A stretch of DNA of 64,000 nucleotides from Fibrobacter sp. UWH4. Its GTDB lineage: Bacteria; Fibrobacterota; Fibrobacteria; Fibrobacterales; Fibrobacteraceae. The translations under genes and the position numbers were made by a program. Under the pieces are notes generated by a model, which saw only the letters and a list, made by a program, of their open reading frames with translations, was not told the origin of the DNA and ran no database searches. The DNA is taken from contig NZ_FRAY01000009.1 of NCBI RefSeq assembly GCF_900142475.1, forward strand, positions 1 to 64,000. The letters are read 5' to 3'. Shown in pieces: positions 1 through 64,000 of the stretch. How positions within the stretch are numbered: position 1 is the first letter of the stretch; every line of letters starts with the position of its first letter.

Positions 1-190
1 ACCTACGACTGCGAGAAGGAATGTTCCCGCTCGTGGATGCGTACGCCTCGGTCAGCGGGAGGGGCAGACTCGGAAATGAATATATAAATTTTTCGTGTAG
101 AGTGCAATAGGGGGAAGGCGGAATAAAATAAAAAATGCTGAATGACATTAATTGTCGCCTTTTGTATGGAAGCAGTTCGTCTGTCGAAGT

Positions 191-1201
191 ATGAAGACCG
201 TCTGGTCTCTGCCAAGGATTCTAAAAAATTCTAAATTTGACCCTGTCATGTTTTTTAGGAAACATTTGGGTCTTATTTTTGGATTTGGAGTGGCGGTTGT
301 TGCGCTTGCCATGGTCTACCTTTCTACTCGTCCGCTTATCCCGTTGGACGTTCAGGAACAGATTGAAGACGATCTTGAAAAATGCGGCGGTGAATTGAAA
401 GAGGCCCGCTGTGCGGTAAGTGGCGAAGACGGCTGGATTTTCTTGCAAGAAAGTCTTGTCAATCTGGTGGTGGACTGGAAAGAAAACTTGAATTCTTTTG
501 TCGCTTTCAATGATTCCTTGGAAGCGCGCGGTATCAAGTTGGTGGTGGTGCCTGTTCCAGATAAATTGCAAATCGAGGCGGAACATTATTCGGAAGAATT
601 GTCGGGAGGGATTGTTGCCCCGCAATATGAAGAATGGGTAGATGCGTTGCAAGACGAAGGTGTTGTCGTTGTCGATGCGGTAGAGGAGTTTCTCGAAAAG
701 AATGAGGAAACGCCCATGTTCGAAGCGTACGAAAGCCACTATACCAGTGCGGGTCGGCAGGTTCTTGCCCAGATGATTGCCGATTCTATCAACGAGATGG
801 ACTTGGATGTTCCGAGGGAAGAATGGTTCCTGCGCGACACGGTTGTTCCCGGTACCGGAAATCTTTATCACTTGAAGTACAATTCTTACCCGGATTACGA
901 TGTGCGCGTGCTAAAGACTGTGGATGCGGAAGGGAAGCGCTATCACGGTTCCAAGGACGCTCCCATTGTGGTGATTGGCGACAGCAATGCCGATTTTGGC
1001 TGGAACAGTTCTTCCAATATCGGCGCATACATTGCGCAGGCGACGGGGATAAAGACTTTTACCCGCAGCCGTATCGGCGGGGGAAACTTGGGCCCGACCT
1101 TGTTCAAGGACCGTTCGGAATTCCTGAATGGCAAAAAGATGGTGGTCTGGGTGTTTGACGGTCGTGAACTTTACGGCGATTTCCGCATGCCGGAATTCTA
1201 G
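191..1201 (+). CDS. AlgX/AlgJ-like SGNH-fold membrane-anchored protein
   Basis: Probable polysaccharide O-acetylation accessory protein of the AlgX/AlgJ type, anchored in the inner membrane with its domain in the periplasm. One hydrophobic helix spans about residues 24-44. A GDSN motif near residue 262 and an ESHYTSAG motif near residue 180 resemble the Ser block and the Asp/His block of SGNH esterases, although Glu stands where AlgX has Asp. I chose the ATG at 191; an upstream TTG at 152 and the ATG at 248 are alternatives, and none has a clear ribosome-binding site. Such proteins usually follow an MBOAT O-acyltransferase gene; what lies upstream is outside the window and bases 1-150 cannot be assigned. 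Family confidence is moderate. Confidence 0.6.
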   Translation: MKTVWSLPRILKNSKFDPVMFFRKHLGLIFGFGVAVVALAMVYLSTRPLIPLDVQEQIEDDLEKCGGELKEARCAVSGEDGWIFLQESLVNLVVDWKENLNSFVAFNDSLEARGIKLVVVPVPDKLQIEAEHYSEELSGGIVAPQYEEWVDALQDEGVVVVDAVEEFLEKNEETPMFEAYESHYTSAGRQVLAQMIADSINEMDLDVPREEWFLRDTVVPGTGNLYHLKYNSYPDYDVRVLKTVDAEGKRYHGSKDAPIVVIGDSNADFGWNSSSNIGAYIAQATGIKTFTRSRIGGGNLGPTLFKDRSEFLNGKKMVVWVFDGRELYGDFRMPEF

Positions 1202-1212
1202 TTCCGGAATGT

Positions 1213-1647
1213 CTAATCCAGCATAATCGTGAAGGGGCCGTCGTTTACGAGGCTCACCTGCATGTCGGCGCCGAATTTCCCTGTCTGCACGACGGGGATT
1301 TCTTTTTTGCACTCGGCAACGATGTATTCGTAGAGCTCGTTTGCGAGAGTCGGGTTGCCTGCACCGTTGAACGTGGGGCGGTTGCCCTTGTTGCAGTTGG
1401 CGTACAGCGTAAATTGCGAGACCAGCAGGAGCTCGCCGCCGACGTCCTTGATAGAAAGATTCGTCTTGCCGTTTTTGTCGGCAAAGATGCGCAGCGCTAG
1501 CATCTTGTGGATGAGCCTGTCGGCGATTTCCTTGGTATCTTCTTCGCCCACGCCGATGAGAATCATGTAGCCCTTGCCGATTTTGCCGACAGTCTGCCCT
1601 TCGATATCCACCTGGGCGTTCAATACTCGCTGAATTAGGAATTTCAT
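1213..1647 (-). CDS. dtd: D-aminoacyl-tRNA deacylase
   Basis: Removes D-amino acids (classically D-Tyr) mischarged onto tRNA and recycles the tRNA in the cytoplasm. The 144-residue length is that of the DTD1 family. The SQFTLYA motif (about residues 78-84) and the C-terminal NDGPFT motif, which contributes the cross-subunit Gly-Pro loop, are both present. The start has a good GGAG site nine bases upstream. It is the last gene of a minus-strand set (sufS, tcdA, dtd); the tcdA stop lies one base before its ATG, so translational coupling is likely. Confidence 0.95.
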
Positions 1648-1648
1648 G

Positions 1649-2482
1649 TTACTCCGCGCTGGCTAAGGCCTTTTTGTAGATGTCCTGCATCACGAGGCCC
1701 GCAATCATGAATCCAAAAATAGCGGTGGAGTGTGCCATGGTGCCGTTGATTTGCGCCTTGCTGCTGCACCATTCGTGATCGACCAGGTTTGCATTCTGGA
1801 GTTCGGCTTCGCTCCTTTCGTGGCGCACCTTGGGGCACATGCAGGCGTCGGTGCCACAAGAGGAATTCTTGCCGCGGTTTTTCAGGAGTTCGTCGCTGTA
1901 GACGCACAGCACCTTTTTCTTGAGTGCCATTTTCTTTTTCTTGAACTTGTCGCGGAGCGCGCGGGCGAGCGGGCAACCGGCGACCTTCCAGAATTCGGCG
2001 ACCTTGGTTCGTGTGGGGTCCATCTTGAGGGCTGCCCCCATTGAAGAAAATACCGTGGCCTTGGTGCGCGTGGCGTGCCACAACAGCTGCATCTTGTTTT
2101 CGAGGCTGTCGATGGCATCGATGATGTAGTCGAAGGTGTCCAGTTGGAATTTGTCCGTATTCGCTTCTTCGTAGATGTCTTGCAATGCGACAATGTTGGC
2201 GTGCGGGTTGATTTCGAGCAGACGGTTTTTGAGGACTTCGACTTTGACTTGCCCCACGGTTTTCGTGGTGGCCATCAGTTGGCGGTTCACGTTGGTGACG
2301 CACACGCGGTCAGAATCGACGAGCACGAGTTCCTTGATGCCGGAACGCACCAGGCTTTCGGCGCACCAGCTGCCGACTCCGCCGAGACCGAAGATGATGA
2401 CGCGCTTCTGGTAGATGTTGCCCATCACGTCGTCCCCGAGCAAGAGCGATGTGCGGTTAAAGATGCCTTTCTCGATTCCCAT
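1649..2482 (-). CDS. tcdA: tRNA threonylcarbamoyladenosine dehydratase (TcdA/CsdL, E1-like)
   Basis: E1/ThiF-fold enzyme that ATP-dependently cyclises t6A37 of ANN-decoding tRNAs to ct6A. The Rossmann motif GLGGVGSW (about residues 33-40), the following [14 protein letters not shown] block that binds ATP, and a Cys-rich stretch around residues 190-220 ([10 protein letters not shown]) match the family; 277 residues is normal. It lies 11 bp downstream of a SufS/CsdA-type cysteine desulfurase, mirroring E. coli, where CsdL is encoded beside csdA-csdE and receives sulfur-relay input. No csdE/sufE is visible here. Confidence 0.93.
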
Positions 2483-2493
2483 ACGAGTCCCGG

Positions 2494-3732
2494 TTAACCG
2501 AAGAGTCGGAGAACGCGCTTGATGCCTGCGACAAAGCGGTCGATGTCGCGCTTCAGGGTGTACGCGCCGAAGCTGAGTCGAAGCGTGGCGTCGACGCCGA
2601 AGCGGTCCATCACGGGTTGGGCGCAGTGGTGCCCGCTACGCACTGCAACGTTCTCTTCGTCGAGAATCATGGCGGCGTCGCTGACGGCGATGCCGTCCAG
2701 CGTAACGCTGATGAGGGCGCCGCGTTCCTTCGGGTTCCCGAAAATTTTTACCTGCGGGATTTGCGCAAGCTGTTCCAGCGCATACTGCGTAATTTCTTCT
2801 TCGTGCTTGCGGATGTTCTCGATGCCGACTTCATTAATCCATTCAATGGCCTTGCCGAGCCCGATGACTTCGGCAATCATGGGCGTGCCTGCCTCAAAGC
2901 GTGCGGGAACGTCGGCGTAAGTCGTCTTTTCAAAAGTCACGTTCTTGATCATTTCGCCGCCGCCGTGCCAAGGGGGCATGCTGTCGAGAACTTCATACTT
3001 GCCGTAGAGTACGCCCACGCCTGTGGGGCCGTACATCTTGTGTCCGCTAAATGCCAAAAAGTCGCAGTCCAGCTTCTGCACGTCAATCTTGATGTGGCTC
3101 GAACTCTGGGCGGCGTCAATCAGAATCTTTGCCTGCGGGGCGAGCTTGCGGACGGTCGCGATGATTTCTGCAATCGGGTTCACGGTACCGACGGAATTGC
3201 TCACGTGGGCGACAGCCACCATCTTGGTGCGCGCATTCAACAAACCGGGAAGTGCTGCCAAATCCAGATCGCCGTTGTCCAAAACGGGAATCACCTTGAT
3301 TTTCGCACCCTTCATTTCGGCAACGAGCTGCCAGCTCACGATGTTTGCATGGTGCTCCAGGCCGCTAATCAGAATATCGTCGCCCGCCTCGAAGAACTTG
3401 CGGCCGTAGCTCCACGCCACCAGATTGATGCTTTCGGTGGTGCCGCGGGTGAACACGATTTCGTCTTCGGTCTTCGCGTTAATAAATTTTGCGACATTCT
3501 TGCGCGTTGCTTCGAATGCTTCGGTGGTGCGGGCGCTCAGACGGTACACGCCGCGCTTCACGGAACTGTAGTGCTCGCGGTAAAAGTCGTCCATCGCGTC
3601 GATGACGCATGCGGGCTTTTGCGTGGTGGCCGTGCTGTCGAGGAATGCCAAGGGCTTTGCGCCGTTGTCGCCTGCGACAAGCATCGGAAATTCGCTACGA
3701 ACTTTTTCGGCGTTAAAATTTGCATCAATCAT
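2494..3732 (-). CDS. sufS: SufS/CsdA-family cysteine desulfurase
   Basis: PLP enzyme that releases sulfane sulfur from cysteine for Fe-S assembly or tRNA modification. The PLP lysine is in FSGHKMYGPTG (about residue 230) and the persulfide Cys in RSGHHCAQP (about residue 370), the group II (SufS/CsdA) form with a short catalytic loop. The 412-residue length is typical. No suf scaffold genes are adjacent; instead tcdA follows at 11 bp, so the physiological role could be CsdA-like. The gene symbol follows sequence family rather than proven pathway. Confidence 0.9.
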   Translation of the reverse strand: MIDANFNAEKVRSEFPMLVAGDNGAKPLAFLDSTATTQKPACVIDAMDDFYREHYSSVKRGVYRLSARTTEAFEATRKNVAKFINAKTEDEIVFTRGTTESINLVAWSYGRKFFEAGDDILISGLEHHANIVSWQLVAEMKGAKIKVIPVLDNGDLDLAALPGLLNARTKMVAVAHVSNSVGTVNPIAEIIATVRKLAPQAKILIDAAQSSSHIKIDVQKLDCDFLAFSGHKMYGPTGVGVLYGKYEVLDSMPPWHGGGEMIKNVTFEKTTYADVPARFEAGTPMIAEVIGLGKAIEWINEVGIENIRKHEEEITQYALEQLAQIPQVKIFGNPKERGALISVTLDGIAVSDAAMILDEENVAVRSGHHCAQPVMDRFGVDATLRLSFGAYTLKRDIDRFVAGIKRVLRLFG

Positions 3733-3923
3733 GGGCCCAAATATAGTAATTAACGTTATAGCCTGAATTTATGGATTGTTATAGTGTAGAGGTTGTAGAA
3801 CTTAGAACCTAGAATTTAGGACATTCTTTCGTCTCTAAGATCAACCAACTAAGTTCTGCTTACTGCATTCTGCCTACTGCCATTTTTTCTATATTTACAC
3901 CGGAATTTTTTGTGAGGGTTAAA

Positions 3924-5351
3924 ATGAAAATTCTTGGTGGTGTATTGTTTTTGGGAGTTCTTGCCTTGGGCGTTTCTAACGCTTTTGCCCAGCCGGAACT
4001 TCGTGACGCTATTGATAACGGCGATATTGCCGCGGCCCAGAAAATCGTAAAAAAGGGGGCCGCCGAAGAAATTTATTGCGGCAAGCTTTCTCCTGAAGAA
4101 GCTGTCAAGGTTTACGAAAAAATATTCAAGGCAATGCCTTATGAGTCCTTCTCAAATTGTCAGTCCCAGTTCTCATACGGCTACGGCACCAAGGTCTGTG
4201 CGAATGCCAAGGCGATGGATGCCTGTACCGAAGTTGTTTCGTACCTGTTGCTGGAAAGCGAAAGCGGCAATACCAAGGCCATCGATGCGTTGGATGGAGT
4301 CTTGAACGTGGCCCTTAAAACGAAGGCTTATGCAAAACCGGTCAAGGTTTCTGTCGATACGAGCCTGTGGGTCGTATGCCCCAAGAAAAAGGGCAAGGCC
4401 CGCGAAGCTTGCGTAGAGGAGTGCTTTGAACAGTCACTCAATATGAAGGATACCGTGCGCGCGGATCTTTGCGAAACGAATCCGGAACATTATATCGATA
4501 CGACGATCAAGGTGTCTGTTCCTTCGCCGCTATATGAAAAGCTCCGCAGGGGGCTTCTTGAAGGGTATTGGAAAACGCAGAAGTCTGCGGCCGCAAGGTA
4601 TGCGGCCATGATTCAGAAAAGTGCGCGAACACTTTCGATTCCCGATAGCGAAGTCGTCAACCTGAATTATGTGTCTCGCTGGGCGGACAAGCACAAGGCT
4701 GATTCTACGGCGCTTCCTGGCGGTGAACTTTTCCGTTTCTGCGCCTCGTGGCAGCAAGAAGTTGATTCGATGCTCGCTTTGAAGGGCTTTGAAACGCGTT
4801 GCCCGGTATTTGAATCGTTTGTCGACAGTCGTGACGGTCAGACTTATAAGGTCAAGGAAATCAATGGTACCCGTTGGTTTGTGCAGAATCTGAACTATGC
4901 GATTGAAGAAAAGTCGATGTGTTACGATCGCGAAGAAGAAAGCTGCAAGATGTACGGCCGCCTTTATACGCAGGATGCGGCTCTGGTCGCTTGTCCCGAA
5001 GGCTCTCGCCTGGCAACGGACGACGATTGGAAAATGCTCGAAATATATGCGGGTGGCGCAAATGAGGCTGCGGTACACCTTCGTACCAACGGCTCAGATG
5101 ATTATGCCTTCACGGCCATGTTCGGCGGCTATGCCAACAAGAACGGCATCTCGGTGATTATGGGCGAAGGTGCCTATTTCTGGACGAGCAAGGATGTGGG
5201 CGACGGCCGCGGTATTGCACGCTCCATGTTCAGTACCGACAAAGAAGTTTCGTCCATTCCCGTGGATAAGAACTTCTGGCTTTCCGTTCGCTGCGTGGTG
5301 AATGCTGCCCCTGCAGAAGAACCCGCACCCGCTGCTGATGCTAAGCCCTGA
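3924..5351 (+). CDS. Exported FISUMP-domain protein
   Basis: Secreted or surface protein of the Fibrobacter paralogous family. Residues 1-23 form a signal peptide ending in an AFA cleavage site. Residues about 26-45 (LRDAIDNGDIAAAQ...) look like a single ankyrin-type helix pair, followed by a Cys-containing helical region. From about residue 300 the C-terminus is a FISUMP domain (TIGR02145), recognised by DGQTYKVKEINGTRWFVQNL, CPEGSRLATDDDW and the terminal WLSVRCV. The ATG at 3924 is preferred over the GTG at 3912 because GAGG precedes it at the right distance and the signal peptide then starts correctly. Function of the domain is unknown; surface binding is a common guess. Confidence 0.85.
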   Translation: MKILGGVLFLGVLALGVSNAFAQPELRDAIDNGDIAAAQKIVKKGAAEEIYCGKLSPEEAVKVYEKIFKAMPYESFSNCQSQFSYGYGTKVCANAKAMDACTEVVSYLLLESESGNTKAIDALDGVLNVALKTKAYAKPVKVSVDTSLWVVCPKKKGKAREACVEECFEQSLNMKDTVRADLCETNPEHYIDTTIKVSVPSPLYEKLRRGLLEGYWKTQKSAAARYAAMIQKSARTLSIPDSEVVNLNYVSRWADKHKADSTALPGGELFRFCASWQQEVDSMLALKGFETRCPVFESFVDSRDGQTYKVKEINGTRWFVQNLNYAIEEKSMCYDREEESCKMYGRLYTQDAALVACPEGSRLATDDDWKMLEIYAGGANEAAVHLRTNGSDDYAFTAMFGGYANKNGISVIMGEGAYFWTSKDVGDGRGIARSMFSTDKEVSSIPVDKNFWLSVRCVVNAAPAEEPAPAADAKP

Positions 5352-5399
5352 CTATTGTCAATTTCTTGGTTTTTCTAACTAGACCTACCCGCTGAGTTT

Positions 5400-5438
5400 C
5401 TACTTGAGTAAATCCGAACTCTGAAATCCGAATTGTCT
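5400..5438. repeat. Degenerate CTGAAATCCGAA-type short repeats
   Basis: Short imperfect repeats of the form AATCCGAACTCTGAAATCCG lie immediately upstream of epmA. The same phraseology recurs at 10848-10872 and 20249-20319. It has no coding potential. Confidence 0.5.
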
Positions 5439-6389
5439 ATGTCCTTCGCTCCTACTTGCAGTCGTGATTCTTGGGTAAAGCGTCAAGCCTTGATGAACAA
5501 GGTTCGCGCCTTCTTTGTTGCCCGTGGGGTACTTGAAGTCGAAACGCCGACACTTTCGAACGCGGGCGGTACCGACCCTCAGCTGGATTACTTTGAAGTC
5601 GAGGGCAGGCATTTTATGATGACCAGTCCCGAATTCCACATGAAGCGATTGCTTGCGGCGGGCTTCGGAGACATTTTCCAGATAACGAAGTCTTTTCGCA
5701 AAGATGAATTCGGTGCTCACCACAACAACGAGTTCAGTATGGTGGAATGGTACCGTGTGGGTATGCCGCAAGAAACGTTGATGGACGAGGTGGAAACGCT
5801 TGTTTCCGAAATCATCGGCAAACCCATTAACGCTCGTCGCACGCGCTGGATCGATGCGTTCAAGAATTACGCGGGCGTGAATCCGCTGAAGGCTTCGGAC
5901 GAAGAATTTGCTGCGTCCTGCACCGCTCGCGATATTCCGCTTCCTGTCGATGTCACGGCGATGTCTCGCGAGGACTGGTGGGATTACCTGATGGTGTTTG
6001 CGGTGGAACCCGCACTCGCCAAGAACGGCCCCGAATTTATTCTGGATTATCCGCAGTCGCAGGCCGCGCTGGCTCAGACCTACGTGGGCGAAGACGGTTA
6101 CACCTGGGCGCGTCGTTTTGAACTGTTTGTGGATCAGGTGGAACTTTGCAACGGGTACATGGAACTCACCGATGCGGCCGAGCAGCGTAGACGCTTCGCT
6201 GCTGACCTTGAAATTCGTCGCGGCATGAATAAGCCTTTGCCGCCGATTGACGAAAACTTCCTGGCGGCGCTTGAATCGGGGATGCCTTCTTGTTCCGGCG
6301 TGGCGCTCGGTCTTGACCGATTGTTTATGCTCGCGATGGGAAAAGAGGAAATTAAGGACGTAATCCTTTTCCCGAGCCCTATCGCTTGA
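5439..6389 (+). CDS. epmA: EF-P beta-lysylation protein EpmA (GenX/PoxA)
   Basis: Class II lysyl-tRNA-synthetase paralogue that attaches (beta-)lysine to the conserved lysine of elongation factor P, allowing rapid translation of proline runs. It is the catalytic core only (316 residues, no anticodon-binding domain). Class II motif 1 (VETPTLSNAGGTDP), motif 2 (FRKDEFGAHHNNEFSMVEWY) and motif 3 (GVALGLDRLFMLAMG) are intact. The ATG at 5439 fits family N-termini better than a TTG six bases upstream. No epmB (lysine 2,3-aminomutase) or efp is in the window. Confidence 0.93.
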   Translation: MSFAPTCSRDSWVKRQALMNKVRAFFVARGVLEVETPTLSNAGGTDPQLDYFEVEGRHFMMTSPEFHMKRLLAAGFGDIFQITKSFRKDEFGAHHNNEFSMVEWYRVGMPQETLMDEVETLVSEIIGKPINARRTRWIDAFKNYAGVNPLKASDEEFAASCTARDIPLPVDVTAMSREDWWDYLMVFAVEPALAKNGPEFILDYPQSQAALAQTYVGEDGYTWARRFELFVDQVELCNGYMELTDAAEQRRRFAADLEIRRGMNKPLPPIDENFLAALESGMPSCSGVALGLDRLFMLAMGKEEIKDVILFPSPIA

Positions 6390-6411
6390 TATTCGAAAGA
6401 CTTCAGACTGT

Positions 6412-6948
6412 CTACTTCCGACCGTCTACTAACTTCCCGATTAGCTTTCGCATCTGTTTTTCGTCGAATTCTCCGACGTTGATTTTCACGATGCTATCTT
6501 GTGCGTTTACGAGGTAGGTTACGGGAATGACGCCCGGGTTGCCTAGCTTGTTCATCATGTCGTAGTTCCAGTGGAACGTGGTCCACGGAATCTTTGCGGC
6601 CTTGTTGTACTTGGCGGCGATACGCGGCGAGTCGTCTTCGTTCACCATCAGAATCTTGAAGCCCCTGTCGGCAAATTCGGAATCGAGCTGTTTGAGGAGG
6701 GGGAGTTCGGCGCGGCAGCCGGGACACCACGAGGCGGTCAGCGCGATGAGCGTGACGGTTCCTTTTTCAGCCTGGTAGGTGGAGATGGTTCCGTCGAGGA
6801 GCTTTCCCCTGAAGTCTTGGATCTTGGTGGGCGCGGCCTGGAAATACCCCTGGTCGCATGCGGAAAATAGGACTGCAAATGCCAATAGCAGCATGCTAGT
6901 CACTCCAAAAACGCCTCGCGAAGAGGTTATTTTACGCCCAAGTTCCAT
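6412..6948 (-). CDS. TlpA/ResA-like thioredoxin-fold lipoprotein
   Basis: Predicted lipoprotein of 178 residues: a hydrophobic signal ends in the lipobox LFSAC (Cys about residue 31), followed by an AhpC/TSA-TlpA-type thioredoxin domain with the redox motif WCPGC near residues 74-78 and the cis-Pro segment VIPVTYLV near residue 143. It probably acts as a thiol-disulfide reductase or folding helper in the periplasm. The reading frame is open far upstream into pilT, but the ATG at 6948 is the one that begins the signal peptide. Confidence 0.85.
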   Translation of the reverse strand: MELGRKITSSRGVFGVTSMLLLAFAVLFSACDQGYFQAAPTKIQDFRGKLLDGTISTYQAEKGTVTLIALTASWCPGCRAELPLLKQLDSEFADRGFKILMVNEDDSPRIAAKYNKAAKIPWTTFHWNYDMMNKLGNPGVIPVTYLVNAQDSIVKINVGEFDEKQMRKLIGKLVDGRK

Positions 6949-7032
6949 TCTAGATAACAAAATAGTGTTTTTTCGGAAAAAATGTGCGTTTTTAATGAAA
7001 AAATCGGCCCATTTTAAGTTATATTCTTTAGC

Positions 7033-8100
7033 ATGGCATACAATATTCAAGATCTTCTTTCTGAAATGGTCCAGCGTGGCGCCTCTGACTTGCACATTAC
7101 TGCAGGTGCGCCTCCCCTTATTCGTCTTTCCGGCAAGCTCACCCCCATTGGCGAGGACAAGCTCAAACCGGACGAAACTATGCGCATGACCTATAGCCTG
7201 ATGAACGAAGGCCAGAAGAAGACTTTCGAACAGCAGAAGGAATGTGATTTTTCTTTCGGTATTGCGAACCTCGCGCGTTTCCGTGCGAACGCTTATCTGC
7301 AGCGTGGTTGCGTGGCGCTTGCGCTCCGTATCATTCCGCTTGAAATCAAGACCTTTAAGGATCTCGGCCTCCCGAAGATTATGGCCGAGTTCACGACCCG
7401 TCCTTCCGGCCTCGTGCTGGTGACGGGGGCTACGGGTTCGGGTAAGTCGACGACCTTGGCCGCCATGATTGACAAAATCAACAAGGAACGTCACGACCAC
7501 ATTCTGACGGTGGAAGATCCGATCGAATTCTTGCACAAACACCAGGGTTGCATGATCAACCAGCGCGAAGTCGGTAGCGATACCAACAGTTTTGCCCAGG
7601 CTCTTAAGATGGCGCTCCGTCAGGACCCTGACGTGGTGCTTATCGGCGAAATGCGTGACCTTGAAACAATCCGTGCGGCTTTGACGATTGCTGAAACCGG
7701 TCACTTGGCTTTTGCGACGCTCCATACCAACTCTTGTGTGCAGACCATCAACCGTGTGGTCGACGCGTTCCCGAAGGGCGAACAGCAGACTGTGCGTACG
7801 CAGCTCTCGTTCGTGCTGCAGGGCGTGATTTGCCAGACGCTTATGCCGCGCATTGGCGGTGGCCGTGTGATGGCTTACGAGGTGATGAACGTGACTCCGG
7901 GTATTCGTGCGTTGATTCGCGACGACAAGGTGCACCAGATTGAATCGATGATTGAAATCGGTCAGAAGTTCGGCATGAACACGATGAACATGTGTCTCTG
8001 CGACCTGGTGAAGAACCACAAGGTCGACCGTTTCGACGCCCTTGCCCGTTCTCCGAGTCCGGACCAGTTGGAACAGTTGTTTGTGAAGGAAGGCGTTTAA
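7033..8100 (+). CDS. pilT: Type IV pilus retraction ATPase PilT
   Basis: Cytoplasmic hexameric ATPase that depolymerises type IV pili and powers twitching, adhesion changes and DNA uptake. Walker A GATGSGKST (about residues 131-139), the Asp box EDPIEF, Walker B LIGEMRD and the His box TGHLAFATLHTN are all intact; length is 355. The N-terminus (DLLSEMVQRGASDLHIT) is the PilT signature. pilC follows after three bases. The pilin gene in this window is at 52786, about 44 kb away. Confidence 0.96.
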   Translation: MAYNIQDLLSEMVQRGASDLHITAGAPPLIRLSGKLTPIGEDKLKPDETMRMTYSLMNEGQKKTFEQQKECDFSFGIANLARFRANAYLQRGCVALALRIIPLEIKTFKDLGLPKIMAEFTTRPSGLVLVTGATGSGKSTTLAAMIDKINKERHDHILTVEDPIEFLHKHQGCMINQREVGSDTNSFAQALKMALRQDPDVVLIGEMRDLETIRAALTIAETGHLAFATLHTNSCVQTINRVVDAFPKGEQQTVRTQLSFVLQGVICQTLMPRIGGGRVMAYEVMNVTPGIRALIRDDKVHQIESMIEIGQKFGMNTMNMCLCDLVKNHKVDRFDALARSPSPDQLEQLFVKEGV

Positions 8101-8103
8101 CCT

Positions 8104-9306
8104 ATGGCAGAATTCCTATACAAGGCCACCAACAGCCAGGGCAACAATTTCGAAGGCTCGATTGAGGCGAAGGACAAGGCTGAAGCCGAAGCGCTGTTGA
8201 TGCGCCGCCGTTTGATTATTGTCAGCCTCAAGAAAAAGCCGACTGAAATCAAGATTAAGATCGGTTCGGGTATCAAGCCCGCCGAAATTGCACGCTTTAC
8301 CCGTATGTTCTCTTCGATGAGCTCGGCGGGTCTTCCGATGTTGCAGTGCTTGAACATTCTGGAGAACCAGTGCGAAAACCCGGAACTCAAGAATGTGGTC
8401 CACAAGATCACGCAGTCCATTAACGGCGGTTCGTCGTTGGCGGACGCCTTGGCGCAGCACCCGAAAGTCTTCAGCAACCTGTATACGAACATGGTGGCGG
8501 CTGGTGAAGCGGGTGGTATCTTGGACGGTATCTTGGCGCGTCTTGCAGAAACCCTTGAAAATAACGAACGCCTGAAGCGTAAAGTGAAAAAGGCTTTGAC
8601 CTACCCGGTGATGCTTGTTATCGTGGGTATTTTGGTGGTGATTGCCCTTATGACCTTCGTTGTGCCGACATTCGCTGAACAGTTCGCAGCCCTTGATGCA
8701 GAACTTCCGGCACCGACACAGGCGGTGATGGGCATTTCTGACTTTATTCGTGATAACGGTGCGTTCCTGTTTATCGGCGCGATTCTCTTGATTGTCGGCT
8801 TTAAGGTGGCCATGCGCGTGCCTGCGGCAAAGTTTGCCTGGGACGGCTTTATGCTGAAAGTGCCTAAACTGGGGGACCTGCAGATCAAGTCGACTACCGC
8901 TAGTTTTGCGAGAACGCTTGGAACTTTGCTGAATGCCGGTGTGTCCATCATGGATTCCTTGAAGGTGGTGGCCTCGACCGTTACGAACAAAGTAGTTGAA
9001 AAGGGCATTAACAAGATTGCAATCGGTATCGCGGGCGGTAAGAGTATCGCTGACCCGATGCAGGATACGGGACTTTTCCCGCCTATGGTGATCCAGATGA
9101 CAGGCGTGGGTGAAAAGACCGGTAACCTGGGCGGTATGCTTTTGAAACTGGCCGACTTCTATGACGAAGAAGTGGACGCCGCCGTGGACGCCGTGGTGGG
9201 CATGATGGAACCGTTAATCATCGTGTTCCTCGGCGGTGCTGTCGGTGGCCTCCTCATTGCAATGTATATGCCTATGTTCTCGATGGGCGACGCCGTTAAG
9301 GGATAA
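8104..9306 (+). CDS. pilC: Type IV pilus inner-membrane platform protein PilC
   Basis: GspF/PilC-family polytopic protein forming the inner-membrane platform of the pilus machine, contacted by PilB and PilT. Two T2SSF cytoplasmic domains are visible (about residues 65-190 and 265-390), each followed by a membrane helix; the final VFLGGAVGGLLIAMYMPMF segment is the family's C-terminal helix. Length is 400, as expected. It directly follows pilT. Confidence 0.95.
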   Translation: MAEFLYKATNSQGNNFEGSIEAKDKAEAEALLMRRRLIIVSLKKKPTEIKIKIGSGIKPAEIARFTRMFSSMSSAGLPMLQCLNILENQCENPELKNVVHKITQSINGGSSLADALAQHPKVFSNLYTNMVAAGEAGGILDGILARLAETLENNERLKRKVKKALTYPVMLVIVGILVVIALMTFVVPTFAEQFAALDAELPAPTQAVMGISDFIRDNGAFLFIGAILLIVGFKVAMRVPAAKFAWDGFMLKVPKLGDLQIKSTTASFARTLGTLLNAGVSIMDSLKVVASTVTNKVVEKGINKIAIGIAGGKSIADPMQDTGLFPPMVIQMTGVGEKTGNLGGMLLKLADFYDEEVDAAVDAVVGMMEPLIIVFLGGAVGGLLIAMYMPMFSMGDAVKG

Positions 9307-9407
9307 ATTTTAGTACTGTTGATACAGATGTATTGAAATTGTACTTCGTAGAGTGCCCCCTTTTAAAAAAAGGGGGTATATTTATAAACAAAGAAACGAG
9401 GTACACT

Positions 9408-10553
9408 ATGAAGACGAAATTCCTTCTCCCGATTGTTGCGCTTGGCCTGTTCGCCGCCTGTTCCGATGACAGCAGCAGCCCTTCCGCTCCCAAGACCGAT
9501 ATCCCGGCTGCTACGGATACCGTTCCGGTGGTCGGTCCGGATCCGGCAAATCCCGTTACGGATCCTGTTACTGATCCTGCCACCCCGGTTACCGATCCGG
9601 CAACTGATCCCGCTGCTAATCCCGGCCTTGATCCGGTCGTTAATCCGGGTACCGACCCTGCGGTGACTCCGGGCACGGATCCTGTCCCCGGCGCCGATGT
9701 TGCTGAAACTCCGGTTGACCCGACGGCTTCTGTGAATGCTTGCCTTAGTGCAACCCGCGCTCCGGTCGTAGAACCGACCTACGCGGCTGTGCCCAGTTCC
9801 GGAAACTACGCCTACTATGGTGCCGAACTTTCCGGTGTGGAACAGTTCAAGTATGGCCGTTACGAAGCCTGCATGAAGATGGTCTCGATTCCGGGTTCCG
9901 TGAGCTCCATGTTCCTTTACTACGACAATTCCTGGATGAACGGTGACGAACCGTGGAACGAAATCGATATCGAAGTTCTCGGTAAGGGCGGCACGATGTG
10001 GCAGTCCAACATTATTACCCGCGAAGGAGTACCTTCTATCAAGAAGAACACTTCTTCCGAAAGCAAGCCCTTGCATGAATTCGGCTTCGATGCCACGGAA
10101 AGTTTCCACCTGTTTGCGATGACCTGGACACCTGAATACGTGGCGTGGGAAATCGATGGTGTCGAAATCCGTCGCGATACGCTGGGCATTACCCGCGGTA
10201 CTCATGCCGATGCGGACCAGGTAGCCTTCCTCACGAAGGATCAGACGCTCCGCTTCAACCTTTGGGCTTCCAAGAGCGCAGGCTGGGTTGGTGCATTTAC
10301 GGGCGATGAACTTGCCGATGCTCCGAAGGCCCAGTGGATTGACTACGTACGCGTCTATTCCTACGACACGGCGACCAAGACCTTTACCGAAGCCTGGACC
10401 GATGACTTCGAAGGTGCGGACCTGAACCGCAATCATTGGGCCACCGGTAACTGGGAAATGGAAAAGGTCAATCTCGCCCCCGAAAACGTCGTGGTCGAAA
10501 ATGGCTACTGCAAGCTCCTGCTGACCCGCGCCGACGCGCCTGCCGCAGAATAA
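9408..10553 (+). CDS. Circularly permuted GH16 beta-glucanase (lichenase) lipoprotein
   Basis: Likely endo-1,3-1,4-beta-glucanase displayed as a lipoprotein. A signal with lipobox LFAAC is followed by a Pro/Asp/Thr linker (about residues 25-110) made of TDP- and NPG-type repeats. The GH16 domain begins with the segment leading to the catalytic EIDIE motif (about residues 184-188, nucleophile and acid/base Glu), and the strands that start ordinary lichenases (WTDDFEGADLNRNHW...) come last. This is the order of the permuted F. succinogenes enzyme. Here the enzyme lacks the Ser/Pro-rich tail of that secreted protein and has an N-terminal lipid anchor and linker instead. The start has an AACGAGG ribosome-binding site. 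Confidence 0.9.
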   Translation: MKTKFLLPIVALGLFAACSDDSSSPSAPKTDIPAATDTVPVVGPDPANPVTDPVTDPATPVTDPATDPAANPGLDPVVNPGTDPAVTPGTDPVPGADVAETPVDPTASVNACLSATRAPVVEPTYAAVPSSGNYAYYGAELSGVEQFKYGRYEACMKMVSIPGSVSSMFLYYDNSWMNGDEPWNEIDIEVLGKGGTMWQSNIITREGVPSIKKNTSSESKPLHEFGFDATESFHLFAMTWTPEYVAWEIDGVEIRRDTLGITRGTHADADQVAFLTKDQTLRFNLWASKSAGWVGAFTGDELADAPKAQWIDYVRVYSYDTATKTFTEAWTDDFEGADLNRNHWATGNWEMEKVNLAPENVVVENGYCKLLLTRADAPAAE

Positions 10554-10649
10554 TAAGGCCTTTTAGTCACTAGTCGATAGTTTACGAGGTGTTTATATTG
10601 ACTAGTGACTAAACTTTGTACTCCTATCTTGTTCTCCTCCATAAAGCAA

Positions 10650-10680
10650 AACGTCCCGGAAGTTTTACTTCCGGGGCGTT
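10650..10680. terminator. Long hairpin downstream of the GH16 gene
   Basis: A 13-bp stem with one G-T pair and a five-base loop, about 95 bp after the GH16 stop. T-richness is better on the minus strand, so it may act in either direction. Confidence 0.55.
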
Positions 10681-10730
10681 TATATGTATGCGAACAACGA
10701 GGTATGAGAACTCCAAAAGGAAAAATAAGT

Positions 10731-10806
10731 CGTTGTTCGCCCTTCGCTCCGACAATAGACTACCGGTCTATTGCCTTTGCTCGGCGCATTATAAATGCGA
10801 CCAACG
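10731..10806. repeat. Multi-hairpin intergenic element
   Basis: The ends CGTTGTTCGC and GCGACCAACG are near-perfect complements that could close a stem. Inside, CAATAGAC/GTCTATTG and a GCGCATT/AATGCG stem form two more hairpins. It lies in the 316-bp gap between the GH16 gene and pflB, which holds no gene. Similar chains of short hairpins occur at 28147-28270 and 49910-50051. Confidence 0.45.
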
Positions 10807-10839
10807 AAAAAAAAAGCCGCAGCTTTTTTCGCTGCGACT
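10806..10839 (-). terminator. Rho-independent terminator of pflB
   Basis: On the minus strand an eight-base stem (GTCGCAGC / GCTGCGGC) is followed by an uninterrupted run of about ten T, 30 bp past the pflB stop codon. Confidence 0.8.
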
Positions 10840-10869
10840 AATTCCGAAATCTGAATTCCGAAATCTGAA

Positions 10870-13128
10870 TTACAACACTCCGTGGCAGGTGCGGCTGATG
10901 ACGTCGTCCTGCTGTTCCTTAGTCAGAGACAGGAACTTGACTGCGTAGCCGGAAACGCGGATGGTGAAGTTCGCGTATTCGGGCTTTTCCGGGTGCGCCT
11001 GGGCGTCGAGCAACTTTTCCACGCCGAACACGTTCACGTTCAGGTGGTGGGCGCCCTGGGCGAAGTAACCGTCCATGACGGTGACGAGCTTCTGGGCGCG
11101 TTCGTCGTCGCTGTGGCCGAGCGCGTTCGGGCTGATGGTCTGCGTGTTGCTGATACCGTCGAGCGCGTATTCGTACGGGAGCTTGGCGACAGAGTTGAGC
11201 GAGGCCAACAGACCGTTCTTTTCGGCGCCGTAGCTCGGGTTTGCACCGGGAGCGAACGGGGCGTGAGCCGGGCGACCGTCGGGGAGGGCGCCGGTGGCCT
11301 TGCCGTAAACAACGTTACTGGTGATCGTAAGAATCGACGTGGTCGGTTCGGCACCGCGGTAGGTGTGGTGCTTCTTGATCTTCGCGATGAATTCCTTGAG
11401 GAGCCAGACGGCAATTTCGTCGGCGCGGTCGTCGTCGTTGCCGTACTTCGGGAAGTCGCCTTCGATCTTGAAGTCCTTCACGAGGCCGTTTTCGCCGCGG
11501 ATCACGGATACCTTAGCGTACTTGATGGCGCAGAGGCTGTCGACCACGTGGCTGAATCCTGCGATACCCGTTGCAAACGTGCGGCGCACATCGGTATCGA
11601 TGAGGGCGAGTTCAGCGGCTTCGTAGTAGTACTTGTCGTGCATGTAGTGGATCAGGTTCAGCGTGTTCACGTAGATACCTGCGAGCCATTCGAGCATGAT
11701 GTCGTACTTGTGCATCACTTCGTCGTAGTTCAGCACGTCGCCGGTAATCGGAGCAAGTTCCGGACCGATCTGCATACCGGGCACCAGGCCGCCTTCTTCG
11801 TCCTTGCCGCCGTTGATGGCGTAGAGGAGAGCCTTCGCGAGGTTTGCGCGGGCACCGAAGAACTGCATTTCCTTACCGGTCTGCGTTGCAGAAACGCAGC
11901 AGCAAATGCTGTAGTCGTCACCCCAAACCGGGCGCATCACGTCGTCGTTTTCGTACTGGATCGAGCTGGTCGTCACAGAGATGTAGGCGGCGTATTCCTT
12001 GAAGTTTTCAGGGAGGCGCTTGGTGTAGAGAACGGTGAGGTTGGGTTCCGGAGACGGGCCCATATTTTCGAGGGTGTGCAAGAAACGGAAGTCGTTCTTG
12101 GTGACCATCGGGCGGCCGTCCTGGCCCATACCGCCAACTTCGAGAGTGGCCCACACCGGGTCGCCGCTGAAGAGCTGGTTGTAAGATTCGATACGGGCGA
12201 ACTTGACCATGCGGAACTTCATGACCATGTGGTCTACGAGTTCCTGGGCTTGCGCTTCAGTGAGCGTGCCGTTCTTGAGGTCGCGTTCGATATAAATGTC
12301 GAGGAAGGTCGAAATACGGCCCACGCTCATGGCGGCGCCGTTCTGCGTCTTGATGGCAGAGAGGTAGCCGAAGTAGAGCCACTGGAAGGCTTCCTTTGCG
12401 TTGGTGGCCGGCTTCGAAATATCGAAACCGTAGCTGGCGGCCATCACCTTCATGGCCTTGAGGGCCTTGATCTGTTCGGCGACTTCTTCGCGCAGGCGAA
12501 TCACGTCGTCGGTCATGGTGCCGTCACCCACGTGGGCGAGGTCGTTCTGCTTCTGCTGGATGATGTAGTCGATACCGTAAAGGGCTACGCGGCGGTAGTC
12601 ACCCACGATACGGCCACGACCGTAGGTGTCCGGAAGACCGGTCAGCAAGTGGGCCTTGCGGACGGCGCGGATTTCAGGAGTGTAGCAGTCGAACACGGCC
12701 TGGTTGTGGGTCTTGTGGTAGTCGGTAAAGATCTTGTGGAGGTCTGCGCTCGGCTCGTAGCCGTACTGCTTGCAGGATTCTTCGGCCATCTTGATGCCGC
12801 CGAACGGCATAAAGGCGCGCTTCAGCGGCTTGTCGGTCTGCAGACCCACGACCTTTTCCAGGTCCTTGAGGCTTTCGCTGATGTAGCCCGGCTTATGGCT
12901 CGTAATCGTCGAAACGATGTCGGTGTCCATATCGAGCACGCCACCCTTCTTGCGTTCTTCGGCCTGCAGCTTCTGGAGTTCACCCCAGAGCTTTTCGGTG
13001 GCGTCTGTCGGGCCTGCCAAAAATTCCTTGCCGCCTTCGTATGCGGTATAGTTGCGTTGAATAAAGTCGCGGACGTTGATTTCTTCTTGCCAGAGTCCGC
13101 CGGTAAAGCCATTCCATGCTTCGCTCAT
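10870..13128 (-). CDS. pflB: Pyruvate formate-lyase (formate C-acetyltransferase)
   Basis: Glycyl-radical enzyme converting pyruvate and CoA to acetyl-CoA and formate in anaerobic mixed-acid fermentation. The cysteine pair lies in SICCCVSA (about residues 408-412; E. coli has ACCV) and the radical glycine in RVSGYAVKF (about residue 728). From the ATG at 13128, which has an AAGGAA site, the protein has 752 residues, near the E. coli 760; the frame is open 33 bases further but family N-termini begin MSEAW/MSELN. The activase gene pflA is not adjacent. Confidence 0.96.
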
Positions 13129-13376
13129 GTTTTCCTTCTTTGCTCGACCTTCCAACGCCATAAATTTGGACTGCCGAGACTTTCGGTTGCTTGTTCTAAT
13201 TAGTAGCTATAATATAGAAAAATAGGGGGTGAGCCCAAAGGGTTTTCGTGAACTATATTTTACTTTCTGGTGGCCCCGGTTTTACAATTTGCGCTTTCTG
13301 TAAAAGCTTAATGTGCCATCCGTCAATGAAATAGAAGCGTAAAGTAAGTTTTTGGGGGCGATTGTGCTCGCGCCTT

Positions 13377-14630
13377 TTACTTGATGATTCCCGCCCTGTA
13401 TTTCATTTTTAGAATGCGTGCGGCGGATTCTTCAATACGCTGGCGATAGTATTTACTTTGTTTGGATAGTGCGGCCAGATAGTTTATCATTTCTACCGCT
13501 TTTGACGAGTAGGTGATCATGAACATGTCGTTGCCTGCCATCAAGGCGGTGCGCACCAATTTTCTAAAATCCTTGGCGGGGTAGTTCTTGCTGCGGACAC
13601 GTTCGTTGCCGCTAATCCAGGCGCGGAGGCTGACACCCCACAGGTCGTCGGTCAATATGACGGTCTCGGGAGACATATCGCGCGCCATTTTGACAATTTT
13701 CGGCTCGAATACGGCGGGGCGGCTCGATATGCGCACGAAACTCACGCTGCTCATCATGGTCACGGGAATGTCGCTCGAAAGCGTCCTGAAAAATTCCACG
13801 TTCTTTGCGATTTTGGCTCTAGGAGTCGAACTCACGGCGATTTGATGGTCGCTATTGGTCCAGGAATCGTAACCAGGAAAATGCTTGGATACGCAAACGA
13901 CTCCGTTTTCGCTCATGCCCTTGACGAACGCCCTTACTTTGAATGCGTTGGTGGTGTCGTTGCCCCAGGAACGGCGACTTTCTTCCATGAACGAATTTTT
14001 GCCGCGGCTGTCTTTAGAAGGGTCAAGAACGGGCGCGAGGTTCATGTTTATTTTGAGTTCTTTCAGCGCGCTTCCGATTTTGTTGGCGAGCGAGTGGATG
14101 TCTGTCGAATCCATGCGTCGCATTTCTTGTGCGCTGGGAACGCCTCGCCATGTATCGGAGTAAGATGCCAGTCGGTTGACGATTCCGCCTTCTTGGTCTG
14201 TGGCGACAACGAGCGGAATTCTTAGGCCGGAGTCAATTTCGGCCATCGTGTTCAGGTAGCGTTTTGCGGAGCGAAGGTGCTGGCCTGTGATAAGCACTCC
14301 GCCGATTTCGTTTTCGATAATGAACTGCGACGAGGTGAGATAAACCATCACCATCTGTGCGGCCTTCTGCTTGATGCTGAGCGAATCCCACAGTGGCATA
14401 AGCTCGCGGGGGAGTCCGTAAGGTGTTTGCGCGGAATCTTCTTGCGGTAAGGCTTCGGCTGTATACGACGCGCTTGTTGCTGAACTGCTCGCAGGTTCCG
14501 TGGCTTGATTCACCGCAGCTTCTGTAAGCGAGTTCAGCGGAATAAACTTCACGTCAGGCAGAGAATCCTCCGCCCGCACAAGGGCGAATGCAAGAATAAA
14601 TATGATAGATGTGTGCCGAATTAACGTCAT
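13377..14630 (-). CDS. GH3 beta-N-acetylhexosaminidase-like protein with signal peptide
   Basis: NagZ-type glycoside hydrolase family 3 enzyme, probably exported. Residues about 1-20 form a signal peptide (from the ATG at 14630). GH3 signatures follow: ATDQEGGIVNRL, the catalytic loop KHFPGYDSWTNSDHQ (NagZ has KHFPGHG...DSH), and the nucleophile in TDDLWG. At 417 residues it is longer than cytoplasmic NagZ (about 340), the excess being the N-terminal extension. The ATG itself sits inside a REP-like palindrome (14626-14650), suggesting that repeat insertion touched the gene's 5' end. No terminator-like hairpin was noted downstream, in the 248-bp gap to pflB. Confidence 0.82.
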   Translation of the reverse strand: MTLIRHTSIIFILAFALVRAEDSLPDVKFIPLNSLTEAAVNQATEPASSSATSASYTAEALPQEDSAQTPYGLPRELMPLWDSLSIKQKAAQMVMVYLTSSQFIIENEIGGVLITGQHLRSAKRYLNTMAEIDSGLRIPLVVATDQEGGIVNRLASYSDTWRGVPSAQEMRRMDSTDIHSLANKIGSALKELKINMNLAPVLDPSKDSRGKNSFMEESRRSWGNDTTNAFKVRAFVKGMSENGVVCVSKHFPGYDSWTNSDHQIAVSSTPRAKIAKNVEFFRTLSSDIPVTMMSSVSFVRISSRPAVFEPKIVKMARDMSPETVILTDDLWGVSLRAWISGNERVRSKNYPAKDFRKLVRTALMAGNDMFMITYSSKAVEMINYLAALSKQSKYYRQRIEESAARILKMKYRAGIIK

Positions 14631-14696
14631 TGCGCAAGCGCATGACCCTGCGGTTCTCCAATGCGTGAGCAAGCTCCCGCGCAGTCGAACCTTGCA

Positions 14697-14730
14697 CGTC
14701 ATTGCGAGCCTGAAAGGCGAAGCAATCCAT
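14697..14730 (+). repeat. REP-like palindromic repeat, left copy
   Basis: A copy of the dispersed palindrome that begins CGTCATTGCGAG and ends GAAGCAATCCA. An inverted copy lies at 15041-15075 on the other side of the GIY-YIG gene, and a further copy is inside a coding sequence at 59563-59600. Confidence 0.8.
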
Positions 14731-14733
14731 GAA

Positions 14734-15024
14734 TTACAAGTTGAAACCATCAAATAAGTCTTTCCATTCAGGATTCATACTTTTAATAAGATCAATTTTC
14801 TTTTGACGAGAACCACCTTTAATCTTTTTTTCTCTTTCAATAGCTTCTAACACTGAGGTGTGTTCTTCAAAGTAACCGAGCTTTGTTATGTTATATTTTT
14901 TAGTAAATCCTTTTATTAAGGATTTATGTTCTTGCATTCGTCTAATAAGATTCGTTGTAACACCTGTATATAATGTTCCATTAGGCTTATTGAATAGAAT
15001 ATAGGTGTATGATTTTTCTTGCAT
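14734..15024 (-). CDS. Small GIY-YIG nuclease-domain protein
   Basis: A 96-residue single-domain protein of the UPF0213/YhbQ-like GIY-YIG group. The fold signature is YTYILFNKPNGTLYTGVT (residues 6-23), followed by the conserved Arg in LIRRMQEHK and the Glu/Lys helix with REKKIKG. It is AT-richer than its neighbours. Palindromic repeats in opposite orientations sit within 20 bp of both ends, so the gene and its repeats look like one transferable unit. Biological role unknown. Confidence 0.88.
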   Translation of the reverse strand: MQEKSYTYILFNKPNGTLYTGVTTNLIRRMQEHKSLIKGFTKKYNITKLGYFEEHTSVLEAIEREKKIKGGSRQKKIDLIKSMNPEWKDLFDGFNL

Positions 15025-15040
15025 GAAAACTCTTTTTATT

Positions 15041-15075
15041 TGGATTGCTTCGTCGTTTCACTCCTCGCAATGACG
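15041..15075 (-). repeat. REP-like palindromic repeat, right copy (inverted)
   Basis: The reverse complement reads CGTCATTGCGAGGAG...GAAGCAATCC, the same family as 14697-14730. It lies between the GIY-YIG start and the topB stop. Confidence 0.8.
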
Positions 15076-15086
15076 ATTCGTGCTAT

Positions 15087-17642
15087 TTACTCAGCTTTCT
15101 TTTTTCCGAAACGTCTCGGCTTGAATTCGCGCGGAGGAAATTCGAACTTGATTTTCCCCTTTTCGAGCTTCAGGTAGGCGTCAAAATTCCGGTGCGTCTT
15201 GTTGCTGCGGAAACCTTTGATGAGCGCCGTTTTTTCGCCAGAAAGCAATGTCTTGATGATGTCGAGCGTAAGTTCCTTGCCCAAAAGAATCTTCGGAAGC
15301 GTAATGCCGCTAGGTTCTTTCTTCAGGTAGGATTCGCTGACGTAGCCGGTCATTGTCTCGTACACGGCGGCGCCGTCCACAGGTGACTTGCCGACCTCGG
15401 CGCCGACTTCCACTTCTTCGGGTTTTTCGTCGAATACGAATTCAATCTTGTTTTCGTCGTTGATAATCACCACGGCCGAGAATTCGGCGCCGCGCTTGCT
15501 GCGGAATCCAGTAAGCGGGCCAATTTTCCTGTTGGTCAGGAGCTCGGTGATTTCTTCGGGGGTGAGCCTCTTGCCGCCAATCATCTTGCGGATCACGATA
15601 CCGTCTTCGGTGGTGTAGCGGCTCACGGTTTCAAAAACCTTCTTGCCGTTCACGGGGCTGAAAGAGGCTTCGCCGGTGGTGCTTTCTTCCTTGAATCCCT
15701 TGATGTTTTTCACCATGGTCTTCGTCATCTCAACGATGCCTTCCATGAACTTTTCGCGGGTTTCCTTGCCCTTCTCGATCTGCTCCATTTTATATTCCCA
15801 GTTGCCGGTAAGTTCCGGGCTGGTGAGCGCTTCAATATCCATGGCCTTCAGCACCTTGATCAGGTCAAATGCCTTTGCGGTCGGGATCATGTCCTTGCCG
15901 TCGCGAACCACGTACTTGTCGCTGACGAGCTTTTCGATAATGGCGGCGCGCGTTGCCGGCGTTCCAAGTCCGCGTTCCTTCATGGCGTCGCGGAGTTCTT
16001 CGTCTTCCACCAACTTACCGGCGCTTTCCATCATCGAAAGGAGCGTGCTTTCGGTGTAGTGTGCGGGCGGCTTGGTAAAGTCTTCCTTTTCTTCGAGGGC
16101 GACCGTCTTGGCGGACTTGCCCTTGAGTGCCGGGATGTTCGATTCTTCGTCGCTGTCCTTGCCGTACACGGCCTTGAAGCCCGGTTCAATGAGCACCTTG
16201 CCTTCGGTAATAAAGGTTTCGCCTTCCACCGTCGTCACGCGGGTGGTGTTTTCGTACTTGGCGGGCGGGAAGAACACAGCGATGAATCGCTGGCAAATCA
16301 TCGTGAAAATTTTCTGTTCGGCTTCGGTGAGTCCCGAGGGCATCACGCCGGTGGGAATAATGGCGAAGTGGTCCGAAATCTTCGAGTTGTCGAACACCTT
16401 GGGAGTCTTCACGACCCAGTTGTTCTTGAGTGCGGTTTCTGCAAACTTGGCGAGCGGTCCTTCGATTTTGCCGAGGGTCGCCTTCACCGGAGCCACGTAG
16501 TCCTCGGGCAGGCAGCGGCTGTCGGTACGCGGGTAGGTGGTCGCCTTGTGGCGTTCGTACAGGGCCTGCGCAATCGAGAGGGTGGTCTTCGCGCTAAAGC
16601 CGAATCGGTTGTTCGCTTCGCGCTGGAGTGTCGTCAAGTCGTACAGCGGGCTGCATTTCTGGAGCGAGGGGGCGGAAGTCTCTTCGACTGTGCCGGCCTT
16701 GCCCTTGCACTTCTTCAAAATTTCCTGGACTTTCTTCTCGTCAAAAATCTGCTTGATTTTGTCCTTGCCGTCTTCCTTGTTGGCGGTGAACCACTTGCCT
16801 TGGTAGTGGCTACCGTCGTTGTCGAACTCGGCTTCCACGGTCCAGAACTTTTGCGGCACGAACTGCATGCGTTCTTCTTCGCGGTTCACGATAATGGCAA
16901 GCGTCGGCGTCTGCACGCGGCCGCACGGGGTCACCTGGAATCCGCCCATGCTGCTGTTGTAGGCGGTAAGGCCGCGGCTTCCGTTCATACCGATCAGCCA
17001 GTCGGCTTCGCTACGGCAAAGGGCGGCGGCCTTCAGGTTTTCCATTTCGGCGCCGTCGCGCATGTTTTCAAAAGCTTCCTTGATGGCTGCCGGGGTCATA
17101 CTCTGCATCCACAGGCGCTTGATGGTCTTGCCCGTGAACTTGCCCTTGAGCACATACTGCAATATATAGAAGAAAATCAGTTCACCTTCGCGGCCCGCAT
17201 CGCATGCGTTCACGATGGTCGTCACGTCCTTACGCTTGATGAGCTTAGAGAGTGCCGAAAGCTGACCCTTGGTCGCAGGCGTTGCTACCAGCGGGAATTC
17301 CTTGGGGAGCATGGGGAGCGTGCTCATTTCCCACTTCTTGTACCTTTCGTCGATTTCTTTCGGGTCGGCGATTTCAACCAGGTGGCCGATGGCATGGCTC
17401 ACGATGGTGGTGTCGCTTTCGTAGTGGGTCTTTTCGTTCTTGAAGTTCTTTTGCCCGAGCACGCGCACCAGGTCCAGGGCCACACTCGGTTTTTCGGCGA
17501 TTATTAAAGTCTTGCCTTCGCCTACATCGACCGTCTTTTTAGCAGAAACCGTTTTGGTCGCAGTCTTTGTCGCGGTCTTCTTCGCGGCGGTCTTGGTTGC
17601 GGTCGTTTTAGTCGTTGTTGCTTTTTTTGTCGTAGTTGCCAT
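15087..17642 (-). CDS. topB: Type IA DNA topoisomerase (topoisomerase III)
   Basis: ATP-independent type IA topoisomerase that decatenates DNA by single-strand passage. The Toprim domain opens with LIIAEKPSVA and has DAGREGE; the catalytic Tyr is in TYPRTDSR (about residue 370). Two C-terminal repeats (about residues 685-765 and 770-845; SPVNGKKVFE / SPVDGAAVYE, each ending in a GFRS block) are the TopB-type C-terminal modules. The first 40 residues are a low-complexity Thr/Lys/Ala tail unlike the enzyme core. The ATG at 17642 (GGAAAT site) is preferred over one at 17654 that would overlap the upstream gene. Confidence 0.93.
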   Translation of the reverse strand: MATTTKKATTTKTTATKTAAKKTATKTATKTVSAKKTVDVGEGKTLIIAEKPSVALDLVRVLGQKNFKNEKTHYESDTTIVSHAIGHLVEIADPKEIDERYKKWEMSTLPMLPKEFPLVATPATKGQLSALSKLIKRKDVTTIVNACDAGREGELIFFYILQYVLKGKFTGKTIKRLWMQSMTPAAIKEAFENMRDGAEMENLKAAALCRSEADWLIGMNGSRGLTAYNSSMGGFQVTPCGRVQTPTLAIIVNREEERMQFVPQKFWTVEAEFDNDGSHYQGKWFTANKEDGKDKIKQIFDEKKVQEILKKCKGKAGTVEETSAPSLQKCSPLYDLTTLQREANNRFGFSAKTTLSIAQALYERHKATTYPRTDSRCLPEDYVAPVKATLGKIEGPLAKFAETALKNNWVVKTPKVFDNSKISDHFAIIPTGVMPSGLTEAEQKIFTMICQRFIAVFFPPAKYENTTRVTTVEGETFITEGKVLIEPGFKAVYGKDSDEESNIPALKGKSAKTVALEEKEDFTKPPAHYTESTLLSMMESAGKLVEDEELRDAMKERGLGTPATRAAIIEKLVSDKYVVRDGKDMIPTAKAFDLIKVLKAMDIEALTSPELTGNWEYKMEQIEKGKETREKFMEGIVEMTKTMVKNIKGFKEESTTGEASFSPVNGKKVFETVSRYTTEDGIVIRKMIGGKRLTPEEITELLTNRKIGPLTGFRSKRGAEFSAVVIINDENKIEFVFDEKPEEVEVGAEVGKSPVDGAAVYETMTGYVSESYLKKEPSGITLPKILLGKELTLDIIKTLLSGEKTALIKGFRSNKTHRNFDAYLKLEKGKIKFEFPPREFKPRRFGKKKAE

Positions 17643-17644
17643 CG

Positions 17645-18778
17645 TTATTTCCATTTAAATCGTCCGAACAGGCCAAAAAGCACGGCCAGCACGGTAAAGG
17701 GGGCGTGGATAAATTCTACAGGAATGCACCACTTGATCAGGTGCTCCTGCCTGAATATCCTGAGCCCGCGAAGTATTAAAACCAAATCACCAATGCATTT
17801 GGCGACAAACGCGATAAGTGTCGCGATAAAAATCTCGAAACTGAATGGCGAAAGTACCGCCGCTATACACTGCATGGTCAGGAACAGGAATACCATGCTG
17901 AGTACGAATACGATTTTCGGTGTATAATAGATAGTCTTCGACGCCCAGCGCTTGCGTTGCTCCCAGAGTTCCTTCAAGGTTTCTTTGCCGTTGGTGGTCA
18001 CGAAGGTGCTTTCCGCGATGCAGTAGCGCATGGCCCAGGGGCGGTCGGCTGCGAGTTTTTGCATCAAGAGGTCGTCGTCGCCGCTCTGGATCTTGATCAC
18101 GTTGTCGAACCCGTGCACGCTCTTGAAAAAGCTCTTGCGGTAGGCTAAGTTGTTGCCGGTACTCGTAAGCGGGAGCCGCATGGCGAGCCCAGCGGTGCCT
18201 GCCACGCGGTAAATCAGGGTTTCTACTGCCTGCATGCATATCAGCAGGCTCGATTTTCCTGGAATCGTTGGAATGTACGAATGTCCGGCCACCAGTTCGA
18301 TTCCCGGTTCGAATTCGGCTACGATTCCCGTAACCCAGGTGGGCTTTACGATGCAGTCGGCATCGGTAAGGCAGAGGATTTCCCCTTCGCAGGCGTCAAT
18401 CAGCTTCGAAAGCGCATGCTTCTTGGGACTCACGCCTTCGGGAATATCCTTGATGGTCAGCACGTGCAGTCGCGGGTTCTTGGCGGCGTATTCTGCCAAA
18501 ATTTCCGGCGTATCGTCGTCGCTTCTGTCGTCAGCTACCCACACGTCCCACTGTCCGCGGTAATCCTGCACAAGCACCGAGTCCAGTGTCGCGCGGATGC
18601 CCGCCGATTCGTTGCGGGCCGAAATCAGGATGCTCACCTGCGGCGGAGGTTCCACATCGGAGTTTCCGGTGCGCACGGTGCCGAGTGCGCGGAAAAAACG
18701 CACCTCGAGGGCTATGTAGAATAGTCCGAACACGACCAAAAGGCCGATGACCAGGTATGTGAGCACCGTTAAAAACAT
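17645..18778 (-). CDS. Membrane glycosyltransferase, family 2
   Basis: Processive-type GT2 with a leading membrane helix (about residues 5-25), a GT-A domain (SILISARNES, DDRSDDDT, the DAD motif in LTDADC, then SGDDDLL and QRKRW) and about three C-terminal helices. The Q-x-x-R-W motif and topology resemble hyaluronan/poly-GlcNAc-type synthases and lipid glycosyltransferases; the product cannot be told. topB begins two bases after its stop, so the two are probably co-transcribed although functionally unrelated. Confidence 0.85.
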   Translation of the reverse strand: MFLTVLTYLVIGLLVVFGLFYIALEVRFFRALGTVRTGNSDVEPPPQVSILISARNESAGIRATLDSVLVQDYRGQWDVWVADDRSDDDTPEILAEYAAKNPRLHVLTIKDIPEGVSPKKHALSKLIDACEGEILCLTDADCIVKPTWVTGIVAEFEPGIELVAGHSYIPTIPGKSSLLICMQAVETLIYRVAGTAGLAMRLPLTSTGNNLAYRKSFFKSVHGFDNVIKIQSGDDDLLMQKLAADRPWAMRYCIAESTFVTTNGKETLKELWEQRKRWASKTIYYTPKIVFVLSMVFLFLTMQCIAAVLSPFSFEIFIATLIAFVAKCIGDLVLILRGLRIFRQEHLIKWCIPVEFIHAPFTVLAVLFGLFGRFKWK

Positions 18779-18919
18779 TTCCGCGCAAAATTTAGTTCAT
18801 CGGGACGGCTCCGAAAAAAAAGAACCGTTGAAAACATCGCTTTTTTTTGCAACACTTGCGTTTTTCTCGCAAAAAGGGCAAAATTATATTTATATTACAT
18901 TCCAAAAAAGAGGTTTAAG

Positions 18920-20185
18920 ATGAAATTGAAAACCTTGATAAAAAAATACAATAGTGCCAATTTGGTGCTTCGAATTGCCATTGCGATTGTCTTGGGTTCA
19001 CTTTTGGGAGTAATTCTTCCGTCGCAAAAATGGATCGGTGAATTTGGAACTTTGTTCGTAAGCGCTCTCAAGGCGATCGCTCCGGTGCTGGTCTTTATCT
19101 TGATCGTGTGCTCGCTGGCGTCCGGAAAGTCTCATTTGGATCGCCGCTTTGGTCGAGTGGCGCTTCTGTACCTGACGAGTACGCTGGTCGCTTCTCTAGT
19201 GGCGATGGTGGCTAATTTTATTTTTCCGCAGAAATTGGACCTCGCGAATGCCTTTGGTGCATCTGCGGCTCCATCCGGTATTGCCGAGGTCATGCATAAT
19301 TTGTTGATCCATGCGGTATCGAACCCGTTTGCGGCAATTGTCGAGGCCAACTATATCGGTATTCTGGTCTGGTCCGCCTGTTTGGGATTTGCAATCAAGA
19401 AAATTGCCAGTGAAACAACCCTGAGCGTCTTGAAGGACTTGACGGCGTCGGTGTCGTTGGTGGTGCGCTGGATTATCAATCTCGCTCCGATAGGCATTAT
19501 GGGTGTCGTGTTCATTTCTGTTTCTACTAATGGCATCGGAATTTTCAAGACGTATGGTTCGCTAATCTTGATTCTTGTCGTGACGATGTTTTTTATGGCG
19601 TTTGTTGTTGTTCCTGCGATTGTGGGCGTTATGCTCCGCCGCGACCCCTATCCGCTGGTGTTGAAGTGTTTCAAGAGTAGCGCCGTAACAGCCTTCTTTA
19701 CCCGCAGCTCCGCGGCGAACATTCCGGTAAACATGGCCCTTTGTAAAAAGCTGGGACTGGATAGCGAGTTCTATTCGGTATCGATTCCGCTGGGTGCGAC
19801 CATCAATATGAGTGGCGCAGCAATTACCATTACGGTGATGACGCTTGCGACGGTGCATACGCTCGGAATTCCGGTGACCATGTCTTCTGCCTTGGCGGTG
19901 TGCTTCCTTGCAACCTTGGGCGCTTGCGGTACGAGTGGTGTCGCCGGCGGCTCGTTGCTTCTGATTCCGCTAGCCTGTACGCCTTTTGGAATTTCTTCGG
20001 ATGTGGCCATGCAGGTGGTGGCCGTAGGCTTTATCATCGGTGTTATTCAGGATAGCCTCGAAACGGCCTTGAATTCTTCGACAGATGTCATCTTTACGGC
20101 GACCGCCGAATACCGGGCCTGGCAAAAACAGGGAAAACCCTTGCCCAAGGAATTCTTCCGCGAACACGGAACCGAAGAACATTAA
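18920..20185 (+). CDS. sstT: Serine/threonine:Na+ symporter SstT-like
   Basis: Dicarboxylate/amino acid:cation symporter (DAACS) family protein with about eight membrane helices and two re-entrant hairpins. The SstT-like IAPVLVFILIV segment, the GATINMSGAAITI helix and the Ser-rich re-entrant loop TRSSAANIPVNM support SstT rather than GltP/DctA. Length 421 is typical (about 414). An AGAGG site precedes the ATG, and a strong terminator follows at 20209. Confidence 0.9.
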   Translation: MKLKTLIKKYNSANLVLRIAIAIVLGSLLGVILPSQKWIGEFGTLFVSALKAIAPVLVFILIVCSLASGKSHLDRRFGRVALLYLTSTLVASLVAMVANFIFPQKLDLANAFGASAAPSGIAEVMHNLLIHAVSNPFAAIVEANYIGILVWSACLGFAIKKIASETTLSVLKDLTASVSLVVRWIINLAPIGIMGVVFISVSTNGIGIFKTYGSLILILVVTMFFMAFVVVPAIVGVMLRRDPYPLVLKCFKSSAVTAFFTRSSAANIPVNMALCKKLGLDSEFYSVSIPLGATINMSGAAITITVMTLATVHTLGIPVTMSSALAVCFLATLGACGTSGVAGGSLLLIPLACTPFGISSDVAMQVVAVGFIIGVIQDSLETALNSSTDVIFTATAEYRAWQKQGKPLPKEFFREHGTEEH

Positions 20186-20208
20186 ACCGATAAAAATCGA
20201 AAAAAAAG

Positions 20209-20237
20209 AATGAGGAATTTTTATCCTCATTTTTTTA
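20209..20237 (+). terminator. Rho-independent terminator of sstT
   Basis: Eight-base stem AATGAGGA/TCCTCATT with a seven-base loop and a seven-T tail, 24 bp after the stop codon. Confidence 0.85.
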
Positions 20238-20248
20238 TTTTATCCTAA

Positions 20249-20319
20249 ATTTGAAACTCCGAACTCATAACTCTGAATTCTGAACTCCGAAATCCGAATT
20301 CTGAACTCTGAACTCCGAA
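20249..20319. repeat. Tandem degenerate octamer-like repeats
   Basis: About eight successive variants of CTGAA(T/C)TCCGAA fill the gap between the sstT terminator and the yhhQ stop. Related strings occur at 5400-5438 and 10848-10872. Confidence 0.7.
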
Positions 20320-21036
20320 TTAGTCCTTCAGTAATTCCGGATGTTTCTCGGAGATTCGCCGTGCGAGGTATACGAACGGGGTGTCCATCAGCGAGGTCAC
20401 GATGAAGATTCCGTAACCGAAAATCAGGATTTCGCCGATCGTATTCCACGGGAAAACTCCCGCGAAGGCGAGCAGGTTGAATACGACCACGTTAATCAGC
20501 TGGCTCACCAGCGTAGAACCGTTGTTGCGGAGCCACAGGAATTTTTTCTTGCTGCCGAACTTCTTTTCGGTCCATTTCCATACGGCGTGGTAGGCCCATA
20601 CGTCATATAGCTCGCAGACGGCGTAGGCGAACAGGCTGGCAAGCATCACGCGCGGGGTATTGGCGAACACGGTGCGAATCGGTTCAGCCATGGTGTCGCC
20701 TGCGGCAGGAATATACAGGAACCAACTCTGTGAAATCAGGATGAAGGTCACGTTCGCGAGAATGCCGATTTTGACGCAACGGCTCGCTTCTTTTTTGCCG
20801 TAGATTTCGCTCATGATGTCAGTCGCCAAGAATGAAGAGGCAAAAATCACGTTGCCGAGCGTGGTGTCGAGCCCAAAAGCATGCACCAGAATCAAGACTT
20901 CGATGTTGGCGGCAATGGTGCAAATCACGGTCCAGGCGAAAATGCCCTGCTTGCCGAAGAAACGGAAAAAGCCGACGAGCCCGCCAAAGAACACGAAGAT
21001 GGAGGCGATAAGGACGATTTCGTTTTGTAGAGGCAT
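20320..21036 (-). CDS. yhhQ: Queuosine precursor transporter (YhhQ family)
   Basis: Polytopic inner-membrane protein of the VUT/YhhQ family that imports queuosine precursors such as preQ0/preQ1. Six or so helices are visible; family signatures include ASSFLATDIMSEIYGKKEA (residues about 66-84), the Tyr/Asp-rich CELYDVWAYHAVW and NNGSTLVSQLINVVVF. At 238 residues it is full length. It follows queF on the same strand at 51 bp, which supports queuosine as the substrate pathway. Confidence 0.9.
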   Translation of the reverse strand: MPLQNEIVLIASIFVFFGGLVGFFRFFGKQGIFAWTVICTIAANIEVLILVHAFGLDTTLGNVIFASSFLATDIMSEIYGKKEASRCVKIGILANVTFILISQSWFLYIPAAGDTMAEPIRTVFANTPRVMLASLFAYAVCELYDVWAYHAVWKWTEKKFGSKKKFLWLRNNGSTLVSQLINVVVFNLLAFAGVFPWNTIGEILIFGYGIFIVTSLMDTPFVYLARRISEKHPELLKD

Positions 21037-21087
21037 GGGGTGTGAGGTCGGGGCTAAAGCCCCTTTGAGGTTGTGAGGTTTTGGGGG

Positions 21088-21564
21088 TTAGCGGCGGCGA
21101 TCAATTGCGGCAAACAGGCGGGTCTTGGCGAGCGCCTCGAATTCGGTGCCCGGCTTGCCGTAGTTGGCGAAGGGGTAGAGCGAAATACCGCCGCGGGGCA
21201 TAAAGAGCCCTTCGACTTCGATGTACTTGGGCTCCAAGAGTTTTACCAAGTCTTTCATGATGATGTTCACGCAGTCTTCGTGGAAGTCTCCGTGATTGCG
21301 GAAGCTAAACATGTACAGCTTGAGCGACTTGGATTCTACTAGGTACTGGTCCGGAATGTAGTTGATCTTGATTTCGGCAAAGTCCGGCTGGCCGGTTTTG
21401 GGGCACAGGCTCGTGAATTCTGGGCAGTTGAAGGTGACCATGTAGTCGTTACCCGGATGCTTGTTCGGGAATTTTTCGAGGACTTCGGGACTGTAGGTGG
21501 TTTTGTACTGGGTCTTGTTGTTGCCGAGCAACGTGACGCCTTCGAGTTCAGCTTCTGAACGCAT
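21088..21564 (-). CDS. queF: NADPH-dependent preQ0 reductase QueF
   Basis: Reduces 7-cyano-7-deazaguanine (preQ0) to preQ1 in queuosine biosynthesis. This is the short (type I) form of 158 residues. The thioimide-forming Cys is C54 in [11 protein letters not shown] with the catalytic Asp at 61, and the NADPH-site FHEDCVN block follows. The ATG has a GGAG site. It forms a two-gene unit with yhhQ. The 5' leader contains a possible small pseudoknot (see findings). Confidence 0.95.
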
Positions 21565-21890
21565 AAAGTCTCCTAGTTTTGTTTAAAGTCAGGATGGGTT
21601 TCGAACTGACCGACCCAAAGATAGAAAAATATTCAATAATCCAAAGGTTTGCTGTACGTGTCGTAAGTTGTTGAGATTCCGTGAGTTAGCCAAAAGGCTA
21701 CAATAAACTTACAGAAAAATGCCGTGTTTTGACACCCGGCTGTCATTTGAATTATCTATATTCCCCTTACCTTTGGAAAATTCCCGGGGTACCTCGCACT
21801 GCGGTGCTGGGTTGAACTTAGGGCCGCGCGTCATGCATGAAACCAGGACGGCAGGACCCTCGAACCGAACATAAAAAACGGAACTACATT
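21565..21890. promoter_or_regulatory. Divergent queF / tex control region
   Basis: No gene is seen in these 326 bp. On the plus strand TTGACA (21729-21734) stands 17-18 bases from TTATCT/TATCTA (21752-21758), a sigma70-like promoter for tex. The roughly 120-nt leader after it is GC-rich and contains a GCACTGCGGTGC hairpin. On the minus strand the queF leader reads GGGT...AACCC overlapping GTCAG...CTGAC, ending in AACTAGGAG. Confidence 0.5.
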
Positions 21891-24293
21891 ATGGATTTTT
21901 CTGCAATTATTGCCGAAGAGCTTAACCTTGAAGTATGGCGCGTCGCCAAGGCACTCGAGCTGATGGACCAGGGTGGTACCATCCCCTTTATCGCCCGCTA
22001 CCGTAAGGACCAGACGGGCACGTTGAACGAAATCGAGCTGCGCGACATCAGCCACCGCCGCGATTACCTGCAAGAACTTGTGGACCGCAAAGAAACCGTG
22101 CTCAAGAGCATCGAAGAACAGGGCAAGCTGACTCCCGAACTCAAGGCCCAGATCGAAGCCTGTAAGGACAAGACCCTCCTCGAAGATATTTACGCTCCGT
22201 ACAAGCCCAAGAAGCGCACCCGCGCCACCATCGCGAAGGAACTGGGCCTGGAACCCTTGGCCCGCCTCATGTGGGCGCAAGAAGAAACCGGCAACACGGC
22301 AGAACAGATTGCGTTAATTTATTTGTCCGAAGAAAAGGGCCTTGCCGACCCGAAGGCCGCCCTCAAGGGTGCCGCCGACATTTTGGCCGAAGAAGTCGCC
22401 GACAACACCGAATTCCGTCAGTACCTGCGTAACAAGATGGAAAAGACCGGTGTCATGATTTCCAAGGTCAAGAAGGATTTCGAAGGCCAGGAAACCAAGT
22501 TCAAGGATTATTACGACTACAGCGAACAGGTGTCCAAGATTCCGAGCCACCGTATGCTGGCGCTGCGCCGCGGCGAAAAGGAAAAGGTGCTCCGCCTCTC
22601 TATCGAAGTGCCGAACGAAGAAATGGTCGGCTACCTCAAGCAGCAGATTATCAAGGGCAACACCACCTGGACTCCTTACCTGGAAGCCATGTGCCAGGAT
22701 GCCTGGGAACGCTTGCTCCAGCCGAGCATGGAAAGCGAAGTGCGCCTGATGCTCAAGGACGCCGCCGAAGAAGAAGCCTTCAAGGTGTTCAGCAAGAACC
22801 TTCAGGATGTGTTGCTCGCAGCACCTGCCGGCCACAAGGCCGTGCTCGCCCTCGACCCGGGTTTCCGTACGGGTTGCAAGGTTGCCGTGCTCGACGAAAA
22901 CGGCAAGTTCATGGACCACGGCATTATCAAGCCGCACGAACCGTGGAACGACAAGGCCGGTGCCGCCGTGTACCTGATGGGCCTCATCGACAAGTACAAG
23001 ATTGACTTGATTGCAATCGGTAACGGTACCGCTAGCCGCGAAACGGATGCCTTCTGCGCCGAGATGTCCGCGAAGTTCAAGGGCAAGGTTCCGCCGCGCG
23101 TGATCGTTTCTGAAGCAGGTGCATCTGTTTACAGCGCAAGCATGATCGCTATCCAGGAATTTCCGAAGGAAGACGTGACGACCCGTGGCGCCATTTCGAT
23201 TGGCCGCCGCCTGCAGGATCCGCTGGCCGAACTTGTGAAGGTGGACCCGCAGTCCATTGGCGTGGGCCAGTACCAGCACGACGTGAACCAGCGCGAACTC
23301 AAGAAGCGCTTGGACGAAGTGGTGGAAAGCTGCGTGAACATGGTCGGTGTCGACGTGAACAGCGCCTCTGCTCCGCTGCTTTCCCACGTGGCAGGCCTTA
23401 GCAATACTTTGTCCGAAGCCATCGTGAAGTACCGCGAAGAAAACGGTGCCTATGCTAGCCGCGAAGCCTTGAAGAACGTGAAGGGCTTCGGCCCGAAGGC
23501 ATTCGAACAGGCCGCCGGCTTCATGCGCATTCCGGGTGCCGAAAACCCGCTGGACGATTCCGCCGTTCACCCCGAAAACTACGCCCTCGTTGAAAAGATG
23601 GCCGAAAAGGCTGGCGTTTCTGTGAAGGACATGGTGGGTAACGCCGAAGCTGTGAAGGCAATCAACCTCGAAGAATTCCTCTCCGACGAAGTGGGTAAGG
23701 CTACTTTGGATGACATTATCAAGGAACTCCAGAAGCCGAGCCGCGACCCGCGTAAGGAATTCCGCTACGCCAAGTTCGACGACAAGATTCGCACCATTCA
23801 GGACTTGATTACGGGTAGCTGGATGGAAGGTGTTGTCACCAACGTGGCAAACTTCGGTGCCTTCGTGGACATCGGTGTTCACCAGGACGGCCTCGTGCAC
23901 GTTTCTGAAATCAGCGACAAGTTCGTGGAAGACGCAAAGACGGTTCTTACCGTGGGCGACATCGTGAAGGTGCGCGTCGTGGCTGTTGACGTGGGCCAGA
24001 AGCGCATTAGCCTTTCGATGAAGCAGGAATCGACCGACGGCGTCGCCGGTGCCGGTGCAAATGGCCCGCGTGGCCAGCGCGCAGGTGGTAACCGCAGCGG
24101 ATTCGGTGGCCACGGCCGCGACGGTGGTCGCGGCAATGCCCGCCCGCAGGGCGGCATCCAGGGCCATGCAACGCTTGCGGACCTCAAGGCAAAAATCGCC
24201 GGCAAGGACCGCCCGGGTGCAGCTCCGAAGAAGGCCGCTGCCATGCCCGGCAAGATGAGCGCCCTCTTGAAAAACTTTAAGAAAGGAATGTAG
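21891..24293 (+). CDS. tex: Tex-family transcription accessory protein
   Basis: Nucleic-acid-binding protein thought to act on transcription elongation or RNA processing. The order is an N-terminal Tex helical domain (TIPFIARYRKDQTG), a YqgF/RNase H-like domain (ALDPGFRTGCKVAVLD, about residue 320), helix-hairpin-helix repeats (about residues 490-560, NVKGFGPKAFEQAAGF), and an S1 domain (about residues 640-720, VTNVANFGAFVDIGVHQDGL). A Gly/Arg-rich tail follows, then a basic end. The 800 residues compare with 773 in E. coli, the excess being the tail. The ATG at 21891 fits family N-termini better than 21837. Confidence 0.95.
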   Translation: MDFSAIIAEELNLEVWRVAKALELMDQGGTIPFIARYRKDQTGTLNEIELRDISHRRDYLQELVDRKETVLKSIEEQGKLTPELKAQIEACKDKTLLEDIYAPYKPKKRTRATIAKELGLEPLARLMWAQEETGNTAEQIALIYLSEEKGLADPKAALKGAADILAEEVADNTEFRQYLRNKMEKTGVMISKVKKDFEGQETKFKDYYDYSEQVSKIPSHRMLALRRGEKEKVLRLSIEVPNEEMVGYLKQQIIKGNTTWTPYLEAMCQDAWERLLQPSMESEVRLMLKDAAEEEAFKVFSKNLQDVLLAAPAGHKAVLALDPGFRTGCKVAVLDENGKFMDHGIIKPHEPWNDKAGAAVYLMGLIDKYKIDLIAIGNGTASRETDAFCAEMSAKFKGKVPPRVIVSEAGASVYSASMIAIQEFPKEDVTTRGAISIGRRLQDPLAELVKVDPQSIGVGQYQHDVNQRELKKRLDEVVESCVNMVGVDVNSASAPLLSHVAGLSNTLSEAIVKYREENGAYASREALKNVKGFGPKAFEQAAGFMRIPGAENPLDDSAVHPENYALVEKMAEKAGVSVKDMVGNAEAVKAINLEEFLSDEVGKATLDDIIKELQKPSRDPRKEFRYAKFDDKIRTIQDLITGSWMEGVVTNVANFGAFVDIGVHQDGLVHVSEISDKFVEDAKTVLTVGDIVKVRVVAVDVGQKRISLSMKQESTDGVAGAGANGPRGQRAGGNRSGFGGHGRDGGRGNARPQGGIQGHATLADLKAKIAGKDRPGAAPKKAAAMPGKMSALLKNFKKGM

Positions 24294-24329
24294 GTAACAC
24301 CTAACTAATACCTACTCCAAAAAGACTGA

Positions 24330-24356
24330 GCCTGCATTTTAGATGCGGGCTTTTTC
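24330..24356 (+). terminator. Rho-independent terminator of tex
   Basis: GCCTGCAT/ATGCGGGC stem with a five-base loop and a T tail, about 36 bp after the tex stop. Confidence 0.85.
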
Positions 24357-24454
24357 TGTATGGTTGTAAAATTTTGTTTAAGAAGGTGCTCGGAGGCCCG
24401 AAAAAAGCGTGTATAGTATATGGAGTGACTTTTTTGAGTCCCTTTATAAAAATA

Positions 24455-24487
24455 TTGACAAATTGTATTACAAATTGTAGATTTAAT
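24455..24487 (+). promoter_or_regulatory. Promoter/operator of the small toxin-antitoxin pair
   Basis: TTGACA at 24455-24460 is 17 bases from TAGATT, and two direct copies of CAAATTGTA lie between them (24459-24467 and 24471-24479). An antitoxin dimer could bind there. A second possible -10 (GTGTATAGTAT) lies at 24410-24420. If the inner promoter is used, the toxin mRNA would be almost leaderless. Confidence 0.45.
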
Positions 24488-24733
24488 ATGAAAATCATAG
24501 ACCACGCTTTTGAAAGATTCGAGGAACGAGTTTTTACGCCCGAAATGGCTGCAAGACTTGTGAATGGAAAACGGCTACTTAGGCGTTCAAAGTCTAATCC
24601 AAGCAGATACAAAGCTATTGGAAAGGTAGATGGAGAATTCTGGGTAGTTGTTTTAGAAAAAGACCTTTATACTGTTGTTACGGCTCGTAGAGCTCATAAA
24701 GATGAGGAAGTTCTATGGAAAAATTTAAAATAG
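24488..24733 (+). CDS. Small DUF4258-like putative toxin
   Basis: An 81-residue protein with the pattern of DUF4258/BrnT-like RNase toxins: an N-terminal HAFERFEERVF helix, a basic RLLRRSKSNPSRYKAIGK strand region, the VDGEFWVVVLEKD strands and a VVTARRAHKDEE end. The next gene overlaps its 3' end by 19 bases and encodes a helix-turn/ribbon-type DNA-binding protein, the usual toxin-antitoxin order for this class. Activity is inferred from family and context only. Confidence 0.6.
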   Translation: MKIIDHAFERFEERVFTPEMAARLVNGKRLLRRSKSNPSRYKAIGKVDGEFWVVVLEKDLYTVVTARRAHKDEEVLWKNLK

Positions 24734-25014
24734 CTCAAAATCCTATAATGACTGAGGATGAAGTTCTTGAATATGCCGGTAATATGGCCGACGAGTTCCG
24801 TGAAGGGCTTGCAGATGGCTCAACTATCGTGTCGGATGGTCCTTGGGAAGAAACCGTCAAGGCAATCAAGGAACGCCGTAAACGCAACGAGACCAGAATG
24901 GCGTCTTTCCGTTTGCCCGTTTGGATAATCGAAGGCCTCAAGCGCAATGCCGCGAAGGGCGATGTCAAGTACAGTGAATATGTAATCGAAACGTTGGCAA
25001 AAGCGGCTGTGTAA
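24715..25014 (+). CDS. Ribbon-helix-helix-like putative antitoxin
   Basis: A 99-residue acidic-then-basic protein. The C-terminal half (TRMASFRLPVWIIEGLKRNAAKGDVKYSEYVIETLAKA) has the strand-helix-helix pattern of MetJ/Arc (CopG) antitoxins; the N-terminal acidic half would wrap the toxin. Its ATG lies inside the toxin gene (19-base overlap). Likely represses its own promoter at the CAAATTGTA repeats. Confidence 0.62.
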   Translation: MEKFKIAQNPIMTEDEVLEYAGNMADEFREGLADGSTIVSDGPWEETVKAIKERRKRNETRMASFRLPVWIIEGLKRNAAKGDVKYSEYVIETLAKAAV

Positions 25015-25031
25015 ACATTTCTTATAATTCG

Positions 25032-25058
25032 AAAGCGGGGTCAACAGCTCCGCTTTTT
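25032..25058 (+). terminator. Terminator after the toxin-antitoxin pair
   Basis: AAAGCGG/CCGCTTT stem with a T tail, 18 bp after the antitoxin stop. Confidence 0.7.
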
Positions 25059-25098
25059 GTGATTTCCGTCAAAAAATGATTTGGAAAAGGGCGCTAGG

Positions 25099-25142
25099 GT
25101 GTGTAAAAATTTTCTCGGGCTATTGCTTAGTGTGTAAAAATT
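25099..25142 (+). promoter_or_regulatory. Direct-repeat operator candidate upstream of the TIGR02147 gene
   Basis: GTGTGTAAAAATT occurs twice, at 25099 and 25130, with starts 31 bp apart (three helical turns). The second copy ends 15 bp before the ATG. No Shine-Dalgarno sequence is visible. Confidence 0.5.
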
Positions 25143-25157
25143 ACTTATTTTAAAAAC

Positions 25158-26000
25158 ATGTGTATTGCGCTAGAGCATCTGTTTGACTACGACGACTTCC
25201 GCAAGTTCCTCCAGGATTACTTTGAGGAACAGAAAAAAATGCGGGCCGTCTTTTCGCATCGCTTCTTTGCGGCGAAGGCGGGATTCAGCAGTTCCTCGTA
25301 CTGCCTGAACGTTATCCGCGGGCGCTTCAACTTGACGCCCAAATCCATCGAGAAAATTGCGAAGGCGATGGATTTCGAGCCGCTCCAGAAGGCGTACTTC
25401 GAGGCGCTTGTGCAGTACAACCAGGCGCAGCAGGTGGTCGAGCGTGAAAGCGCTTGGGAACAGATTGTCCAGATTCGCAAGCAGATCGAATTTACGCACG
25501 TCACTACCCGTGAGCAGGCTTACTTTAGTAAGTGGTACTATCCGGTCATCCGTGAAATGGCGGTAAATGCCGACTGGCACGACGACTACATGGTGCTCGC
25601 CCGTATGCTGACGCCACAGATTACCACCGAAGAGGCTCGCGAGGCTGTCAAGAATTTACTTGAGTGGAACTTGCTGAAAAAAGTAGGGGACCGCTACGAG
25701 GCGACATCGCAGATGCTCGATGCCGCCGAAATTCCGCCGATTGCGCTGCGGCAGATTCGCCGCGAATACATTCAGCATGCTATCGGCGCCGTGGAATCGA
25801 TGCCGAAGAATGAACGCTTCGCCGCATTCACGACGCTTGCCATGAGTGAACGCTCCTACAAATACGCCGTCGAGGTGCTCGAGGAGGCGCGCAAGAAGAT
25901 AATCGCGAAAGCCGCGAACGACCCGGACGTGGAACGCGTCTACGAGATGATGCTGGTGGCTTTCCCGATGAGCAAGATGATTGAAAAGGGGGCAAAGTGA
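25158..26000 (+). CDS. TIGR02147-family (DUF4423) regulator-like protein
   Basis: Member of the paralogous family greatly expanded in Fibrobacter (280 residues). The N-terminal part (DYDDFRKFLQDYFEEQKK, then FFAAKAGFSSSSYCLNVIRGRFNLTPKSIEKIAKAM, about residues 33-72) resembles an XRE-type helix-turn-helix; the remainder is the all-helical DUF4423 region with a characteristic REMAVNADWHDDY segment. Biochemical function is unproven; a transcriptional regulator is the best inference. Its TGA overlaps the ATG of the following lipoprotein gene by one base, so the two are translationally coupled. Confidence 0.85.
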   Translation: MCIALEHLFDYDDFRKFLQDYFEEQKKMRAVFSHRFFAAKAGFSSSSYCLNVIRGRFNLTPKSIEKIAKAMDFEPLQKAYFEALVQYNQAQQVVERESAWEQIVQIRKQIEFTHVTTREQAYFSKWYYPVIREMAVNADWHDDYMVLARMLTPQITTEEAREAVKNLLEWNLLKKVGDRYEATSQMLDAAEIPPIALRQIRREYIQHAIGAVESMPKNERFAAFTTLAMSERSYKYAVEVLEEARKKIIAKAANDPDVERVYEMMLVAFPMSKMIEKGAK

Positions 26001-27481
26001 TGATTAGTTTGTTAAAAAATGCCTCTGGCGTTATTTCTTTGAAGAATTTGTTGGGCTGTGCAGCCGTCTCCTTGTTTGCTTTGGGCGTGGTAGCCTGTTC
26101 CAAGAGCGACGAGACTGCCGGCGGTGTCACCGATATCGGAAACTCCGTGGCTAGCGGCTTCGTGGTGACCGAGGGCAACCTGCCTGTGGCCCATGCCCGC
26201 GTGGTGGCCTACTACGATAACTGGGACAAGACTTCTATCGAAGACTCTGTCGAAGTCGTTGCCGATGACAACGGAAAATTTGAGCTGAAATTCGACAGCA
26301 CCCGCTCTGTGGTGCTCTATGCCGAAACTGGTTCTGAATCCGGGCTTTCGCGTATTCAGGATTCGGGCAGCTCGCTTGTGGTGGTGGGGCACCCCCGCAG
26401 ACTTGAAAGTAGCGTTGCCGAGGCAAGTTCCGGCTATATGCGCATTGTGGGTAGCAACGCCGTTGCGTCTGTGGGAGCAGACGGTTCCTTTGCTTTTGAC
26501 TCCATGCCCGTAGGCAAAATCTTGCTTGCGTATGTGGCTGAAGTTCCCCAGGCCCGTTTCGATTTCATGACGACCATTGTAGGCGACACCGTCAAGATCC
26601 CGCCCCTTGAAAAACTGAGCCAAAACAACGGCTGGCTTACAGTCTCGGATTACCGCTACTACAACAATGCCGCCTATGCGGGAATTATGGTGAGCGTCCC
26701 CGAAGGAATCACGGTCCCGCAGGTTGAAATTCTGCCGCAAGATACCACCGAAAAAGATACATCCGTCAAAGATACAACGGCCAAGGATTCGAGTGACATC
26801 GTCAAGGACACGACTGCAAGGGATACGAGCGAAGCTGTCGCCATTTCTTATGCGCTTCACCTAGATGGCAGCGATAGCTTGGCCAAGGTCTACAATAGCG
26901 ACGGGACGGAAGCCGATCCGGACAACATCGATTATGTAGATGGTATTTCGGGCGAGGGAGTCTCGCTGAAGGTCGGACAACATATTGGTTTGGGCAATGT
27001 CGACCCCAGTGCCGGTGACTTTACCGTGTCGCTGTGGACGGTTTGGAAAGGGTTCCGTGAAGGAAGCTTCTACCAGATTCTTTTCGCCCAGAGGTCCAAT
27101 TGGGCTGAATCCTTTGCCAGAATCCAGTTGCAGTATGACTTTACGGTAGGAGCCTTTGCTGCGGTGAGCGAAGCTATTAGTCCGACAGGGCTTGTCTGGC
27201 TTAGCGAACCGGGTAGAGTGCGGCCCTTGAATGAATGGGCGAACATTACACTCGTGTATGAAGACGGCAAGCTGTTCTTTTATGTGAATGGCGAACTTGT
27301 AAGTGATGAAAATGGTGTGCCGTTTACACTCAAGGATTTCTTGGACCCTGTGCCGTTCCGCATTGGCGGTACCGAAATCGCGAATGACACTTGGAACGGC
27401 GTTATCGACGAAGTGACCATCGAGTCGACCGCCCGCAGCGCCGAATGGGTCAAAGCCCAGTACGAAGCCTTGGCGAAGTAA
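26000..27481 (+). CDS. Lipoprotein with carboxypeptidase-like and LamG/ConA-like domains
   Basis: Surface lipoprotein of 493 residues. The lipobox VVACS follows a signal helix (about residues 13-33). A carboxypeptidase-regulatory-like beta domain comes next (about residues 50-130, GNLPVAHARVVAYYDNWDKTS...), then a second beta region, a Thr/Asp/Lys-rich linker of DTT/KDT repeats (about residues 245-275), and a C-terminal concanavalin-A/LamG-type domain (about residues 285-490, GDFTVSLWTVWKG ... WNGVIDEVTI). The domain may bind carbohydrate. It is coupled to the preceding TIGR02147 gene. Its last codons and stop are repeated in the 66-bp array that follows. Confidence 0.8.
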   Translation: MISLLKNASGVISLKNLLGCAAVSLFALGVVACSKSDETAGGVTDIGNSVASGFVVTEGNLPVAHARVVAYYDNWDKTSIEDSVEVVADDNGKFELKFDSTRSVVLYAETGSESGLSRIQDSGSSLVVVGHPRRLESSVAEASSGYMRIVGSNAVASVGADGSFAFDSMPVGKILLAYVAEVPQARFDFMTTIVGDTVKIPPLEKLSQNNGWLTVSDYRYYNNAAYAGIMVSVPEGITVPQVEILPQDTTEKDTSVKDTTAKDSSDIVKDTTARDTSEAVAISYALHLDGSDSLAKVYNSDGTEADPDNIDYVDGISGEGVSLKVGQHIGLGNVDPSAGDFTVSLWTVWKGFREGSFYQILFAQRSNWAESFARIQLQYDFTVGAFAAVSEAISPTGLVWLSEPGRVRPLNEWANITLVYEDGKLFFYVNGELVSDENGVPFTLKDFLDPVPFRIGGTEIANDTWNGVIDEVTIESTARSAEWVKAQYEALAK

Positions 27482-27710
27482 TCCGCCGCAGTCATCCTCG
27501 ACCATCACGGAACATGGCTTCGACGATTTGCTATCATGGCAAAGTAATCCGCTACAGTCATCCTCGACCATCACGGAACATGACTTCGACGAATTGCAAT
27601 TATGGCGAAATAATCCGCTACAGTCATCCTTGACCATCACGGAACATGGCTTCGACGAATTGCAATTATGGCAAAATAATCCGCTACAGTCATCCTCGAC
27701 CCTGGAGTGC
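27481..27710 (+). repeat. 66-bp tandem repeat array
   Basis: Units begin at 27481, 27547, 27613 and 27679 with an exact 66-base period; three are complete and the fourth stops after about 24 bases. Each unit ends in GC(A/G)AA(G/A)TA, copying the lipoprotein's final codons and stop. The fourth copy runs into a palindromic GAGGGGATCCAG-type intergenic repeat (about 27690-27737). Confidence 0.9.
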
Positions 27711-27747
27711 GTAGCACGATAGGGGAGGGGATCCAGTGCAATTCCAC

Positions 27748-27777
27748 AAAAAAATAGCCTTGTCCGAGGACAAGGCT
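27748..27777 (-). terminator. Rho-independent terminator of the ferredoxin gene
   Basis: Ten-base perfect stem AGCCTTGTCC/GGACAAGGCT, followed on the minus strand by a seven-T run. Confidence 0.85.
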
Positions 27778-27804
27778 TTAAATGTTTTAGTAGAGTACTA
27801 AAAA

Positions 27805-28002
27805 TTACTCGTACTTGATCACGCCGGCCGGGCAGGAGTCAGCAGCGTCCTTGATTTCGCTTTCGTAAGCGGAATAGTCGACGCCTTCCTTCACCTGCAT
27901 CTTTTCCGGAACGCTGAACACTGCGTCGCAAGTAGCTTCGCAAGCGCCGCAGGAGACGCATTCGTCGCTGGATTCGTCCAGCCACACTTTCGTGATTGCC
28001 AT
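27805..28002 (-). CDS. Ferredoxin, [4Fe-4S] type
   Basis: A 65-residue soluble electron carrier. Cluster ligands are C15, C18 and C21 (CVSCGAC) and the distal Cys-Pro (SCPAGVI, about residue 57); a fifth Cys follows at position 25. This is the single-cluster pattern seen in Thermotoga/Desulfovibrio-type ferredoxins. An AGAGG site precedes the start. Partners are not evident from the context. Confidence 0.92.
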   Translation of the reverse strand: MAITKVWLDESSDECVSCGACEATCDAVFSVPEKMQVKEGVDYSAYESEIKDAADSCPAGVIKYE

Positions 28003-28146
28003 AATATACCTCTTTGTGTCTTAGGTTGAATTTATATACGCAATATAACAAAATCTTGTTCTGAACAGACGGGAAAATAAGAAATAAATGAAAAAACTGA
28101 ACAGAAGAGGATGAAAAAAGCGTTGGCCAACGGAGGGGAGGGTGCA

Positions 28147-28270
28147 GGGAGGGGGCCGTGCGGCCTTCGCAAAAGTGTGCAAGTGAGTGTCGCACAGGCA
28201 AGTTTACTTGCCTGTATGACTGAACGTAGCCACGGACGCATAGCGTCCACTCCGAGCTGGGGCCCCTCCC
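28147..28270. repeat. Multi-hairpin structured intergenic element
   Basis: The 378-bp gap between ferredoxin and argB holds no gene. GGGAGGGG (28147-28154) and CCCCTCCC (28263-28270) could close an outer stem. Inside are GGCC/GGCC, a perfect 10-bp ACAGGCAAGT/ACTTGCCTGT hairpin (28194-28215) and GGACGC/GCGTCC. It could be an RNA or a mobile intergenic repeat. Confidence 0.5.
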
Positions 28271-28380
28271 GCATGTTTATTAATCTTTTAAATTGAATAC
28301 ATGCATTTGAGCGGAGTTGTATTTTTCTAAATTTACCGCAAAAATTCATTTTTCACCTTCCGACAGGAATTCATCGAAAC

Positions 28381-29172
28381 ATGAAAAAAGTGGTTGTAAA
28401 AATTGGTGGCAGCCTGGCAATCGACGAAGCCAAGCTGGCTGATTTTGTGTCGGCAGTCTCTACCCTCCCCGGTAGTGGCTGTCAGGTGGCCGTGGTTCAC
28501 GGCGGTGGCAAGGATATCAACGAGAATATCGCCTTGCTCAAGGAACAACCGACATTCATCGACGGTCTGCGAGTCACAACCCCCGGCATCATGAAGATGG
28601 TCGAGATGACCCTCTCGGGCCACGTGAACAAGAAGCTCGTGCGCATGCTCCTGAACAACGGCTGTGGCGCCGTCGGTATTTCGGGCGTAGACGCGAATCT
28701 GTTCCAGGTGGTCAAGAAGCAGGGCAAGGTGGACCTTGGCCTGGTAGGCGAAATCAAGAAGGTGAACCCGGGCATCGTGACCGCGCTCTGGGGTGCGGGG
28801 TTTGTTCCCGTGGTAAGCCCGATTTCGATTGGCCCTGACGCAAACGGCAACGGCGTGAGCTGGAACGTGAACGCAGACACCGCCGCATCTGAACTGGCTG
28901 TGGCGCTCGAAGCCGACCAGTTCGTGCTGGTGAGCGACGTGCCGGGCGTGATGGACGAAAACAAGAATGTAATTCCCGAACTGAGCGAGGCGGACGCCGA
29001 AAAGCTGATCGAGGCTGGCGTCATCTCCGGCGGTATGATTCCCAAAGTCCGCGAGAGTTTCAAGTCGATCCGACGAGGACTTAAGAGCATCCACATCGTG
29101 GGTTGGAAGGACGCGGAACACTTTGGCAAACAAATTAATGGAGATTTAAACTATGGCACAATCTTGCGCTAA
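28381..29172 (+). CDS. argB: Acetylglutamate kinase
   Basis: Phosphorylates N-acetylglutamate, the second step of arginine biosynthesis. The amino-acid-kinase fold is shown by KKVVVKIGGSLA (residues 2-13), VVHGGGKDIN, the LVSDVPGVMD block and SGGMIPKV. At 263 residues it is a short ArgB lacking the N-terminal helix of arginine-inhibited hexameric forms, so it may be feedback-insensitive (inference). It overlaps argD by 20 bases. Confidence 0.95.
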   Translation: MKKVVVKIGGSLAIDEAKLADFVSAVSTLPGSGCQVAVVHGGGKDINENIALLKEQPTFIDGLRVTTPGIMKMVEMTLSGHVNKKLVRMLLNNGCGAVGISGVDANLFQVVKKQGKVDLGLVGEIKKVNPGIVTALWGAGFVPVVSPISIGPDANGNGVSWNVNADTAASELAVALEADQFVLVSDVPGVMDENKNVIPELSEADAEKLIEAGVISGGMIPKVRESFKSIRRGLKSIHIVGWKDAEHFGKQINGDLNYGTILR

Positions 29173-30358
29173 CCTGCTCGAACAGGACAAACAAATTATC
29201 GCGCCGCTCTACGGCAAGGCAGACATCAACTTCGTAAAGGGCGAAGGCTCTTACCTCTATGACGACCAGGGCAACAAGTACCTGGACTTCGTGGCGGGTA
29301 TCGCCGTGAACGCACTTGGTCACCAGAACCAGGCGATTAAGGATGCGGTGGTGGAACAGATGAACCACTTCAACCACATCAGCAACCTTTACCCGAACTA
29401 CCCGCAGATTAATCTCGGCAAGGCCCTCCTTGAAATCACCAAGTTCGACAAAGCCTTCTTCTGCAACTCGGGTACCGAGGCGAACGAAGGTGCAATCAAG
29501 TTTGCACGTAAGTACTTCGACCGGAATGGCGAAAAGAACAGGCAGAAAATCATTACCTTCGTGAACAGCTTCCACGGAAGGACGTATGCCGCCCTTTCTG
29601 CAACGGGCCAGCCGGCTATCCGCGAAGGCTTCGGTTCCATGCCGGGCGACTTCGTGCACGTCACGTGGAACGACTGCGCGGCCTTGAAGGCCGAAGTCAA
29701 CAAGGATACTTGCGCAATTATGCTTGAAAGCCTCGCTGCCGAAGGCGGCGTGATGACGCTTTCCGCTGAAATGGTTGCAACCATCAACAGCCTGCAGAAA
29801 GAATTCGGCTGTCTCGTCATCGTTGACGAAGTGCAGGCGGGTGTGGGCCGTCTCGGAACCTTCTGCGGTTTCGAAAAGTATGGCCTGAATCCGGACCTGG
29901 TTTCTTTGGCCAAGGGAATCGGTGGCGGTCTCCCGCTGGGTGCGGTGCTCCTGCGCCAGAAGATTGCCGACCAGCTCAAGGCCGGTGACCACGGTACCAC
30001 TTTTGGCGGCAACCCGATTGCTTGCGCCGCAGGTCTCGCAGTCGTGAAGCAGATTCCGGGGCTCCTCAAGAATGTGGCTGAACGTTCCGCCCAGCTGAAG
30101 GCCGGTTTGGCGAGCCTTGTGGAAAAGTACAGCTTCGCCAAGGAAATCCGGGGCGAAGGCCTGATTCTCGGTGTGGCTCTTGACGAATCCATGCCGGTGG
30201 GCAACATCATCGCTGCCGCCCGCAATGAAAAACTCATGGTGCTGAGCGCCAAGGGCAACGTGCTGCGTATGCTCCCGCCGCTGAATGTTTCTGCAGCGGA
30301 ATGCGACGAAGCCCTCGCAAAGCTCGGCCGCGCATTTGCCGCTGCCGCCGCGAAGTAA
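29153..30358 (+). CDS. argD: Acetylornithine aminotransferase
   Basis: PLP-dependent class III aminotransferase of arginine (and possibly lysine) biosynthesis. NSGTEANEGAIKFARK, the PLP-anchoring VDEVQAGVGR and the lysine of SLAKGIGGG (about residue 253) are intact; 401 residues is normal. Its start lies within argB, with GGAG in the argB sequence 10 bases upstream, so the pair is coupled. A terminator follows. Confidence 0.95.
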   Translation: MAQSCANLLEQDKQIIAPLYGKADINFVKGEGSYLYDDQGNKYLDFVAGIAVNALGHQNQAIKDAVVEQMNHFNHISNLYPNYPQINLGKALLEITKFDKAFFCNSGTEANEGAIKFARKYFDRNGEKNRQKIITFVNSFHGRTYAALSATGQPAIREGFGSMPGDFVHVTWNDCAALKAEVNKDTCAIMLESLAAEGGVMTLSAEMVATINSLQKEFGCLVIVDEVQAGVGRLGTFCGFEKYGLNPDLVSLAKGIGGGLPLGAVLLRQKIADQLKAGDHGTTFGGNPIACAAGLAVVKQIPGLLKNVAERSAQLKAGLASLVEKYSFAKEIRGEGLILGVALDESMPVGNIIAAARNEKLMVLSAKGNVLRMLPPLNVSAAECDEALAKLGRAFAAAAAK

Positions 30359-30382
30359 TTGCTAAACATAAATCGCTCTTGC

Positions 30383-30408
30383 AGCCCGGCTCCCCGCCGG
30401 GCTTTTTC
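30383..30408 (+). terminator. Rho-independent terminator of argBD
   Basis: AGCCCGGC/GCCGGGCT stem with a five-base loop and a T tail, 25 bp past argD. Confidence 0.9.
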
Positions 30409-30529
30409 ATTTTTTTACAAAGTTTTTACAAAAAATATGGCGCTCAGTTGCCGATAGAAACGTGTATAGTATAGATAGAGAAAAAATCCCTGTTCGCGAA
30501 TGCCGACGCGTTTCGGTTATGAAGTGAAA

Positions 30530-31489
30530 ATGACCAAGAAAAGGAAGACTCTCCGCCGTAAGCATGACCCCTTCTTTCGTTATATTTACGCGGTTCCCGC
30601 GAATACACGCACCCTCTTGCGGCTAGCAAAGCGCAAAAATCCGGAGCTTCGCAGGATGCTCTCTACGGTTGACATGGATTCCCTGGAGTTGATTCCGGGC
30701 AGTTTCAGCAACGTGAAGGAGTGGGGCGAATCGGACCTCGCCTTCAAGGCCCGCATCAAGGGCGGCCCCGAAATTTTCGTGGGCATCTTGCTGGAGCACA
30801 AGTCTTACCTCAAGAAGGATGTCCTTTCGCAGATTTACCGCTATACCTTCGAGGTGATGCAGAACAAGGGGGCGACGGACTTCGGCTGGCTCCCGACGAA
30901 GGCCATCATTATCTATAATGGCCGGAGCGACTGGGATCCGATGGCGGAGTTCCGTACAAAGTATCGGGGCCAGTTCAATGGCCGTGAGTTGCCGTTCGAA
31001 TGTGTCCTTGTGAACCTTGCGGACATTTCCGATGATGCCTGCCTTAGGGAGCCGAATGTAGAGGCAGCTGTCGGCGCGCTTGTGATGAAACACGCTTTTG
31101 ACGCAGATGGTCTCAGGAGCGTTGTGAGCGGATTGACGAAAATGCTTTCTCGGCTGGAAAATGGCGCAAGGGCTACCCTTGCGGAAAAAATTGTAGTATA
31201 TTTGGGAGAGTACCTTGATGAAGAAGTCGTGGAGGAATTGCGTATGCGTATGAGTATCGGACAGGCCCTGGGGATCAAGACCGCTGGAGACCGTTTGCGT
31301 GCCGCAGAACGCGCCGCAGACCGCCGTGGACGGAAGCGCGGCTTGGCGCAGGGCCTTGAACAGGGCGTCAAGCAGGGCGCTGAAAAAGAACGAGAACGGA
31401 ATGAAGCTCTCAACCTAAGAAGAGTGAAATTTCTCCGTTCGCAGAACGTGCCGGACAGCGTAATCTCGGCGATGCTTGCCCTCAAATAA
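30530..31489 (+). CDS. Rpn-family (YhgA-like) PD-(D/E)XK nuclease / putative transposase
   Basis: Recombination-promoting nuclease family protein. The N-terminal KHDPFFRYIY matches the HDxxFK start of Rpn proteins, and the nuclease core has ESDLAFKARI, GGPEIFVGILLEHKS (D...ExK) and QIYRYTFEVM. The C-terminus is a charged Gln/Gly/Arg coiled region with GLAQGLEQGVKQG repeats. I chose the ATG at 30530 because only a few residues normally precede HDxxF; 30500 is possible. An extended -10 (GTGTATAGTAT, 30461) lies upstream and resembles that before the toxin-antitoxin pair. Likely a solitary mobile or defence-related gene. Confidence 0.85.
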   Translation: MTKKRKTLRRKHDPFFRYIYAVPANTRTLLRLAKRKNPELRRMLSTVDMDSLELIPGSFSNVKEWGESDLAFKARIKGGPEIFVGILLEHKSYLKKDVLSQIYRYTFEVMQNKGATDFGWLPTKAIIIYNGRSDWDPMAEFRTKYRGQFNGRELPFECVLVNLADISDDACLREPNVEAAVGALVMKHAFDADGLRSVVSGLTKMLSRLENGARATLAEKIVVYLGEYLDEEVVEELRMRMSIGQALGIKTAGDRLRAAERAADRRGRKRGLAQGLEQGVKQGAEKERERNEALNLRRVKFLRSQNVPDSVISAMLALK

Positions 31490-31503
31490 CATCCCAGATT
31501 TTC

Positions 31504-31524
31504 AGCCCCGAAAGGGGCTTTTTC
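31504..31524 (+). terminator. Rho-independent terminator of the Rpn gene
   Basis: AGCCCC/GGGGCT stem with a GAAA tetraloop and T tail, about 15 bp past the stop. Confidence 0.85.
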
Positions 31525-31749
31525 ATTTAAATATCGTAGCCCTAAAATTCCTTCCCTAGACCACGTTCTGTAGTCTGTATTATATATCCATATGTTTCTA
31601 TGGTTTCACTCTTGTAAGATTAACGTAAATTGTTAAATTGTAATAAAATTTAGTTGAGATGTAGGATGTTTGCGATTGTGTTGCTCTGTTATGATTTTTT
31701 GTTGAACGAACCTCGGTGCGGAGTCTTTGCGTAGGGAGAAACGTATAAT

Positions 31750-32739
31750 ATGCAATTCAGTCAGTTCATAATTTTCGGTGGATGTGGCTTTATCGGGACG
31801 CACACTGCGAACCTTCTCCGCGAAAAATATCCCGACGCAAAGATTTATATTGCAGATCTTCTTGCTGATGGAACTGAATATTCACAAAGGGTCGACGTTC
31901 GTCAGCCGATTTCAATGAATGGCGAATTTGGCAAAAACACACTCATTTTCAATTTTGCAGCAATTCATCGTACGCCAGGTCATCCTGATCATGCGTACTT
32001 TGAAACGAATATTCGCGGTGCAGAAAATGTATGCGAATTCGCACGCAAACACAACATTGAAAACATTGTTTTTACGAGCAGCATTGCTCCGTATGGAGCG
32101 GCTGAAGAGTTAAAGACCGAAGAAACTCTGCCTACCCCTAACACGCCTTACGGCATCTCTAAATTGGTGGCCGAAAAAATCCACCGTGAATGGGCTGCCG
32201 AAAGTAAGGACCGCAGACTCTCGATTGTGCGTCCTGGAATCGTGTTCGGGACTGGTGAAAACGGCAACATGACACGCCTTTACAGGGCGCTCAAGAAACA
32301 TAAGTTCGCTTATGCAGGCCGCAAAGACACTATCAAGGCTTGCATTTACGTGAAGGACCTTGTGCGTGTGATGTTGGCTATGGCCGAAAATGAGAAAAAG
32401 GACACTGAGCTTGCCGAAGTGGCCAGTAGGGTTCAACTTTACAATTGCTGCTACTATCCGTCTTTCACTATTGAGCAGATTGCGAATACCATGCTCAAGG
32501 CGACTGGGCTGAAACGCTTCATTCCGTACATTCCCAAGAAACCCATGATGGCGGCAGCGACTGTCTGCGGTTTGCTCGGGGGCTTGGGCCTTGGTATTTG
32601 CCCTGCCCGTGTAAAGAAATTGATGGTTAGCACGAACATCAACGGTTTGAAACTCTCCCAAAACTACCCGCTCTCCTACTCGCTGGAAGATGCTTTCCGC
32701 GATTGGTATAAGGATTGCGGTGAAAAGGAACTGGTGTAG
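31750..32739 (+). CDS. NAD-dependent nucleotide-sugar epimerase/dehydratase
   Basis: Extended SDR enzyme opening the polysaccharide locus. The nucleotide-binding GGCGFIG (residues 10-16), the SSIAPYG serine region and the YGISK catalytic pair (about residues 136-140) are present. Ordinary GC content links it to the genome core rather than to the AT-rich genes that follow. A substrate cannot be assigned; the 330-residue form resembles UDP-sugar 4-epimerases. The 260 bp upstream hold only the Rpn terminator and AT-rich DNA where a promoter would be expected. Confidence 0.85.
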   Translation: MQFSQFIIFGGCGFIGTHTANLLREKYPDAKIYIADLLADGTEYSQRVDVRQPISMNGEFGKNTLIFNFAAIHRTPGHPDHAYFETNIRGAENVCEFARKHNIENIVFTSSIAPYGAAEELKTEETLPTPNTPYGISKLVAEKIHREWAAESKDRRLSIVRPGIVFGTGENGNMTRLYRALKKHKFAYAGRKDTIKACIYVKDLVRVMLAMAENEKKDTELAEVASRVQLYNCCYYPSFTIEQIANTMLKATGLKRFIPYIPKKPMMAAATVCGLLGGLGLGICPARVKKLMVSTNINGLKLSQNYPLSYSLEDAFRDWYKDCGEKELV

Positions 32740-32740
32740 C

Positions 32741-33877
32741 GTGGCAGACCGTATCAAGATAATGTTTATTGCTCAGGCGTATCCTGGTGGCGTTCCTGTT
32801 TATATTGAAACGCTCGCTAAGCACCTTGATAGTTCTAAATACGAGAAAATACTCGTCTGCTCTTACGCCTATGAAGAAGCCCGTTTTGCCCCTTATTTTG
32901 ATGTTATTGAAAAAGTGGGCATGGAACGCTCTATAAGTGCATCAAAGATTTTGAAACCGGCTTGGGCAACCCGCAAGTTGATAAAGAAGTACAAACCCGA
33001 TGTGGTGTATTGCAATAGCAGCATTGCGGGGGCTGTTGGACGCCTTGCTGCTATAGGCTGTGGTGCGAAAGTCCTGTACAACGCTCATAGTTGGGCGTTC
33101 AATATGCGGATTAGCAACAAGAAGAAGTTGTTTTATCGCTGGATAGAAAAGTTCTTTGCCGTATTTACCGATAAGATTATTTGCGTCTCCAATTACGAGA
33201 AAGAGTCTGCGTTGCAAAATTATATATGCAAAACAAATAAATTGCAAGTGATTTTGAATGGTGTGGATATTGAAGAAATTGAGAAAAAAATTGCAGTTTC
33301 TAAACTGACCCGGTCATCTTTGAATATTCCTGAAAATGCTTATGTTGTTGGCATGGTGGGACGTATATCAGAGCAGAAAGCTCCGGATGTTTTTGTAAAG
33401 GCTGCTCGAAAGATAAAAGATGTTATTCCCGAATCGTTCTTTATAATTGTCGGTGATGGTCCCGACCAGTTAGAAATTGAAAAAATGATTTTGAATGCTG
33501 ATTTAAAAGATTCATTCTTAATTACGGGGTGGACGAAACAAGCCATAGAATATTTAGCTTTGTTTGATATTGCAGTTCTTTGTTCTCGTTGGGAAGGTTT
33601 GCCGCTTGTTGTGTCGGAATATTTTGCTGCCAAAAAACCGGTTGTCTGCACTAAGATTGATGCCGTTGATGATATGATTCAGTCGGAAAAGAATGGACTT
33701 GTTGTTGATATTGATGATGCAGATGCCGTTTATGAATCGGTAGTTAGAATATATAAGGATGAATTGTTTAAAAATCAAATCTCAAATGCAGCATATATGG
33801 TTGCCAAAGAAAAGTTTGAATTGAAAAAAATGGTGAAAGAGTTTATTTGTGTAGTTGATCAAGTGACGAAAAATTAG
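32741..33877 (+). CDS. Glycosyltransferase family 4
   Basis: GT-B retaining glycosyltransferase. The N-terminal domain starts KIMFIAQAYPGGVPVYIETLA; the C-terminal domain has VGMVGRISEQKAPDVF, the donor-binding SRWEGLPLVVSEYFAAKKPVV (E-x7-E type) and a typical end. I chose the GTG at 32741, one base after the preceding stop; an internal ATG at 32762 would cut off the first strand. AT content rises sharply inside this gene. Confidence 0.88.
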   Translation: MADRIKIMFIAQAYPGGVPVYIETLAKHLDSSKYEKILVCSYAYEEARFAPYFDVIEKVGMERSISASKILKPAWATRKLIKKYKPDVVYCNSSIAGAVGRLAAIGCGAKVLYNAHSWAFNMRISNKKKLFYRWIEKFFAVFTDKIICVSNYEKESALQNYICKTNKLQVILNGVDIEEIEKKIAVSKLTRSSLNIPENAYVVGMVGRISEQKAPDVFVKAARKIKDVIPESFFIIVGDGPDQLEIEKMILNADLKDSFLITGWTKQAIEYLALFDIAVLCSRWEGLPLVVSEYFAAKKPVVCTKIDAVDDMIQSEKNGLVVDIDDADAVYESVVRIYKDELFKNQISNAAYMVAKEKFELKKMVKEFICVVDQVTKN

Positions 33878-33908
33878 TCTTTGTTTGCTAACTTGTTTGG
33901 GACTTTTA

Positions 33909-35051
33909 ATGATAAAAAAAGTAATTCACATATGTAGCGATGAAAAATTTATTGATGGGGCGATTGCGCAATTTGCTAGGTATAAGACCATTGAGTCTTC
34001 TTTTTTTATCATTCATCATGATCGTGAAATTCGGTATGTGAAAAGCCGATGCCCCAATGTGTTTTTTTTCCAATCTGAAAAGAAACTTGTTGAGACAGTT
34101 AATCAAAGTTCATCGGACTGTGTTGTAATTTTGCATAGCATATTTGTTAGTATTCGGCATTTGCTTAGAATACAGCGGACGATTTTTATTTGTTGCTGGG
34201 GATGGGATATTTATTCGGATGTTCATGACAATTTGAAGAAAATGCTGCCGATTGATTTGTATAAGCCATATACAAGAAAGATGCTGAACAGTCAAAAAAG
34301 GATGTTGGAAAGAGTTCGAGAAATGGCGAAAGTATGCCTAGGTGTATATTTCTTTCACAATCGTATGTATAGACGGTTATTTGATAAAATTTCTGCAATA
34401 TCAACGGTGTTTCCGATTGAATTCCATATGATGAATTTATCTGGGAAATGTTTTTTCCCGTTTAGATATATGTTTATGGAATTACCGAATGATTTTGTAC
34501 CCAAGGAGCCAACTTCTTTGTCAGCTGTTCCAAGAATTTTGGTTGGGAATAGCTTGGATCCGACAAATAATCATATAGATATTTTGGAAAGATTGGAAAA
34601 GATTGGGCGTCCTATTGAGGCTTTGATTCCAATTAGCTATGGTGGAAATGAAAGGTATAAAACTGCTTTAAAAAAATATGTGCTAAAATTCCAAAATGTA
34701 AAAACGACTTTTTTAGAAACATTTATGGACAGGAAGCAATATTTTAATTTGGTTAATACCTGTTGTGCTGCGGTGTTTGGGCATATGAGACAACAGTCTG
34801 CGGGAAATATTAGTCATGCTTTGAAAAACGGTTTCGATGTTTATCTATATAACGATTCTTTAAATTACGCGTATTATAGAGAACTTGGCTATAAGTTTTT
34901 CTCAATAGAAAATGATCTGTGTAATTTTTCGGGAAAACCTTATTTGTCTATAGAAAGCCAAAAGGAAAATTTTGACATCTATATGAACGATGCTGATTTA
35001 TGTCGGTATGATGAAGAAATGATGAAGTTTTTTTCCTCATTTGAACTTTAG
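33909..35051 (+). CDS. GT56-like (WecF-type) glycosyltransferase
   Basis: Resembles the Fuc4NAc transferase WecF family (GT56) that acts on lipid-linked intermediates of enterobacterial common antigen. The recognisable blocks are ILVGNSLDPTNNHIDILERL (about residues 212-231), the PISYGGNERY strand, and FGHMRQQSAGNISHALKNG (about residues 298-316). The N-terminus begins with IHICSDEKFIDG. The start is the ATG at 33909; an upstream ATG would add eight unrelated residues. No enzymes for dTDP-Fuc4NAc are obvious, so the donor may differ. Confidence 0.6.
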   Translation: MIKKVIHICSDEKFIDGAIAQFARYKTIESSFFIIHHDREIRYVKSRCPNVFFFQSEKKLVETVNQSSSDCVVILHSIFVSIRHLLRIQRTIFICCWGWDIYSDVHDNLKKMLPIDLYKPYTRKMLNSQKRMLERVREMAKVCLGVYFFHNRMYRRLFDKISAISTVFPIEFHMMNLSGKCFFPFRYMFMELPNDFVPKEPTSLSAVPRILVGNSLDPTNNHIDILERLEKIGRPIEALIPISYGGNERYKTALKKYVLKFQNVKTTFLETFMDRKQYFNLVNTCCAAVFGHMRQQSAGNISHALKNGFDVYLYNDSLNYAYYRELGYKFFSIENDLCNFSGKPYLSIESQKENFDIYMNDADLCRYDEEMMKFFSSFEL

Positions 35052-35060
35052 AGAGCCTGT

Positions 35061-36055
35061 ATGAATTCCAGAGAAAGTTGGGTTGATTGGGCTAAAACAG
35101 TTGGAATATATTTGGTTGTTTTTGGCCATGCTTTTTTTCCTACAGATGGTTATGGATGTGAGGTAAAAAACTTTGTATATGCATTCCATATGCCGTTGTT
35201 TTTTTCTTGTCTGGTTATTTGTTTAAGAAGAAAGATGGCTTTTTTTGTTTCGCTAAAAAAAATGTAAAGTCATTGATAGTCCCTTATGTTTTCTTTAATG
35301 TATTGTGCTGCTTAATGGATCTTTCGCTGATATCGGATGTCCAGTTTCATAAGAATGCTGTTGTAGATTTTTTGATTGGCGGTGGCCATTCGTATTCGGG
35401 GGCGTCTTGGTTCTTGTTGAGTCTTTTCTTTGTTCGTTTGTTGGCTTATATTGCTGTTGAACGGAATATATGGGGGCAACTCTTCATTTTTGCTGTGTCT
35501 ATTTTTGTTGCATATGTGTTGCCTTTTCCATTGTATTGGGGAATTGGCTCTTGTTTTATGGCATATCCGTTTTTTTATGTTGGTTATATCTTTAAAAAAC
35601 ATGCACTCTTTAGTAAAAAGATACAATGGAATTTTTGTATAGGATGTTTATCTCTTGTGTTAATGTTGCTGTTGAACAGATTAATAGGATCTGTTTCAAT
35701 TCACTCGTTACAATTTGGAAATGTTCCTTCGCTGTATTATATAGAAGGATTTGTCGGCGTAATAATGGTGTCTGCTTTTTGTCGGCTTGTGGATAATTTC
35801 TCTAATGTATTCATTGAAATTTTTTCATCGGGATCGATTGTAATCATGGGCTTGCATGGGAGTGTGTTTTTTTATGTGAATGCTTTGTCGCGACGGATTT
35901 CCCCGTTATTTGCAGATGATTGGAGTAATTTCTTTTTTGCGCTTATAAAGTCTGTGATAATTTTGGTTTTGTTGTATTATCCAATAATTTTTCTCCAAAA
36001 ACATGCTGCGATGTTTATTGGAAATCGATTTAAAAAGATAGAATCGCATGTTTGA
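35061..36055 (+). pseudogene. Acyltransferase 3 family membrane protein, frameshifted in a T-run
   Basis: Two frames together encode one acyltransferase-3 (OafA/NodX-like) protein of about 331 residues. Frame one (35061-35267) gives SWVDWAKTVGIYLVVFGHAFF and AFHMPLF; frame two continues with LSGYLFKKKDGFFCFAKKNVKSLIVPYVFFNVL and further membrane helices up to 36055. The switch is at a run of seven T (35199-35205); one added T would restore HMPLFFFLSGYLF, the family consensus. The active-site His of VVFGHAF is intact. This could be a decayed gene, a sequencing error, or a slippage switch. It would modify sugars of the surface polysaccharide. Confidence 0.85.
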
Positions 36056-36941
36056 CATTAATCCTAAAGTAAGTGCCGTAATTACAACGAAAAATCGTTG
36101 TGCTCTTTTGAAAAGGGCTGTTGAAAGTGTGCTTTCTCAAACGTATAAGAACATAGAATGCATTGTTGTTGATGATGCTTCGAATGATGATACTCCTGAT
36201 TATTGTCAATCTTTAAATGATGTGAAATATATTCGGATTCCTGTAGAAGAAAGTCGTGGTGGAAATTATGCACGCAATCAGGGCGTAAAAAATGCTTTAG
36301 GGGAATATATTGCTTTTTTGGACGATGATGATTGTTGGCTGCCAGAAAAGATTGAAAAACAAATTGCATTGATTCTGGAAAAGAAAAATGGGTTGGTTTA
36401 TTGCGGTCGTCGTTATGAACGAATGAGTCCCAAAGGGATTTCCTTTTGTGACGAATTACCTCATGCGGAATTGCAAGGTGATATGACGAAAAAGATCTTA
36501 AAGGAAATTTGTACGGTTACGTCAAATATTCTTGTTGAAAAAAAAATGCTTGTTGAATGTGGTGGCTTTGATGAAAATCTGAAGTTTTGGCAAGAGTATG
36601 AGCTTTTGATTCGTTTAGCCCAAAGAACGCCTTTTTTCTTTGTGAATGAGGCCTTGTCTATTTATCGTGTGAATTTGAATGATCCGAATCGATTGACTAA
36701 TAAGTTTTATTCTTGGATGGAAGCTGTCGATTACATTTATCAGAAACATGCTGAGTTGTATTATAACTTGGGCTTTTTAGGAAGGTTAGAAGCGAGGACT
36801 ATTGTTTGGAGGGATGCTGTTGCAAGATGTAAAAATGCGGGTTTATTGCGTGAATCTTTAAAAAACAAACTGTTGTATTTGGTCATTTCGTTCCCGTTTA
36901 GAGTGAAAAATAAGCTAGTTCGGTTTAGGGCTTGTGTATGA
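36048..36941 (+). CDS. Glycosyltransferase family 2
   Basis: GT-A fold inverting transferase of 297 residues: KVSAVITTKNRCALLKRAVESVLSQTY, VVDDASNDDT, GGNYARNQGV and the metal-binding FLDDDD (about residues 88-93) with WLPEKI following. It starts within the end of the acyltransferase frame and its stop overlaps the next gene (ATGA), so the locus is tightly packed. No membrane helix. Confidence 0.9.
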   Translation: MFDINPKVSAVITTKNRCALLKRAVESVLSQTYKNIECIVVDDASNDDTPDYCQSLNDVKYIRIPVEESRGGNYARNQGVKNALGEYIAFLDDDDCWLPEKIEKQIALILEKKNGLVYCGRRYERMSPKGISFCDELPHAELQGDMTKKILKEICTVTSNILVEKKMLVECGGFDENLKFWQEYELLIRLAQRTPFFFVNEALSIYRVNLNDPNRLTNKFYSWMEAVDYIYQKHAELYYNLGFLGRLEARTIVWRDAVARCKNAGLLRESLKNKLLYLVISFPFRVKNKLVRFRACV

Positions 36942-38095
36942 TTGCTGCTATTTATGTTTCTCTGCATGTATTGTGTGCGTTGTCTTTATTTTTGTTTTGC
37001 TATTTGCAATCAAAAATGAAAGATACCCACTATTGGAAGCTGGCGGTGTTTCCAATAGTGATGTTTACTATTGTGGAAGGTTTACGTTGGGGGCGTGAAA
37101 TTGACTGGAATTTGTATTTCTACACATTTAATGATTTTAAATATGGAATGCAGGATGACTTTGAGCCTCTGTTTACCTTAATTTGGGGGCTTTTTGCTAA
37201 ATCAGGTCTTCCGTATTGGTCTGTGATCTCTTTCTCTTCATTTCTCTTTATAGTTTCAACATTTTATTTATTTAGGCCGTATAAAAAATATCTTCCAATC
37301 GCCATTCCTTTTTTCATTTTCTTTTCCTATGTGAATGCGGAAAATTTGATTCGCTGGTACACTGGATTGTCATTTGTATTCTTTGCGGTAAGGAATGTGT
37401 TGGATGGGAAAAAAGTCAAAGCACTAGTGTTTTTTATCTGTGCGGTTGGTTGCCATTATGCAATGATTCTTTTGTTTTTGCTTTACTTCTTGATGCGGCT
37501 CCCCAAACCAATTATGTCATTTAAAGCAATGGTTGTGGTGAACATGCTGTTGATGATTGCTTTTGATCCGCAGGTTCTTGGCAATCTTGCGGGGATTTTT
37601 GATTATTTGGTGTTGCTATCAGCGCGTTTTTCGGGGTATACGGCTGATGCGAAGGGATGGCTGACTGGCGCTTCTCAGGCTTCTTCTATAGAACGGAGAC
37701 TCCCTATTGTAGCAATTGTGATGACTATTCCTCTGTTTATATTCGCGAAGTGTGGAGATACGGAGGCTCGAAGGAACCCCAGTATTGTTCCGTTGTATAA
37801 CTTATTTGTGATAGGATTGTTTGTAAAATCTATGTCAAGTGGACTTGAACTATTTATTAGATTTAGTTACTTCTTTGAACCTTTTTATGGGTATTTTTGC
37901 GCTTTGACGTTTGAACAACTGCGAAAAAGAAAGAATGTTCAAAATGTGATGCTTTTAGTGATATGCGGGGCCTACTTTTTACGTAAGGTCTTGGGGTTCT
38001 GCTGGCCGTTTGAAATAGATCAATGCATGCTTTTTGTCTGGAATGATCAAATAACGCCAAACTCAATGATTAAATTTTTAAAAATGAGATCGTAA
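36938..38095 (+). CDS. EpsG-family membrane protein, putative polysaccharide polymerase
   Basis: Polytopic protein of 385 residues with about ten membrane helices. The EpsG/Wzy-like block EGLRWGREIDWNLYFYTF lies around residues 44-61 and NLIRWYTGLSFVFFAVRN around residues 127-145. In a locus with a Wzx flippase and no other polymerase candidate, it is the likely repeat-unit polymerase. Start is the ATG at 36938, overlapping the previous TGA. Confidence 0.75.
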   Translation: MIAAIYVSLHVLCALSLFLFCYLQSKMKDTHYWKLAVFPIVMFTIVEGLRWGREIDWNLYFYTFNDFKYGMQDDFEPLFTLIWGLFAKSGLPYWSVISFSSFLFIVSTFYLFRPYKKYLPIAIPFFIFFSYVNAENLIRWYTGLSFVFFAVRNVLDGKKVKALVFFICAVGCHYAMILLFLLYFLMRLPKPIMSFKAMVVVNMLLMIAFDPQVLGNLAGIFDYLVLLSARFSGYTADAKGWLTGASQASSIERRLPIVAIVMTIPLFIFAKCGDTEARRNPSIVPLYNLFVIGLFVKSMSSGLELFIRFSYFFEPFYGYFCALTFEQLRKRKNVQNVMLLVICGAYFLRKVLGFCWPFEIDQCMLFVWNDQITPNSMIKFLKMRS

Positions 38096-38113
38096 CGTCG
38101 TGAGGGGATTCGT

Positions 38114-39142
38114 ATGAAAGAACTCTATTACATTCGTTTTGCTTATCCTAAAATGTTGAATGGCGTGGGAAAGTATGTGGCGTCTTCAAAAGCTACGCAA
38201 GATGTATCAGACATTCTTCTAAAACATTATAAGGTGAATGATGTTGTAATAACGAGGCATTTTCTTAATAAAGTTTTGGGGTCTTTAGAGTTTTTGATGT
38301 CTTTTTTCTTCGCGTTGCGAAAAATTCCTAAGAACGGCAATGTTTTTATACAGTACCCTTTGATAAATTTGGGAATATTTAAATATTGCTATAGACGCTT
38401 AGCTAAGTTCAATGCGATTACAATCATTCATGATTTGCAATCGTATCGATTTCCTCATTTTCGACATTTCCGTCAATTAGAAATAGATATTTTGAATGCG
38501 CATAAGCATATTATTGTTCATTCAGAGAATATGAAAAAAAGGCTTGTTGCAGATGGAGTGCGTACGCATATTGTTGTTTTGGGTGTATTTGACTACCTTT
38601 TAAATGATTCTGTTAATGCTGTTGAAAAGAAGAATGCGATTGTTTTTGCTGGAGCCCTTGAAAAAAGCATTTTCTTGAAGGATCTGAAAAAAATTGATTT
38701 TCAGTCATATTTTTTTAACCTGTATGGCAGAGATTGCCCTGCAATAGATTTAGGTGGTTGTGCTCAATATAAAGGAAAGTTCTTGCCCAGTGATGTATCG
38801 CCGATAGAAGGTGAATGGGGCTTGTTGTGGGATGGTGATAGTGCTTTTGACTGTGTTGGTAATTTTGGAGAATATCTGACTTTGATTGCTCCTCACAAAT
38901 TGTCCCTGTATTTGGCTTGTGGTTATAAAGTGATTATCTGGGAAAAAAGTGCGATGGCTGATTTTGTGAAGAGAAATCATATAGGCATACTTATAAAATC
39001 GCTTGAAGAAGTTCCGCAAAAATTGTCGCAAATTACAGAGAGTGAAAATGAAGAAATGCGGATTAACGTGCAAAATATTTCTGGTCGAATTAGACATGGT
39101 GAAATGTTTAAAAATGCATTGAAGGCATGCATGGGAGACTGA
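38114..39142 (+). CDS. Galactofuranosyltransferase-like GT-B enzyme
   Basis: 342-residue protein resembling bacterial beta-1,6-galactofuranosyltransferases. The signature is EGEWGLLWDGDS followed by GEYLTLIAPHKLSLYLACGYKVI (about residues 235-280). Earlier, the NVFIQYPL and AITIIHDLQSYR strands are typical. UDP-galactopyranose mutase, which makes the UDP-Galf donor, is encoded in the same locus at 46998, which supports the assignment. Confidence 0.7.
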   Translation: MKELYYIRFAYPKMLNGVGKYVASSKATQDVSDILLKHYKVNDVVITRHFLNKVLGSLEFLMSFFFALRKIPKNGNVFIQYPLINLGIFKYCYRRLAKFNAITIIHDLQSYRFPHFRHFRQLEIDILNAHKHIIVHSENMKKRLVADGVRTHIVVLGVFDYLLNDSVNAVEKKNAIVFAGALEKSIFLKDLKKIDFQSYFFNLYGRDCPAIDLGGCAQYKGKFLPSDVSPIEGEWGLLWDGDSAFDCVGNFGEYLTLIAPHKLSLYLACGYKVIIWEKSAMADFVKRNHIGILIKSLEEVPQKLSQITESENEEMRINVQNISGRIRHGEMFKNALKACMGD

Positions 39143-39143
39143 T

Positions 39144-40205
39144 ATGTTACGGTTTGCTTTGAATGGTCGTTTTACTGCAAGAAAATTGACGGGACAAGAA
39201 CGCTTCGCAAGGGAATTGATCTTAGAATTAGATAAGTTGCCTGAAGCAGAAGAATTCGTATTGGTTGTTCCCGAGTATGCGTCAAGCATTCCTGAGCTAA
39301 AGCGGATTCCCGTTGTAAAGTACGGTAAGGTAAAAAGCCATTTGTGGGAGCAGATTAGTTTTTATCGATATATAAAAAAGAATAGACTGTTGAGCATTAA
39401 CCTGACTACGACATGTCCATTTTTTAGTCCAGATATTGTTTGCATTCATGATGCCGCCTATTATGAAATTAGCGATTTGCTGACAAAAACTTTATATGGG
39501 AAATTATCGACTGCGTGGCATCGGTTGCTTGCTTGGGGTTCTGCAAGATGGGCGAAAAAAATATTAACTGTAAGCCACTATTCTAAAAACCGCTTGTCGG
39601 AAATCTTGAAAATATCAAAAGAGCGTATAGAAATAATATATGATGCATGGCAACATTTTAATAGGGTCGGTTATGATGACGAAATCTTTAGTTGCTTGCC
39701 TGCGTGTGTGAAGAAGAAAGAATATGTGTTGGCTTTGAGTAGTTTGCTTCCGCAAAAAAACTTTGTATGGATAAAGGAAGTCGCAAAGCGTAATAGCGAT
39801 CTGCAGTTTGTTGTTTGTGGTAAAGTTGTTAATCTTAGTAGTTGTAGCGAACAAGATTTAAAATGCGACAACGTCCACTTTACCGGATATATTAGTGATG
39901 CTCAGGTTAAGTCCCTAATGTCAAATTGTATGGCGTTTATTCACCCTGCGATATATGAAGGGTTTGGCATTCCGCCTTTGGAAGCCTTGTCTTGTGGGGC
40001 TAAGGTAATTGTGTCTAATGCGACATGCTTGCCGGAATTGTATGAAGACTCCGTTTACTATATTGACCCGTATAATTATGATGTCAATTTGAAAGAATTG
40101 TTGGGTAAAACGGTGGCCCCTAGTGAAAAAATATTGAAAAAATTCGATTGGGGGAGAGAGGCTAAAAAATTGGTAAAAATTGTAAAAAAAATTAGATGTC
40201 TGTGA
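39144..40205 (+). CDS. Glycosyltransferase family 4
   Basis: GT-B mannosyl/rhamnosyl-type transferase of 353 residues: NGRFTARKLTGQERFARELI at the N-terminus, CIHDAAYYE, TVSHYSKNRLSEIL, and the donor-site HPAIYEGFGIPPLEALSCGAKVIVSNATCLPELY. This pattern is that of GT4 members such as WbdA/MtfB-like enzymes. It lies one base after the previous stop, and a 129-bp AT-rich gap without a gene follows. Confidence 0.9.
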   Translation: MLRFALNGRFTARKLTGQERFARELILELDKLPEAEEFVLVVPEYASSIPELKRIPVVKYGKVKSHLWEQISFYRYIKKNRLLSINLTTTCPFFSPDIVCIHDAAYYEISDLLTKTLYGKLSTAWHRLLAWGSARWAKKILTVSHYSKNRLSEILKISKERIEIIYDAWQHFNRVGYDDEIFSCLPACVKKKEYVLALSSLLPQKNFVWIKEVAKRNSDLQFVVCGKVVNLSSCSEQDLKCDNVHFTGYISDAQVKSLMSNCMAFIHPAIYEGFGIPPLEALSCGAKVIVSNATCLPELYEDSVYYIDPYNYDVNLKELLGKTVAPSEKILKKFDWGREAKKLVKIVKKIRCL

Positions 40206-40334
40206 AAAAAATTATTATGATTGACATTAATCGAATTTATTTATTAGAAAAGACATTTTTATGTGGCTTGATAAGTTTAATGAATTTTGAAGGGAAACAT
40301 TACCGCAATATATATTATATGAGAAGGATCTTAT

Positions 40335-41447
40335 ATGACAAATGATTTTATTTCCGTAACATCCCCCCTTCTCCCATCCTTGGAAGAATTCGAACCGTTT
40401 CTCAAGGATATCTGGGATCGTAAGTGGCTGACCAACAATGGACATTATCACCAGGAACTGGAAAAGGCTCTTGCTGAATATTTAGGCGTGGAATATATCA
40501 GTCTGTTTACGAATGGAACCTTGCCTCTTATCACGGCCCTTCAGGCAATGCGCATTACCGGTGAGGTCATCACGACGCCTTATAGCTTTGTGGCGACGAC
40601 GCACTCCATCTGGTGGAACGGGCTCACTCCGGTGTTCGTGGACGTAGATCCTGCTACAGGAAATCTTGACCCGCAGAAGATTGAAGAAGCCATTACTCCC
40701 AAGACAACCGCTATTATGCCGGTGCACGTTTACGGAAACCCTTGCGACATTGAGGCTATTCAGGAAATCGCAGACCGTTATGGTCTCGCGGTGATTTACG
40801 ATGCTGCACATGCTTTCAATGTGAAGGTGAACGGCCATACCATTCTTGATGCCGGTGACATGAATACGCTCAGCTTCCATGCGACTAAGACCTATAATAC
40901 GGTTGAAGGCGGCGCCCTGATTTGCCATGATGCGCGAACTAAGAAACGAATCGACTATCTCAAGAACTTCGGCTTTGCTGGAGAAACTACGGTTGTTGCT
41001 CCAGGGATCAACAGCAAGATGGATGAAATTCGTGCTGCCTATGGTCTTTGCAATCTTAAGCATATCGATGGCGCCATTGCCGCCCGTAAGAAGGTGGCTT
41101 CGGTGTACCGTAAGGCGTTGGCGAATATTCCTGGTATTTCGATGTTTAAGGAACGCGACGGTGTCTCGTATAACTATTCGTATTTTCCGATTTTCGTGAA
41201 CGAGGCTGAATACGGCATGAGTCGTGATGCTCTTTACGAAAAGATGAAGTCTCAGAATGTTTTGGGCCGTCGCTATTTCTATCCACTCATCAGTGATTTT
41301 GCCATGTATCGTGGACTGCCATCTGCAACTAAGGTAAATCTCCCCGTCGCAACAAGAATGGCGAACGAGGTTATCTGCTTGCCTATGCATGCTGGACTTA
41401 CGGATAAGGATGTTGAACGCGTGCTGAACGCCATATTGATCAAGTAG
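40335..41447 (+). CDS. DegT/DnrJ/EryC1/StrS sugar aminotransferase
   Basis: PLP-dependent nucleotide-sugar aminotransferase of 370 residues. SLFTNGTLPLITALQAM, AAHAFNV, the PLP lysine in SFHATKTYNTVEGGA (about residue 183) and KMDEIRAAYG match the family. It starts a higher-GC block (40335-42700) with an AGAAGGA site, and with the next three genes looks like a cassette making an acylated amino sugar. Confidence 0.9.
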   Translation: MTNDFISVTSPLLPSLEEFEPFLKDIWDRKWLTNNGHYHQELEKALAEYLGVEYISLFTNGTLPLITALQAMRITGEVITTPYSFVATTHSIWWNGLTPVFVDVDPATGNLDPQKIEEAITPKTTAIMPVHVYGNPCDIEAIQEIADRYGLAVIYDAAHAFNVKVNGHTILDAGDMNTLSFHATKTYNTVEGGALICHDARTKKRIDYLKNFGFAGETTVVAPGINSKMDEIRAAYGLCNLKHIDGAIAARKKVASVYRKALANIPGISMFKERDGVSYNYSYFPIFVNEAEYGMSRDALYEKMKSQNVLGRRYFYPLISDFAMYRGLPSATKVNLPVATRMANEVICLPMHAGLTDKDVERVLNAILIK

Positions 41448-41457
41448 GAACATTGTT

Positions 41458-42666
41458 ATGAAAAAGCTCATGATTCTTGGTGGATCTCGTTATGCCATCC
41501 CCGTTATCGAAATTGCGCATAAGCTTGGCGCATACGCTATTACTGCGGATTACCTGCCAGATAATATTGCTCATAAACATTCGGATCAATATGTGAATGT
41601 TAGCATCATTGAGAAAGACTCTGTTTTGAAAGTTGCCAAGGAATTACAGATTGATGGCATTGTGTCTTTTGCTTGTGATCCGGGCGTTACTACGGCGGCA
41701 TATGTTGCTGAAAAGATGGGACTCCCGTTTCAATGTTCCTATGAATCAGCGAGTATTTTGCAGGACAAGGGGCTTTTCAGACAGTTCCTTACCGATAACG
41801 GATTCAATGTGCCCCATGCGAAAAGTTATTCGGACAAAAAGGCTCCGTTGAAGGATGTAGATTTCTTCAATTGGCCTGTTATTGTAAAACCCGTTGATTC
41901 CGCTGGCAGCAAGGGCGTGACCAAGGTAAATTCGCCGGATGGTTTGGAGGCTGCTATTGAAACCGCCTTGAAAAGCTCCATAGGCGGCCATTTCATTATT
42001 GAAGATTTCTTGACCTTCGATGGCTACCATTCTAGTGCGGATCCATTTACGGTTGATGGCAAACTCTGCTTCACTTCTTATTCCGATCAGCTTTTTGACA
42101 AGGAAGCGGACAATCCCTATACTCCGGCGCAGATTATTTGGCCGTCGTCAATGAAACAGGCTCATCAGGATTATCTGACTTCGGAAATTCAGCGTTTGAT
42201 GCATTTGCTGAAAATGAAAACTGGCATTTATAACATCGAATCCTGCGTAGGAGTTGATGGTAAACCCTATATTATGGAAGTGTCTCCGCGCGGTGGTGGT
42301 TGCAAGATTGCTGAATTGCAACGTTTTGCCTATGGAATAGATTTGATTGAATGCGAAGTTCGTGCTGCGTTGGGAATGCCGTTGCTGGAAATCAAACAGA
42401 CTAATTGCGATGGCTGCTGGTGTGAATTCGTTATCCATGCTGCTCGTGGGCAAAGCGGTATATTTAAGAAGATGGTTATTGATGACGAGATAAAGTCCAA
42501 GCATGTCAAGGTTGTAGACATGACTGTAAAGGATGGCGATATGGTACACCCTTTTACGGGGGCGAATATGTCGCTGGGAGATATGTTCTTGCGTTTCGAT
42601 TCCCGTGAAGAACTGAATGAAGTGATGTCTCGCTCGCATGAATGGCTTAAGATTGAACTGGAGTAA
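41458..42666 (+). CDS. ATP-grasp ligase
   Basis: Carboxylate-amine ligase fold of 402 residues: N-terminal Rossmann-like domain (MILGGSRYAIPVIEIAHKLG), ATP-grasp core (WPVIVKPVDSAGSKGVTKV about residues 141-159; IIEDFLTF; ESCVGVDGKPYIMEVSPRGGG). Next to a sugar aminotransferase and a GNAT it could attach a carboxylic or amino acid to an amino sugar; that is inference. It is not a biotin carboxylase or carbamoyl-phosphate synthetase in context. Confidence 0.8.
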   Translation: MKKLMILGGSRYAIPVIEIAHKLGAYAITADYLPDNIAHKHSDQYVNVSIIEKDSVLKVAKELQIDGIVSFACDPGVTTAAYVAEKMGLPFQCSYESASILQDKGLFRQFLTDNGFNVPHAKSYSDKKAPLKDVDFFNWPVIVKPVDSAGSKGVTKVNSPDGLEAAIETALKSSIGGHFIIEDFLTFDGYHSSADPFTVDGKLCFTSYSDQLFDKEADNPYTPAQIIWPSSMKQAHQDYLTSEIQRLMHLLKMKTGIYNIESCVGVDGKPYIMEVSPRGGGCKIAELQRFAYGIDLIECEVRAALGMPLLEIKQTNCDGCWCEFVIHAARGQSGIFKKMVIDDEIKSKHVKVVDMTVKDGDMVHPFTGANMSLGDMFLRFDSREELNEVMSRSHEWLKIELE

Positions 42667-42668
42667 AG

Positions 42669-43628
42669 GTGTTTCCGATTGGCGGTTATTTTGAATGGGA
42701 ATTCCCTGCGAAATCCGGTTCCTCTTTGCATCCGGAAGCTGTTCGATTGAACAGTGCTCGCTATGCTTTGGAGTACGTTCTCCGTGGTATTTCGAACCTC
42801 AAAAGAATATGGGTTCCATATTTTACATGTGAAGTGGTGCTGGAGCCTTTGCGTCGCTTGGGTGTCGGGTGGAAATTTTACCATATCAATGATTCTTTGG
42901 AAATTGATTTGCCTATAGAACTTCGCGAAGATGAGTGCATTGTCTATACGAACTATTACGGAGTCAAGGATGCTTATGTTCCGCAATTGGTTGAAATGTA
43001 TGGAAATAAGTTGATAGTCGACAATGCGCAGGCGCTCTATTGTGCCCCGATTGCGAAACATCAATTCTATAGTCCGCGGAAGTTTATCGGAATGCCTGAT
43101 GGCGGCTTGGCTATCACGGATGTTGCCTGCGACTTGGAAAATCTGCCTAGAGGTTTGTCTTTTGAACGCTGCTCGCATTTGCTGAAGAGAATTGATTTGG
43201 GAGCGAGTGGTGCTTATGGTGATTTCCTGAAGAACGATGATTCGCTTTCGTCAGAAACGATTTCTCTGATGAGCAATCTTTCGTCCAGAATTTACGATTC
43301 GATTGATTATGAACACGTGCGGGAAGCTCGTCGAAAAAATTTTGAGTATATTCATAAAAAGTTGGGCGATTCAAATAGGCTGAAAGTTCCGCCTATGGAT
43401 TCTTTTGCTTGCCCGCTAGTTTATCCTTATTGGTCAGACAGAGACGATCTTAAGAAAAATCTTATTGAACGCAAAATTTTTGTCGCGACTTATTGGCCAA
43501 ATGTCTTTGAGTGGTGTCAACCGACTGATTTGGAATATGAACTTGCCGAGCATGTGGTTTGCATTCCTGTAGATCAGAGATATGGCGAAGAGGAAATGAA
43601 CATAATTGTGCAGGAAATTTTAAGATGA
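42669..43628 (+). CDS. PLP-fold (DegT-like) protein of the amino-sugar cassette
   Basis: 319-residue fold-type I PLP protein distantly like DegT aminotransferases: LNSARYALEYVLRG, YTNYYG, the Asp of VDNAQALY and a candidate PLP lysine in YSPRKFIGMPDGGLA (about residue 137). It is shorter than its neighbour at 40335 and diverges in the C-terminal domain. It begins with GTG just after the ATP-grasp stop and ends in an ATGA overlap with the GNAT gene. Whether it is catalytically active is unclear. Confidence 0.7.
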   Translation: MFPIGGYFEWEFPAKSGSSLHPEAVRLNSARYALEYVLRGISNLKRIWVPYFTCEVVLEPLRRLGVGWKFYHINDSLEIDLPIELREDECIVYTNYYGVKDAYVPQLVEMYGNKLIVDNAQALYCAPIAKHQFYSPRKFIGMPDGGLAITDVACDLENLPRGLSFERCSHLLKRIDLGASGAYGDFLKNDDSLSSETISLMSNLSSRIYDSIDYEHVREARRKNFEYIHKKLGDSNRLKVPPMDSFACPLVYPYWSDRDDLKKNLIERKIFVATYWPNVFEWCQPTDLEYELAEHVVCIPVDQRYGEEEMNIIVQEILR

Positions 43629-44095
43629 TTGTGAAAATCAGGCCACTTCAAGAGCAAGACGCTTATACTTCTGTAAAATGGAGAAATGACCCGGAAGTAT
43701 TCAAATATACGGGCAATACATATAAAAATGAAATCTTATTAGAAACAGAGCTGGCTTGGATTAATAGAGTTATTAAGAATGAAAATGAATACAGGTGCGC
43801 TATTCTTGCTGATGGTGTTTATGTGGGCAACATTTATTTGACAGATATAACTAACGAATCTGCTGAATACCATATTTTTATTGGAAATAAAGATTACTGG
43901 GGAAAGGGTGTCGCAAAACAGGCGTCGTTGCAAATTCTACAATATGCTTTTCAAAAACTTAAATTGAAACTTGTTCATCTGCGTGTGAATCGTAAAAATG
44001 ATTCAGCAATACATTTGTACAAGAAAATAGGATTTGTGGAGGATTCTATTGATGGAGATTGGATTTTGATGTTGAAAAAACAAGTTGCCCAATAA
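43625..44095 (+). CDS. GNAT N-acetyltransferase
   Basis: RimJ/RimL-like GNAT of 156 residues: IRPLQEQDAYTSVKWRND at the N-terminus, acetyl-CoA loop NKDYWGKGVAKQASLQIL, and LRVNRKNDSAIHLYKKIGFVED. This subtype (as in WecD/PseH/FdtC-like enzymes) often acetylates dTDP- or UDP-linked amino sugars, which fits the adjacent aminotransferase. Translation is coupled to the preceding gene by ATGA. Confidence 0.88.
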   Translation: MIVKIRPLQEQDAYTSVKWRNDPEVFKYTGNTYKNEILLETELAWINRVIKNENEYRCAILADGVYVGNIYLTDITNESAEYHIFIGNKDYWGKGVAKQASLQILQYAFQKLKLKLVHLRVNRKNDSAIHLYKKIGFVEDSIDGDWILMLKKQVAQ

Positions 44096-44107
44096 ATAGG
44101 AATAAGG

Positions 44108-45565
44108 TTGTCTTTAAAATCATCTGTCATAACTTCTCTTATGTGGAAATTTCTTGAGCGCATTGGAACTCAAGGAGTGCAATTTATTGTTGCGATTATT
44201 CTTGCAAGATTGCTGGCGCCTTCGGATTTCGGCTTGATTGCGTTAGTGATTGTTTTTGTTTCAATCGCGAATGTCTTTGTTCAAAGTGGATTGAATACAG
44301 CTCTGATCCAAAAGAAAAATGCGGACAATATTGATTTTTCTACTGTTTTTTATGCGAGTTTAGGGCTTGCCGGAATTATATATGGAATATTATTTCTCTG
44401 TGCTCCGTTAATCGCATCATTTTACAACAATCAAACAGCTCTTGTTCCTGTAATTCGGGTATTGGGTTTAATGCTATTGCTTGGAGCGGTCAATTCCGTT
44501 CAAGAGGCTTATGTTGCCCGAAACATGATGTTTAAGAAACTTTTTTACCGAAGTGTCGGGGCTATTATTCCAGCAGGGGCAATTGGTGTTGCATGTGCCT
44601 ACATGGGGCTTGGTGTATGGGCTCTTGTTGCTCAACAATTATCTAATTCTTTGCTCGTCTGTGTCATTATGTGGTTTACTGTCAAATGGAGACCGTCTTT
44701 GGCATTTTCTTTTGACCGCTGGAAAAAGCTTTTTGCTTTTGGTTGGAAACTCTTATGTTCTGCCTTATTAGATACAGTGTTTAGGAACTTGCAGAACTTG
44801 ATTATTGGAAAGTTCTTTTCGCCCGCGGATTTAGGCTATTACAATCGTGGCGATCAGTTCCCCAATTTGATTGTTAATAATATTAATGCTTCTGTACAGT
44901 CTGTGATGCTGCCGTCCTTTTCGTCTATTCAAGACGACAAGGTCCGCTTAAAGAATGTGGCTAGACGGGCTATAGCAACAAGTTCTTTTGTAATATTACC
45001 AATGATGGCGGGGCTTGCTGCTGTTGCAGAGCCTCTTACGTTGGTTGTCCTAGGAGAAAGATGGTTGCCTGCGGTGCCCTTTATTCAAATTTGTTGTTTT
45101 AGTTATGCTTTTTGGCCGATACATACGACAAATTTGTCTGCGATTAATGCTGTTGGACGTAGCGATATTTTCCTAAAATTAGAAATTATAAAAAAAGGAT
45201 TGTGTTTAGTTGCGTTATTGCTTGCTTTATGTTTTATGCGTTCTCCAATTGGAATCGCGGCAGCTGCTGCGGTAACATCTCCGTTGGGGGCTTTTATAAA
45301 TGCTCATCCTAACAAAAAACTTCTGAATTATGGGTATTTGGAACAAATGCGAGATGTGCTACCGTCTTTTGTGCTTTCTTTGATAATGGGGGGGGGAGTT
45401 TATGGCTTGTCGAAAACAATTGCTTTTCCTGCAATTTTGCAATTGGTTGTATTAACGATTGTGGGAATGGTGTTCTATTTACTTTGTGCAAGATTATTTA
45501 AATTGGATTGTTTAGTTTATATTGTACAAACGTTAAAAGACAGAAAAAAGAAGATCGGTGATTAA
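44108..45565 (+). CDS. Wzx-type polysaccharide flippase (PST/MOP superfamily)
   Basis: Lipid-linked oligosaccharide flippase with about 14 membrane helices (485 residues). The N-terminus (SLMWKFLERIGTQGVQFIVAIILARLLAPSDFGLIAL) is the WzxC/PST pattern, and GDQFPNLIVNNINASVQSVMLPSFSSIQDD is the central signature. The start is TTG with AGGA eight bases upstream. Its 3' end overlaps the convergent CotH gene by four bases. Confidence 0.92.
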   Translation: MSLKSSVITSLMWKFLERIGTQGVQFIVAIILARLLAPSDFGLIALVIVFVSIANVFVQSGLNTALIQKKNADNIDFSTVFYASLGLAGIIYGILFLCAPLIASFYNNQTALVPVIRVLGLMLLLGAVNSVQEAYVARNMMFKKLFYRSVGAIIPAGAIGVACAYMGLGVWALVAQQLSNSLLVCVIMWFTVKWRPSLAFSFDRWKKLFAFGWKLLCSALLDTVFRNLQNLIIGKFFSPADLGYYNRGDQFPNLIVNNINASVQSVMLPSFSSIQDDKVRLKNVARRAIATSSFVILPMMAGLAAVAEPLTLVVLGERWLPAVPFIQICCFSYAFWPIHTTNLSAINAVGRSDIFLKLEIIKKGLCLVALLLALCFMRSPIGIAAAAAVTSPLGAFINAHPNKKLLNYGYLEQMRDVLPSFVLSLIMGGGVYGLSKTIAFPAILQLVVLTIVGMVFYLLCARLFKLDCLVYIVQTLKDRKKKIGD

Positions 45566-46947
45566 AAATTGTTTTCGGTCAACTCAGAATCAATCCATGA
45601 AATTCGCTTTTTAATCCATTCCTTTAAATCATTTGTTGCATCTTCATAAGTCAGATATGAAAATGAGTGAAATACAGATTCTGTACTTTGCAGGATGTTC
45701 CATCTTTTAAAATTATTAATTGCAGCATATTGTAATATATTTTGTATTGAATCGACAATGTTCAATGTGTTCGAAAAAATGGATTCATTGGTATGCCAGT
45801 AGTTTAAAAGAGCTTGTTTCATAACAGAATCTTGAAATAAGAAATGATTCCAATAGACATCTTTTATAAGCCATTGTTTTGTGTCGATTACATTTTTCCA
45901 GACATGTCCTCCGAATACGATATCGAAATCCCAAACGGGTCCCATTTTTATAACATCATTTTTTATCCATGAAAAATAGACACTTGTTTTAAAGTCTGCA
46001 TCAGGATTTTTCGAAAATTCTTGAACCCAATAGTGTTTTACATATTCGTCAATGTCAATCCACTGATTAACGTGGTTGTCTTGATTTTCTTGTATGTTTG
46101 TAAGATAAGTTTCGAATGATTGGATATGATTTTCAATGATGTCTAGAACTTGCTGAGATGCGTTTTGCGGTTGATGTATTTGAAAGTTAAAATGCCATTT
46201 GAATTTTAAAGAAACGCCTCGTATTATGTGAGAAAAAACGACTTGGTCTCCATCGCGAAGCCTTGCGTCAATTTCAACAATATAAGAATTATCGTTTTCG
46301 GGAATGTTAATTCGCTGCTTGGCAATTTTAATGGTTTCTGTTAGAAGATAAACTCCTAAATATTCCTTATTGAGGTAAAGTTCAACGAATTCACAACGTG
46401 GGGCGTAATATGCACCTAGTTCTGCTGATAAATGATACATTAGGTAATTTTTCATTAGTGTTTTGTCTGCGTAGTTGGCAATAAGTGCCCAGTCCCTATC
46501 TTTAGGCATCCCTAACATAGCTTGCTTGTTGATAAATTCAATTTTATAACTTTTCTTGGGCATTTCTTCCCAAGATGTATTTCCTCTTCCTCGGATTGAC
46601 AAAAACATCACGTCGCTTTCAGGTGAATTTTTCCCCCATATTTGCAACTTGGCTGGAATTTCCGTTTCTCGGTCTCTGATTGCTAGGTGATTTTCTGTTT
46701 CAATGACTATTCGCGGAATCCCTGTGTATGGATATTCCGTATCGTCAAAAGGAAGATTGTCTATGCCTATTGAAGAAGAGAAGATGGAATTATCAGAATC
46801 TGCTGAATTGTTATAGATATCAGTATTGAGTCCTGTTTCGTCTTTGTAATCCCATACGAAATTGTTACCCACATATTCGCTGTTACTGCAAGCGAAAAAA
46901 ATGGTTGCTATTACTATTGTAAAGATAAACGGTATTTTTATTTTCAT
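45562..46947 (-). CDS. CotH kinase family lipoprotein
   Basis: Lipoprotein (lipobox FFACS, Cys about residue 20) of 461 residues with a CotH protein-kinase-like domain: SIRGRGNTSWEEMPKKSYKIEF, LIANYADKTLMKNYL, ELYLNKEYLGVYLLTETIK, and the metal-binding GPVWDFDIVFGG. CotH kinases phosphorylate spore-coat proteins in Bacillus; in Fibrobacter and cellulosome bacteria they occur on secreted proteins. It is the only minus-strand gene inside the polysaccharide locus, 50 bp from the divergent glf start. Confidence 0.88.
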   Translation of the reverse strand: MKIKIPFIFTIVIATIFFACSNSEYVGNNFVWDYKDETGLNTDIYNNSADSDNSIFSSSIGIDNLPFDDTEYPYTGIPRIVIETENHLAIRDRETEIPAKLQIWGKNSPESDVMFLSIRGRGNTSWEEMPKKSYKIEFINKQAMLGMPKDRDWALIANYADKTLMKNYLMYHLSAELGAYYAPRCEFVELYLNKEYLGVYLLTETIKIAKQRINIPENDNSYIVEIDARLRDGDQVVFSHIIRGVSLKFKWHFNFQIHQPQNASQQVLDIIENHIQSFETYLTNIQENQDNHVNQWIDIDEYVKHYWVQEFSKNPDADFKTSVYFSWIKNDVIKMGPVWDFDIVFGGHVWKNVIDTKQWLIKDVYWNHFLFQDSVMKQALLNYWHTNESIFSNTLNIVDSIQNILQYAAINNFKRWNILQSTESVFHSFSYLTYEDATNDLKEWIKKRISWIDSELTENNF

Positions 46948-46997
46948 AATTGAAAAAAAGTATGCGACTAAAAATAAATTTTTTTATATTGAAATAT

Positions 46998-48143
46998 ATG
47001 GAACATTATGATAAAATTGCCAAGAAATACAACTACCTAATTGTTGGTTCCGGCTTGTTCGGGGCGACTTTTGCCTACCGCGCCGCCAAGGCCGGCAAGG
47101 TGTGTTTGGTCATTGACAAACGCCCACAATTGGGTGGGAATGTCTATTGCGAAAATGTAGAAGGCATTAACGTTCATAAGTATGGTGCCCATATTTTCCA
47201 TACCAACAATAAACAGGTATGGGACTTTGTGAATTCCATCGTGGAATTCAACCGGTATACGAATAGCCCTGTCGCAAATTACAAGGGAAAACTTTATAAC
47301 CTGCCGTTCAATATGAATACGTTCTACCAGATGTGGGGCGTGAAAACTCCGGCAGAGGCTCAAGCGAAGATTGATGAGCAGAAAGCAGAAGCGGTCGCTG
47401 CGCTGAATGGACGCGAACCGGCAAACCTTGAAGAACAGGCTTTGACCCTGGTCGGCAAGGATATCTTTGAAAAGCTGATCAAGGAATACACGGAAAAACA
47501 GTGGGGCAGAAATTGCAAGGATTTGCCGGCGTTTATCATTAAACGTTTGCCTGTTCGTATGGCTTTTGACAACAACTATTTCAACGACAGGTACCAGGGC
47601 ATTCCTATTGGTGGCTATAACAAGTTGATTGAAGGCTTGCTGAAGGGTGTCGAATGCTATACCGGAGTCGACTTCTTTGCGGAATACAAGGATAACTGGC
47701 GCAATGTCGCAGACAAGCTTGTTTATACGGGCGCCGTGGACGAGTATTTCGGTTACAAGTTAGGCAAGCTGGATTGGCGTACAGTCAGCTTTAAAACCCG
47801 AGTTGAAAATACTCCGAATTACCAGGGAAATGCGGTTGTGAATTACACATCTCATGACCAACCTTATACCCGTATTATTGAACACAAACATTTTGAAATG
47901 TTCGGCCAGGCTGTCTATGATTGTCCGAAAACGGTTGTATCCGAAGAGTATTCTACTGAATACAAGGACGGCATGGAACCGTACTATCCTGTAAATGACG
48001 AACGCAATAACGCTTTGGCTGATGAATACCGTAAGTTGGCGACCGCTGAGAAGGATGTCATTTTTGGTGGTCGCTTGGCTCAGTACAAGTATTATGACAT
48101 GGCTCCTGTAATTGAACAAGTGTTGGAGTTGAAAGATATCTAA
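46998..48143 (+). CDS. glf: UDP-galactopyranose mutase
   Basis: FAD enzyme interconverting UDP-galactopyranose and UDP-galactofuranose. YLIVGSGLFGATFAYRAA (dinucleotide fold), GGNVYCENVEGINVHKYGAHIFHT, the TEKQWG motif and the C-terminal FGGRLAQYKYYDM are diagnostic; from the ATG at 46998 it has 381 residues. It supplies the donor for the Galf-transferase-like enzyme at 38114. GC content returns to the core level here. Confidence 0.95.
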   Translation: MEHYDKIAKKYNYLIVGSGLFGATFAYRAAKAGKVCLVIDKRPQLGGNVYCENVEGINVHKYGAHIFHTNNKQVWDFVNSIVEFNRYTNSPVANYKGKLYNLPFNMNTFYQMWGVKTPAEAQAKIDEQKAEAVAALNGREPANLEEQALTLVGKDIFEKLIKEYTEKQWGRNCKDLPAFIIKRLPVRMAFDNNYFNDRYQGIPIGGYNKLIEGLLKGVECYTGVDFFAEYKDNWRNVADKLVYTGAVDEYFGYKLGKLDWRTVSFKTRVENTPNYQGNAVVNYTSHDQPYTRIIEHKHFEMFGQAVYDCPKTVVSEEYSTEYKDGMEPYYPVNDERNNALADEYRKLATAEKDVIFGGRLAQYKYYDMAPVIEQVLELKDI

Positions 48144-48173
48144 AGATGATATTATTGCATTTCTCGGTCTATC

Positions 48174-48757
48174 TGTCAGCTACCCATTTTTGTAAGCTTC
48201 CCCATAATTAGGACTGTTCATAACTAGACAAAATGCTACCTTTGGTAGCAAAGGAACAGCCATGAAGAAACTGACTCATTCCGAATCGGAAATCGTCAAG
48301 AGCGTAAACGAACTGATGCCAGCCAGCAAAAAAAGCTCAAGGAACTCGAAGAAGAGAACGCCAAGCTCAAGAAGATGTACGCCAATCTCGCTTTAGACAA
48401 TGAGGCTCTCCGCGAGGTCATAGAAAAAACTCTAGAGCCGAATGTCGTATTGGCCATGCTTGCATGAGCCAATATGACTGAGGCGAATTGGCGATTCATT
48501 TCAACAAACGAAAGCCGTTGCACAAACGCTTGTCGGCCCGTGTCAAGAATCCGCTCGTGACACCGGACCAGAATTCATTTCGCATGAATTTCAAGATTGG
48601 TGCGATGTAAACGGAATCAAAATTTTGTACACGCAGCCCGGGTGTCCGACTCAGAACAGCTACATCGAACGATTTAACGGATCGTACCGAAGATCGGTTG
48701 ATGAGAACTGGGTGATTTTGTATACTTTAAACTAGTCCTAAAAATGGGTAGCTGACA
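48174..48757 (+). mobile_element. IS3-family element, internally deleted remnant
   Basis: A 584-bp remnant bounded by inverted ends: TGTCAGCTACCCATTTTT at 48174-48191 and its reverse complement at 48740-48757. An OrfA start (ATG 48262, KKLTHSESEIVKSVNEL) jumps frame to the leucine-zipper part (KELEEENAKLKKMYANLALDNEALREVIEKTL). Then after deletion come fragments of OrfB ending PEFISHEFQDWCDVNGIKIL and SYIERFNGSYRR, the last part of the DDE integrase core. No target duplication is evident. It cannot make transposase. Confidence 0.85.
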
Positions 48758-48782
48758 AATTAAAATATGGGAGGACAATCAT

Positions 48783-49786
48783 ATGATACAACTTGGTGAT
48801 TGTAAGATTAAGAAAAATGTATTTTATGTTGCTATTCCTGTATTGAAACCATTTCCTGTAGATTGCTTTAATTACGATCTTCATGAAAAAAATCTGGATG
48901 AAATTCAGAATTTAGAAGGTTCATATTTTGTTGAAGGGGTGACAATAGAGTATAAATCGCGGCCGGATGTAGAAAATTTTAGTCATATAACGCAACTCTT
49001 GTCTCCAGGGCGTCATGGTTTTAATCGGATGTTTGTGGTCCAAATGTCTTTTTTCAATGCATCTCATCTAATAAAGCCATATGATAGACTTTCGGCAGAA
49101 GAATGTTTCTTTTTCTCAATGTTTTCGTATTTATCAACTTTCGTCTATGCTTTTGCTTATGCATTAGGTATTTATAGTGAGGGACTATTTGACATTGACG
49201 AGTCAATTATTTTTTATGAAGATGGAAGTTGGAAAAAAAATTCTAGAATATTAAACACTTTTCCCAGTTTATATGAGAAAGATGGTGAATTTTGTAGGCC
49301 TGAGATTGGTTTGTCACTTAAAAAAACATTAAACTGGTTTCTGTCTATAGATGATGTTCTTAACTCTTGTGGTATGTCTGCTTTAGGAAAGAGTCTTTCT
49401 ATTTATAGTAGAATGTTTTCATATGGCGCGTGGGATGACGATTCCTTTATGAGTGGCTTGCTTTCTGTTATGGCTTTAGAGGCGTTATATGAAAGCAATG
49501 GGTCAAGAAAAAGTTTGACCGAGAAAATTTCAGCATTTTGGATATTGATATGCAAAAGTGTGAAAAAGACATAAAGAAAATATATGATCATCGATGTTCA
49601 GTTGCTCATGGTGGATTTGAATTCCCTTTCAAATTCGATGTAAAAGATGCAAGCAAGGAGTTTGAAACCTCGTATGATAAAGCCCAAAAGTTTTTTGATA
49701 TAGGCTTGCGCTATTTGTTTAAATCTTATAGAAAGATGATTTTAGAAAATAAGAAGGTGTTAACGTTTGCTTACAGGTGCTTGTAA
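48783..49786 (+). pseudogene. HEPN-like (Apea-HEPN type) protein, frameshifted
   Basis: A first frame of 263 residues (48783-49574) reads through LLSVMALEALYESNGSRKSLTEKISAF, a helix pair typical of Apea/HEPN proteins. The next frame continues with DIDMQKCEKDIKKIYDHRCSVAHGGF, where RCSVAH is an R-x4-H HEPN active motif. Adding one T to the run at 49536-49539 would join them into a protein of about 334 residues. As written, the main frame lacks the catalytic motif. The gene follows the IS remnant and is very AT-rich. Possibly defence-related; family call is moderate. Confidence 0.6.
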
Positions 49787-49909
49787 GTAAATGTGTCCTT
49801 GACGAAGTGTTAAAGGAGAATATCTCATTCCTGTCGCCGCTAAAATGGTTAAACAATCATTTTGCGTTAGGCCTCCAGCCACTTGGCAACTCGTTGCCTT
49901 AGTGGCTAT

Positions 49910-50051
49910 GGTCCCCTTTAGGGGAGATCGAAGCCCGAAGGGCTGGGAGGGCCGCCGGTGTCCCGCGCTCGGCCCTCTAGGCGGGGAAACCGTGGGGGTG
50001 ACGCCACGGCTTCGTGCCGCGAGAGCCCGCCCCTGCGCGGCAGGGAACGCC
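49910..50051. repeat. GC-rich multi-hairpin element
   Basis: The 329-bp gap before the RhuM gene holds a GC-rich island with successive hairpins (TCCCCTTTAGGGGA, AGCCCGAAGGGCT, GAGGGCC...GGCCCTC) in AT-rich surroundings. It ends in a 49-bp segment (50003-50051) that recurs at 51124-51172. Confidence 0.6.
50003..50051 (+). repeat. 49-bp direct repeat, copy 1
   Basis: Begins GCCACGGCTTCGTGCCG and ends GCC; by eye 43 of 49 positions match copy 2 at 51124-51172. The two flank the RhuM gene. Confidence 0.85.
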
Positions 50052-50115
50052 CTTTTTTCAAAAAAAATGAATTTGGGTATTGACTTTTTGACAAAATAGT
50101 GTATATTTGTGCAGT

Positions 50116-51123
50116 ATGAAAAGCGAGCTGGAAAATACATTTCTGCTATATCACGATAAAGACGGCAAAACTGACGTTTCGGTGCGTTTTGCCGATGAAG
50201 ATGTATGGGTGACTCAGGTTCAGCTTGCCGAACTGTATGAGACCACTCAGCAAAATATAAGCCTGCACATCGACAACATATACAAGGACGAGGAACTGCC
50301 CAAGGAGGCAACTCACAAGGAATTCTTGTTAGTTCAACAAGAAGGAAAACGGCAGGTTCATCGAAAGATTGCTCATTACAATCTCGATGTCATCATCGCC
50401 ATCGGTTACCGTGTCCAGTCCCCTGTAGCCACAAGATTCAGGCGGTGGGCCACGGCAAGGCTGCATGAATTCATTCAGAAGGGTTTTTCCCTTGACGATG
50501 AAAGGCTGAAAAACGGCCGAAACCGTTATTTCAAGGAGCTTTTGCAGCGAATCCGCGATATTCGCTCGTCTGAACGCAATTTCTACCAGCAGGTCACGGA
50601 TATCTATGCGACATCTATTGACTACGATCCCCGCAAAAAAATTACGAAGGATTTCTTTGCTACCGTTCAGAACAAGCTGCATTATGCCGTCCACGAGCAT
50701 ACGGCGGCAGAGCTTATCTACGAGCGTGTTGATAGCGAGAAACCGTTCGTCGGCATGACAAATTTCAAGGGGAACTACATCACGGAAGACGATGTGAAAA
50801 TCGCCAAGAACTACCTATCGGAAAAGGAACTCCAGCGTTTGAACCTGATGGTGTCGCAGTTTCTTGATTTCGCCGAATTGCAGGCCCTTGACGAAAAGCC
50901 GATGAAAATGCAGGACTGGGTTGCGGCTCTGGACAGTCAGATTGTCATGAGCCAGCGGAAAATCCTGGAAGGTGAGGGGAAGATAAGCCACGATGAGGCC
51001 ATGGAGAAGGCGGAGCGAGAATACAGCCTGTTCCGTCAAAAGGAATTGGCCAACCTGAAAAGCGATTTCGATCTATTCTTGGAAGAGACAAAGAAACTGT
51101 CCAACGATAAGTCTGCGAAATAA
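50116..51123 (+). CDS. RhuM-family protein
   Basis: 335-residue protein of the virulence RhuM (PF13310) family, found in pathogenicity and mobile islands; biochemical role unknown. The conserved N-terminal DNA-binding-like region (VWVTQVQLAELYETTQQNISLHIDNIYKDEEL), YNLDVIIAIGYRVQSPVATRFRRWAT and the helical C-terminal half with DYDPRKKITKDFFATVQNKLHYAVHEHTAAELI are clear. The ATG at 50116 is chosen over a TTG at 50107. Upstream TTGACA/TATATT (50089-50107) may be its promoter. It is flanked by the 49-bp repeats. Confidence 0.9.
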   Translation: MKSELENTFLLYHDKDGKTDVSVRFADEDVWVTQVQLAELYETTQQNISLHIDNIYKDEELPKEATHKEFLLVQQEGKRQVHRKIAHYNLDVIIAIGYRVQSPVATRFRRWATARLHEFIQKGFSLDDERLKNGRNRYFKELLQRIRDIRSSERNFYQQVTDIYATSIDYDPRKKITKDFFATVQNKLHYAVHEHTAAELIYERVDSEKPFVGMTNFKGNYITEDDVKIAKNYLSEKELQRLNLMVSQFLDFAELQALDEKPMKMQDWVAALDSQIVMSQRKILEGEGKISHDEAMEKAEREYSLFRQKELANLKSDFDLFLEETKKLSNDKSAK

Positions 51124-51172
51124 GCCACGGCTTCGTGCCGTGAGAGTCTGCCCCTGCGCAGCAGTGAATGCC
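51124..51172 (+). repeat. 49-bp direct repeat, copy 2
   Basis: Starts immediately after the RhuM stop codon. Differs from copy 1 at six positions. Confidence 0.85.
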
Positions 51173-51247
51173 ACGGGTATTGCGCAGTTTTCAAACTTTT
51201 TTGTCTTTTTCTTTGACCGTTAGGCTCTTTTTGTTATATTTCCTTAT

Positions 51248-51460
51248 ATGGATAAGCAAATCTCATGGACCGTTGCTGCAATCAGTGAATTCGCGAAAGC
51301 CAAGGCACTTTCCGTAAAGCAGGTTTTTAACTATCTAAGCCTGTTTAAAGGTCTTGATTTTTTGCAAGAGCATTATGGGGCCGAGCACTTGCTTTCTTTT
51401 GACGATGCCGTAGATGATTTGACCGCTATTTGCCAGAGGAATGGAGGCCAAATACGATGA
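51248..51460 (+). CDS. DUF3791-like small protein
   Basis: A 70-residue protein (SWTVAAISEFAKAKALSVKQVFNYLSLFKGLDFLQEHYGAEHLLSFDDAVDDL) with the pattern of DUF3791: a helical segment, a GxDFLxEHY-type middle and an acidic end. It is the first of three genes joined by ATGA overlaps and is usually found beside DUF3990, suggesting a neutralising or co-acting partner. Function unproven. Confidence 0.65.
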   Translation: MDKQISWTVAAISEFAKAKALSVKQVFNYLSLFKGLDFLQEHYGAEHLLSFDDAVDDLTAICQRNGGQIR

Positions 51461-51846
51461 TTTTGTACCATGGTTCAAATTGCGAGGAAATGGCACGTAA
51501 AGTTGCCGACCGATTTGGCGGCGGCCCCATTGTGAACGCGTTTGAGTTCGACGATTCGAATTTGTCGACATTGAATGTCAAAAAGTTTGAACAGCCGAAC
51601 CGTGAATGGGCAGAATTTGTGATGGCAAACAGAAGTAGAGGTCAGGAACATCCTGCAGATAATTTTGATTTGATTATTGGTCCCGTGGCTAACGACGACA
51701 TCGCGACTTTGTTCAGAACGTTCGCAATAAATGTCATTACAATTGGTGAATTAGTTCAAGGGCTGAAGTCTCGAAAATTGAACAACCAATACGCTTTCAG
51801 ATCTGAGAAAGCAATCGCCTTTTTGCAAAAGAGGCCGAGCGTATGA
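51457..51846 (+). CDS. DUF3990-like protein with internal deletion
   Basis: 129 residues. It begins MILYHGSN as DUF3990 (ART-like fold) proteins do, and the C-terminal half matches well: FGGGPIVNAFEFDDSNLSTLNVKKFEQPNREWAEFVMANRS, then DLIIGPVANDD and QYAFRSEKAIAFLQ. The segment that normally sits between YHGSN and the ALxxGGG region (the DFGxGFYxT strand and following helix) is missing, about 20-25 residues. That region probably carries part of the active site, so this copy may be inactive. Confidence 0.65.
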   Translation: MILYHGSNCEEMARKVADRFGGGPIVNAFEFDDSNLSTLNVKKFEQPNREWAEFVMANRSRGQEHPADNFDLIIGPVANDDIATLFRTFAINVITIGELVQGLKSRKLNNQYAFRSEKAIAFLQKRPSV

Positions 51847-52076
51847 CCGCGAAGCAGGAATTCCTTGTAGAAGGGATCGTCAGTGATATGGCCAAATGGC
51901 TGATGGAAGAGCGCAATCTTTCTTTGCAGGTTGCTCTTGGACTCATCTACAATTCAAAGACATTTGAACAACTGCAAAATCCAGCAACAGGACTCTGTAC
52001 AGAGAGCTCCGCCTACAATTACGACTTGTTGGATTCTGAATTGAAAAACGGGAAAATTATTCAGACCGAAATTTGA
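51843..52076 (+). CDS. Third protein of the DUF3791/DUF3990 module
   Basis: A 77-residue protein (KQEFLVEGIVSDMAKWLMEERNLSLQVALGLIYNSKTFEQLQNPATGLCTESSAYNYDLLDSELKNG). I recognise it as a recurrent companion of DUF3990 genes rather than a named family. It overlaps the preceding gene by ATGA and has no membrane segment. Function unknown; antitoxin-like role is a guess. Confidence 0.6.
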   Translation: MTAKQEFLVEGIVSDMAKWLMEERNLSLQVALGLIYNSKTFEQLQNPATGLCTESSAYNYDLLDSELKNGKIIQTEI

Positions 52077-52129
52077 ATCGTTGTTCAAAATTACTTAATA
52101 GACTAGACTATTTTAATTTCTCGCAGCTA

Positions 52130-52360
52130 AGGAAGAAACAATCTATATTGAAAATTGTGCCGCATCTTACGTGAAGTTGGCTGAAGTCTACTTCGTGGAA
52201 AATAATGCCATGGGCGCTTGGAAGGACATTGGTTACAATGCTCCGAACGGATTTAGTGGATCTAGTTCTCAGTCCACGAACTTCACTTATGGTGCGTCTA
52301 CTTATCAGGCTACCACCAGAGGATCCGCAACATGGGGTGCATACACAGTGCGGGTGGGTC
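52130..52360 (+). pseudogene. Degenerate pilin fragment
   Basis: The frame ASYVKLAEVYFVENNAMGAWKDIGYNAPNGFSGSSSQSTNFTYG is a diverged copy of the pilA segment GTYVKLQQAFVSETG...IGYSAPG...TTNFTY. There is no prepilin leader or start, and homology fades after about 52350. It lies on the same strand about 600 bp upstream of pilA. The rest of the 709-bp gap (52360-52670) shows no gene. Confidence 0.7.
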
Positions 52361-52678
52361 CCTTTTTGCTGTTTTTGGGTGCCGCCACCCCGATCCTTGG
52401 TATCAAATCTTACGGTTCTGTTACGAAAATGTGTGCTAATTGTTGCAAAATTTGCGTAATTATTCCAAGTTGGAATACTTTTTTTGAAAAAAGTTCCCCA
52501 TTCGCCTGAAATTTTTGTATATATACACCATCGAAATCTGTCTCGAAATGTGGCGAATTTCAACCAAAAACGGCAAATCTCGGCGCCGTCTGTTCAGAAC
52601 AAAGTAATTTTTTGTGACGAAAACGTAACGAAACCGAGAAAAAAGTTTGACAAAAATGCAAAAAATTTGACAAACCTA

Positions 52679-52707
52679 TTGCTTTTGGGAAAAAATGATT
52701 GTATATT
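52679..52707 (+). promoter_or_regulatory. pilA promoter
   Basis: TTGCTT (52679-52684), a 17-base spacer and TATATT (52702-52707) fit a sigma70-type promoter, giving a leader of about 75 nt. The ribosome-binding site AAGGAG is at about 52773-52778. No GG-N10-GC sigma54 element is seen. Confidence 0.6.
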
Positions 52708-52785
52708 AGAGACATAAACGAGTTGAACACCACTTACGGGACTAAAACTCAAACAAGTGTGTAACAAAACAACAAGGAGTACACT

Positions 52786-53268
52786 ATGAAAAAGCAAGGT
52801 TTTACCCTTATCGAATTGATGGTCGTGATCGTGATCATGGGCATCCTGGCCGCCGTCGCAGTACCGAAACTGTTCGGCATGATCGCTAAGTCCAAGGCTT
52901 CCGAAGTCGGCCCCGCCGCTGGAACCTACGTGAAGTTGCAGCAGGCTTTCGTGTCTGAAACGGGCACCGATTACGGTTCTTTTAAGCTGATTGGTTACAG
53001 CGCCCCGGGTACAAATAGCCAGACGACTAATTTTACATACACTGATGAAGCTGGGGCAGGCACCCATGCACTTCCGCAAACTGCTGAAGATGCTTGGAAA
53101 GCAACTAGCCGAGTTCAGTTGAACGATTGTACTACTGGTGGTACATGGACTGTCACTATTGCAAAGGCTGCCGGTGGCAACGCTGCTGATGCGGCAGTAT
53201 TTGACGCAAGCGTGAACGGCAATGGTTGCGAAGAACTGACCCCGTCTTTTAACAAGATCGGCCATTAA
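52786..53268 (+). CDS. pilA: Type IV major pilin (prepilin)
   Basis: Prepilin of 160 residues. The leader is MKKQG, cleaved before FTLIELMVVIVIMGILAAVAVPKLFGMI, with Glu at +5 of the mature protein. The alpha1 helix runs to about residue 55. A disulfide-bounded D-region lies between Cys in RVQLNDC (about residue 109) and NGNGCEELTPSF (about residue 148). From codon 47 (GTYVKLQQAFVSETG) the gene is homologous to the cassette at 55787-56147; the two share 38 identical bases at 52924-52961 and nearly identical last codons. PilT and PilC are encoded at 7033-9306. Likely expressed strongly (good RBS, own terminator). Confidence 0.95.
   Translation: MKKQGFTLIELMVVIVIMGILAAVAVPKLFGMIAKSKASEVGPAAGTYVKLQQAFVSETGTDYGSFKLIGYSAPGTNSQTTNFTYTDEAGAGTHALPQTAEDAWKATSRVQLNDCTTGGTWTVTIAKAAGGNAADAAVFDASVNGNGCEELTPSFNKIGH
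52924..52961 (+). repeat. 38-bp inverted repeat, pilA copy
   Basis: Exact reverse complement of 56106-56143. It begins ACCTACGTGAAG and ends GTGTCTGAAAC, in codons 47-59 of pilA, at the alpha1/variable-region boundary. Confidence 0.95.
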
Positions 53269-53291
53269 TAACGTCTTAACAAGATAATTAT

Positions 53292-53318
53292 AGCTCCCCG
53301 ATTCGGGGAGCTTTTTTA
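53292..53318 (+). terminator. Rho-independent terminator of pilA
   Basis: AGCTCCCCG/CGGGGAGCT stem, three-base loop, six-T tail, 24 bp after the pilA stop and 11 bp before the next ATG. Confidence 0.9.
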
Positions 53319-53328
53319 TATTTAAAAC

Positions 53329-54972
53329 ATGCTCTTTCGGCGTCCGACAGCTTGTGCGCTTGGAATAAACGGGGTGTTGCTCATCTTGTTCATTTTGTTT
53401 GGTGTTGTACGTTACGGATCGTTGGACGATTACTTTATGGCGGCGACACTGACAGGAGTCTACGGTTCTGAGTATGACCCGCATCTAGTTTTTATAAATG
53501 TTGCTTTAGGATATCTTTTAAAACCGTTCTACATAATCTTCCCGGCAGTAGGGTGGTTTTATATATTCGAATTGCTATCTGTTTTTGCAGCATTTTCGAT
53601 ATTTTCCTTTTTTATAATCCGTCGATTGGGACCGCGCTGGGGAATCCCCTTCGCTTTTTTAATCTCTTCATCATCGATTGATTTCTATGCAGGCATAAGT
53701 TTTACCCAATGCGCCGCCTTGCTTGTCGCAAGCGGTGGTCTTTTGTTCTTCTTCGGTTGCAGGGAAAATCGAAGCATATTTTTATATGCAGGGATTGCAC
53801 TAGTTGTTTTGGGCGCAATGACCCGTTGGCAAATGTTTTTATTGGGCATTCCTTTTATTTTATCTCCATTTCTATTTGAACGAGAACCATTTTCGTTCTT
53901 TCAGAGAAAAAATGTGGTAACGCTGCTATTGTGCGTTGCGGCAATACTCTCTTTGAAATATTTCGATGAGCAGAGCTACGCGGATAACGATTATAAATAT
54001 TACAGGGAATACCAATGGAAAAGGTCCTTTTTTGGGGATGGGGCTCACTATGATGTTGACGGCGTCTATGACGAACTCGAAGAGCGTGGTATGTCGGCTC
54101 ATGATTTTCAACTTTTAAGAGGTTGGAGTTTCTATGATACAGATGTCTTTAGTTTAGACAGCTTGGATACTATTGTAAAGGTGGCTAACCACAGCGCATA
54201 TCCCATAAACTGGCGTCGCATGCCCGCGGCGACCTTCCTTGCTATTTCCAATGCATTTGCGAAGAATCTGGCTTGGAATTGGTTCTTTGTCTGCATACTT
54301 CTGTTGTTGTTCTCGGACAAGCGAAAACGTATGTATCCTTGGTATTCGCTAACCCTTTGTGTTGGGGCGTACTTTTATTTGTTGTCGCTTAACCGTTTGG
54401 CAAACCACGTAGAAATGGGAATGTGGGTGTATGCGTTTGCCATGGGAGTCACTTTACTAAAGGGCGACCCGCCGAAATCTACTAAGACGACCTGTGCAAT
54501 TTCCTTATTTGCAGTTGCCGTTCTATGCCTAAATCTGTTTTGCCTGCCCAAGGTGGAATGCGAGGGTTCCTTGGTGAAGACACCATCTGTTCCGCAAGAC
54601 TGGAAAGATTTCCTGGCGTATGCGGACGCACATCCCGAGAATGCATACCTGCTATCTTTTGCTCGATATAAGGAATTGGGAATGTTTAAAGATCCCGCTT
54701 ACAAGGCTGCACAGCCTGGTAGCTGGCAGAATATTTTTACCCTTGGTTACTGGAACATCAACCATCCGGCAATGAAAAGGGAACTCGCAAAAAGAGGGGT
54801 CGCAAATCCCCTGCGAGACATTGTAAAAGACAATGTCTATCTGATAGAGACGGAAAATATCCCTGAATACGTTCTGTTTTACCAAGAGCATTATCATAAA
54901 AATTTGAAAGTGGATACAGTCAAGGCGTTTGGCAGCCTAATGGTCTTAAAGTATCGAGAGGTCATTAAATGA
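53329..54972 (+). CDS. GT-C-like polytopic membrane protein (pair A, first gene)
   Basis: 547 residues with about ten membrane helices and a C-terminal soluble domain from about residue 415. After the first helix it has the acidic pair D33-D34 in YGSLDDYFMAATLTG, the position of the catalytic Asp motif in GT-C glycosyltransferases. The protein at 58329-60050 is a paralogue with the same DDYFMAA motif at the same residue. Role suggested: lipid-sugar dependent transferase acting on pilin or surface glycans (inference). It lies just past the pilA terminator and overlaps the next gene by ATGA. Confidence 0.6.
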   Translation: MLFRRPTACALGINGVLLILFILFGVVRYGSLDDYFMAATLTGVYGSEYDPHLVFINVALGYLLKPFYIIFPAVGWFYIFELLSVFAAFSIFSFFIIRRLGPRWGIPFAFLISSSSIDFYAGISFTQCAALLVASGGLLFFFGCRENRSIFLYAGIALVVLGAMTRWQMFLLGIPFILSPFLFEREPFSFFQRKNVVTLLLCVAAILSLKYFDEQSYADNDYKYYREYQWKRSFFGDGAHYDVDGVYDELEERGMSAHDFQLLRGWSFYDTDVFSLDSLDTIVKVANHSAYPINWRRMPAATFLAISNAFAKNLAWNWFFVCILLLLFSDKRKRMYPWYSLTLCVGAYFYLLSLNRLANHVEMGMWVYAFAMGVTLLKGDPPKSTKTTCAISLFAVAVLCLNLFCLPKVECEGSLVKTPSVPQDWKDFLAYADAHPENAYLLSFARYKELGMFKDPAYKAAQPGSWQNIFTLGYWNINHPAMKRELAKRGVANPLRDIVKDNVYLIETENIPEYVLFYQEHYHKNLKVDTVKAFGSLMVLKYREVIK

Positions 54973-55718
54973 AAATGTCCCAAAAGATAAATATAGCCCT
55001 GTTCTCCAGCTTTGTGGTTACAGCCGTTTCGGGGGCGTTTATTTGGGGTTCTGATTTTTTGTCGAATCAGAATGTGCCGTGGCACATGCAGTCGGGTATA
55101 GACGAAGATTCTTTATCTACGTATGGGGAGAATGACTATCGGCTTTTGGATAAGCGTCCTGTGATCGCCCAGATAAATAGAAGCCAGAAAAAACAGGTTT
55201 TGATTCTCGTAGATTCATGGGGAGTTCCTCATGATAAATCAAAGCTAGAGAAAGAATTCTCGATATTCAATGATATTCCTCATGATTTCGCCATTCACCA
55301 CAGGATGGCAAACAGAACAAAACATGCAGAACGGGTGGAATACCGCAGAGACTCCTCTGACGCCCTGTTCCTGTTTGGAGGAGATTCTCTGGAATTTGGC
55401 AGATCTGAATATATGCAGGAAATCGGTTATTCTAGGCGGTTGTTTTTCCAGAAATGTAGCGACAGCCTTATGTTGGCTAAGTTGGATTCTGTTATGAGTG
55501 ATGGTGCGTTTTCTACCATAGCGTGGACGACTCAGGGTTCAAGATACAGTTCTGAAGATTCTCTAATGTCGACCCTTAAAGGGATTCGCAACTTGGCAAA
55601 AGAACATTCCGACGTTCGATTTGTAGTGCAAGGAACGCATCGTCCGATTCTTTGCTCCTCGGAGTACAAGCGTACGTTTTACGAACACTGGGTCCCGACG
55701 GTTGTATTAAATCCTTAA
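54969..55718 (+). CDS. Short sulfatase/phosphoethanolamine-transferase-like protein (pair A, second gene)
   Basis: 249 residues: one membrane helix (about residues 8-27), then an alkaline-phosphatase-superfamily-like domain. The parallel gene at 57076-58332 has ILVESWG, FLFGGDSLE, IAWTTTDTKF and IIQGDHNPIL; here these read ILVDSWG, FLFGGDSLE, IAWTTQGSRY and VVQGTHRPIL. The metal-ligand Asp of GDH is Thr here, and the four extra membrane helices of the paralogue are absent, so this copy may be inactive or have another role. Translation is coupled to the GT-C-like gene. Confidence 0.55.
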   Translation: MKMSQKINIALFSSFVVTAVSGAFIWGSDFLSNQNVPWHMQSGIDEDSLSTYGENDYRLLDKRPVIAQINRSQKKQVLILVDSWGVPHDKSKLEKEFSIFNDIPHDFAIHHRMANRTKHAERVEYRRDSSDALFLFGGDSLEFGRSEYMQEIGYSRRLFFQKCSDSLMLAKLDSVMSDGAFSTIAWTTQGSRYSSEDSLMSTLKGIRNLAKEHSDVRFVVQGTHRPILCSSEYKRTFYEHWVPTVVLNP

Positions 55719-55731
55719 GATAAGGTATATA

Positions 55732-55768
55732 CAAAAAAAGGTTCCCTTGTGCAGGGAACCTTTTTTTT
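55732..55768. terminator. Bidirectional terminator between pair A and the silent pilin cassette
   Basis: AGGTTCCC/GGGAACCT stem flanked by seven A and eight T, so it works on both strands. It separates the convergent ends at 55718 and 55787. Confidence 0.88.
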
Positions 55769-55786
55769 GTAAGGCGCTATGTGTGA

Positions 55787-56147
55787 TTACGACCCAATCT
55801 TGGAGAAGGACGGAGTCAGTTCTTCGCAACCGGAACCGGTCACAGATGCCGAGAATTCAACAGCGTCTGCAGCGGAGCCAGAGCTGGCCTTCATAACTTT
55901 AACATCCCAATGAGAGCCAGAACCGGATGCGCAATCATTCAACTTAACATTGGGTGTGGCGGTCCATGCAGCGGCTGCGGAGCCAGACAATGCTGCCGTG
56001 TTGTTGGTATAGGTACCCGGGTTGGTATAGGTAAAGTTTGTTGTGGCGCTATTCTTACCCGGAGCACTGTAGCCGATAATTGTGAAATTGCCATACTGAG
56101 AACCAGTTTCAGACACGAAAGCCTGCTGCAACTTCACGTAGGTACCT
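55787..56147 (-). pseudogene. Silent pilin cassette lacking leader and alpha1 helix
   Basis: Encodes the exposed part of a pilin: GTYVKLQQAFVSETGSQYGNF, IGYSAPG, TTNFTY, a different variable middle, then LNDC...SGCEELTPSFSKIGS and a stop. The prepilin leader, hydrophobic helix, promoter and RBS are absent. Its 5' boundary is four bases after the recombinase stop. The 5' 38 bases are identical to pilA and the last 45 are very similar, while the centre diverges. This is the layout of a donor for pilin variation (compare pilS cassettes or the Moraxella invertible pilin). Confidence 0.9.
56106..56143 (-). repeat. 38-bp inverted repeat, cassette copy
   Basis: Exact reverse complement of 52924-52961. 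The centres are 3182 bp apart in inverted orientation. Confidence 0.95.
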
Positions 56148-56150
56148 GCT

Positions 56151-56993
56151 TTATTTTAGCCTGTTGAACTTTCTCATTTCTTTGTCAAGGAATGTGTCAA
56201 CGAATTTTGCATAAATAAGAGTGGTCTCAACATTACGGTGCCCCAATAATTTACTTGTTGAAGGTAGTGATATTCCGAGCGTGATGCAGGTGGTTGCAAA
56301 GGTGTGCCTTGCCAGGTGGCAATGAATGTATTTGTGATAGCCGAGTTTTGGGGCCACCTTGCGGAGCGTCCTGTTGAAATGTGAATTCTCAACTACTTTA
56401 AAGACGGGGCCTTTTGTCAGTTTTTCGGGCAAGAGCAACCGCGCTTGGATTGGAATAGGAATGTATACCGGCTCTCCGGTTTTGTGAGTTTGTTTCCGTA
56501 TTTTCCAATCAAAAATTTCGGATGCATCGAGAGAAAGAAGGTCGCTGTATCGCAGACCGGTAAAGCAGCTAAACAGAAATACACCCATTACATTTTGTTC
56601 TGTTTCTGTAAGGAATTGCTTGTTGTCTAGGTAGTTTAGGTACAAGCGTTTAAGCTCGTTGATTGTAAGAAAATTTCGCCTTGAATAAACTCGGCCGACC
56701 TTTATATTTTCAAAAGGGTCTGTTTCGAACAGCTTGTCTGCAACCATTTTCCTTGTAAAAATTCTAAAAACAGACAAGGCCTTGGCCACAGTATTTGGCT
56801 TATCACCCTTTTGTTGCAAGAATGCTTTATAATTGCGAATAAAAGATTCATCGATGTCTTCGCAGTGGGCCTCTGGGTCAAAGTCCGTGACTTTCTTTAG
56901 GTTCCAATAATAGGTCCGCATTGTAGTGGGGGCCAAGTTTTCCTTGTAGTTTTCAAGGTTAAGGTATTTGAGGGCAGTGTCAAAGAATAGCAT
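56151..56993 (-). CDS. Tyrosine recombinase (phage-integrase family)
   Basis: Site-specific recombinase of 280 residues. A SAM-like N-terminal core-binding domain (about residues 1-100) precedes the catalytic domain with the full set: Arg in FTGLRYSDLL (about 151), Lys in HKTGEPVYIP (about 174), HLARH (about 226-230), His in LLGHRNVETT (about 253) and the nucleophile Tyr in LIYAKF (about 261). It is XerC/D- or Bacteroides-invertase-like in size. GGAG precedes the ATG. It ends four bases before the silent pilin cassette, which makes pilin inversion its probable job. Confidence 0.9.
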   Translation of the reverse strand: MLFFDTALKYLNLENYKENLAPTTMRTYYWNLKKVTDFDPEAHCEDIDESFIRNYKAFLQQKGDKPNTVAKALSVFRIFTRKMVADKLFETDPFENIKVGRVYSRRNFLTINELKRLYLNYLDNKQFLTETEQNVMGVFLFSCFTGLRYSDLLSLDASEIFDWKIRKQTHKTGEPVYIPIPIQARLLLPEKLTKGPVFKVVENSHFNRTLRKVAPKLGYHKYIHCHLARHTFATTCITLGISLPSTSKLLGHRNVETTLIYAKFVDTFLDKEMRKFNRLK

Positions 56994-57075
56994 GTTTTCT
57001 CCAGATGAGTGTCTTACAAATCCCCATTTAAGGGGCGCTCAAATTAAAAATATTCTGGAGATGCTGAAAATTATT

Positions 57076-58332
57076 TTAATTTAATATAATGTAAGGAACC
57101 CAGCGCTTGTAGAATTTGTTCTGAAATTCTGTCGGAGAAAGTATTGGATTGTGGTCGCCTTGGATTATGAACCGTGTTTTAGGGAATTTGTGCACGAGTC
57201 CAGCAATTTGCGCAAACGTGTTTTTTAGCTTGGTTGTGTATGTAGAATTGACGGAGTCCGCATTACTGTTATAAATGTCTGCGAATTCTTCCATTGGAAA
57301 TTTTGTGTCAGTAGTAGTCCATGCAATAAAGTGATTTTGTGTTGAATCGGTAAGAATGCTATCAATCTTAGAGACCATTGCCTGGTCGTTTAAACCATTG
57401 CCGTAGATGGATTCGCCAAAGCCAATGTTTTTGATGTATTTAAATCGGTAGTGCTCTAAGCTGTCTCCGCCGAACAAGAAGGTTGTTTGATAATCAAGCT
57501 CATTAAAAACTTTGGGTAAGAATAGCGTGTCTTTTTGCTTAGTGATTGAGTCGCGAGTGATAGCTTTGATTAAATCTTCGCGTTCTGCAGTTCGTGTGCG
57601 ACTGTACATGCGGTTATGTATACCTACTATGCTTGTGAAGCCTTTGAAGATTTCTAATTGCTTTTCGAATCGTTGAATGTTCAACGGAACGCCCCAACTT
57701 TCAACAAGAATTATTACGTTGTTGCGGGTTGTATCTACGAAATCTCGTGTGATAGTAACGGAATCGCTGACAGTATATTTTTGATGAAATTCTTTCGTGA
57801 TTTCACTGCGTTGCGCGGGTTTGGGAGTTGTACGTTCCAAATAGTCTATTGTCGGAAATTGAGCTAAGGGCTGTGCTGCATAGCGGTTATTGACCTCCAA
57901 ATGAAGTGCTAGCGCAATAAACAGAATGAAACAAATTGTATTGAATTTGAATGGCTTGAGTTGCCAGACCATTGCAATGGCGAGAGCGCATGTGATAAAT
58001 GGTATAATTCCATACCAATTAGCTTCCCAGTTTTTTATAGCGAGTAGATTCTGTAGGTCAAGCTTGGCCACAATAAAAAGCGTGATGATGGCTAAAGCTA
58101 ATAGAATTGCTGTTGCGAGGAATTTTACGAGAGTTTGCTTCGGCATTTGCAGAAAGCCTCGCAATGACGAGTTTGTTAGCTTGCTTTTAATGAATATAAT
58201 AAGCAACAGCAGTGCAAAATATTCATACCCGAACAATCCGCGGATAATGTCTTGCCCCTTCTCGAAAGTGAGTAAGAAAGGCACAATTGTTATAAGGGCG
58301 CTTGCAATTAGCGGATACAGGAGACGTTTCAT
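57076..58332 (-). CDS. Sulfatase/LtaS-like membrane protein (pair B, second gene)
   Basis: 418 residues: about five membrane helices (residues 5-160), then an alkaline-phosphatase-superfamily-like domain with NNVIILVESWG (about residue 204), FLFGGDSLEHYRF, IAWTTTDTKFP and FIIQGDHNPIL. This resembles phosphoethanolamine/phosphoglycerol transferases (EptA, LtaS), which modify surface glycans or lipids. Residues NSSLRGFLQ (about 54-62) are encoded by half of the genome's REP-like palindrome. Coupled to the preceding gene by ATGA. Full-length counterpart of the protein at 54969. Confidence 0.6.
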   Translation of the reverse strand: MKRLLYPLIASALITIVPFLLTFEKGQDIIRGLFGYEYFALLLLIIFIKSKLTNSSLRGFLQMPKQTLVKFLATAILLALAIITLFIVAKLDLQNLLAIKNWEANWYGIIPFITCALAIAMVWQLKPFKFNTICFILFIALALHLEVNNRYAAQPLAQFPTIDYLERTTPKPAQRSEITKEFHQKYTVSDSVTITRDFVDTTRNNVIILVESWGVPLNIQRFEKQLEIFKGFTSIVGIHNRMYSRTRTAEREDLIKAITRDSITKQKDTLFLPKVFNELDYQTTFLFGGDSLEHYRFKYIKNIGFGESIYGNGLNDQAMVSKIDSILTDSTQNHFIAWTTTDTKFPMEEFADIYNSNADSVNSTYTTKLKNTFAQIAGLVHKFPKTRFIIQGDHNPILSPTEFQNKFYKRWVPYIILN

Positions 58333-60050
58333 TGTTTGTTCTCCTGTGCATTGGCGATATTGACGAGTCTGTATTTATAGAAAGTCATTTCACCTATTTC
58401 TTTCAAGGTGTCCACGGCAACGCTGTCGTAGTAATGCCGTTGCAGAAAATCGACCAAGTGAGGCTCGTTCAATACGATTACGTTATCGTGAATCACGTCT
58501 TTCATTGGATTTTTTATGCCAAAGTCTGCTAAGGCCTCTGTAACCTCAGGTAAATAGGGTGTCCAGTATCCGAACGAGACTGTTCTGCAGTATTGCCCGA
58601 TGGGCTCTGCTAAGTAGGGCGGGTTGCGATGATGACTAAACCGCATAAAGGCGTTCATGCTAAGCAAAAACAGTTTGTCGGGTTGATTGTCGATGTAATC
58701 AAAAACTTGTCCGTAATCGGTAGAGTCTTCAATTGCTAGCGTTCTCATTCTGCCGCTGCTGGGGTCGCGAACCATTTCGCCGGAGGTTGCGTAAGCGTAT
58801 ATGTTGACAACAGCAATAATGGCAAGGATCGAATAGGTCAATTTACGAGGAATATTCAAGGATAATCTTCCGAAAAGTGGGATGGCTAGTATCGCCGCAT
58901 AAAGCCAAAACCCACTCTCTACGCGATAAACCAGCCGTCCAATAGAAAGTAGATGAGCCATTAGAGCGAGAACGATGGCGAGAGAAGTCCACAAATATAA
59001 AAATTTATTAGGATTGGTTATATATGCTATCAAACACAAAATAAACCATGTCCAAAAAAGAGGCGAATGAATGGAATGACTTAACGCGTTTAGTAAATTT
59101 CGGGGAATGAGTTGTGGTGGATTTGGGTCACGATATGCAGAAATGATATCTGTGTAACGTTTTAGGCTATCAACAGAAAAAACTTCGGTGTCGTAATGTA
59201 TCCATTCTTTGAGCATTTGGAAATCTTTTCCTGAAAGCCCAATTTCTTCTGCATCTTCATAAACTGCATTCTGATTAAAGTTCTCCTTATCACCTAGAGC
59301 CACACGGGGACCTTGAAATTTGACGAAGTCAGCATATTCGGGCGATTGGTAAATTTGTTGATCAAAATGGTGCATGGTGAATGCGCCCACGAACAGGATT
59401 GCTAATCCCACAATTACGCGCCATTTGGATTTCCAACAATGCTTGAAAATAAACAGCATCCCGAGGCAGAAGAACGGCATTCCCATCAAGAACGCCTGCC
59501 ACCGCATCACCGAGCCCCATAACATCAGAATTATGCTGAAAACGAAGGGAATATATTTCCTAACGTCATTGCGAGGAGCTTTGGCGACGAAGCAATCCAT
59601 TCTAGAGCATTGTATGACCCCGTACGCAAACAGCAACATCCCCGCCGCGCTCAGTATCGAGGCGCATTGCGTAAACTGCACAACCAGGTAGAAATCGCTG
59701 GCAAAGAGAGCAGTGAACAGCGTTGCGAGGATTGCTCCCCAGCGTTCCCCGCATCGCAGCAACAACACATATCCAATGACTGTAAACGAGAGAAAAACGG
59801 CGAACATCTCGCCGATGTAGTACCACCCGATTTTCGGAAAAAGATGGTATAGGGGCAAAAGGGCATAGCCGTAGATGGCGTTCACGAATATCAAGTGCGG
59901 GTTGTAGTCCGTACCCAGGGCTCCGGTGAGTCTTGCGGCCATGAAGTAGTCGTCAATCGCCCCGAACTTGAGGTCGCCAAAAACAAGGCATAATGCCAAG
60001 AAGAACAGGTTGATGGCTACGGAATAAGCTATGGCGCGTTTGATGGGCAT
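58329..60050 (-). CDS. GT-C-like polytopic membrane protein (pair B, first gene)
   Basis: 573 residues, about eleven membrane helices, paralogous over its whole length to 53329-54972: FGAIDDYFMAARLTG (D33-D34), YNPHLIFVN, QFTQCAS, MRWQAFLMG and a C-terminal domain ending FYKYRLVN. Residues about 151-163 (MDCFVAKAPRNDV) are the translation of a REP-like palindrome inserted in frame between two membrane segments; pair A lacks it. The ATG lies 26 bp from the divergent GT4 start. Function as for pair A, by inference. Confidence 0.6.
   Translation of the reverse strand: MPIKRAIAYSVAINLFFLALCLVFGDLKFGAIDDYFMAARLTGALGTDYNPHLIFVNAIYGYALLPLYHLFPKIGWYYIGEMFAVFLSFTVIGYVLLLRCGERWGAILATLFTALFASDFYLVVQFTQCASILSAAGMLLFAYGVIQCSRMDCFVAKAPRNDVRKYIPFVFSIILMLWGSVMRWQAFLMGMPFFCLGMLFIFKHCWKSKWRVIVGLAILFVGAFTMHHFDQQIYQSPEYADFVKFQGPRVALGDKENFNQNAVYEDAEEIGLSGKDFQMLKEWIHYDTEVFSVDSLKRYTDIISAYRDPNPPQLIPRNLLNALSHSIHSPLFWTWFILCLIAYITNPNKFLYLWTSLAIVLALMAHLLSIGRLVYRVESGFWLYAAILAIPLFGRLSLNIPRKLTYSILAIIAVVNIYAYATSGEMVRDPSSGRMRTLAIEDSTDYGQVFDYIDNQPDKLFLLSMNAFMRFSHHRNPPYLAEPIGQYCRTVSFGYWTPYLPEVTEALADFGIKNPMKDVIHDNVIVLNEPHLVDFLQRHYYDSVAVDTLKEIGEMTFYKYRLVNIANAQENKQ
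59563..59600. repeat. REP-like palindrome inside a coding sequence
   Basis: CGTCATTGCGAGGAGC...GAAGCAATCCA, the same family as 14697-14730 and 15041-15075. A half-copy lies at 58154-58171 within the neighbouring gene. Confidence 0.85.
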
Positions 60051-60076
60051 GCAGAAAATATATATTTATTTCTGTT

Positions 60077-61147
60077 ATGAATGTTCGCGTTTGTCAGGTA
60101 CTGCACGGGATTGTGGGCGGCGGTTCGGAACAGGTGGTTCTGAACTATTGTTCCCGCATGCGCGATATTCACTTTGATTTGCTTTACCAGTACGAACCGA
60201 ATCCGCAGATTTTGGAACGCTTTAACGAGGCCGGAATCAACTGCATCCAGATTCCCGACAAAGTGCATCATCCGCTAAAGCATCTGTGGACGATGTTCCG
60301 AATCTTTAGAAAGGGCCGCTATGATGTAGTCCATAGTCACTTGGATTGGTTCATGAATAGCTATGTGTGCTTCTTGGCTATGCTTGCCGGAATCAAGAAG
60401 CGAATTGCGCATCACCACCAAGCATACGGCAGTAACATCCTTTGCTCGCTAATGCGCATTCCCTGCAAACTCTTCGCTACCCATTGGTTGGCTTGCGGAG
60501 AAGCTGCTGCCATCAATGGCTGGGGGTGCAGCGCACTCAAGAAGGGCAAAGTGACGATTCTCCCCAATGCAATCGACCCTGAACGGTTTAAGTTTAGTGA
60601 ATCGACTCGACGTGAAATCCGGGAACGGTATGGAATCAGGGACGATGATTTTGTAGTAGGACACGTTGGCCGCTTTTACCCGCAAAAAAATCATGATTTT
60701 TTGATAAACGTCTTTGCGGCACTCCATAAACAAAAGGAAAATACAAAGTTGTTACTGTTGGGTAACGGCCCTATGCAGGAAAATATTAAACAAAAAGTTG
60801 AAACCTTGGGTTTAGCATCAGCCGTAATCTTCGCGGGCTTACAAAAAGATGTCGCCCCGTTTTATAGCGCAATGGACGCTTTTTGTTTTCCTTCGCTGTG
60901 GGAAGGATTGCCTATAACTCTTGTAGAAGCGCAATATAACGGACTGCCTTGCGAGATAAGCAAACATCTCTCAAAAGAGATTGATATTTCGAGTAGCATC
61001 ACTAGGATAAGTTTGATTTGTTCCGCGCAAGAATGGGCAAAAGTATTGTTGTTGCAAGTTGGAAAGCGTAATTACATAACGTGCAAAAAAACTCAATTTG
61101 ACATAAACGAAACTTATCCGCAACTTCAAATGTTGTATAAAGGATAA
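60077..61147 (+). CDS. Glycosyltransferase family 4
   Basis: GT-B transferase of 356 residues: VCQVLHGIVGGGSEQVVLNY, VVHSHLDWFMNSYVCFLA, HHHQAYG, LPNAIDPERF, VVGHVGRFYPQKNHDFLI and the donor-site PSLWEGLPITLVEAQYNGLP. The EpsF/CapJ-like pattern suggests capsule or exopolysaccharide synthesis. After about residue 295 the gene becomes AT-rich and codon use shifts, matching the LicD gene that follows three bases later. Confidence 0.92.
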   Translation: MNVRVCQVLHGIVGGGSEQVVLNYCSRMRDIHFDLLYQYEPNPQILERFNEAGINCIQIPDKVHHPLKHLWTMFRIFRKGRYDVVHSHLDWFMNSYVCFLAMLAGIKKRIAHHHQAYGSNILCSLMRIPCKLFATHWLACGEAAAINGWGCSALKKGKVTILPNAIDPERFKFSESTRREIRERYGIRDDDFVVGHVGRFYPQKNHDFLINVFAALHKQKENTKLLLLGNGPMQENIKQKVETLGLASAVIFAGLQKDVAPFYSAMDAFCFPSLWEGLPITLVEAQYNGLPCEISKHLSKEIDISSSITRISLICSAQEWAKVLLLQVGKRNYITCKKTQFDINETYPQLQMLYKG

Positions 61148-61149
61148 AG

Positions 61150-61965
61150 ATGGTTTTAGATGAAGTTACTTTAAAAAAATTACAAGCACGTTTAATGGAT
61201 TTAATGCAGAAAATTCATTTAATATGCGTAGAAAACAACATCCGCTATACAATGATTGGCGGAACGATGATCGGTGCTGTCCGACACCAAGGGTTTATTC
61301 CGTGGGATGACGACATCGACATAGGAATGCCTTATGAAGATTATAAAAAATTTATTGATGTTGTAACTTCGCATGAGTACGAAGGACTTGCTTTTGGAGT
61401 CCCTGGGGAGACGGAAGATTATTTTCAAACATTTGTGAAAGTCTTTGATACAACAACTACATTAAAAGAAAATAATCGAACAAAGAGCAAGCCCAAAGGG
61501 ATATTTATAGATGTTTTCCCATTAGCATTTGTTGGTAATACTAAATGGGAAGTTTTTTATAACGTGAGAAAATTCCGTTTTTGGCGAGACGTCTTGACAA
61601 GGAAGGATTATCATTTGTGTAAAGGATGGTTCTTTTTAGTAGAGTGGATATATATATTGCTGGGCAAATTTTTATCAACCGAAACATCTTTGAAACGCAT
61701 TCATGCTCATTATGAGAAACTGGCCTCCAAAAAAACATTGATGATGGCCGATTTAGATGGGAACAATAAGGGAATTGTACCAGCGTATCTCTTCGATGAA
61801 TTTACGCTATATGATTTTGAAAATTATCAGTTTTATGGCATGAAACGGGCGGACGAATATTTACGATGGGTCTTTGGAGACTATATGAAATTGCCTCCAG
61901 AAAATCAGCGAACTCCGCATCATATTGAATTTATGGATTTGAATAAAAGTTACTTAGACGATTGA
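61150..61965 (+). CDS. LicD-family phosphotransferase
   Basis: LicD nucleotidyl/phosphotransferase of 271 residues that transfers a CDP-linked polyol or choline phosphate onto a glycan. The core is YTMIGGTMIGAVRHQGFIPWDDDIDIGM (about residues 35-62), with the metal-binding DDDID, followed by DVFPLAF. The C-terminus FGDYMKLPPENQRTPHH is typical. Its 3' end overlaps the convergent epimerase gene by 16 bases. The TarI-like cytidylyltransferase nearby could supply its donor. Confidence 0.92.
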   Translation: MVLDEVTLKKLQARLMDLMQKIHLICVENNIRYTMIGGTMIGAVRHQGFIPWDDDIDIGMPYEDYKKFIDVVTSHEYEGLAFGVPGETEDYFQTFVKVFDTTTTLKENNRTKSKPKGIFIDVFPLAFVGNTKWEVFYNVRKFRFWRDVLTRKDYHLCKGWFFLVEWIYILLGKFLSTETSLKRIHAHYEKLASKKTLMMADLDGNNKGIVPAYLFDEFTLYDFENYQFYGMKRADEYLRWVFGDYMKLPPENQRTPHHIEFMDLNKSYLDD

Positions 61966-63047
61966 AGTTTCAACCTTAAGCTTGCAATAGTTCTTTCGAA
62001 CATTTCGTGCAAATCTGTTTTTGCAACCCAACCAAGACTGCTGATTTTGTCGGCAGCTAGAGATATTTTCATAGTTGGATTGTATCCGAATGCGGATTCG
62101 TCTTTGCTAAGGTCGAATTCTAATTGGCTTTGGCCTTTACCAAAATTTTCACAAACAAATTTTGCCATTCCCGCAATGCTGATTGTTGTGCCTGGATTGG
62201 CGATATTATAAGCTTCTCCAGAAGTTCCCTTTGCAAGAACAGTCAAGATTCCGGATACAGCGTCCGCAGTGTAACAATAGTTTCGTATTGTTTCACCCTT
62301 TGTGTGGAGGATGATGTTTCCGTTGTTGATGACGCTGCGTGCAAATTGCGCAAAAACCCTGTTATCCGAAGCTGACACGCCAGGACCAAAAGTTTGCGCA
62401 AGGCGAATGGTTTTAACGGGGACTTTGTATTCGGAAGCATAGGAAACGCACATGCATTCAGCCATTCTTTTGCTTTCAGAATATGAACTGCGAACAGATG
62501 TTGGGTTTAGGTATCCTAAATCAGTTTCATTTACATCCTGTTTTGTTGGCTTCCCATAATATTCCAGCGACGATAAATATGCGATTCCTAAGACATTGTT
62601 GTCTTTGGCAAACTCAAGGATGTTTCGTGTTCCCTGTATAGAAGTCCAAATCGTCTCCACGGGTTTGCTGACAAAATCTACAGATGATGTTGAACACGCT
62701 CCGTGAATTATGTAGTCAACTCGAGATGCTGTAATTGGATTGCAAACATCATTAACAACGATTTCAAAAAAATCTCTACCTAAGATGTCATGGAAAATTT
62801 GTTTCGCTTTAATTTCGTTTCTAACTAATGCTTTGATAGTAATTTTTGAATCAAACAGCCTATTCCGACAAGCTAGAGCTTTGATTAGAAGCGAGCCAAT
62901 TAAGCCGGTCGCTCCTGTCACTAGAATGGATTTTCCTTCAAAACAGCCCCAAGGGATAGAGCTATTCTGGGCGATTCTTTCGACATCTTGTTGAACATAC
63001 TTATCAAGTGAATCTTCAAGCATTTTAAAATCCGTATATTTGAGCAT
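61950..63047 (-). CDS. NAD-dependent epimerase/dehydratase
   Basis: Extended SDR of about 365 residues: an N-terminal helical extension, then SILVTGATGLIGSLL, HGACSTSS, the catalytic SSLEYYG and SYSESKRMAE, and C-terminal substrate loops. It follows the cytidylyltransferase gene on the minus strand; the ATG at 63047 would overlap it by 23 bases, while the ATG at 63023 starts two bases after its stop. In TarI/TarJ-type pathways the partner reduces a pentulose phosphate, but TarJ is an MDR, so this protein probably processes a different CDP-sugar. Confidence 0.8.
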   Translation of the reverse strand: MLKYTDFKMLEDSLDKYVQQDVERIAQNSSIPWGCFEGKSILVTGATGLIGSLLIKALACRNRLFDSKITIKALVRNEIKAKQIFHDILGRDFFEIVVNDVCNPITASRVDYIIHGACSTSSVDFVSKPVETIWTSIQGTRNILEFAKDNNVLGIAYLSSLEYYGKPTKQDVNETDLGYLNPTSVRSSYSESKRMAECMCVSYASEYKVPVKTIRLAQTFGPGVSASDNRVFAQFARSVINNGNIILHTKGETIRNYCYTADAVSGILTVLAKGTSGEAYNIANPGTTISIAGMAKFVCENFGKGQSQLEFDLSKDESAFGYNPTMKISLAADKISSLGWVAKTDLHEMFERTIASLRLKLQSSK

Positions 63048-63750
63048 TTTCTTTTGCTTCAAGAATAGCTCTCATCATGTAAAAATCTTCAGGTGTAGTG
63101 ATTTTTATATTCTCTTTGGGACCATCAATTAAGAAAAGTTTATAGCCGGATGCTTGCATCAAAGTGCAACTGTCGATAAAATTGTCTTGACCACCTGCGA
63201 TAGCTTTTTCCTGCGCAGCAAGAATATCTTTGAGCCAAAAACTTTGGGGGGCTTTCGCTACACGAGAATTTTTTCGGCTGGGAACATAATCAATGGACGA
63301 GGATTCCTCTGTGACCACCAAGATGGTTTCTTGCACGGGGGATGTTGTTATTGCAGAACCGTTCTTTTGCACTGATTCAATGTTTCTCGTGATAACGTCA
63401 GCGTTAATAAGGGGACGAACGCCATCATGAATTAGAACAATGCTGTTCTCGTCGGTTGAAATTTCCTTCGCTGCACAAAGTCCATTATAAATGGACATTT
63501 GACCGGTTTTCCCTCCAGGAACAACTTTCTTCACTTTCTCAATTCGATATTTGTATAGGAGTTCCTTAAGATAGGGAATGTATTCTTCCACACATGCAAT
63601 GACAATGGCGTCTATTTGTGGATGCTTTTCAAAATGTTCAAGGGTATGTATAATTATTGGTTTGTTATACATTTCAAGGAATTGCTTTGGACGTTCAACG
63701 CTATGCATCCGTTGTCCAACACCTCCGGCGAAAATTACAGCTGTATTCAT
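63025..63750 (-). CDS. IspD/TarI-type cytidylyltransferase
   Basis: CTP-dependent nucleotidyltransferase of 241 residues: AVIFAGGVGQRM (residues 4-15), PKQFLEMYNKPIIIHTLE, VPGGKTGQMSIYNGL, VLIHDGVRPLI, and KITTPEDFYM. The family includes IspD (isoprenoid) and TarI (ribitol-5-phosphate). With LicD and an SDR beside it, a CDP-polyol or CDP-sugar for surface glycans is more likely than isoprenoid synthesis. The ATG at 63750 has GGGTG upstream; the frame is open 45 bases further. Confidence 0.85.
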   Translation of the reverse strand: MNTAVIFAGGVGQRMHSVERPKQFLEMYNKPIIIHTLEHFEKHPQIDAIVIACVEEYIPYLKELLYKYRIEKVKKVVPGGKTGQMSIYNGLCAAKEISTDENSIVLIHDGVRPLINADVITRNIESVQKNGSAITTSPVQETILVVTEESSSIDYVPSRKNSRVAKAPQSFWLKDILAAQEKAIAGGQDNFIDSCTLMQASGYKLFLIDGPKENIKITTPEDFYMMRAILEAKENAQIYGF

Positions 63751-63799
63751 GGAATCACCCTTTATTTCTCTTTTTAATATACCTTTTTCATACATATTA

Positions 63800-63879
63800 G
63801 GCTATGAAAACCTCACAAAAATGGTTCATTATCACACTCAATTATTAGATTTAAGTAAGTCTTATCTGGAACAATAGCT
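63800..63879 (+). pseudogene. Remnant of a LicD C-terminus
   Basis: The short frame ending VHYHTQLLDLSKSYLEQ (stop at 63877-63879) resembles the LicD end at 61965, PHHIEFMDLNKSYLDD. Nothing upstream of it matches LicD. It probably marks a recombination junction within the glycan locus. Confidence 0.4.
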
Positions 63880-64000
63880 ATGAAACGAGAATATGTTTCC
63901 TTCGATGTTTTTGATACCTGCTTGATTCGCCGGTGTGGCCGCCCATACAAAATTTGGGACTTGATGGCAGATCGGCTGTTTGAAAAAGATTATTCTCGCG
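63880..64000 (+). CDS. HAD-superfamily protein, truncated by the window end
   Basis: The first 40 residues (REYVSFDVFDTCLIRRCGRPYKIWDLMADRLFE) carry the HAD motif I DVFDT with the nucleophile Asp and general Asp. Such proteins in polysaccharide loci are often large HAD-glycosyltransferase fusions or phosphatases. The stop lies outside the window. Confidence 0.7.
   Translation, partial: MKREYVSFDVFDTCLIRRCGRPYKIWDLMADRLFEKDYSR

Follow-up and report, generated by a model that had tools for sequence, protein, structure and literature searches.

A probable pilin shufflon in Fibrobacter with a glycosyltransferase gene pair inside its predicted invertible segment

Layout of the pilin locus

The window, a stretch of 64,000 nt from Fibrobacter sp. 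UWH4 (NZ_FRAY01000009.1, positions 1-64,000) to which all coordinates refer, contains a type IV pilin gene, pilin 3' cassettes, a tyrosine recombinase gene and two gene pairs, A and B, arranged as follows.

52102..52338, + strand: degenerate third pilin 3' cassette (tblastn-type match to pilin residues 27-105, one TAA), with a variant site, read from the sequence, and a stop
52667..52696, + strand: promoter-like TTGACA-18-AAAAAT 5' of the pilin gene (consensus match only)
52786..53268, + strand: complete type IV pilin, presumed to be the expressed copy (N_methyl, PF07963)
52927..52941, + strand: putative recombination site TACGTGAAGTTGCAG, 15 bp, at codons 48-52 of the pilin gene
52927..56140: predicted invertible segment of 3,214 bp, holding the pilin 3' part, a terminator, pair A and a silent pilin cassette (in silico inversion gives an intact pilin ORF)
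53292..53312, + strand: intrinsic terminator in the gap between pilin and pair A (9-bp stem, T-rich tail)
53329..54972, + strand: GTA, GT-C fold membrane glycosyltransferase of pair A (AlphaFold2 model)
54969..55718, + strand: SULA, sulfatase-fold partner in pair A (alignments)
55733..55768: hairpin with A and T tracts that separates pair A from the convergent silent cassette, found by eye and absent from the terminator scan list; likely a bidirectional terminator
55787..56146, - strand: silent pilin 3' cassette (61% identical to pilin residues 34-159), with neither the signal peptide nor the N-terminal part
56126..56140, - strand: second, inverted copy of TACGTGAAGTTGCAG
56151..56993, - strand: tyrosine recombinase (PF00589; relation to solved integrases)
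57076..58332, - strand: SULB, alkaline-phosphatase-fold membrane protein of pair B (predicted structure, fold matches)
58329..60050, - strand: GTB, GT-C membrane glycosyltransferase of pair B (homology to GTA)

All positions were rechecked, and the coordinates of the two pairs and their mirror orientation around the recombinase, as described in an earlier sequence-only reading, were borne out. This mirror arrangement is not a matter of chance, since GTA and GTB are homologous (34% identity, E 1e-92). The genes of each pair do overlap by ATGA, both GT proteins carry DDYFMAA at residues 33-39, and pair A lies within the predicted segment while pair B and the recombinase gene lie outside it; when the segment is inverted in silico, pair A ends up downstream of the recombinase on the minus strand, as had been claimed. 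The pilin coding sequence and its silent copy share an inverted repeat of 38 nt without a mismatch (52924-52961 and 56106-56143), and the in silico inversion yields an intact alternative pilin. The cassettes also resemble each other in patches beyond the site. The window assembly presents a single orientation of the segment and, beyond the expressed copy, one intact silent cassette and one degenerate one.

Sites, recombinase and switched cassettes in related genomes

In 80 genomes, we found 72 exact copies of TACGTGAAGTTGCAG, distributed over 27 genomes, 70 of them at pilin elements; a reversed-site control gave one match, and the window genome has two copies only. A recognised form of the short site stands at the 5' side of 51 of 61 silent pilin elements, none being recognised in the other 10. 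Upstream of the silent cassettes, the sequence is unrelated apart from a weak left arm, GCAACC, which gives arms of the type GCAAC..GTTGC; the silent sites compared for their arms were located by the site patterns themselves, so that the conservation of their core is partly there by construction. A short conserved site with a variable left arm is a hallmark of shufflons, as is the presence of several inverted pilin 3' cassettes at one expressed gene, which we observed in relatives (56 silent sites counted). One relative, Fibrobacter intestinalis ATCC 43854, has a complete pilin gene and silent cassettes, and a recombinase gene begins at the edge of this locus. The counts based on 61 silent elements, and on the 65 complete pilins considered further below, exclude pilin matches ending before residue 120 (80 for the silent query), an antisense cluster (c12) and ORFs shorter than 110 aa.

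The third shufflon component, a dedicated tyrosine recombinase, is also present, as judged from the PF00589 match, from R148, H226, R229, H252 and Y261, which are invariant in 11 aligned sequences, and from co-occurrence with the sites. Indeed, the recombinase was found in 20 of 20 genomes with at least two copies of TACGTGAAGTTGCAG vs 16 of the 60 others, presence being defined as a match at E<1e-80 (8 of 44 genomes, with weaker matches, were counted as lacking it). It tracks the sites even when unlinked to them, e.g. in G072, where about 240 kb separate the two. Sixteen of the 36 recombinase genomes have fewer than two exact sites, some of them having variant sites, and some loci with a pilin plus a pair occur in genomes where no recombinase was found (e.g. 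G003 and G092). As the protein is 280 aa long, there is little room for an additional Rci-like C-terminal domain. A recombinase of the Moraxella Piv type, which belongs to another family (Piv/MooV), was considered and rejected: the window enzyme matches tyrosine-recombinase families.

Sequence comparison between species, each represented by one genome, documents the exchange of cassettes between expressed and silent positions: in eight cassette pairs, about seven of them independent, one species has the cassette joined to the pilin N-terminus and another species has it as a silent copy. The left flanks are 0.23-0.37 identical in these eight expressed/silent pairs, whereas they are 0.85-1.00 identical in four expressed/expressed pairs. 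A further indication came from G069, in which the ends of three contigs coincide exactly with two sites and the contigs overlap by exactly 95 nt at each end of a 7.9-kb segment; this segment begins at AACC, the point where both flanks become identical. This is strong indirect evidence from the assembly that both orientations may have been present in the sequenced DNA. A word length of 95 is common in assemblers, but we consider a plain assembly artefact unlikely because the 41-nt repeat common to both ends of the segment falls short of the overlap length and each 95-mer occurs no more than twice. The G069 segment carries a relative of pair A (hereafter an A-type pair) behind a silent cassette; a cassette 79% identical to it is expressed in G093 and is likewise followed by an A-type pair, with a GT 88% identical to that of G069.

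The two gene pairs and the genes found behind pilins

Neither of the two GT proteins nor either sulfatase-like protein of the window belongs to a Pfam or NCBIfam family at cut-off, and profile searches of PDB sequences gave nothing reliable; folds were therefore used for assignment. The AlphaFold2 model of GTA (pLDDT 89) was compared with known structures, and the 43 resulting rows (Z 7.2-14.3) are all GT-C enzymes by title except a GPI-transamidase entry, 9ub7, which backs the earlier description of GTA as GT-C-like. In agreement with this fold, D33 and D34 are invariant in 21 aligned sequences and are predicted to lie in the first periplasmic loop; PMT_2 is matched by 4 of 33 family members. 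The family is almost confined to Fibrobacteraceae, with few distant relatives, and no relative of GTA was found in a phage collection.

The second proteins of both pairs had been described as sulfatase-like; the pairs are homologous, but these proteins (249 and 418 aa) are not equivalent. The SULB model (pLDDT 94) matches GacH (Z 17.0), LtaS and EptA and supports an alkaline-phosphatase fold. SULB combines this fold with N-terminal membrane helices and with the E, T and D-H residues of LtaS/EptA-type enzymes, of which we take T to be the nucleophile and D-H to form the metal site; the same is found for 26 of 26 B-type partners. SULB is thus, as judged from the model, a probable phosphotransferase, and pair B looks catalytically intact. 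SULA lacks the N-terminal membrane bundle, having a single hydrophobic N-terminal stretch (by eye), and reads G-T-H where SULB has the metal motif G-D-H, so that the metal site and membrane helices of the LtaS/EptA type are both missing. Similarly, E211 and D393 are each present in 0 of 23 A-type partners, whose lengths range from 218 to 263 aa.

The two pairs also differ in their genomic distribution, which bears on the sequence-only proposal that pilin choice is linked to a transferase module, a proposal that would suffer if pairs lay mostly away from pilins. The fetched Fibrobacter regions contain 25 A-type GT genes, none of them more than 8 kb from a pilin element; only 7 have their start at most 210 bp behind a pilin element on their own strand, and the rest are further away or separated from it by other genes. 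These genes form one clade with a support of 100 (24 genes, one A-type ORF shorter than 440 aa being left out of what is a quick tree with long branches), and an A-type GT occurs together with an A-type partner in 23 cases. For B-type GT genes, 22 of 35 have a pilin element within 5 kb, and a further one outside the 35 tabulated (G071:C2:117296) has no pilin in its 14-kb region. The proposed link is supported for pair A, given this pilin-linked clade and the A-type pair inside the G069 segment, and not supported for pair B, which we rejected as part of an invertible module: it lies outside the predicted segment and 13 of the 35 B-type genes have no pilin within 5 kb. Pair B adjoins genes for a group-1 glycosyltransferase, LicD, an epimerase and an IspD-like cytidylyltransferase; it is a paralogue outside the segment, bordering a polysaccharide cluster, and more likely decorates a surface glycan.

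Behind 24 of 65 complete pilins, the next gene is a same-strand gene of transferase type within 450 bp. The families that recur on the pilin strand are LTAS (8), GTC (8), SUL (6) and c10 (2 of 65), also where no recombinase was found (e.g. G003 and G092). In relatives, LtaS-like proteins or SUL proteins of about 480 aa occupy the place of pair A behind the pilin; between c10, a second large cargo protein, and the GT-C family, no relation was detectable (hhalign probability 2.8). Of 26 pilin elements accompanied by an accessory gene, 20 are followed by a terminator-like hairpin, as are 53 of 95 other pilin elements. Note that presence inside the shufflon need not mean function, since unrelated genes (HipA, AbiEi/AbiEii, DUF3990, PD-(D/E)XK) sit between or beside cassettes as well.

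Interpretation and comparison with known systems

Taken together, these data make it reasonably probable that the locus is a chromosomal pilin shufflon of a type distributed across Fibrobacter, of which the window holds a small, two-cassette member, and that pair A rides along and probably glycosylates the pilin. We infer that the recombinase is the agent and that inversion is ongoing in the window strain: the enzyme would invert DNA between short asymmetric sites, found at matching codons within the expressed pilin gene and at the 5' end of the silent 3' cassettes, so that the conserved N-terminal part would be fused to a different C-terminal part. Pair A being located within the segment directly behind one pilin cassette, with a terminator between, choosing that pilin would allow low-level read-through from the pilin promoter into pair A, and inversion would uncouple the pair from this promoter; the strong terminator could equally mean that there is no co-expression. 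Most likely, pair A would glycosylate the pilin in the periplasm, using a polyprenyl-linked sugar, and SULA would be a non-catalytic or altered subunit. More tentatively, and with somewhat less than even confidence, we propose that such loci are glyco-shufflons, in which inversion would swap the pilin C-terminus together with cassette-borne pilin-modifying enzymes, be they a GT-C protein with a dead sulfatase-fold subunit, an LtaS-like enzyme, or a sulfatase-family protein of ~480 aa with a second large membrane protein.

Both pairs might instead make surface polysaccharides (O-antigen, capsule or teichoic-like), pair A varying a glycan rather than the pilin, and owe their position to the polysaccharide cluster next to the pilin locus. 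The sugar-polymer genes next to pair B, the 13 B-type genes remote from pilins and the resemblance of SULB to GacH, which decorates a polysaccharide, fit this explanation, which we nonetheless regard as unlikely, as A-type genes are all near pilins, some directly behind one, a position that relatives fill with transferases of other types (LtaS-like, SUL of about 480 aa). It is more doubtful still that the shufflon is simply a tolerant insertion place and the transferase genes passengers, like the toxin-antitoxin genes there: the unrelated cargo among the cassettes and the modest share of transferase-type next genes (24/65) would agree with this, but a small set of families appears repeatedly on the pilin strand, with or without a recombinase found, and A-type GT and partner stay together. 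Finally, the silent cassettes could be donors for RecA-type gene conversion, as at Neisseria pilE/pilS, and the recombinase an unrelated integrase; despite the patches of similarity beyond the site, this is very improbable, given the single short site beside most silent elements (51/61), the unrelated sequence upstream of it, with switched cassettes sharing nothing to its left, and the recombinase that tracks the sites.

Fibrobacter is a leading rumen cellulose degrader, and type IV pilins have been proposed to attach it to fibre (as described in PMC4668043). If the shufflon explanation is true, a gut Fibrobacter cell may change its pilus and the coating of the pilus at once, and a genus-wide switch of pilin and possibly coat could account for differences between strains in how they attach and in their sensitivity to phages. 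It would also mean that a shufflon can carry whole enzyme genes along with protein segments, a design useful in synthetic biology.

The sequence-only reading knew of no described system with this arrangement. In the open-access literature, a search of which misses most subscription papers, we found no paper on a shufflon combined with accessory genes or on a Fibrobacter shufflon, so the combination appears unreported there, whereas accessory cassettes, pilin inversion and pilin shufflons are each known separately. In Pseudomonas aeruginosa cassettes such as pilA-tfpO and pilA-tfpW, as described in PMC11841053, the accessory gene lies directly behind the pilin gene with a Rho-independent terminator between, and TfpO and TfpW glycosylate the associated pilin. 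The Fibrobacter locus likewise has a transferase gene directly behind the pilin gene and a terminator between. By contrast, a Pseudomonas strain has one cassette in that description, while the 3' end of the Fibrobacter pilin gene lies in a predicted invertible segment, and the Fibrobacter enzyme has a second, sulfatase-fold partner, with LtaS-like alternatives in relatives.

In the R64/IncI shufflon (pilV, Rci), according to PMC11852207, a tyrosine recombinase acts on multiple inverted cassettes for alternative pilin C-termini, at an asymmetric site with a variable left arm and a conserved core and right arm. The Fibrobacter locus resembles it in its tyrosine recombinase, its inverted C-terminal cassettes and its asymmetric site with a variable left arm, and differs in being chromosomal, in its apparent major-type pilin, in its site sequence and in segments that carry full genes. 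To our knowledge, IncI shufflon segments carry no cargo. In Moraxella bovis/lacunata, site-specific inversion switches two pilin genes (as described in PMC4073114); Piv and two pilin genes there contrast with a tyrosine recombinase and, in relatives, many cassettes in Fibrobacter. As to the enzymes, the Fibrobacter GTs share with ArnT, PMT, AftD and PglB the GT-C fold and, close to the N-terminus, two invariant acidic residues, but those of the window reach no curated family cut-off and the family is near-exclusive to Fibrobacteraceae; SULB has the fold and the E, T and D-H motif residues of GacH, LtaS and EptA, from which the SULA-type partners depart by lacking the membrane bundle, E and D (0/23 each).

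Arrangement of the locus and its putative recombination site

The sequence-only reading of two gene pairs in mirror orientation, each with an ATGA overlap and a DDYFMAA motif, was borne out by the window sequence, reading frames included. GTA and GTB, the GT-C-type proteins of pairs A and B, are 34% identical (E 1e-92) and are the only members of their family found in the window genome. The pairs are arranged with pilin elements and a recombinase as follows.

Features of the locus
52102-52338, third pilin cassette, degenerate
52786-53268, complete type IV pilin, between pairs A and B
53329-54972 (+) and 54969-55718 (+), pair A (GTA and its sulfatase-fold partner)
56146-55787, silent pilin 3' part, between the pairs, on the strand opposite to the complete pilin
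56993-56151, tyrosine recombinase, between the pairs
60050-58329 (-) and 58332-57076 (-), pair B (GTB and its sulfatase-fold partner, SULB)

A perfect 38-nt inverted repeat is common to the complete pilin and the silent 3' part. Inverting in silico the 3,214-bp stretch bounded by the sites left the pilin gene intact and gave it the alternative C-terminal part. The window assembly contains one orientation only. Nearby are a DUF3990 gene (51430-51846) and a RhuM-family gene (50107-51123), the latter lying, as if on an inserted element, between 49-nt direct repeats (50003-50051 and 51124-51172; 88% identical). GC content drops at 32 kb, from about 0.53 to about 0.34-0.46 over 32000-64000, which suggests a surface region that was horizontally acquired or is fast-evolving.

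Silent pilin 3' parts of relatives start at the same codons and with the same DNA, TACGTGAAGTTGCAG, the sequence upstream being unrelated; a recognised form of the site is present in 51 of 61 silent elements. Of 80 genomes, 27 contain the exact 15-mer site, with 72 copies in all; 70 of these are at pilin elements, and a reversed-site control gave one match. The two exceptions (G070 contig C2, L284 9836-9850; G086 contig C34, L286 746-760) lie in fetched stretches without a pilin. The window genome has the exact site exactly twice, inverted. Site variants, e.g. TACATCAAGTTGCAG and TACGTGCATATGCAG, are common to elements within single genomes, and GCAACC is favoured just upstream of silent copies, giving a consensus with GCAAC and GTTGC arms.

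A recombinase of the window family (called present at E<1e-80) was found in 20/20 genomes with at least two exact sites versus 16/60 others (Fisher p 2e-9, treating species as independent, which they are not). Since its gene can be far from the pilin in some genomes, this link does not reflect synteny alone. R148, H226, R229, H252 and Y261, which we take to be the catalytic residues of a tyrosine recombinase, are invariant in an alignment of 11 sequences.

Movement of cassettes

On comparative sequence grounds, we demonstrate a site, cassettes and cassette movement between species. Eight cassette pairs (about seven independent; 70-84% identity) have one member joined to the pilin N-terminus in one species and a silent counterpart in a different species. 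Identity between left flanks was 0.23-0.37 in these pairs and 0.85-1.00 in the four expressed/expressed pairs.

In genome G069, contig C7 (7,908 bp) has overlaps of exactly 95 nt with both C4 and C1, and no third copy of either 95-mer was found in that genome. C7 begins with AACC, the point where both left flanks become identical, and its two ends share a 41-nt repeat. Such breaks would be the pattern of a word-graph assembler if the reads hold both junctions, i.e. both orientations. Eight of the 72 exact sites lie at most 100 nt from a contig end, four of them in G069. C7 carries an A-type pair (relatives of pair A) behind a silent cassette; in G093 a relative of this cassette (79% identical) is expressed, with an A-type pair directly after it, the two A-type GT genes showing 88% identity.

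Transferase genes behind pilins

G005 has a recombinase with 90% identity, and in its predicted invertible segment an LtaS-like gene takes the place of pair A. For 24 of 65 complete pilin elements, the next gene is a same-strand transferase-type gene within 450 bp (LTAS 8, GTC 8, SUL 6, c10 2; c10 qualifies solely because it pairs with LTAS or SUL genes). Terminator-like hairpins were present after 20/26 pilin elements with a transferase-type gene, 53/95 others and 8/216 random windows. Toxin-antitoxin type genes (HipA, AbiEi/AbiEii) and DUF3990 recur inside or beside relatives' pilin loci (L189 9064-10305, L195 2152-2757, L037 12969-13706, L186 11831-12307). A further cargo pair (L173 4000-7722, L207 944-4577) comprises a protein of the sulfatase family, about 480 aa long, and behind it one of roughly 700 aa that has an invariant Asp close to the N-terminus, no Pfam match and no detectable relation to the GT-C family.

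Predicted structures support the GT-C-like assignment made from the sequence for GTA and the sulfatase-like one for SULB. The GTA model (pLDDT 89) best matched ArnT in Foldseek (E 3e-4); in a second comparison 43 rows scored Z 14.3 to 7.2, followed by 4.7, all 43 being GT-C enzymes by title except 9ub7, a GPI transamidase entry. Residues 200-418 of the SULB model (pLDDT 94) matched GacH (Z 17.0), LtaS and EptA. B-type partners retain E211, T246, D393 and H394 in 26/26 cases. The A-type partners (218-263 aa) keep T and H in 23/23 and lack E and D393 in all (T in 18, A in 5 at the latter), so that the pair A partner is probably a conserved sulfatase-fold subunit, inactive or altered.

Were the pairs mostly away from pilins in other genomes? 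A-type genes were not, with 25/25 GT genes within 8 kb of a pilin element; B-type genes were in part, with 22/35 within 5 kb (regions fetched around pilin and GT matches, covering all GT matches bar one B-type and one fragment). In the tree, the A-type GT genes fall into a single clade (support 100; 24/24 tree members near pilins), and those of B type divide into groups near to and far from pilins. Because LicD, epimerase and IspD-like genes adjoin it, pair B probably serves a polysaccharide. GT homologues occur in 62/167 genomes of the phylum and 7/40 genera, nearly all within one family; in a sister genus (G153, G154, G158) the shufflon likewise lies beside a B-type GT gene. Pilin, GT or recombinase loci of Fibrobacter type also occur in records labelled as Alphaproteobacteria, Treponema, Salinivirgaceae and Bacteroidales (L220, L223, L227, L251), which are probably mis-binned contigs.

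Proposed mechanism and comparison with known systems

Most likely, the recombinase inverts the segment, and the pilin gene would thereby gain another C-terminal part. As to expression, enzyme action and acceptor of the transferase set, we infer that the set behind the chosen pilin part would be coupled to the pilin promoter via a leaky terminator, and that GTA would then glycosylate the chosen pilin in the periplasm.

The suggestion that no described system has this arrangement holds for the combination, which was not found in the open-access literature searched; this weak evidence points to the union, chromosomal and genus-wide in Fibrobacter, as apparently new. It does not hold for the components, which are known separately: pilin inversion in Moraxella, pilin shufflons in IncI plasmids and pilin-accessory cassettes in Pseudomonas. 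According to PMC11841053, the P. aeruginosa cassettes follow the same plan, with a terminator between the pilin and the accessory gene behind it. The R64 shufflon site, as described in PMC11852207, resembles the Fibrobacter site in its variable left arm and its conserved core and right arm.

Follow-up and report, generated by a model that had tools for sequence, protein, structure and literature searches.

A predicted shufflon-like inversion switch for a PilA-type pilin in Fibrobacter

The pilA locus of Fibrobacter sp. UWH4 very probably works as a shufflon-like switch in which DNA inversion alters a PilA-type pilin, judging from its sequence and from that of its relatives. In the arrangement we propose, a tyrosine recombinase would act at two copies of a short asymmetric site, one within pilA (in the N-terminal helix, codons 48-52) and the other, inverted, where a silent pilin head starts. 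Recombination would flip the 3.2-kb segment between both sites, swapping the whole pilin head while the promoter, the leader and the assembly helix are retained, and the old head would be parked beside the recombinase, its own terminator and cargo genes A and B moving along with it. The features of the locus are listed below by their position in the window, i.e., the whole 64,000-nt stretch of DNA analysed.

52159..52360 (about), plus strand: decayed third pilin head with a degenerate site, upstream of pilA (homology)
52667..52696, plus strand: candidate promoter of pilA, TTGACA-18-AAAAAT (consensus match only, 10/12)
52786-53268, plus strand: pilA gene (ORF)
52786..52926, plus strand: constant N-terminal part of pilA, codons 1-47, with prepilin leader and N-terminal helix (Pfam N_methyl PF07963)
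52927..52941, plus strand: proposed crossover site in pilA, 15-nt core TACGTGAAGTTGCAG (exact repeat 52924-52961)
52942..53268, plus strand: variable pilin head of pilA, currently expressed (ORF, alignment with silent head)
53292..53312, plus strand: terminator-like hairpin of the expressed head
53329..54972, plus strand: cargo gene A, 547-aa membrane protein, paralogue of the 573-aa protein with GT-C fold
54969..55718, plus strand: cargo gene B, 249-aa protein, paralogue of the 418-aa protein
55730..55771, no strand assigned: hairpin with T tract, silent-head terminator, reading on the minus strand (inverted repeat I9)
55787..56140, minus strand: silent pilin head, leaderless, 117 codons and stop (open frame 55787-56137)
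56126..56140, minus strand: proposed crossover site at the silent head, 15-nt core TACGTGAAGTTGCAG, inverted with respect to the pilA site (exact repeat 56106-56143)
56151..56993, minus strand: tyrosine recombinase, 280 aa (Pfam PF00589, catalytic residues)
57076..58332, minus strand: flanking gene B, 418 aa, paralogue of the 249-aa protein
58329..60050, minus strand: flanking gene A, 573 aa, predicted GT-C glycosyltransferase fold (AlphaFold model, structural matches)

Promoter-like matches of the type assigned to pilA occur in the region at chance level. The decayed third head retains 41% identity over 66 residues, and its crossover site is partly kept. Just 5' of it lie a RhuM-family gene (PF13310; PADLOC candidate PDC-S05) and a DUF3990 gene (50107-51846), and the other end of the window (7033-9306) contains type IV pilus machinery, i.e., genes for a PilT-like ATPase and a PilC-like membrane protein, named from their ORFs by eye.

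pilA and the silent head are identical over 38 nt (3 nt, the 15-nt core and another 20 nt), forming an inverted repeat for which the chance expectation in 64 kb of random sequence is about 3e-14. This exact match bears out the 38 identical bases that a first-pass annotation had placed at the 5' end of the silent cassette. Homology of the silent head to pilA begins at 56149, with one base between it and the recombinase stop codon (56151-56153), and the core begins 10 nt past this stop. The earlier proposal that a recombination site fixes the 5' boundary of the cassette is supported. Between the ends, the heads are divergent as previously described (56-64% nucleotide identity, with gaps). The last 15 codons had been called nearly identical, which is true of the protein, with 12 residues kept, but not of the DNA: 5 of these 12 codons differ synonymously, hence there is no DNA-level repeat at the 3' end. 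Past the stop codon, both sequences are unrelated. The two conserved ends are hence not equivalent, the 5' one being a DNA site and the 3' one reflecting protein constraint. Neither a prepilin leader nor the N-terminal helix was found in the silent head by family search or alignment; the structure prediction for PilA itself was poor (pLDDT 40). In silico inversion of the 3,214-nt segment between the cores yielded an intact 164-aa pilin bearing the silent head and left the recombinase frame intact.

The pair of cores is unique in the 3.7-Mb genome: a 20-nt version of the site, with one mismatch allowed, was found in exactly two places, and its reversed control pattern gave zero matches in the same search. 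Synonymous differences in Fibrobacter relatives told the two ends apart. Where two copies in a genome encode the same residue, the codons differed in 0-6% of pairs at the five core positions and in 35-66% at those next to the core, a strongly biased Glu codon (6%) being the exception. Near the C-terminus, the LTPxF block is conserved in the protein, yet its codons showed 35-60% synonymous differences, so that conservation of the DNA held at the 5' core and not at the 3' end. The core appears to be a DNA-level site, conserved beyond protein constraint. The site is asymmetric, with a core conserved at the DNA level and a variable left arm: in relatives, sequences left of the core are random or unrelated in silent copies, and correspond to the pilA N-terminus in expressed ones. 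There is no obvious pair of inverted recombinase arms in the core, and the sites showed no full 12-bp conserved right arm. The central bases of the core covary by genome and agree within most of them (G037 and one copy in G073 deviate), reading AAGTTG in most genomes, CATCTG in G010, CATATG in G073 and CATGAC in G015. In G151, which has a recombinase of only 53% identity, all three scanned copies read TACGTAAAG. Such agreement within genomes is what a recombinase with matching overlap would need.

We read loci from about 30 genomes, and a pattern recurred: pilA is near-constant at its N-terminus (84-100% identity, 100% in most cases), and silent heads start at the same codon, in both orientations. 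Relatives hold up to eight or nine pilin heads. For instance, the complete, single-contig genome G144 (L131, L140) has, at exact sites, one expressed head, seven intact silent ones and one broken by a stop right after the site, while in G139 about seven silent stretches accompany one expressed head. Of 18 arrays, 16 have at least one inverted partner. Direct orientation was found for 17 of 46 silent heads, including all those counted in G071 and G139, one of these arrays being incomplete and the other bearing variant sites outside the count.

An open frame of at least 88 codons follows 53 of the 55 silent sites, a length that random frames reach 15% of the time; the window's relic is among them by chance, leaving 52 real heads. 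For orthologous heads silent in both species, pS was 0.60-0.72 and pN 0.14-0.25, i.e., a pN/pS of about 0.2-0.4, which is a rough figure with dS near saturation. Silent heads are thus under purifying selection. Moreover, some heads that are silent in one species are expressed in another: for example, silent head 13014 of G001 is 84% identical to the expressed head of G057, 954 of G018 is 77% identical to that of G004, and 11169 of G058 is 68% identical to that of G018. Terminator-like hairpins follow 58 of 77 heads versus 9 of 385 shuffles; most heads have their own, so that each head represents a self-contained 3' end. The first-pass reading of the cassette as a silent alternative pilin head kept for variation is supported.

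The catalytic set of the recombinase (R148, K171, H226-x-x-R229, H252, and Y261) is invariant in 11 sequences. Only 19 residues follow Y261 in this 280-aa protein, with no extra Rci-like C-terminal domain. The enzyme resembles XerC/XerD models, below their curated cut-offs, and by curated cut-off it is not an integron integrase. Its best plasmid matches among those listed are mostly Bacteroidota integrases (~30% identity). Of 80 Fibrobacter genomes, 36 have a close orthologue, and three further genera of the family have one as well. At least two sites were present in 21 of the 36 genomes with the recombinase and in 0 of the 44 without it (P: 5.5e-10, a value that overstates independence: the species are related, and G072, one of the 21, counts only via a one-mismatch match elsewhere). 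In six genomes (G001, G005, G008, G042, G045, and G046) the recombinase gene and the array are on different contigs or widely separated, which suggests that it would act in trans there; the cassette abutting the recombinase gene, as first described, is hence a fact of the window and not a general rule. A distance between recombinase gene and pilin array was also noted for loci L137, L080, and L112. In G011 the gene is split across two contigs (G011:C19:77908-78405 and G011:C20:77532-77885), and a contig binned as a Bacteroidales MAG (L110:4-2904) carries a 79% identical recombinase with A and B genes, through either transfer or a binning error.

Assembly breaks in relatives bear on whether inversion takes place. 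In G042 (nine contigs), C4 stops within pilA, C7 (7,908 nt) has heads at both ends and another head opens C1. Neighbouring contigs share exactly 95 nt at each junction (C4-C7 and C7-C1), both overlaps starting at AACCTACG, the point from which the left contexts of the two places agree. A graph assembler would break at these points if both orientations had been sequenced, each head having more than one left context, as would follow from inversion in that culture: the evidence is strong but indirect, as it is read from contig ends, with the assembler and its k inferred. Contigs of G002 and G032 also end inside or just after the core, these being fragmented drafts in which strain mixture could also break contigs at that point. 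Three features point to reciprocal site-specific inversion: sites in inverted arrangement, a tyrosine recombinase, and the assembly breaks of a relative. We infer that this recombinase would catalyse it, and that inversion would occur in this strain.

A leaderless, promoterless copy with a variable middle, and with ends conserved at the protein level, could also serve RecA-type gene conversion as a donor to pilA, as in pilS/pilE of Neisseria, where leaderless silent pilin copies undergo RecA-dependent, one-way copying in tracts. The Fibrobacter locus is like pilS in using leaderless silent copies as a store of variation; unlike pilE/pilS, it shows no tracts, a single short site, and no DNA-level homology at both ends. 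Across 38 same-genome pairs of expressed and silent heads, the longest exact match outside the site was 17 nt (median 10), and this absence of long exact runs argues against conversion, since tract copying would leave longer ones. The left boundary is sharp at the core, the 3' end is unconserved as DNA, and the contig structure of G042 fits reciprocal inversion. We rejected gene conversion for lack of tracts and of a 3' DNA repeat, and consider it very unlikely. The earlier notion that both conserved ends betray the design of a donor is not supported, only the 5' end being a DNA-level site.

Alternatively, the array could be an integron-like store of recombinase-inserted heads that come and go through excision and insertion, inversion now being rare. 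Heads do differ widely among species, many silent ones are direct (17/46), and toxin-antitoxin genes lie among them as in superintegrons. Yet the recombinase falls short of the curated cut-off for integron integrases, inverted partners are the rule among arrays (16/18), and the contig ends of G042 fit inversion and not excision circles, leaving this scenario as improbable as conversion, or slightly more so. The least credible option is that a pilin duplication left the cassette as a dead fragment, beside an unrelated integrase remnant. It is in keeping with the decayed third fragment upstream of pilA, but intact heads are opened by 52 of 55 silent sites, silent heads are under purifying selection, the recombinase is intact with all its catalytic residues in the 11 sequences, and the pattern recurs genus-wide. 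We rejected this fossil reading, given the intact frames and the purifying selection, and deem it extremely improbable.

The proposed inversion switch would carry genes along with the heads. The AlphaFold model of the 573-aa flanking protein is of moderate confidence (pLDDT 64, pTM 0.62); in structural comparison, ranks 1-32 were all GT-C enzymes (Z 8.0 to 12.9), and below them came matches with Z 7.1 and lower, further down mostly unrelated chains. The matches include ArnT, PglB, OST, and PMT, and the protein is predicted to have a GT-C glycosyltransferase fold. Relatives of the B protein inside segments match the Sulfatase family PF00884, and cargo genes of the GT-C/sulfatase type usually share orientation with the head upstream of them. 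From folds and positions, we guess at a role of cargo genes A and B in pilin modification. Other cargo in relatives comprises HipA, AbiEii, DUF3990, and DUF4143 genes, familiar from toxin-antitoxin modules, which could stabilise segments. As in superintegron arrays, such genes (AbiEii, HipA, DUF4143 AAA, and DUF3990) were seen between pilin heads, at L072:9142-9864, L078:8067-9017, L078:12214-13467, L082:6584-7141, and L117:10613-11767.

Searches of the open-access literature revealed no account of pilin inversion in Fibrobacter, subscription journals being mostly outside this coverage. Piv of Moraxella is not a tyrosine recombinase and deals with two pilins only; unlike it, the Fibrobacter enzyme matches Phage_integrase PF00589 with a tyrosine recombinase motif, and the eight or nine heads of some Fibrobacteraceae exceed this pair. 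The two systems have inversion of pilin genes in common, proposed for Fibrobacter and, in Moraxella, a source of pilin phase variation (as cited in PMC5903667). A closer parallel is the Rci shufflon of plasmids R64 and TP114, in which PilV has a constant N-terminus and variable C-terminal segments, and the sfx sites a conserved core and a variable left arm (PMC11852207, PMC9045228). The Fibrobacter locus resembles it in joining a constant N-terminus to swappable C-terminal segments at a shared site, with a tyrosine recombinase and inverted sites of the same conserved-core, variable-left-arm type. Unlike the Rci shufflon, it is chromosomal, it targets a PilA-type pilin (presumably the main subunit) and not the minor tip pilin PilV, its segments carry cargo genes, and the conserved stretch right of the spacer is short. 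Its recombinase also lacks the additional C-terminal domain that Rci carries after the catalytic core (PMC11852207). The system would work like a shufflon, whether or not it belongs to the Rci family.

A wider reading, which we regard as a genuine possibility somewhat short of probable, is that of a family-wide chromosomal shufflon of Fibrobacteraceae that would change the main pilus subunit and pilin modification in one step, bringing linked glycosyltransferase- and sulfatase-fold genes into the pilA transcription unit or removing them from it, with an asymmetric-site design whose origin would be independent of Rci. The locus had been first interpreted in terms of antigenic variation; the store of variation stands, while the antigenic purpose is doubtful because the bacterium is a gut fibre degrader. 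Phage escape and substrate adhesion may be purposes on an equal footing. An active switch would explain the breaks at pilin loci in some Fibrobacter assemblies, and the recombinase and its short site could serve as a further inversion tool. Type IV pili and fibro-slime proteins have been proposed to hold Fibrobacter to cellulose (PMC4668043). If a recombinase does exchange the exposed pilin head, attachment, and possibly phage sensitivity, would vary within a clone.
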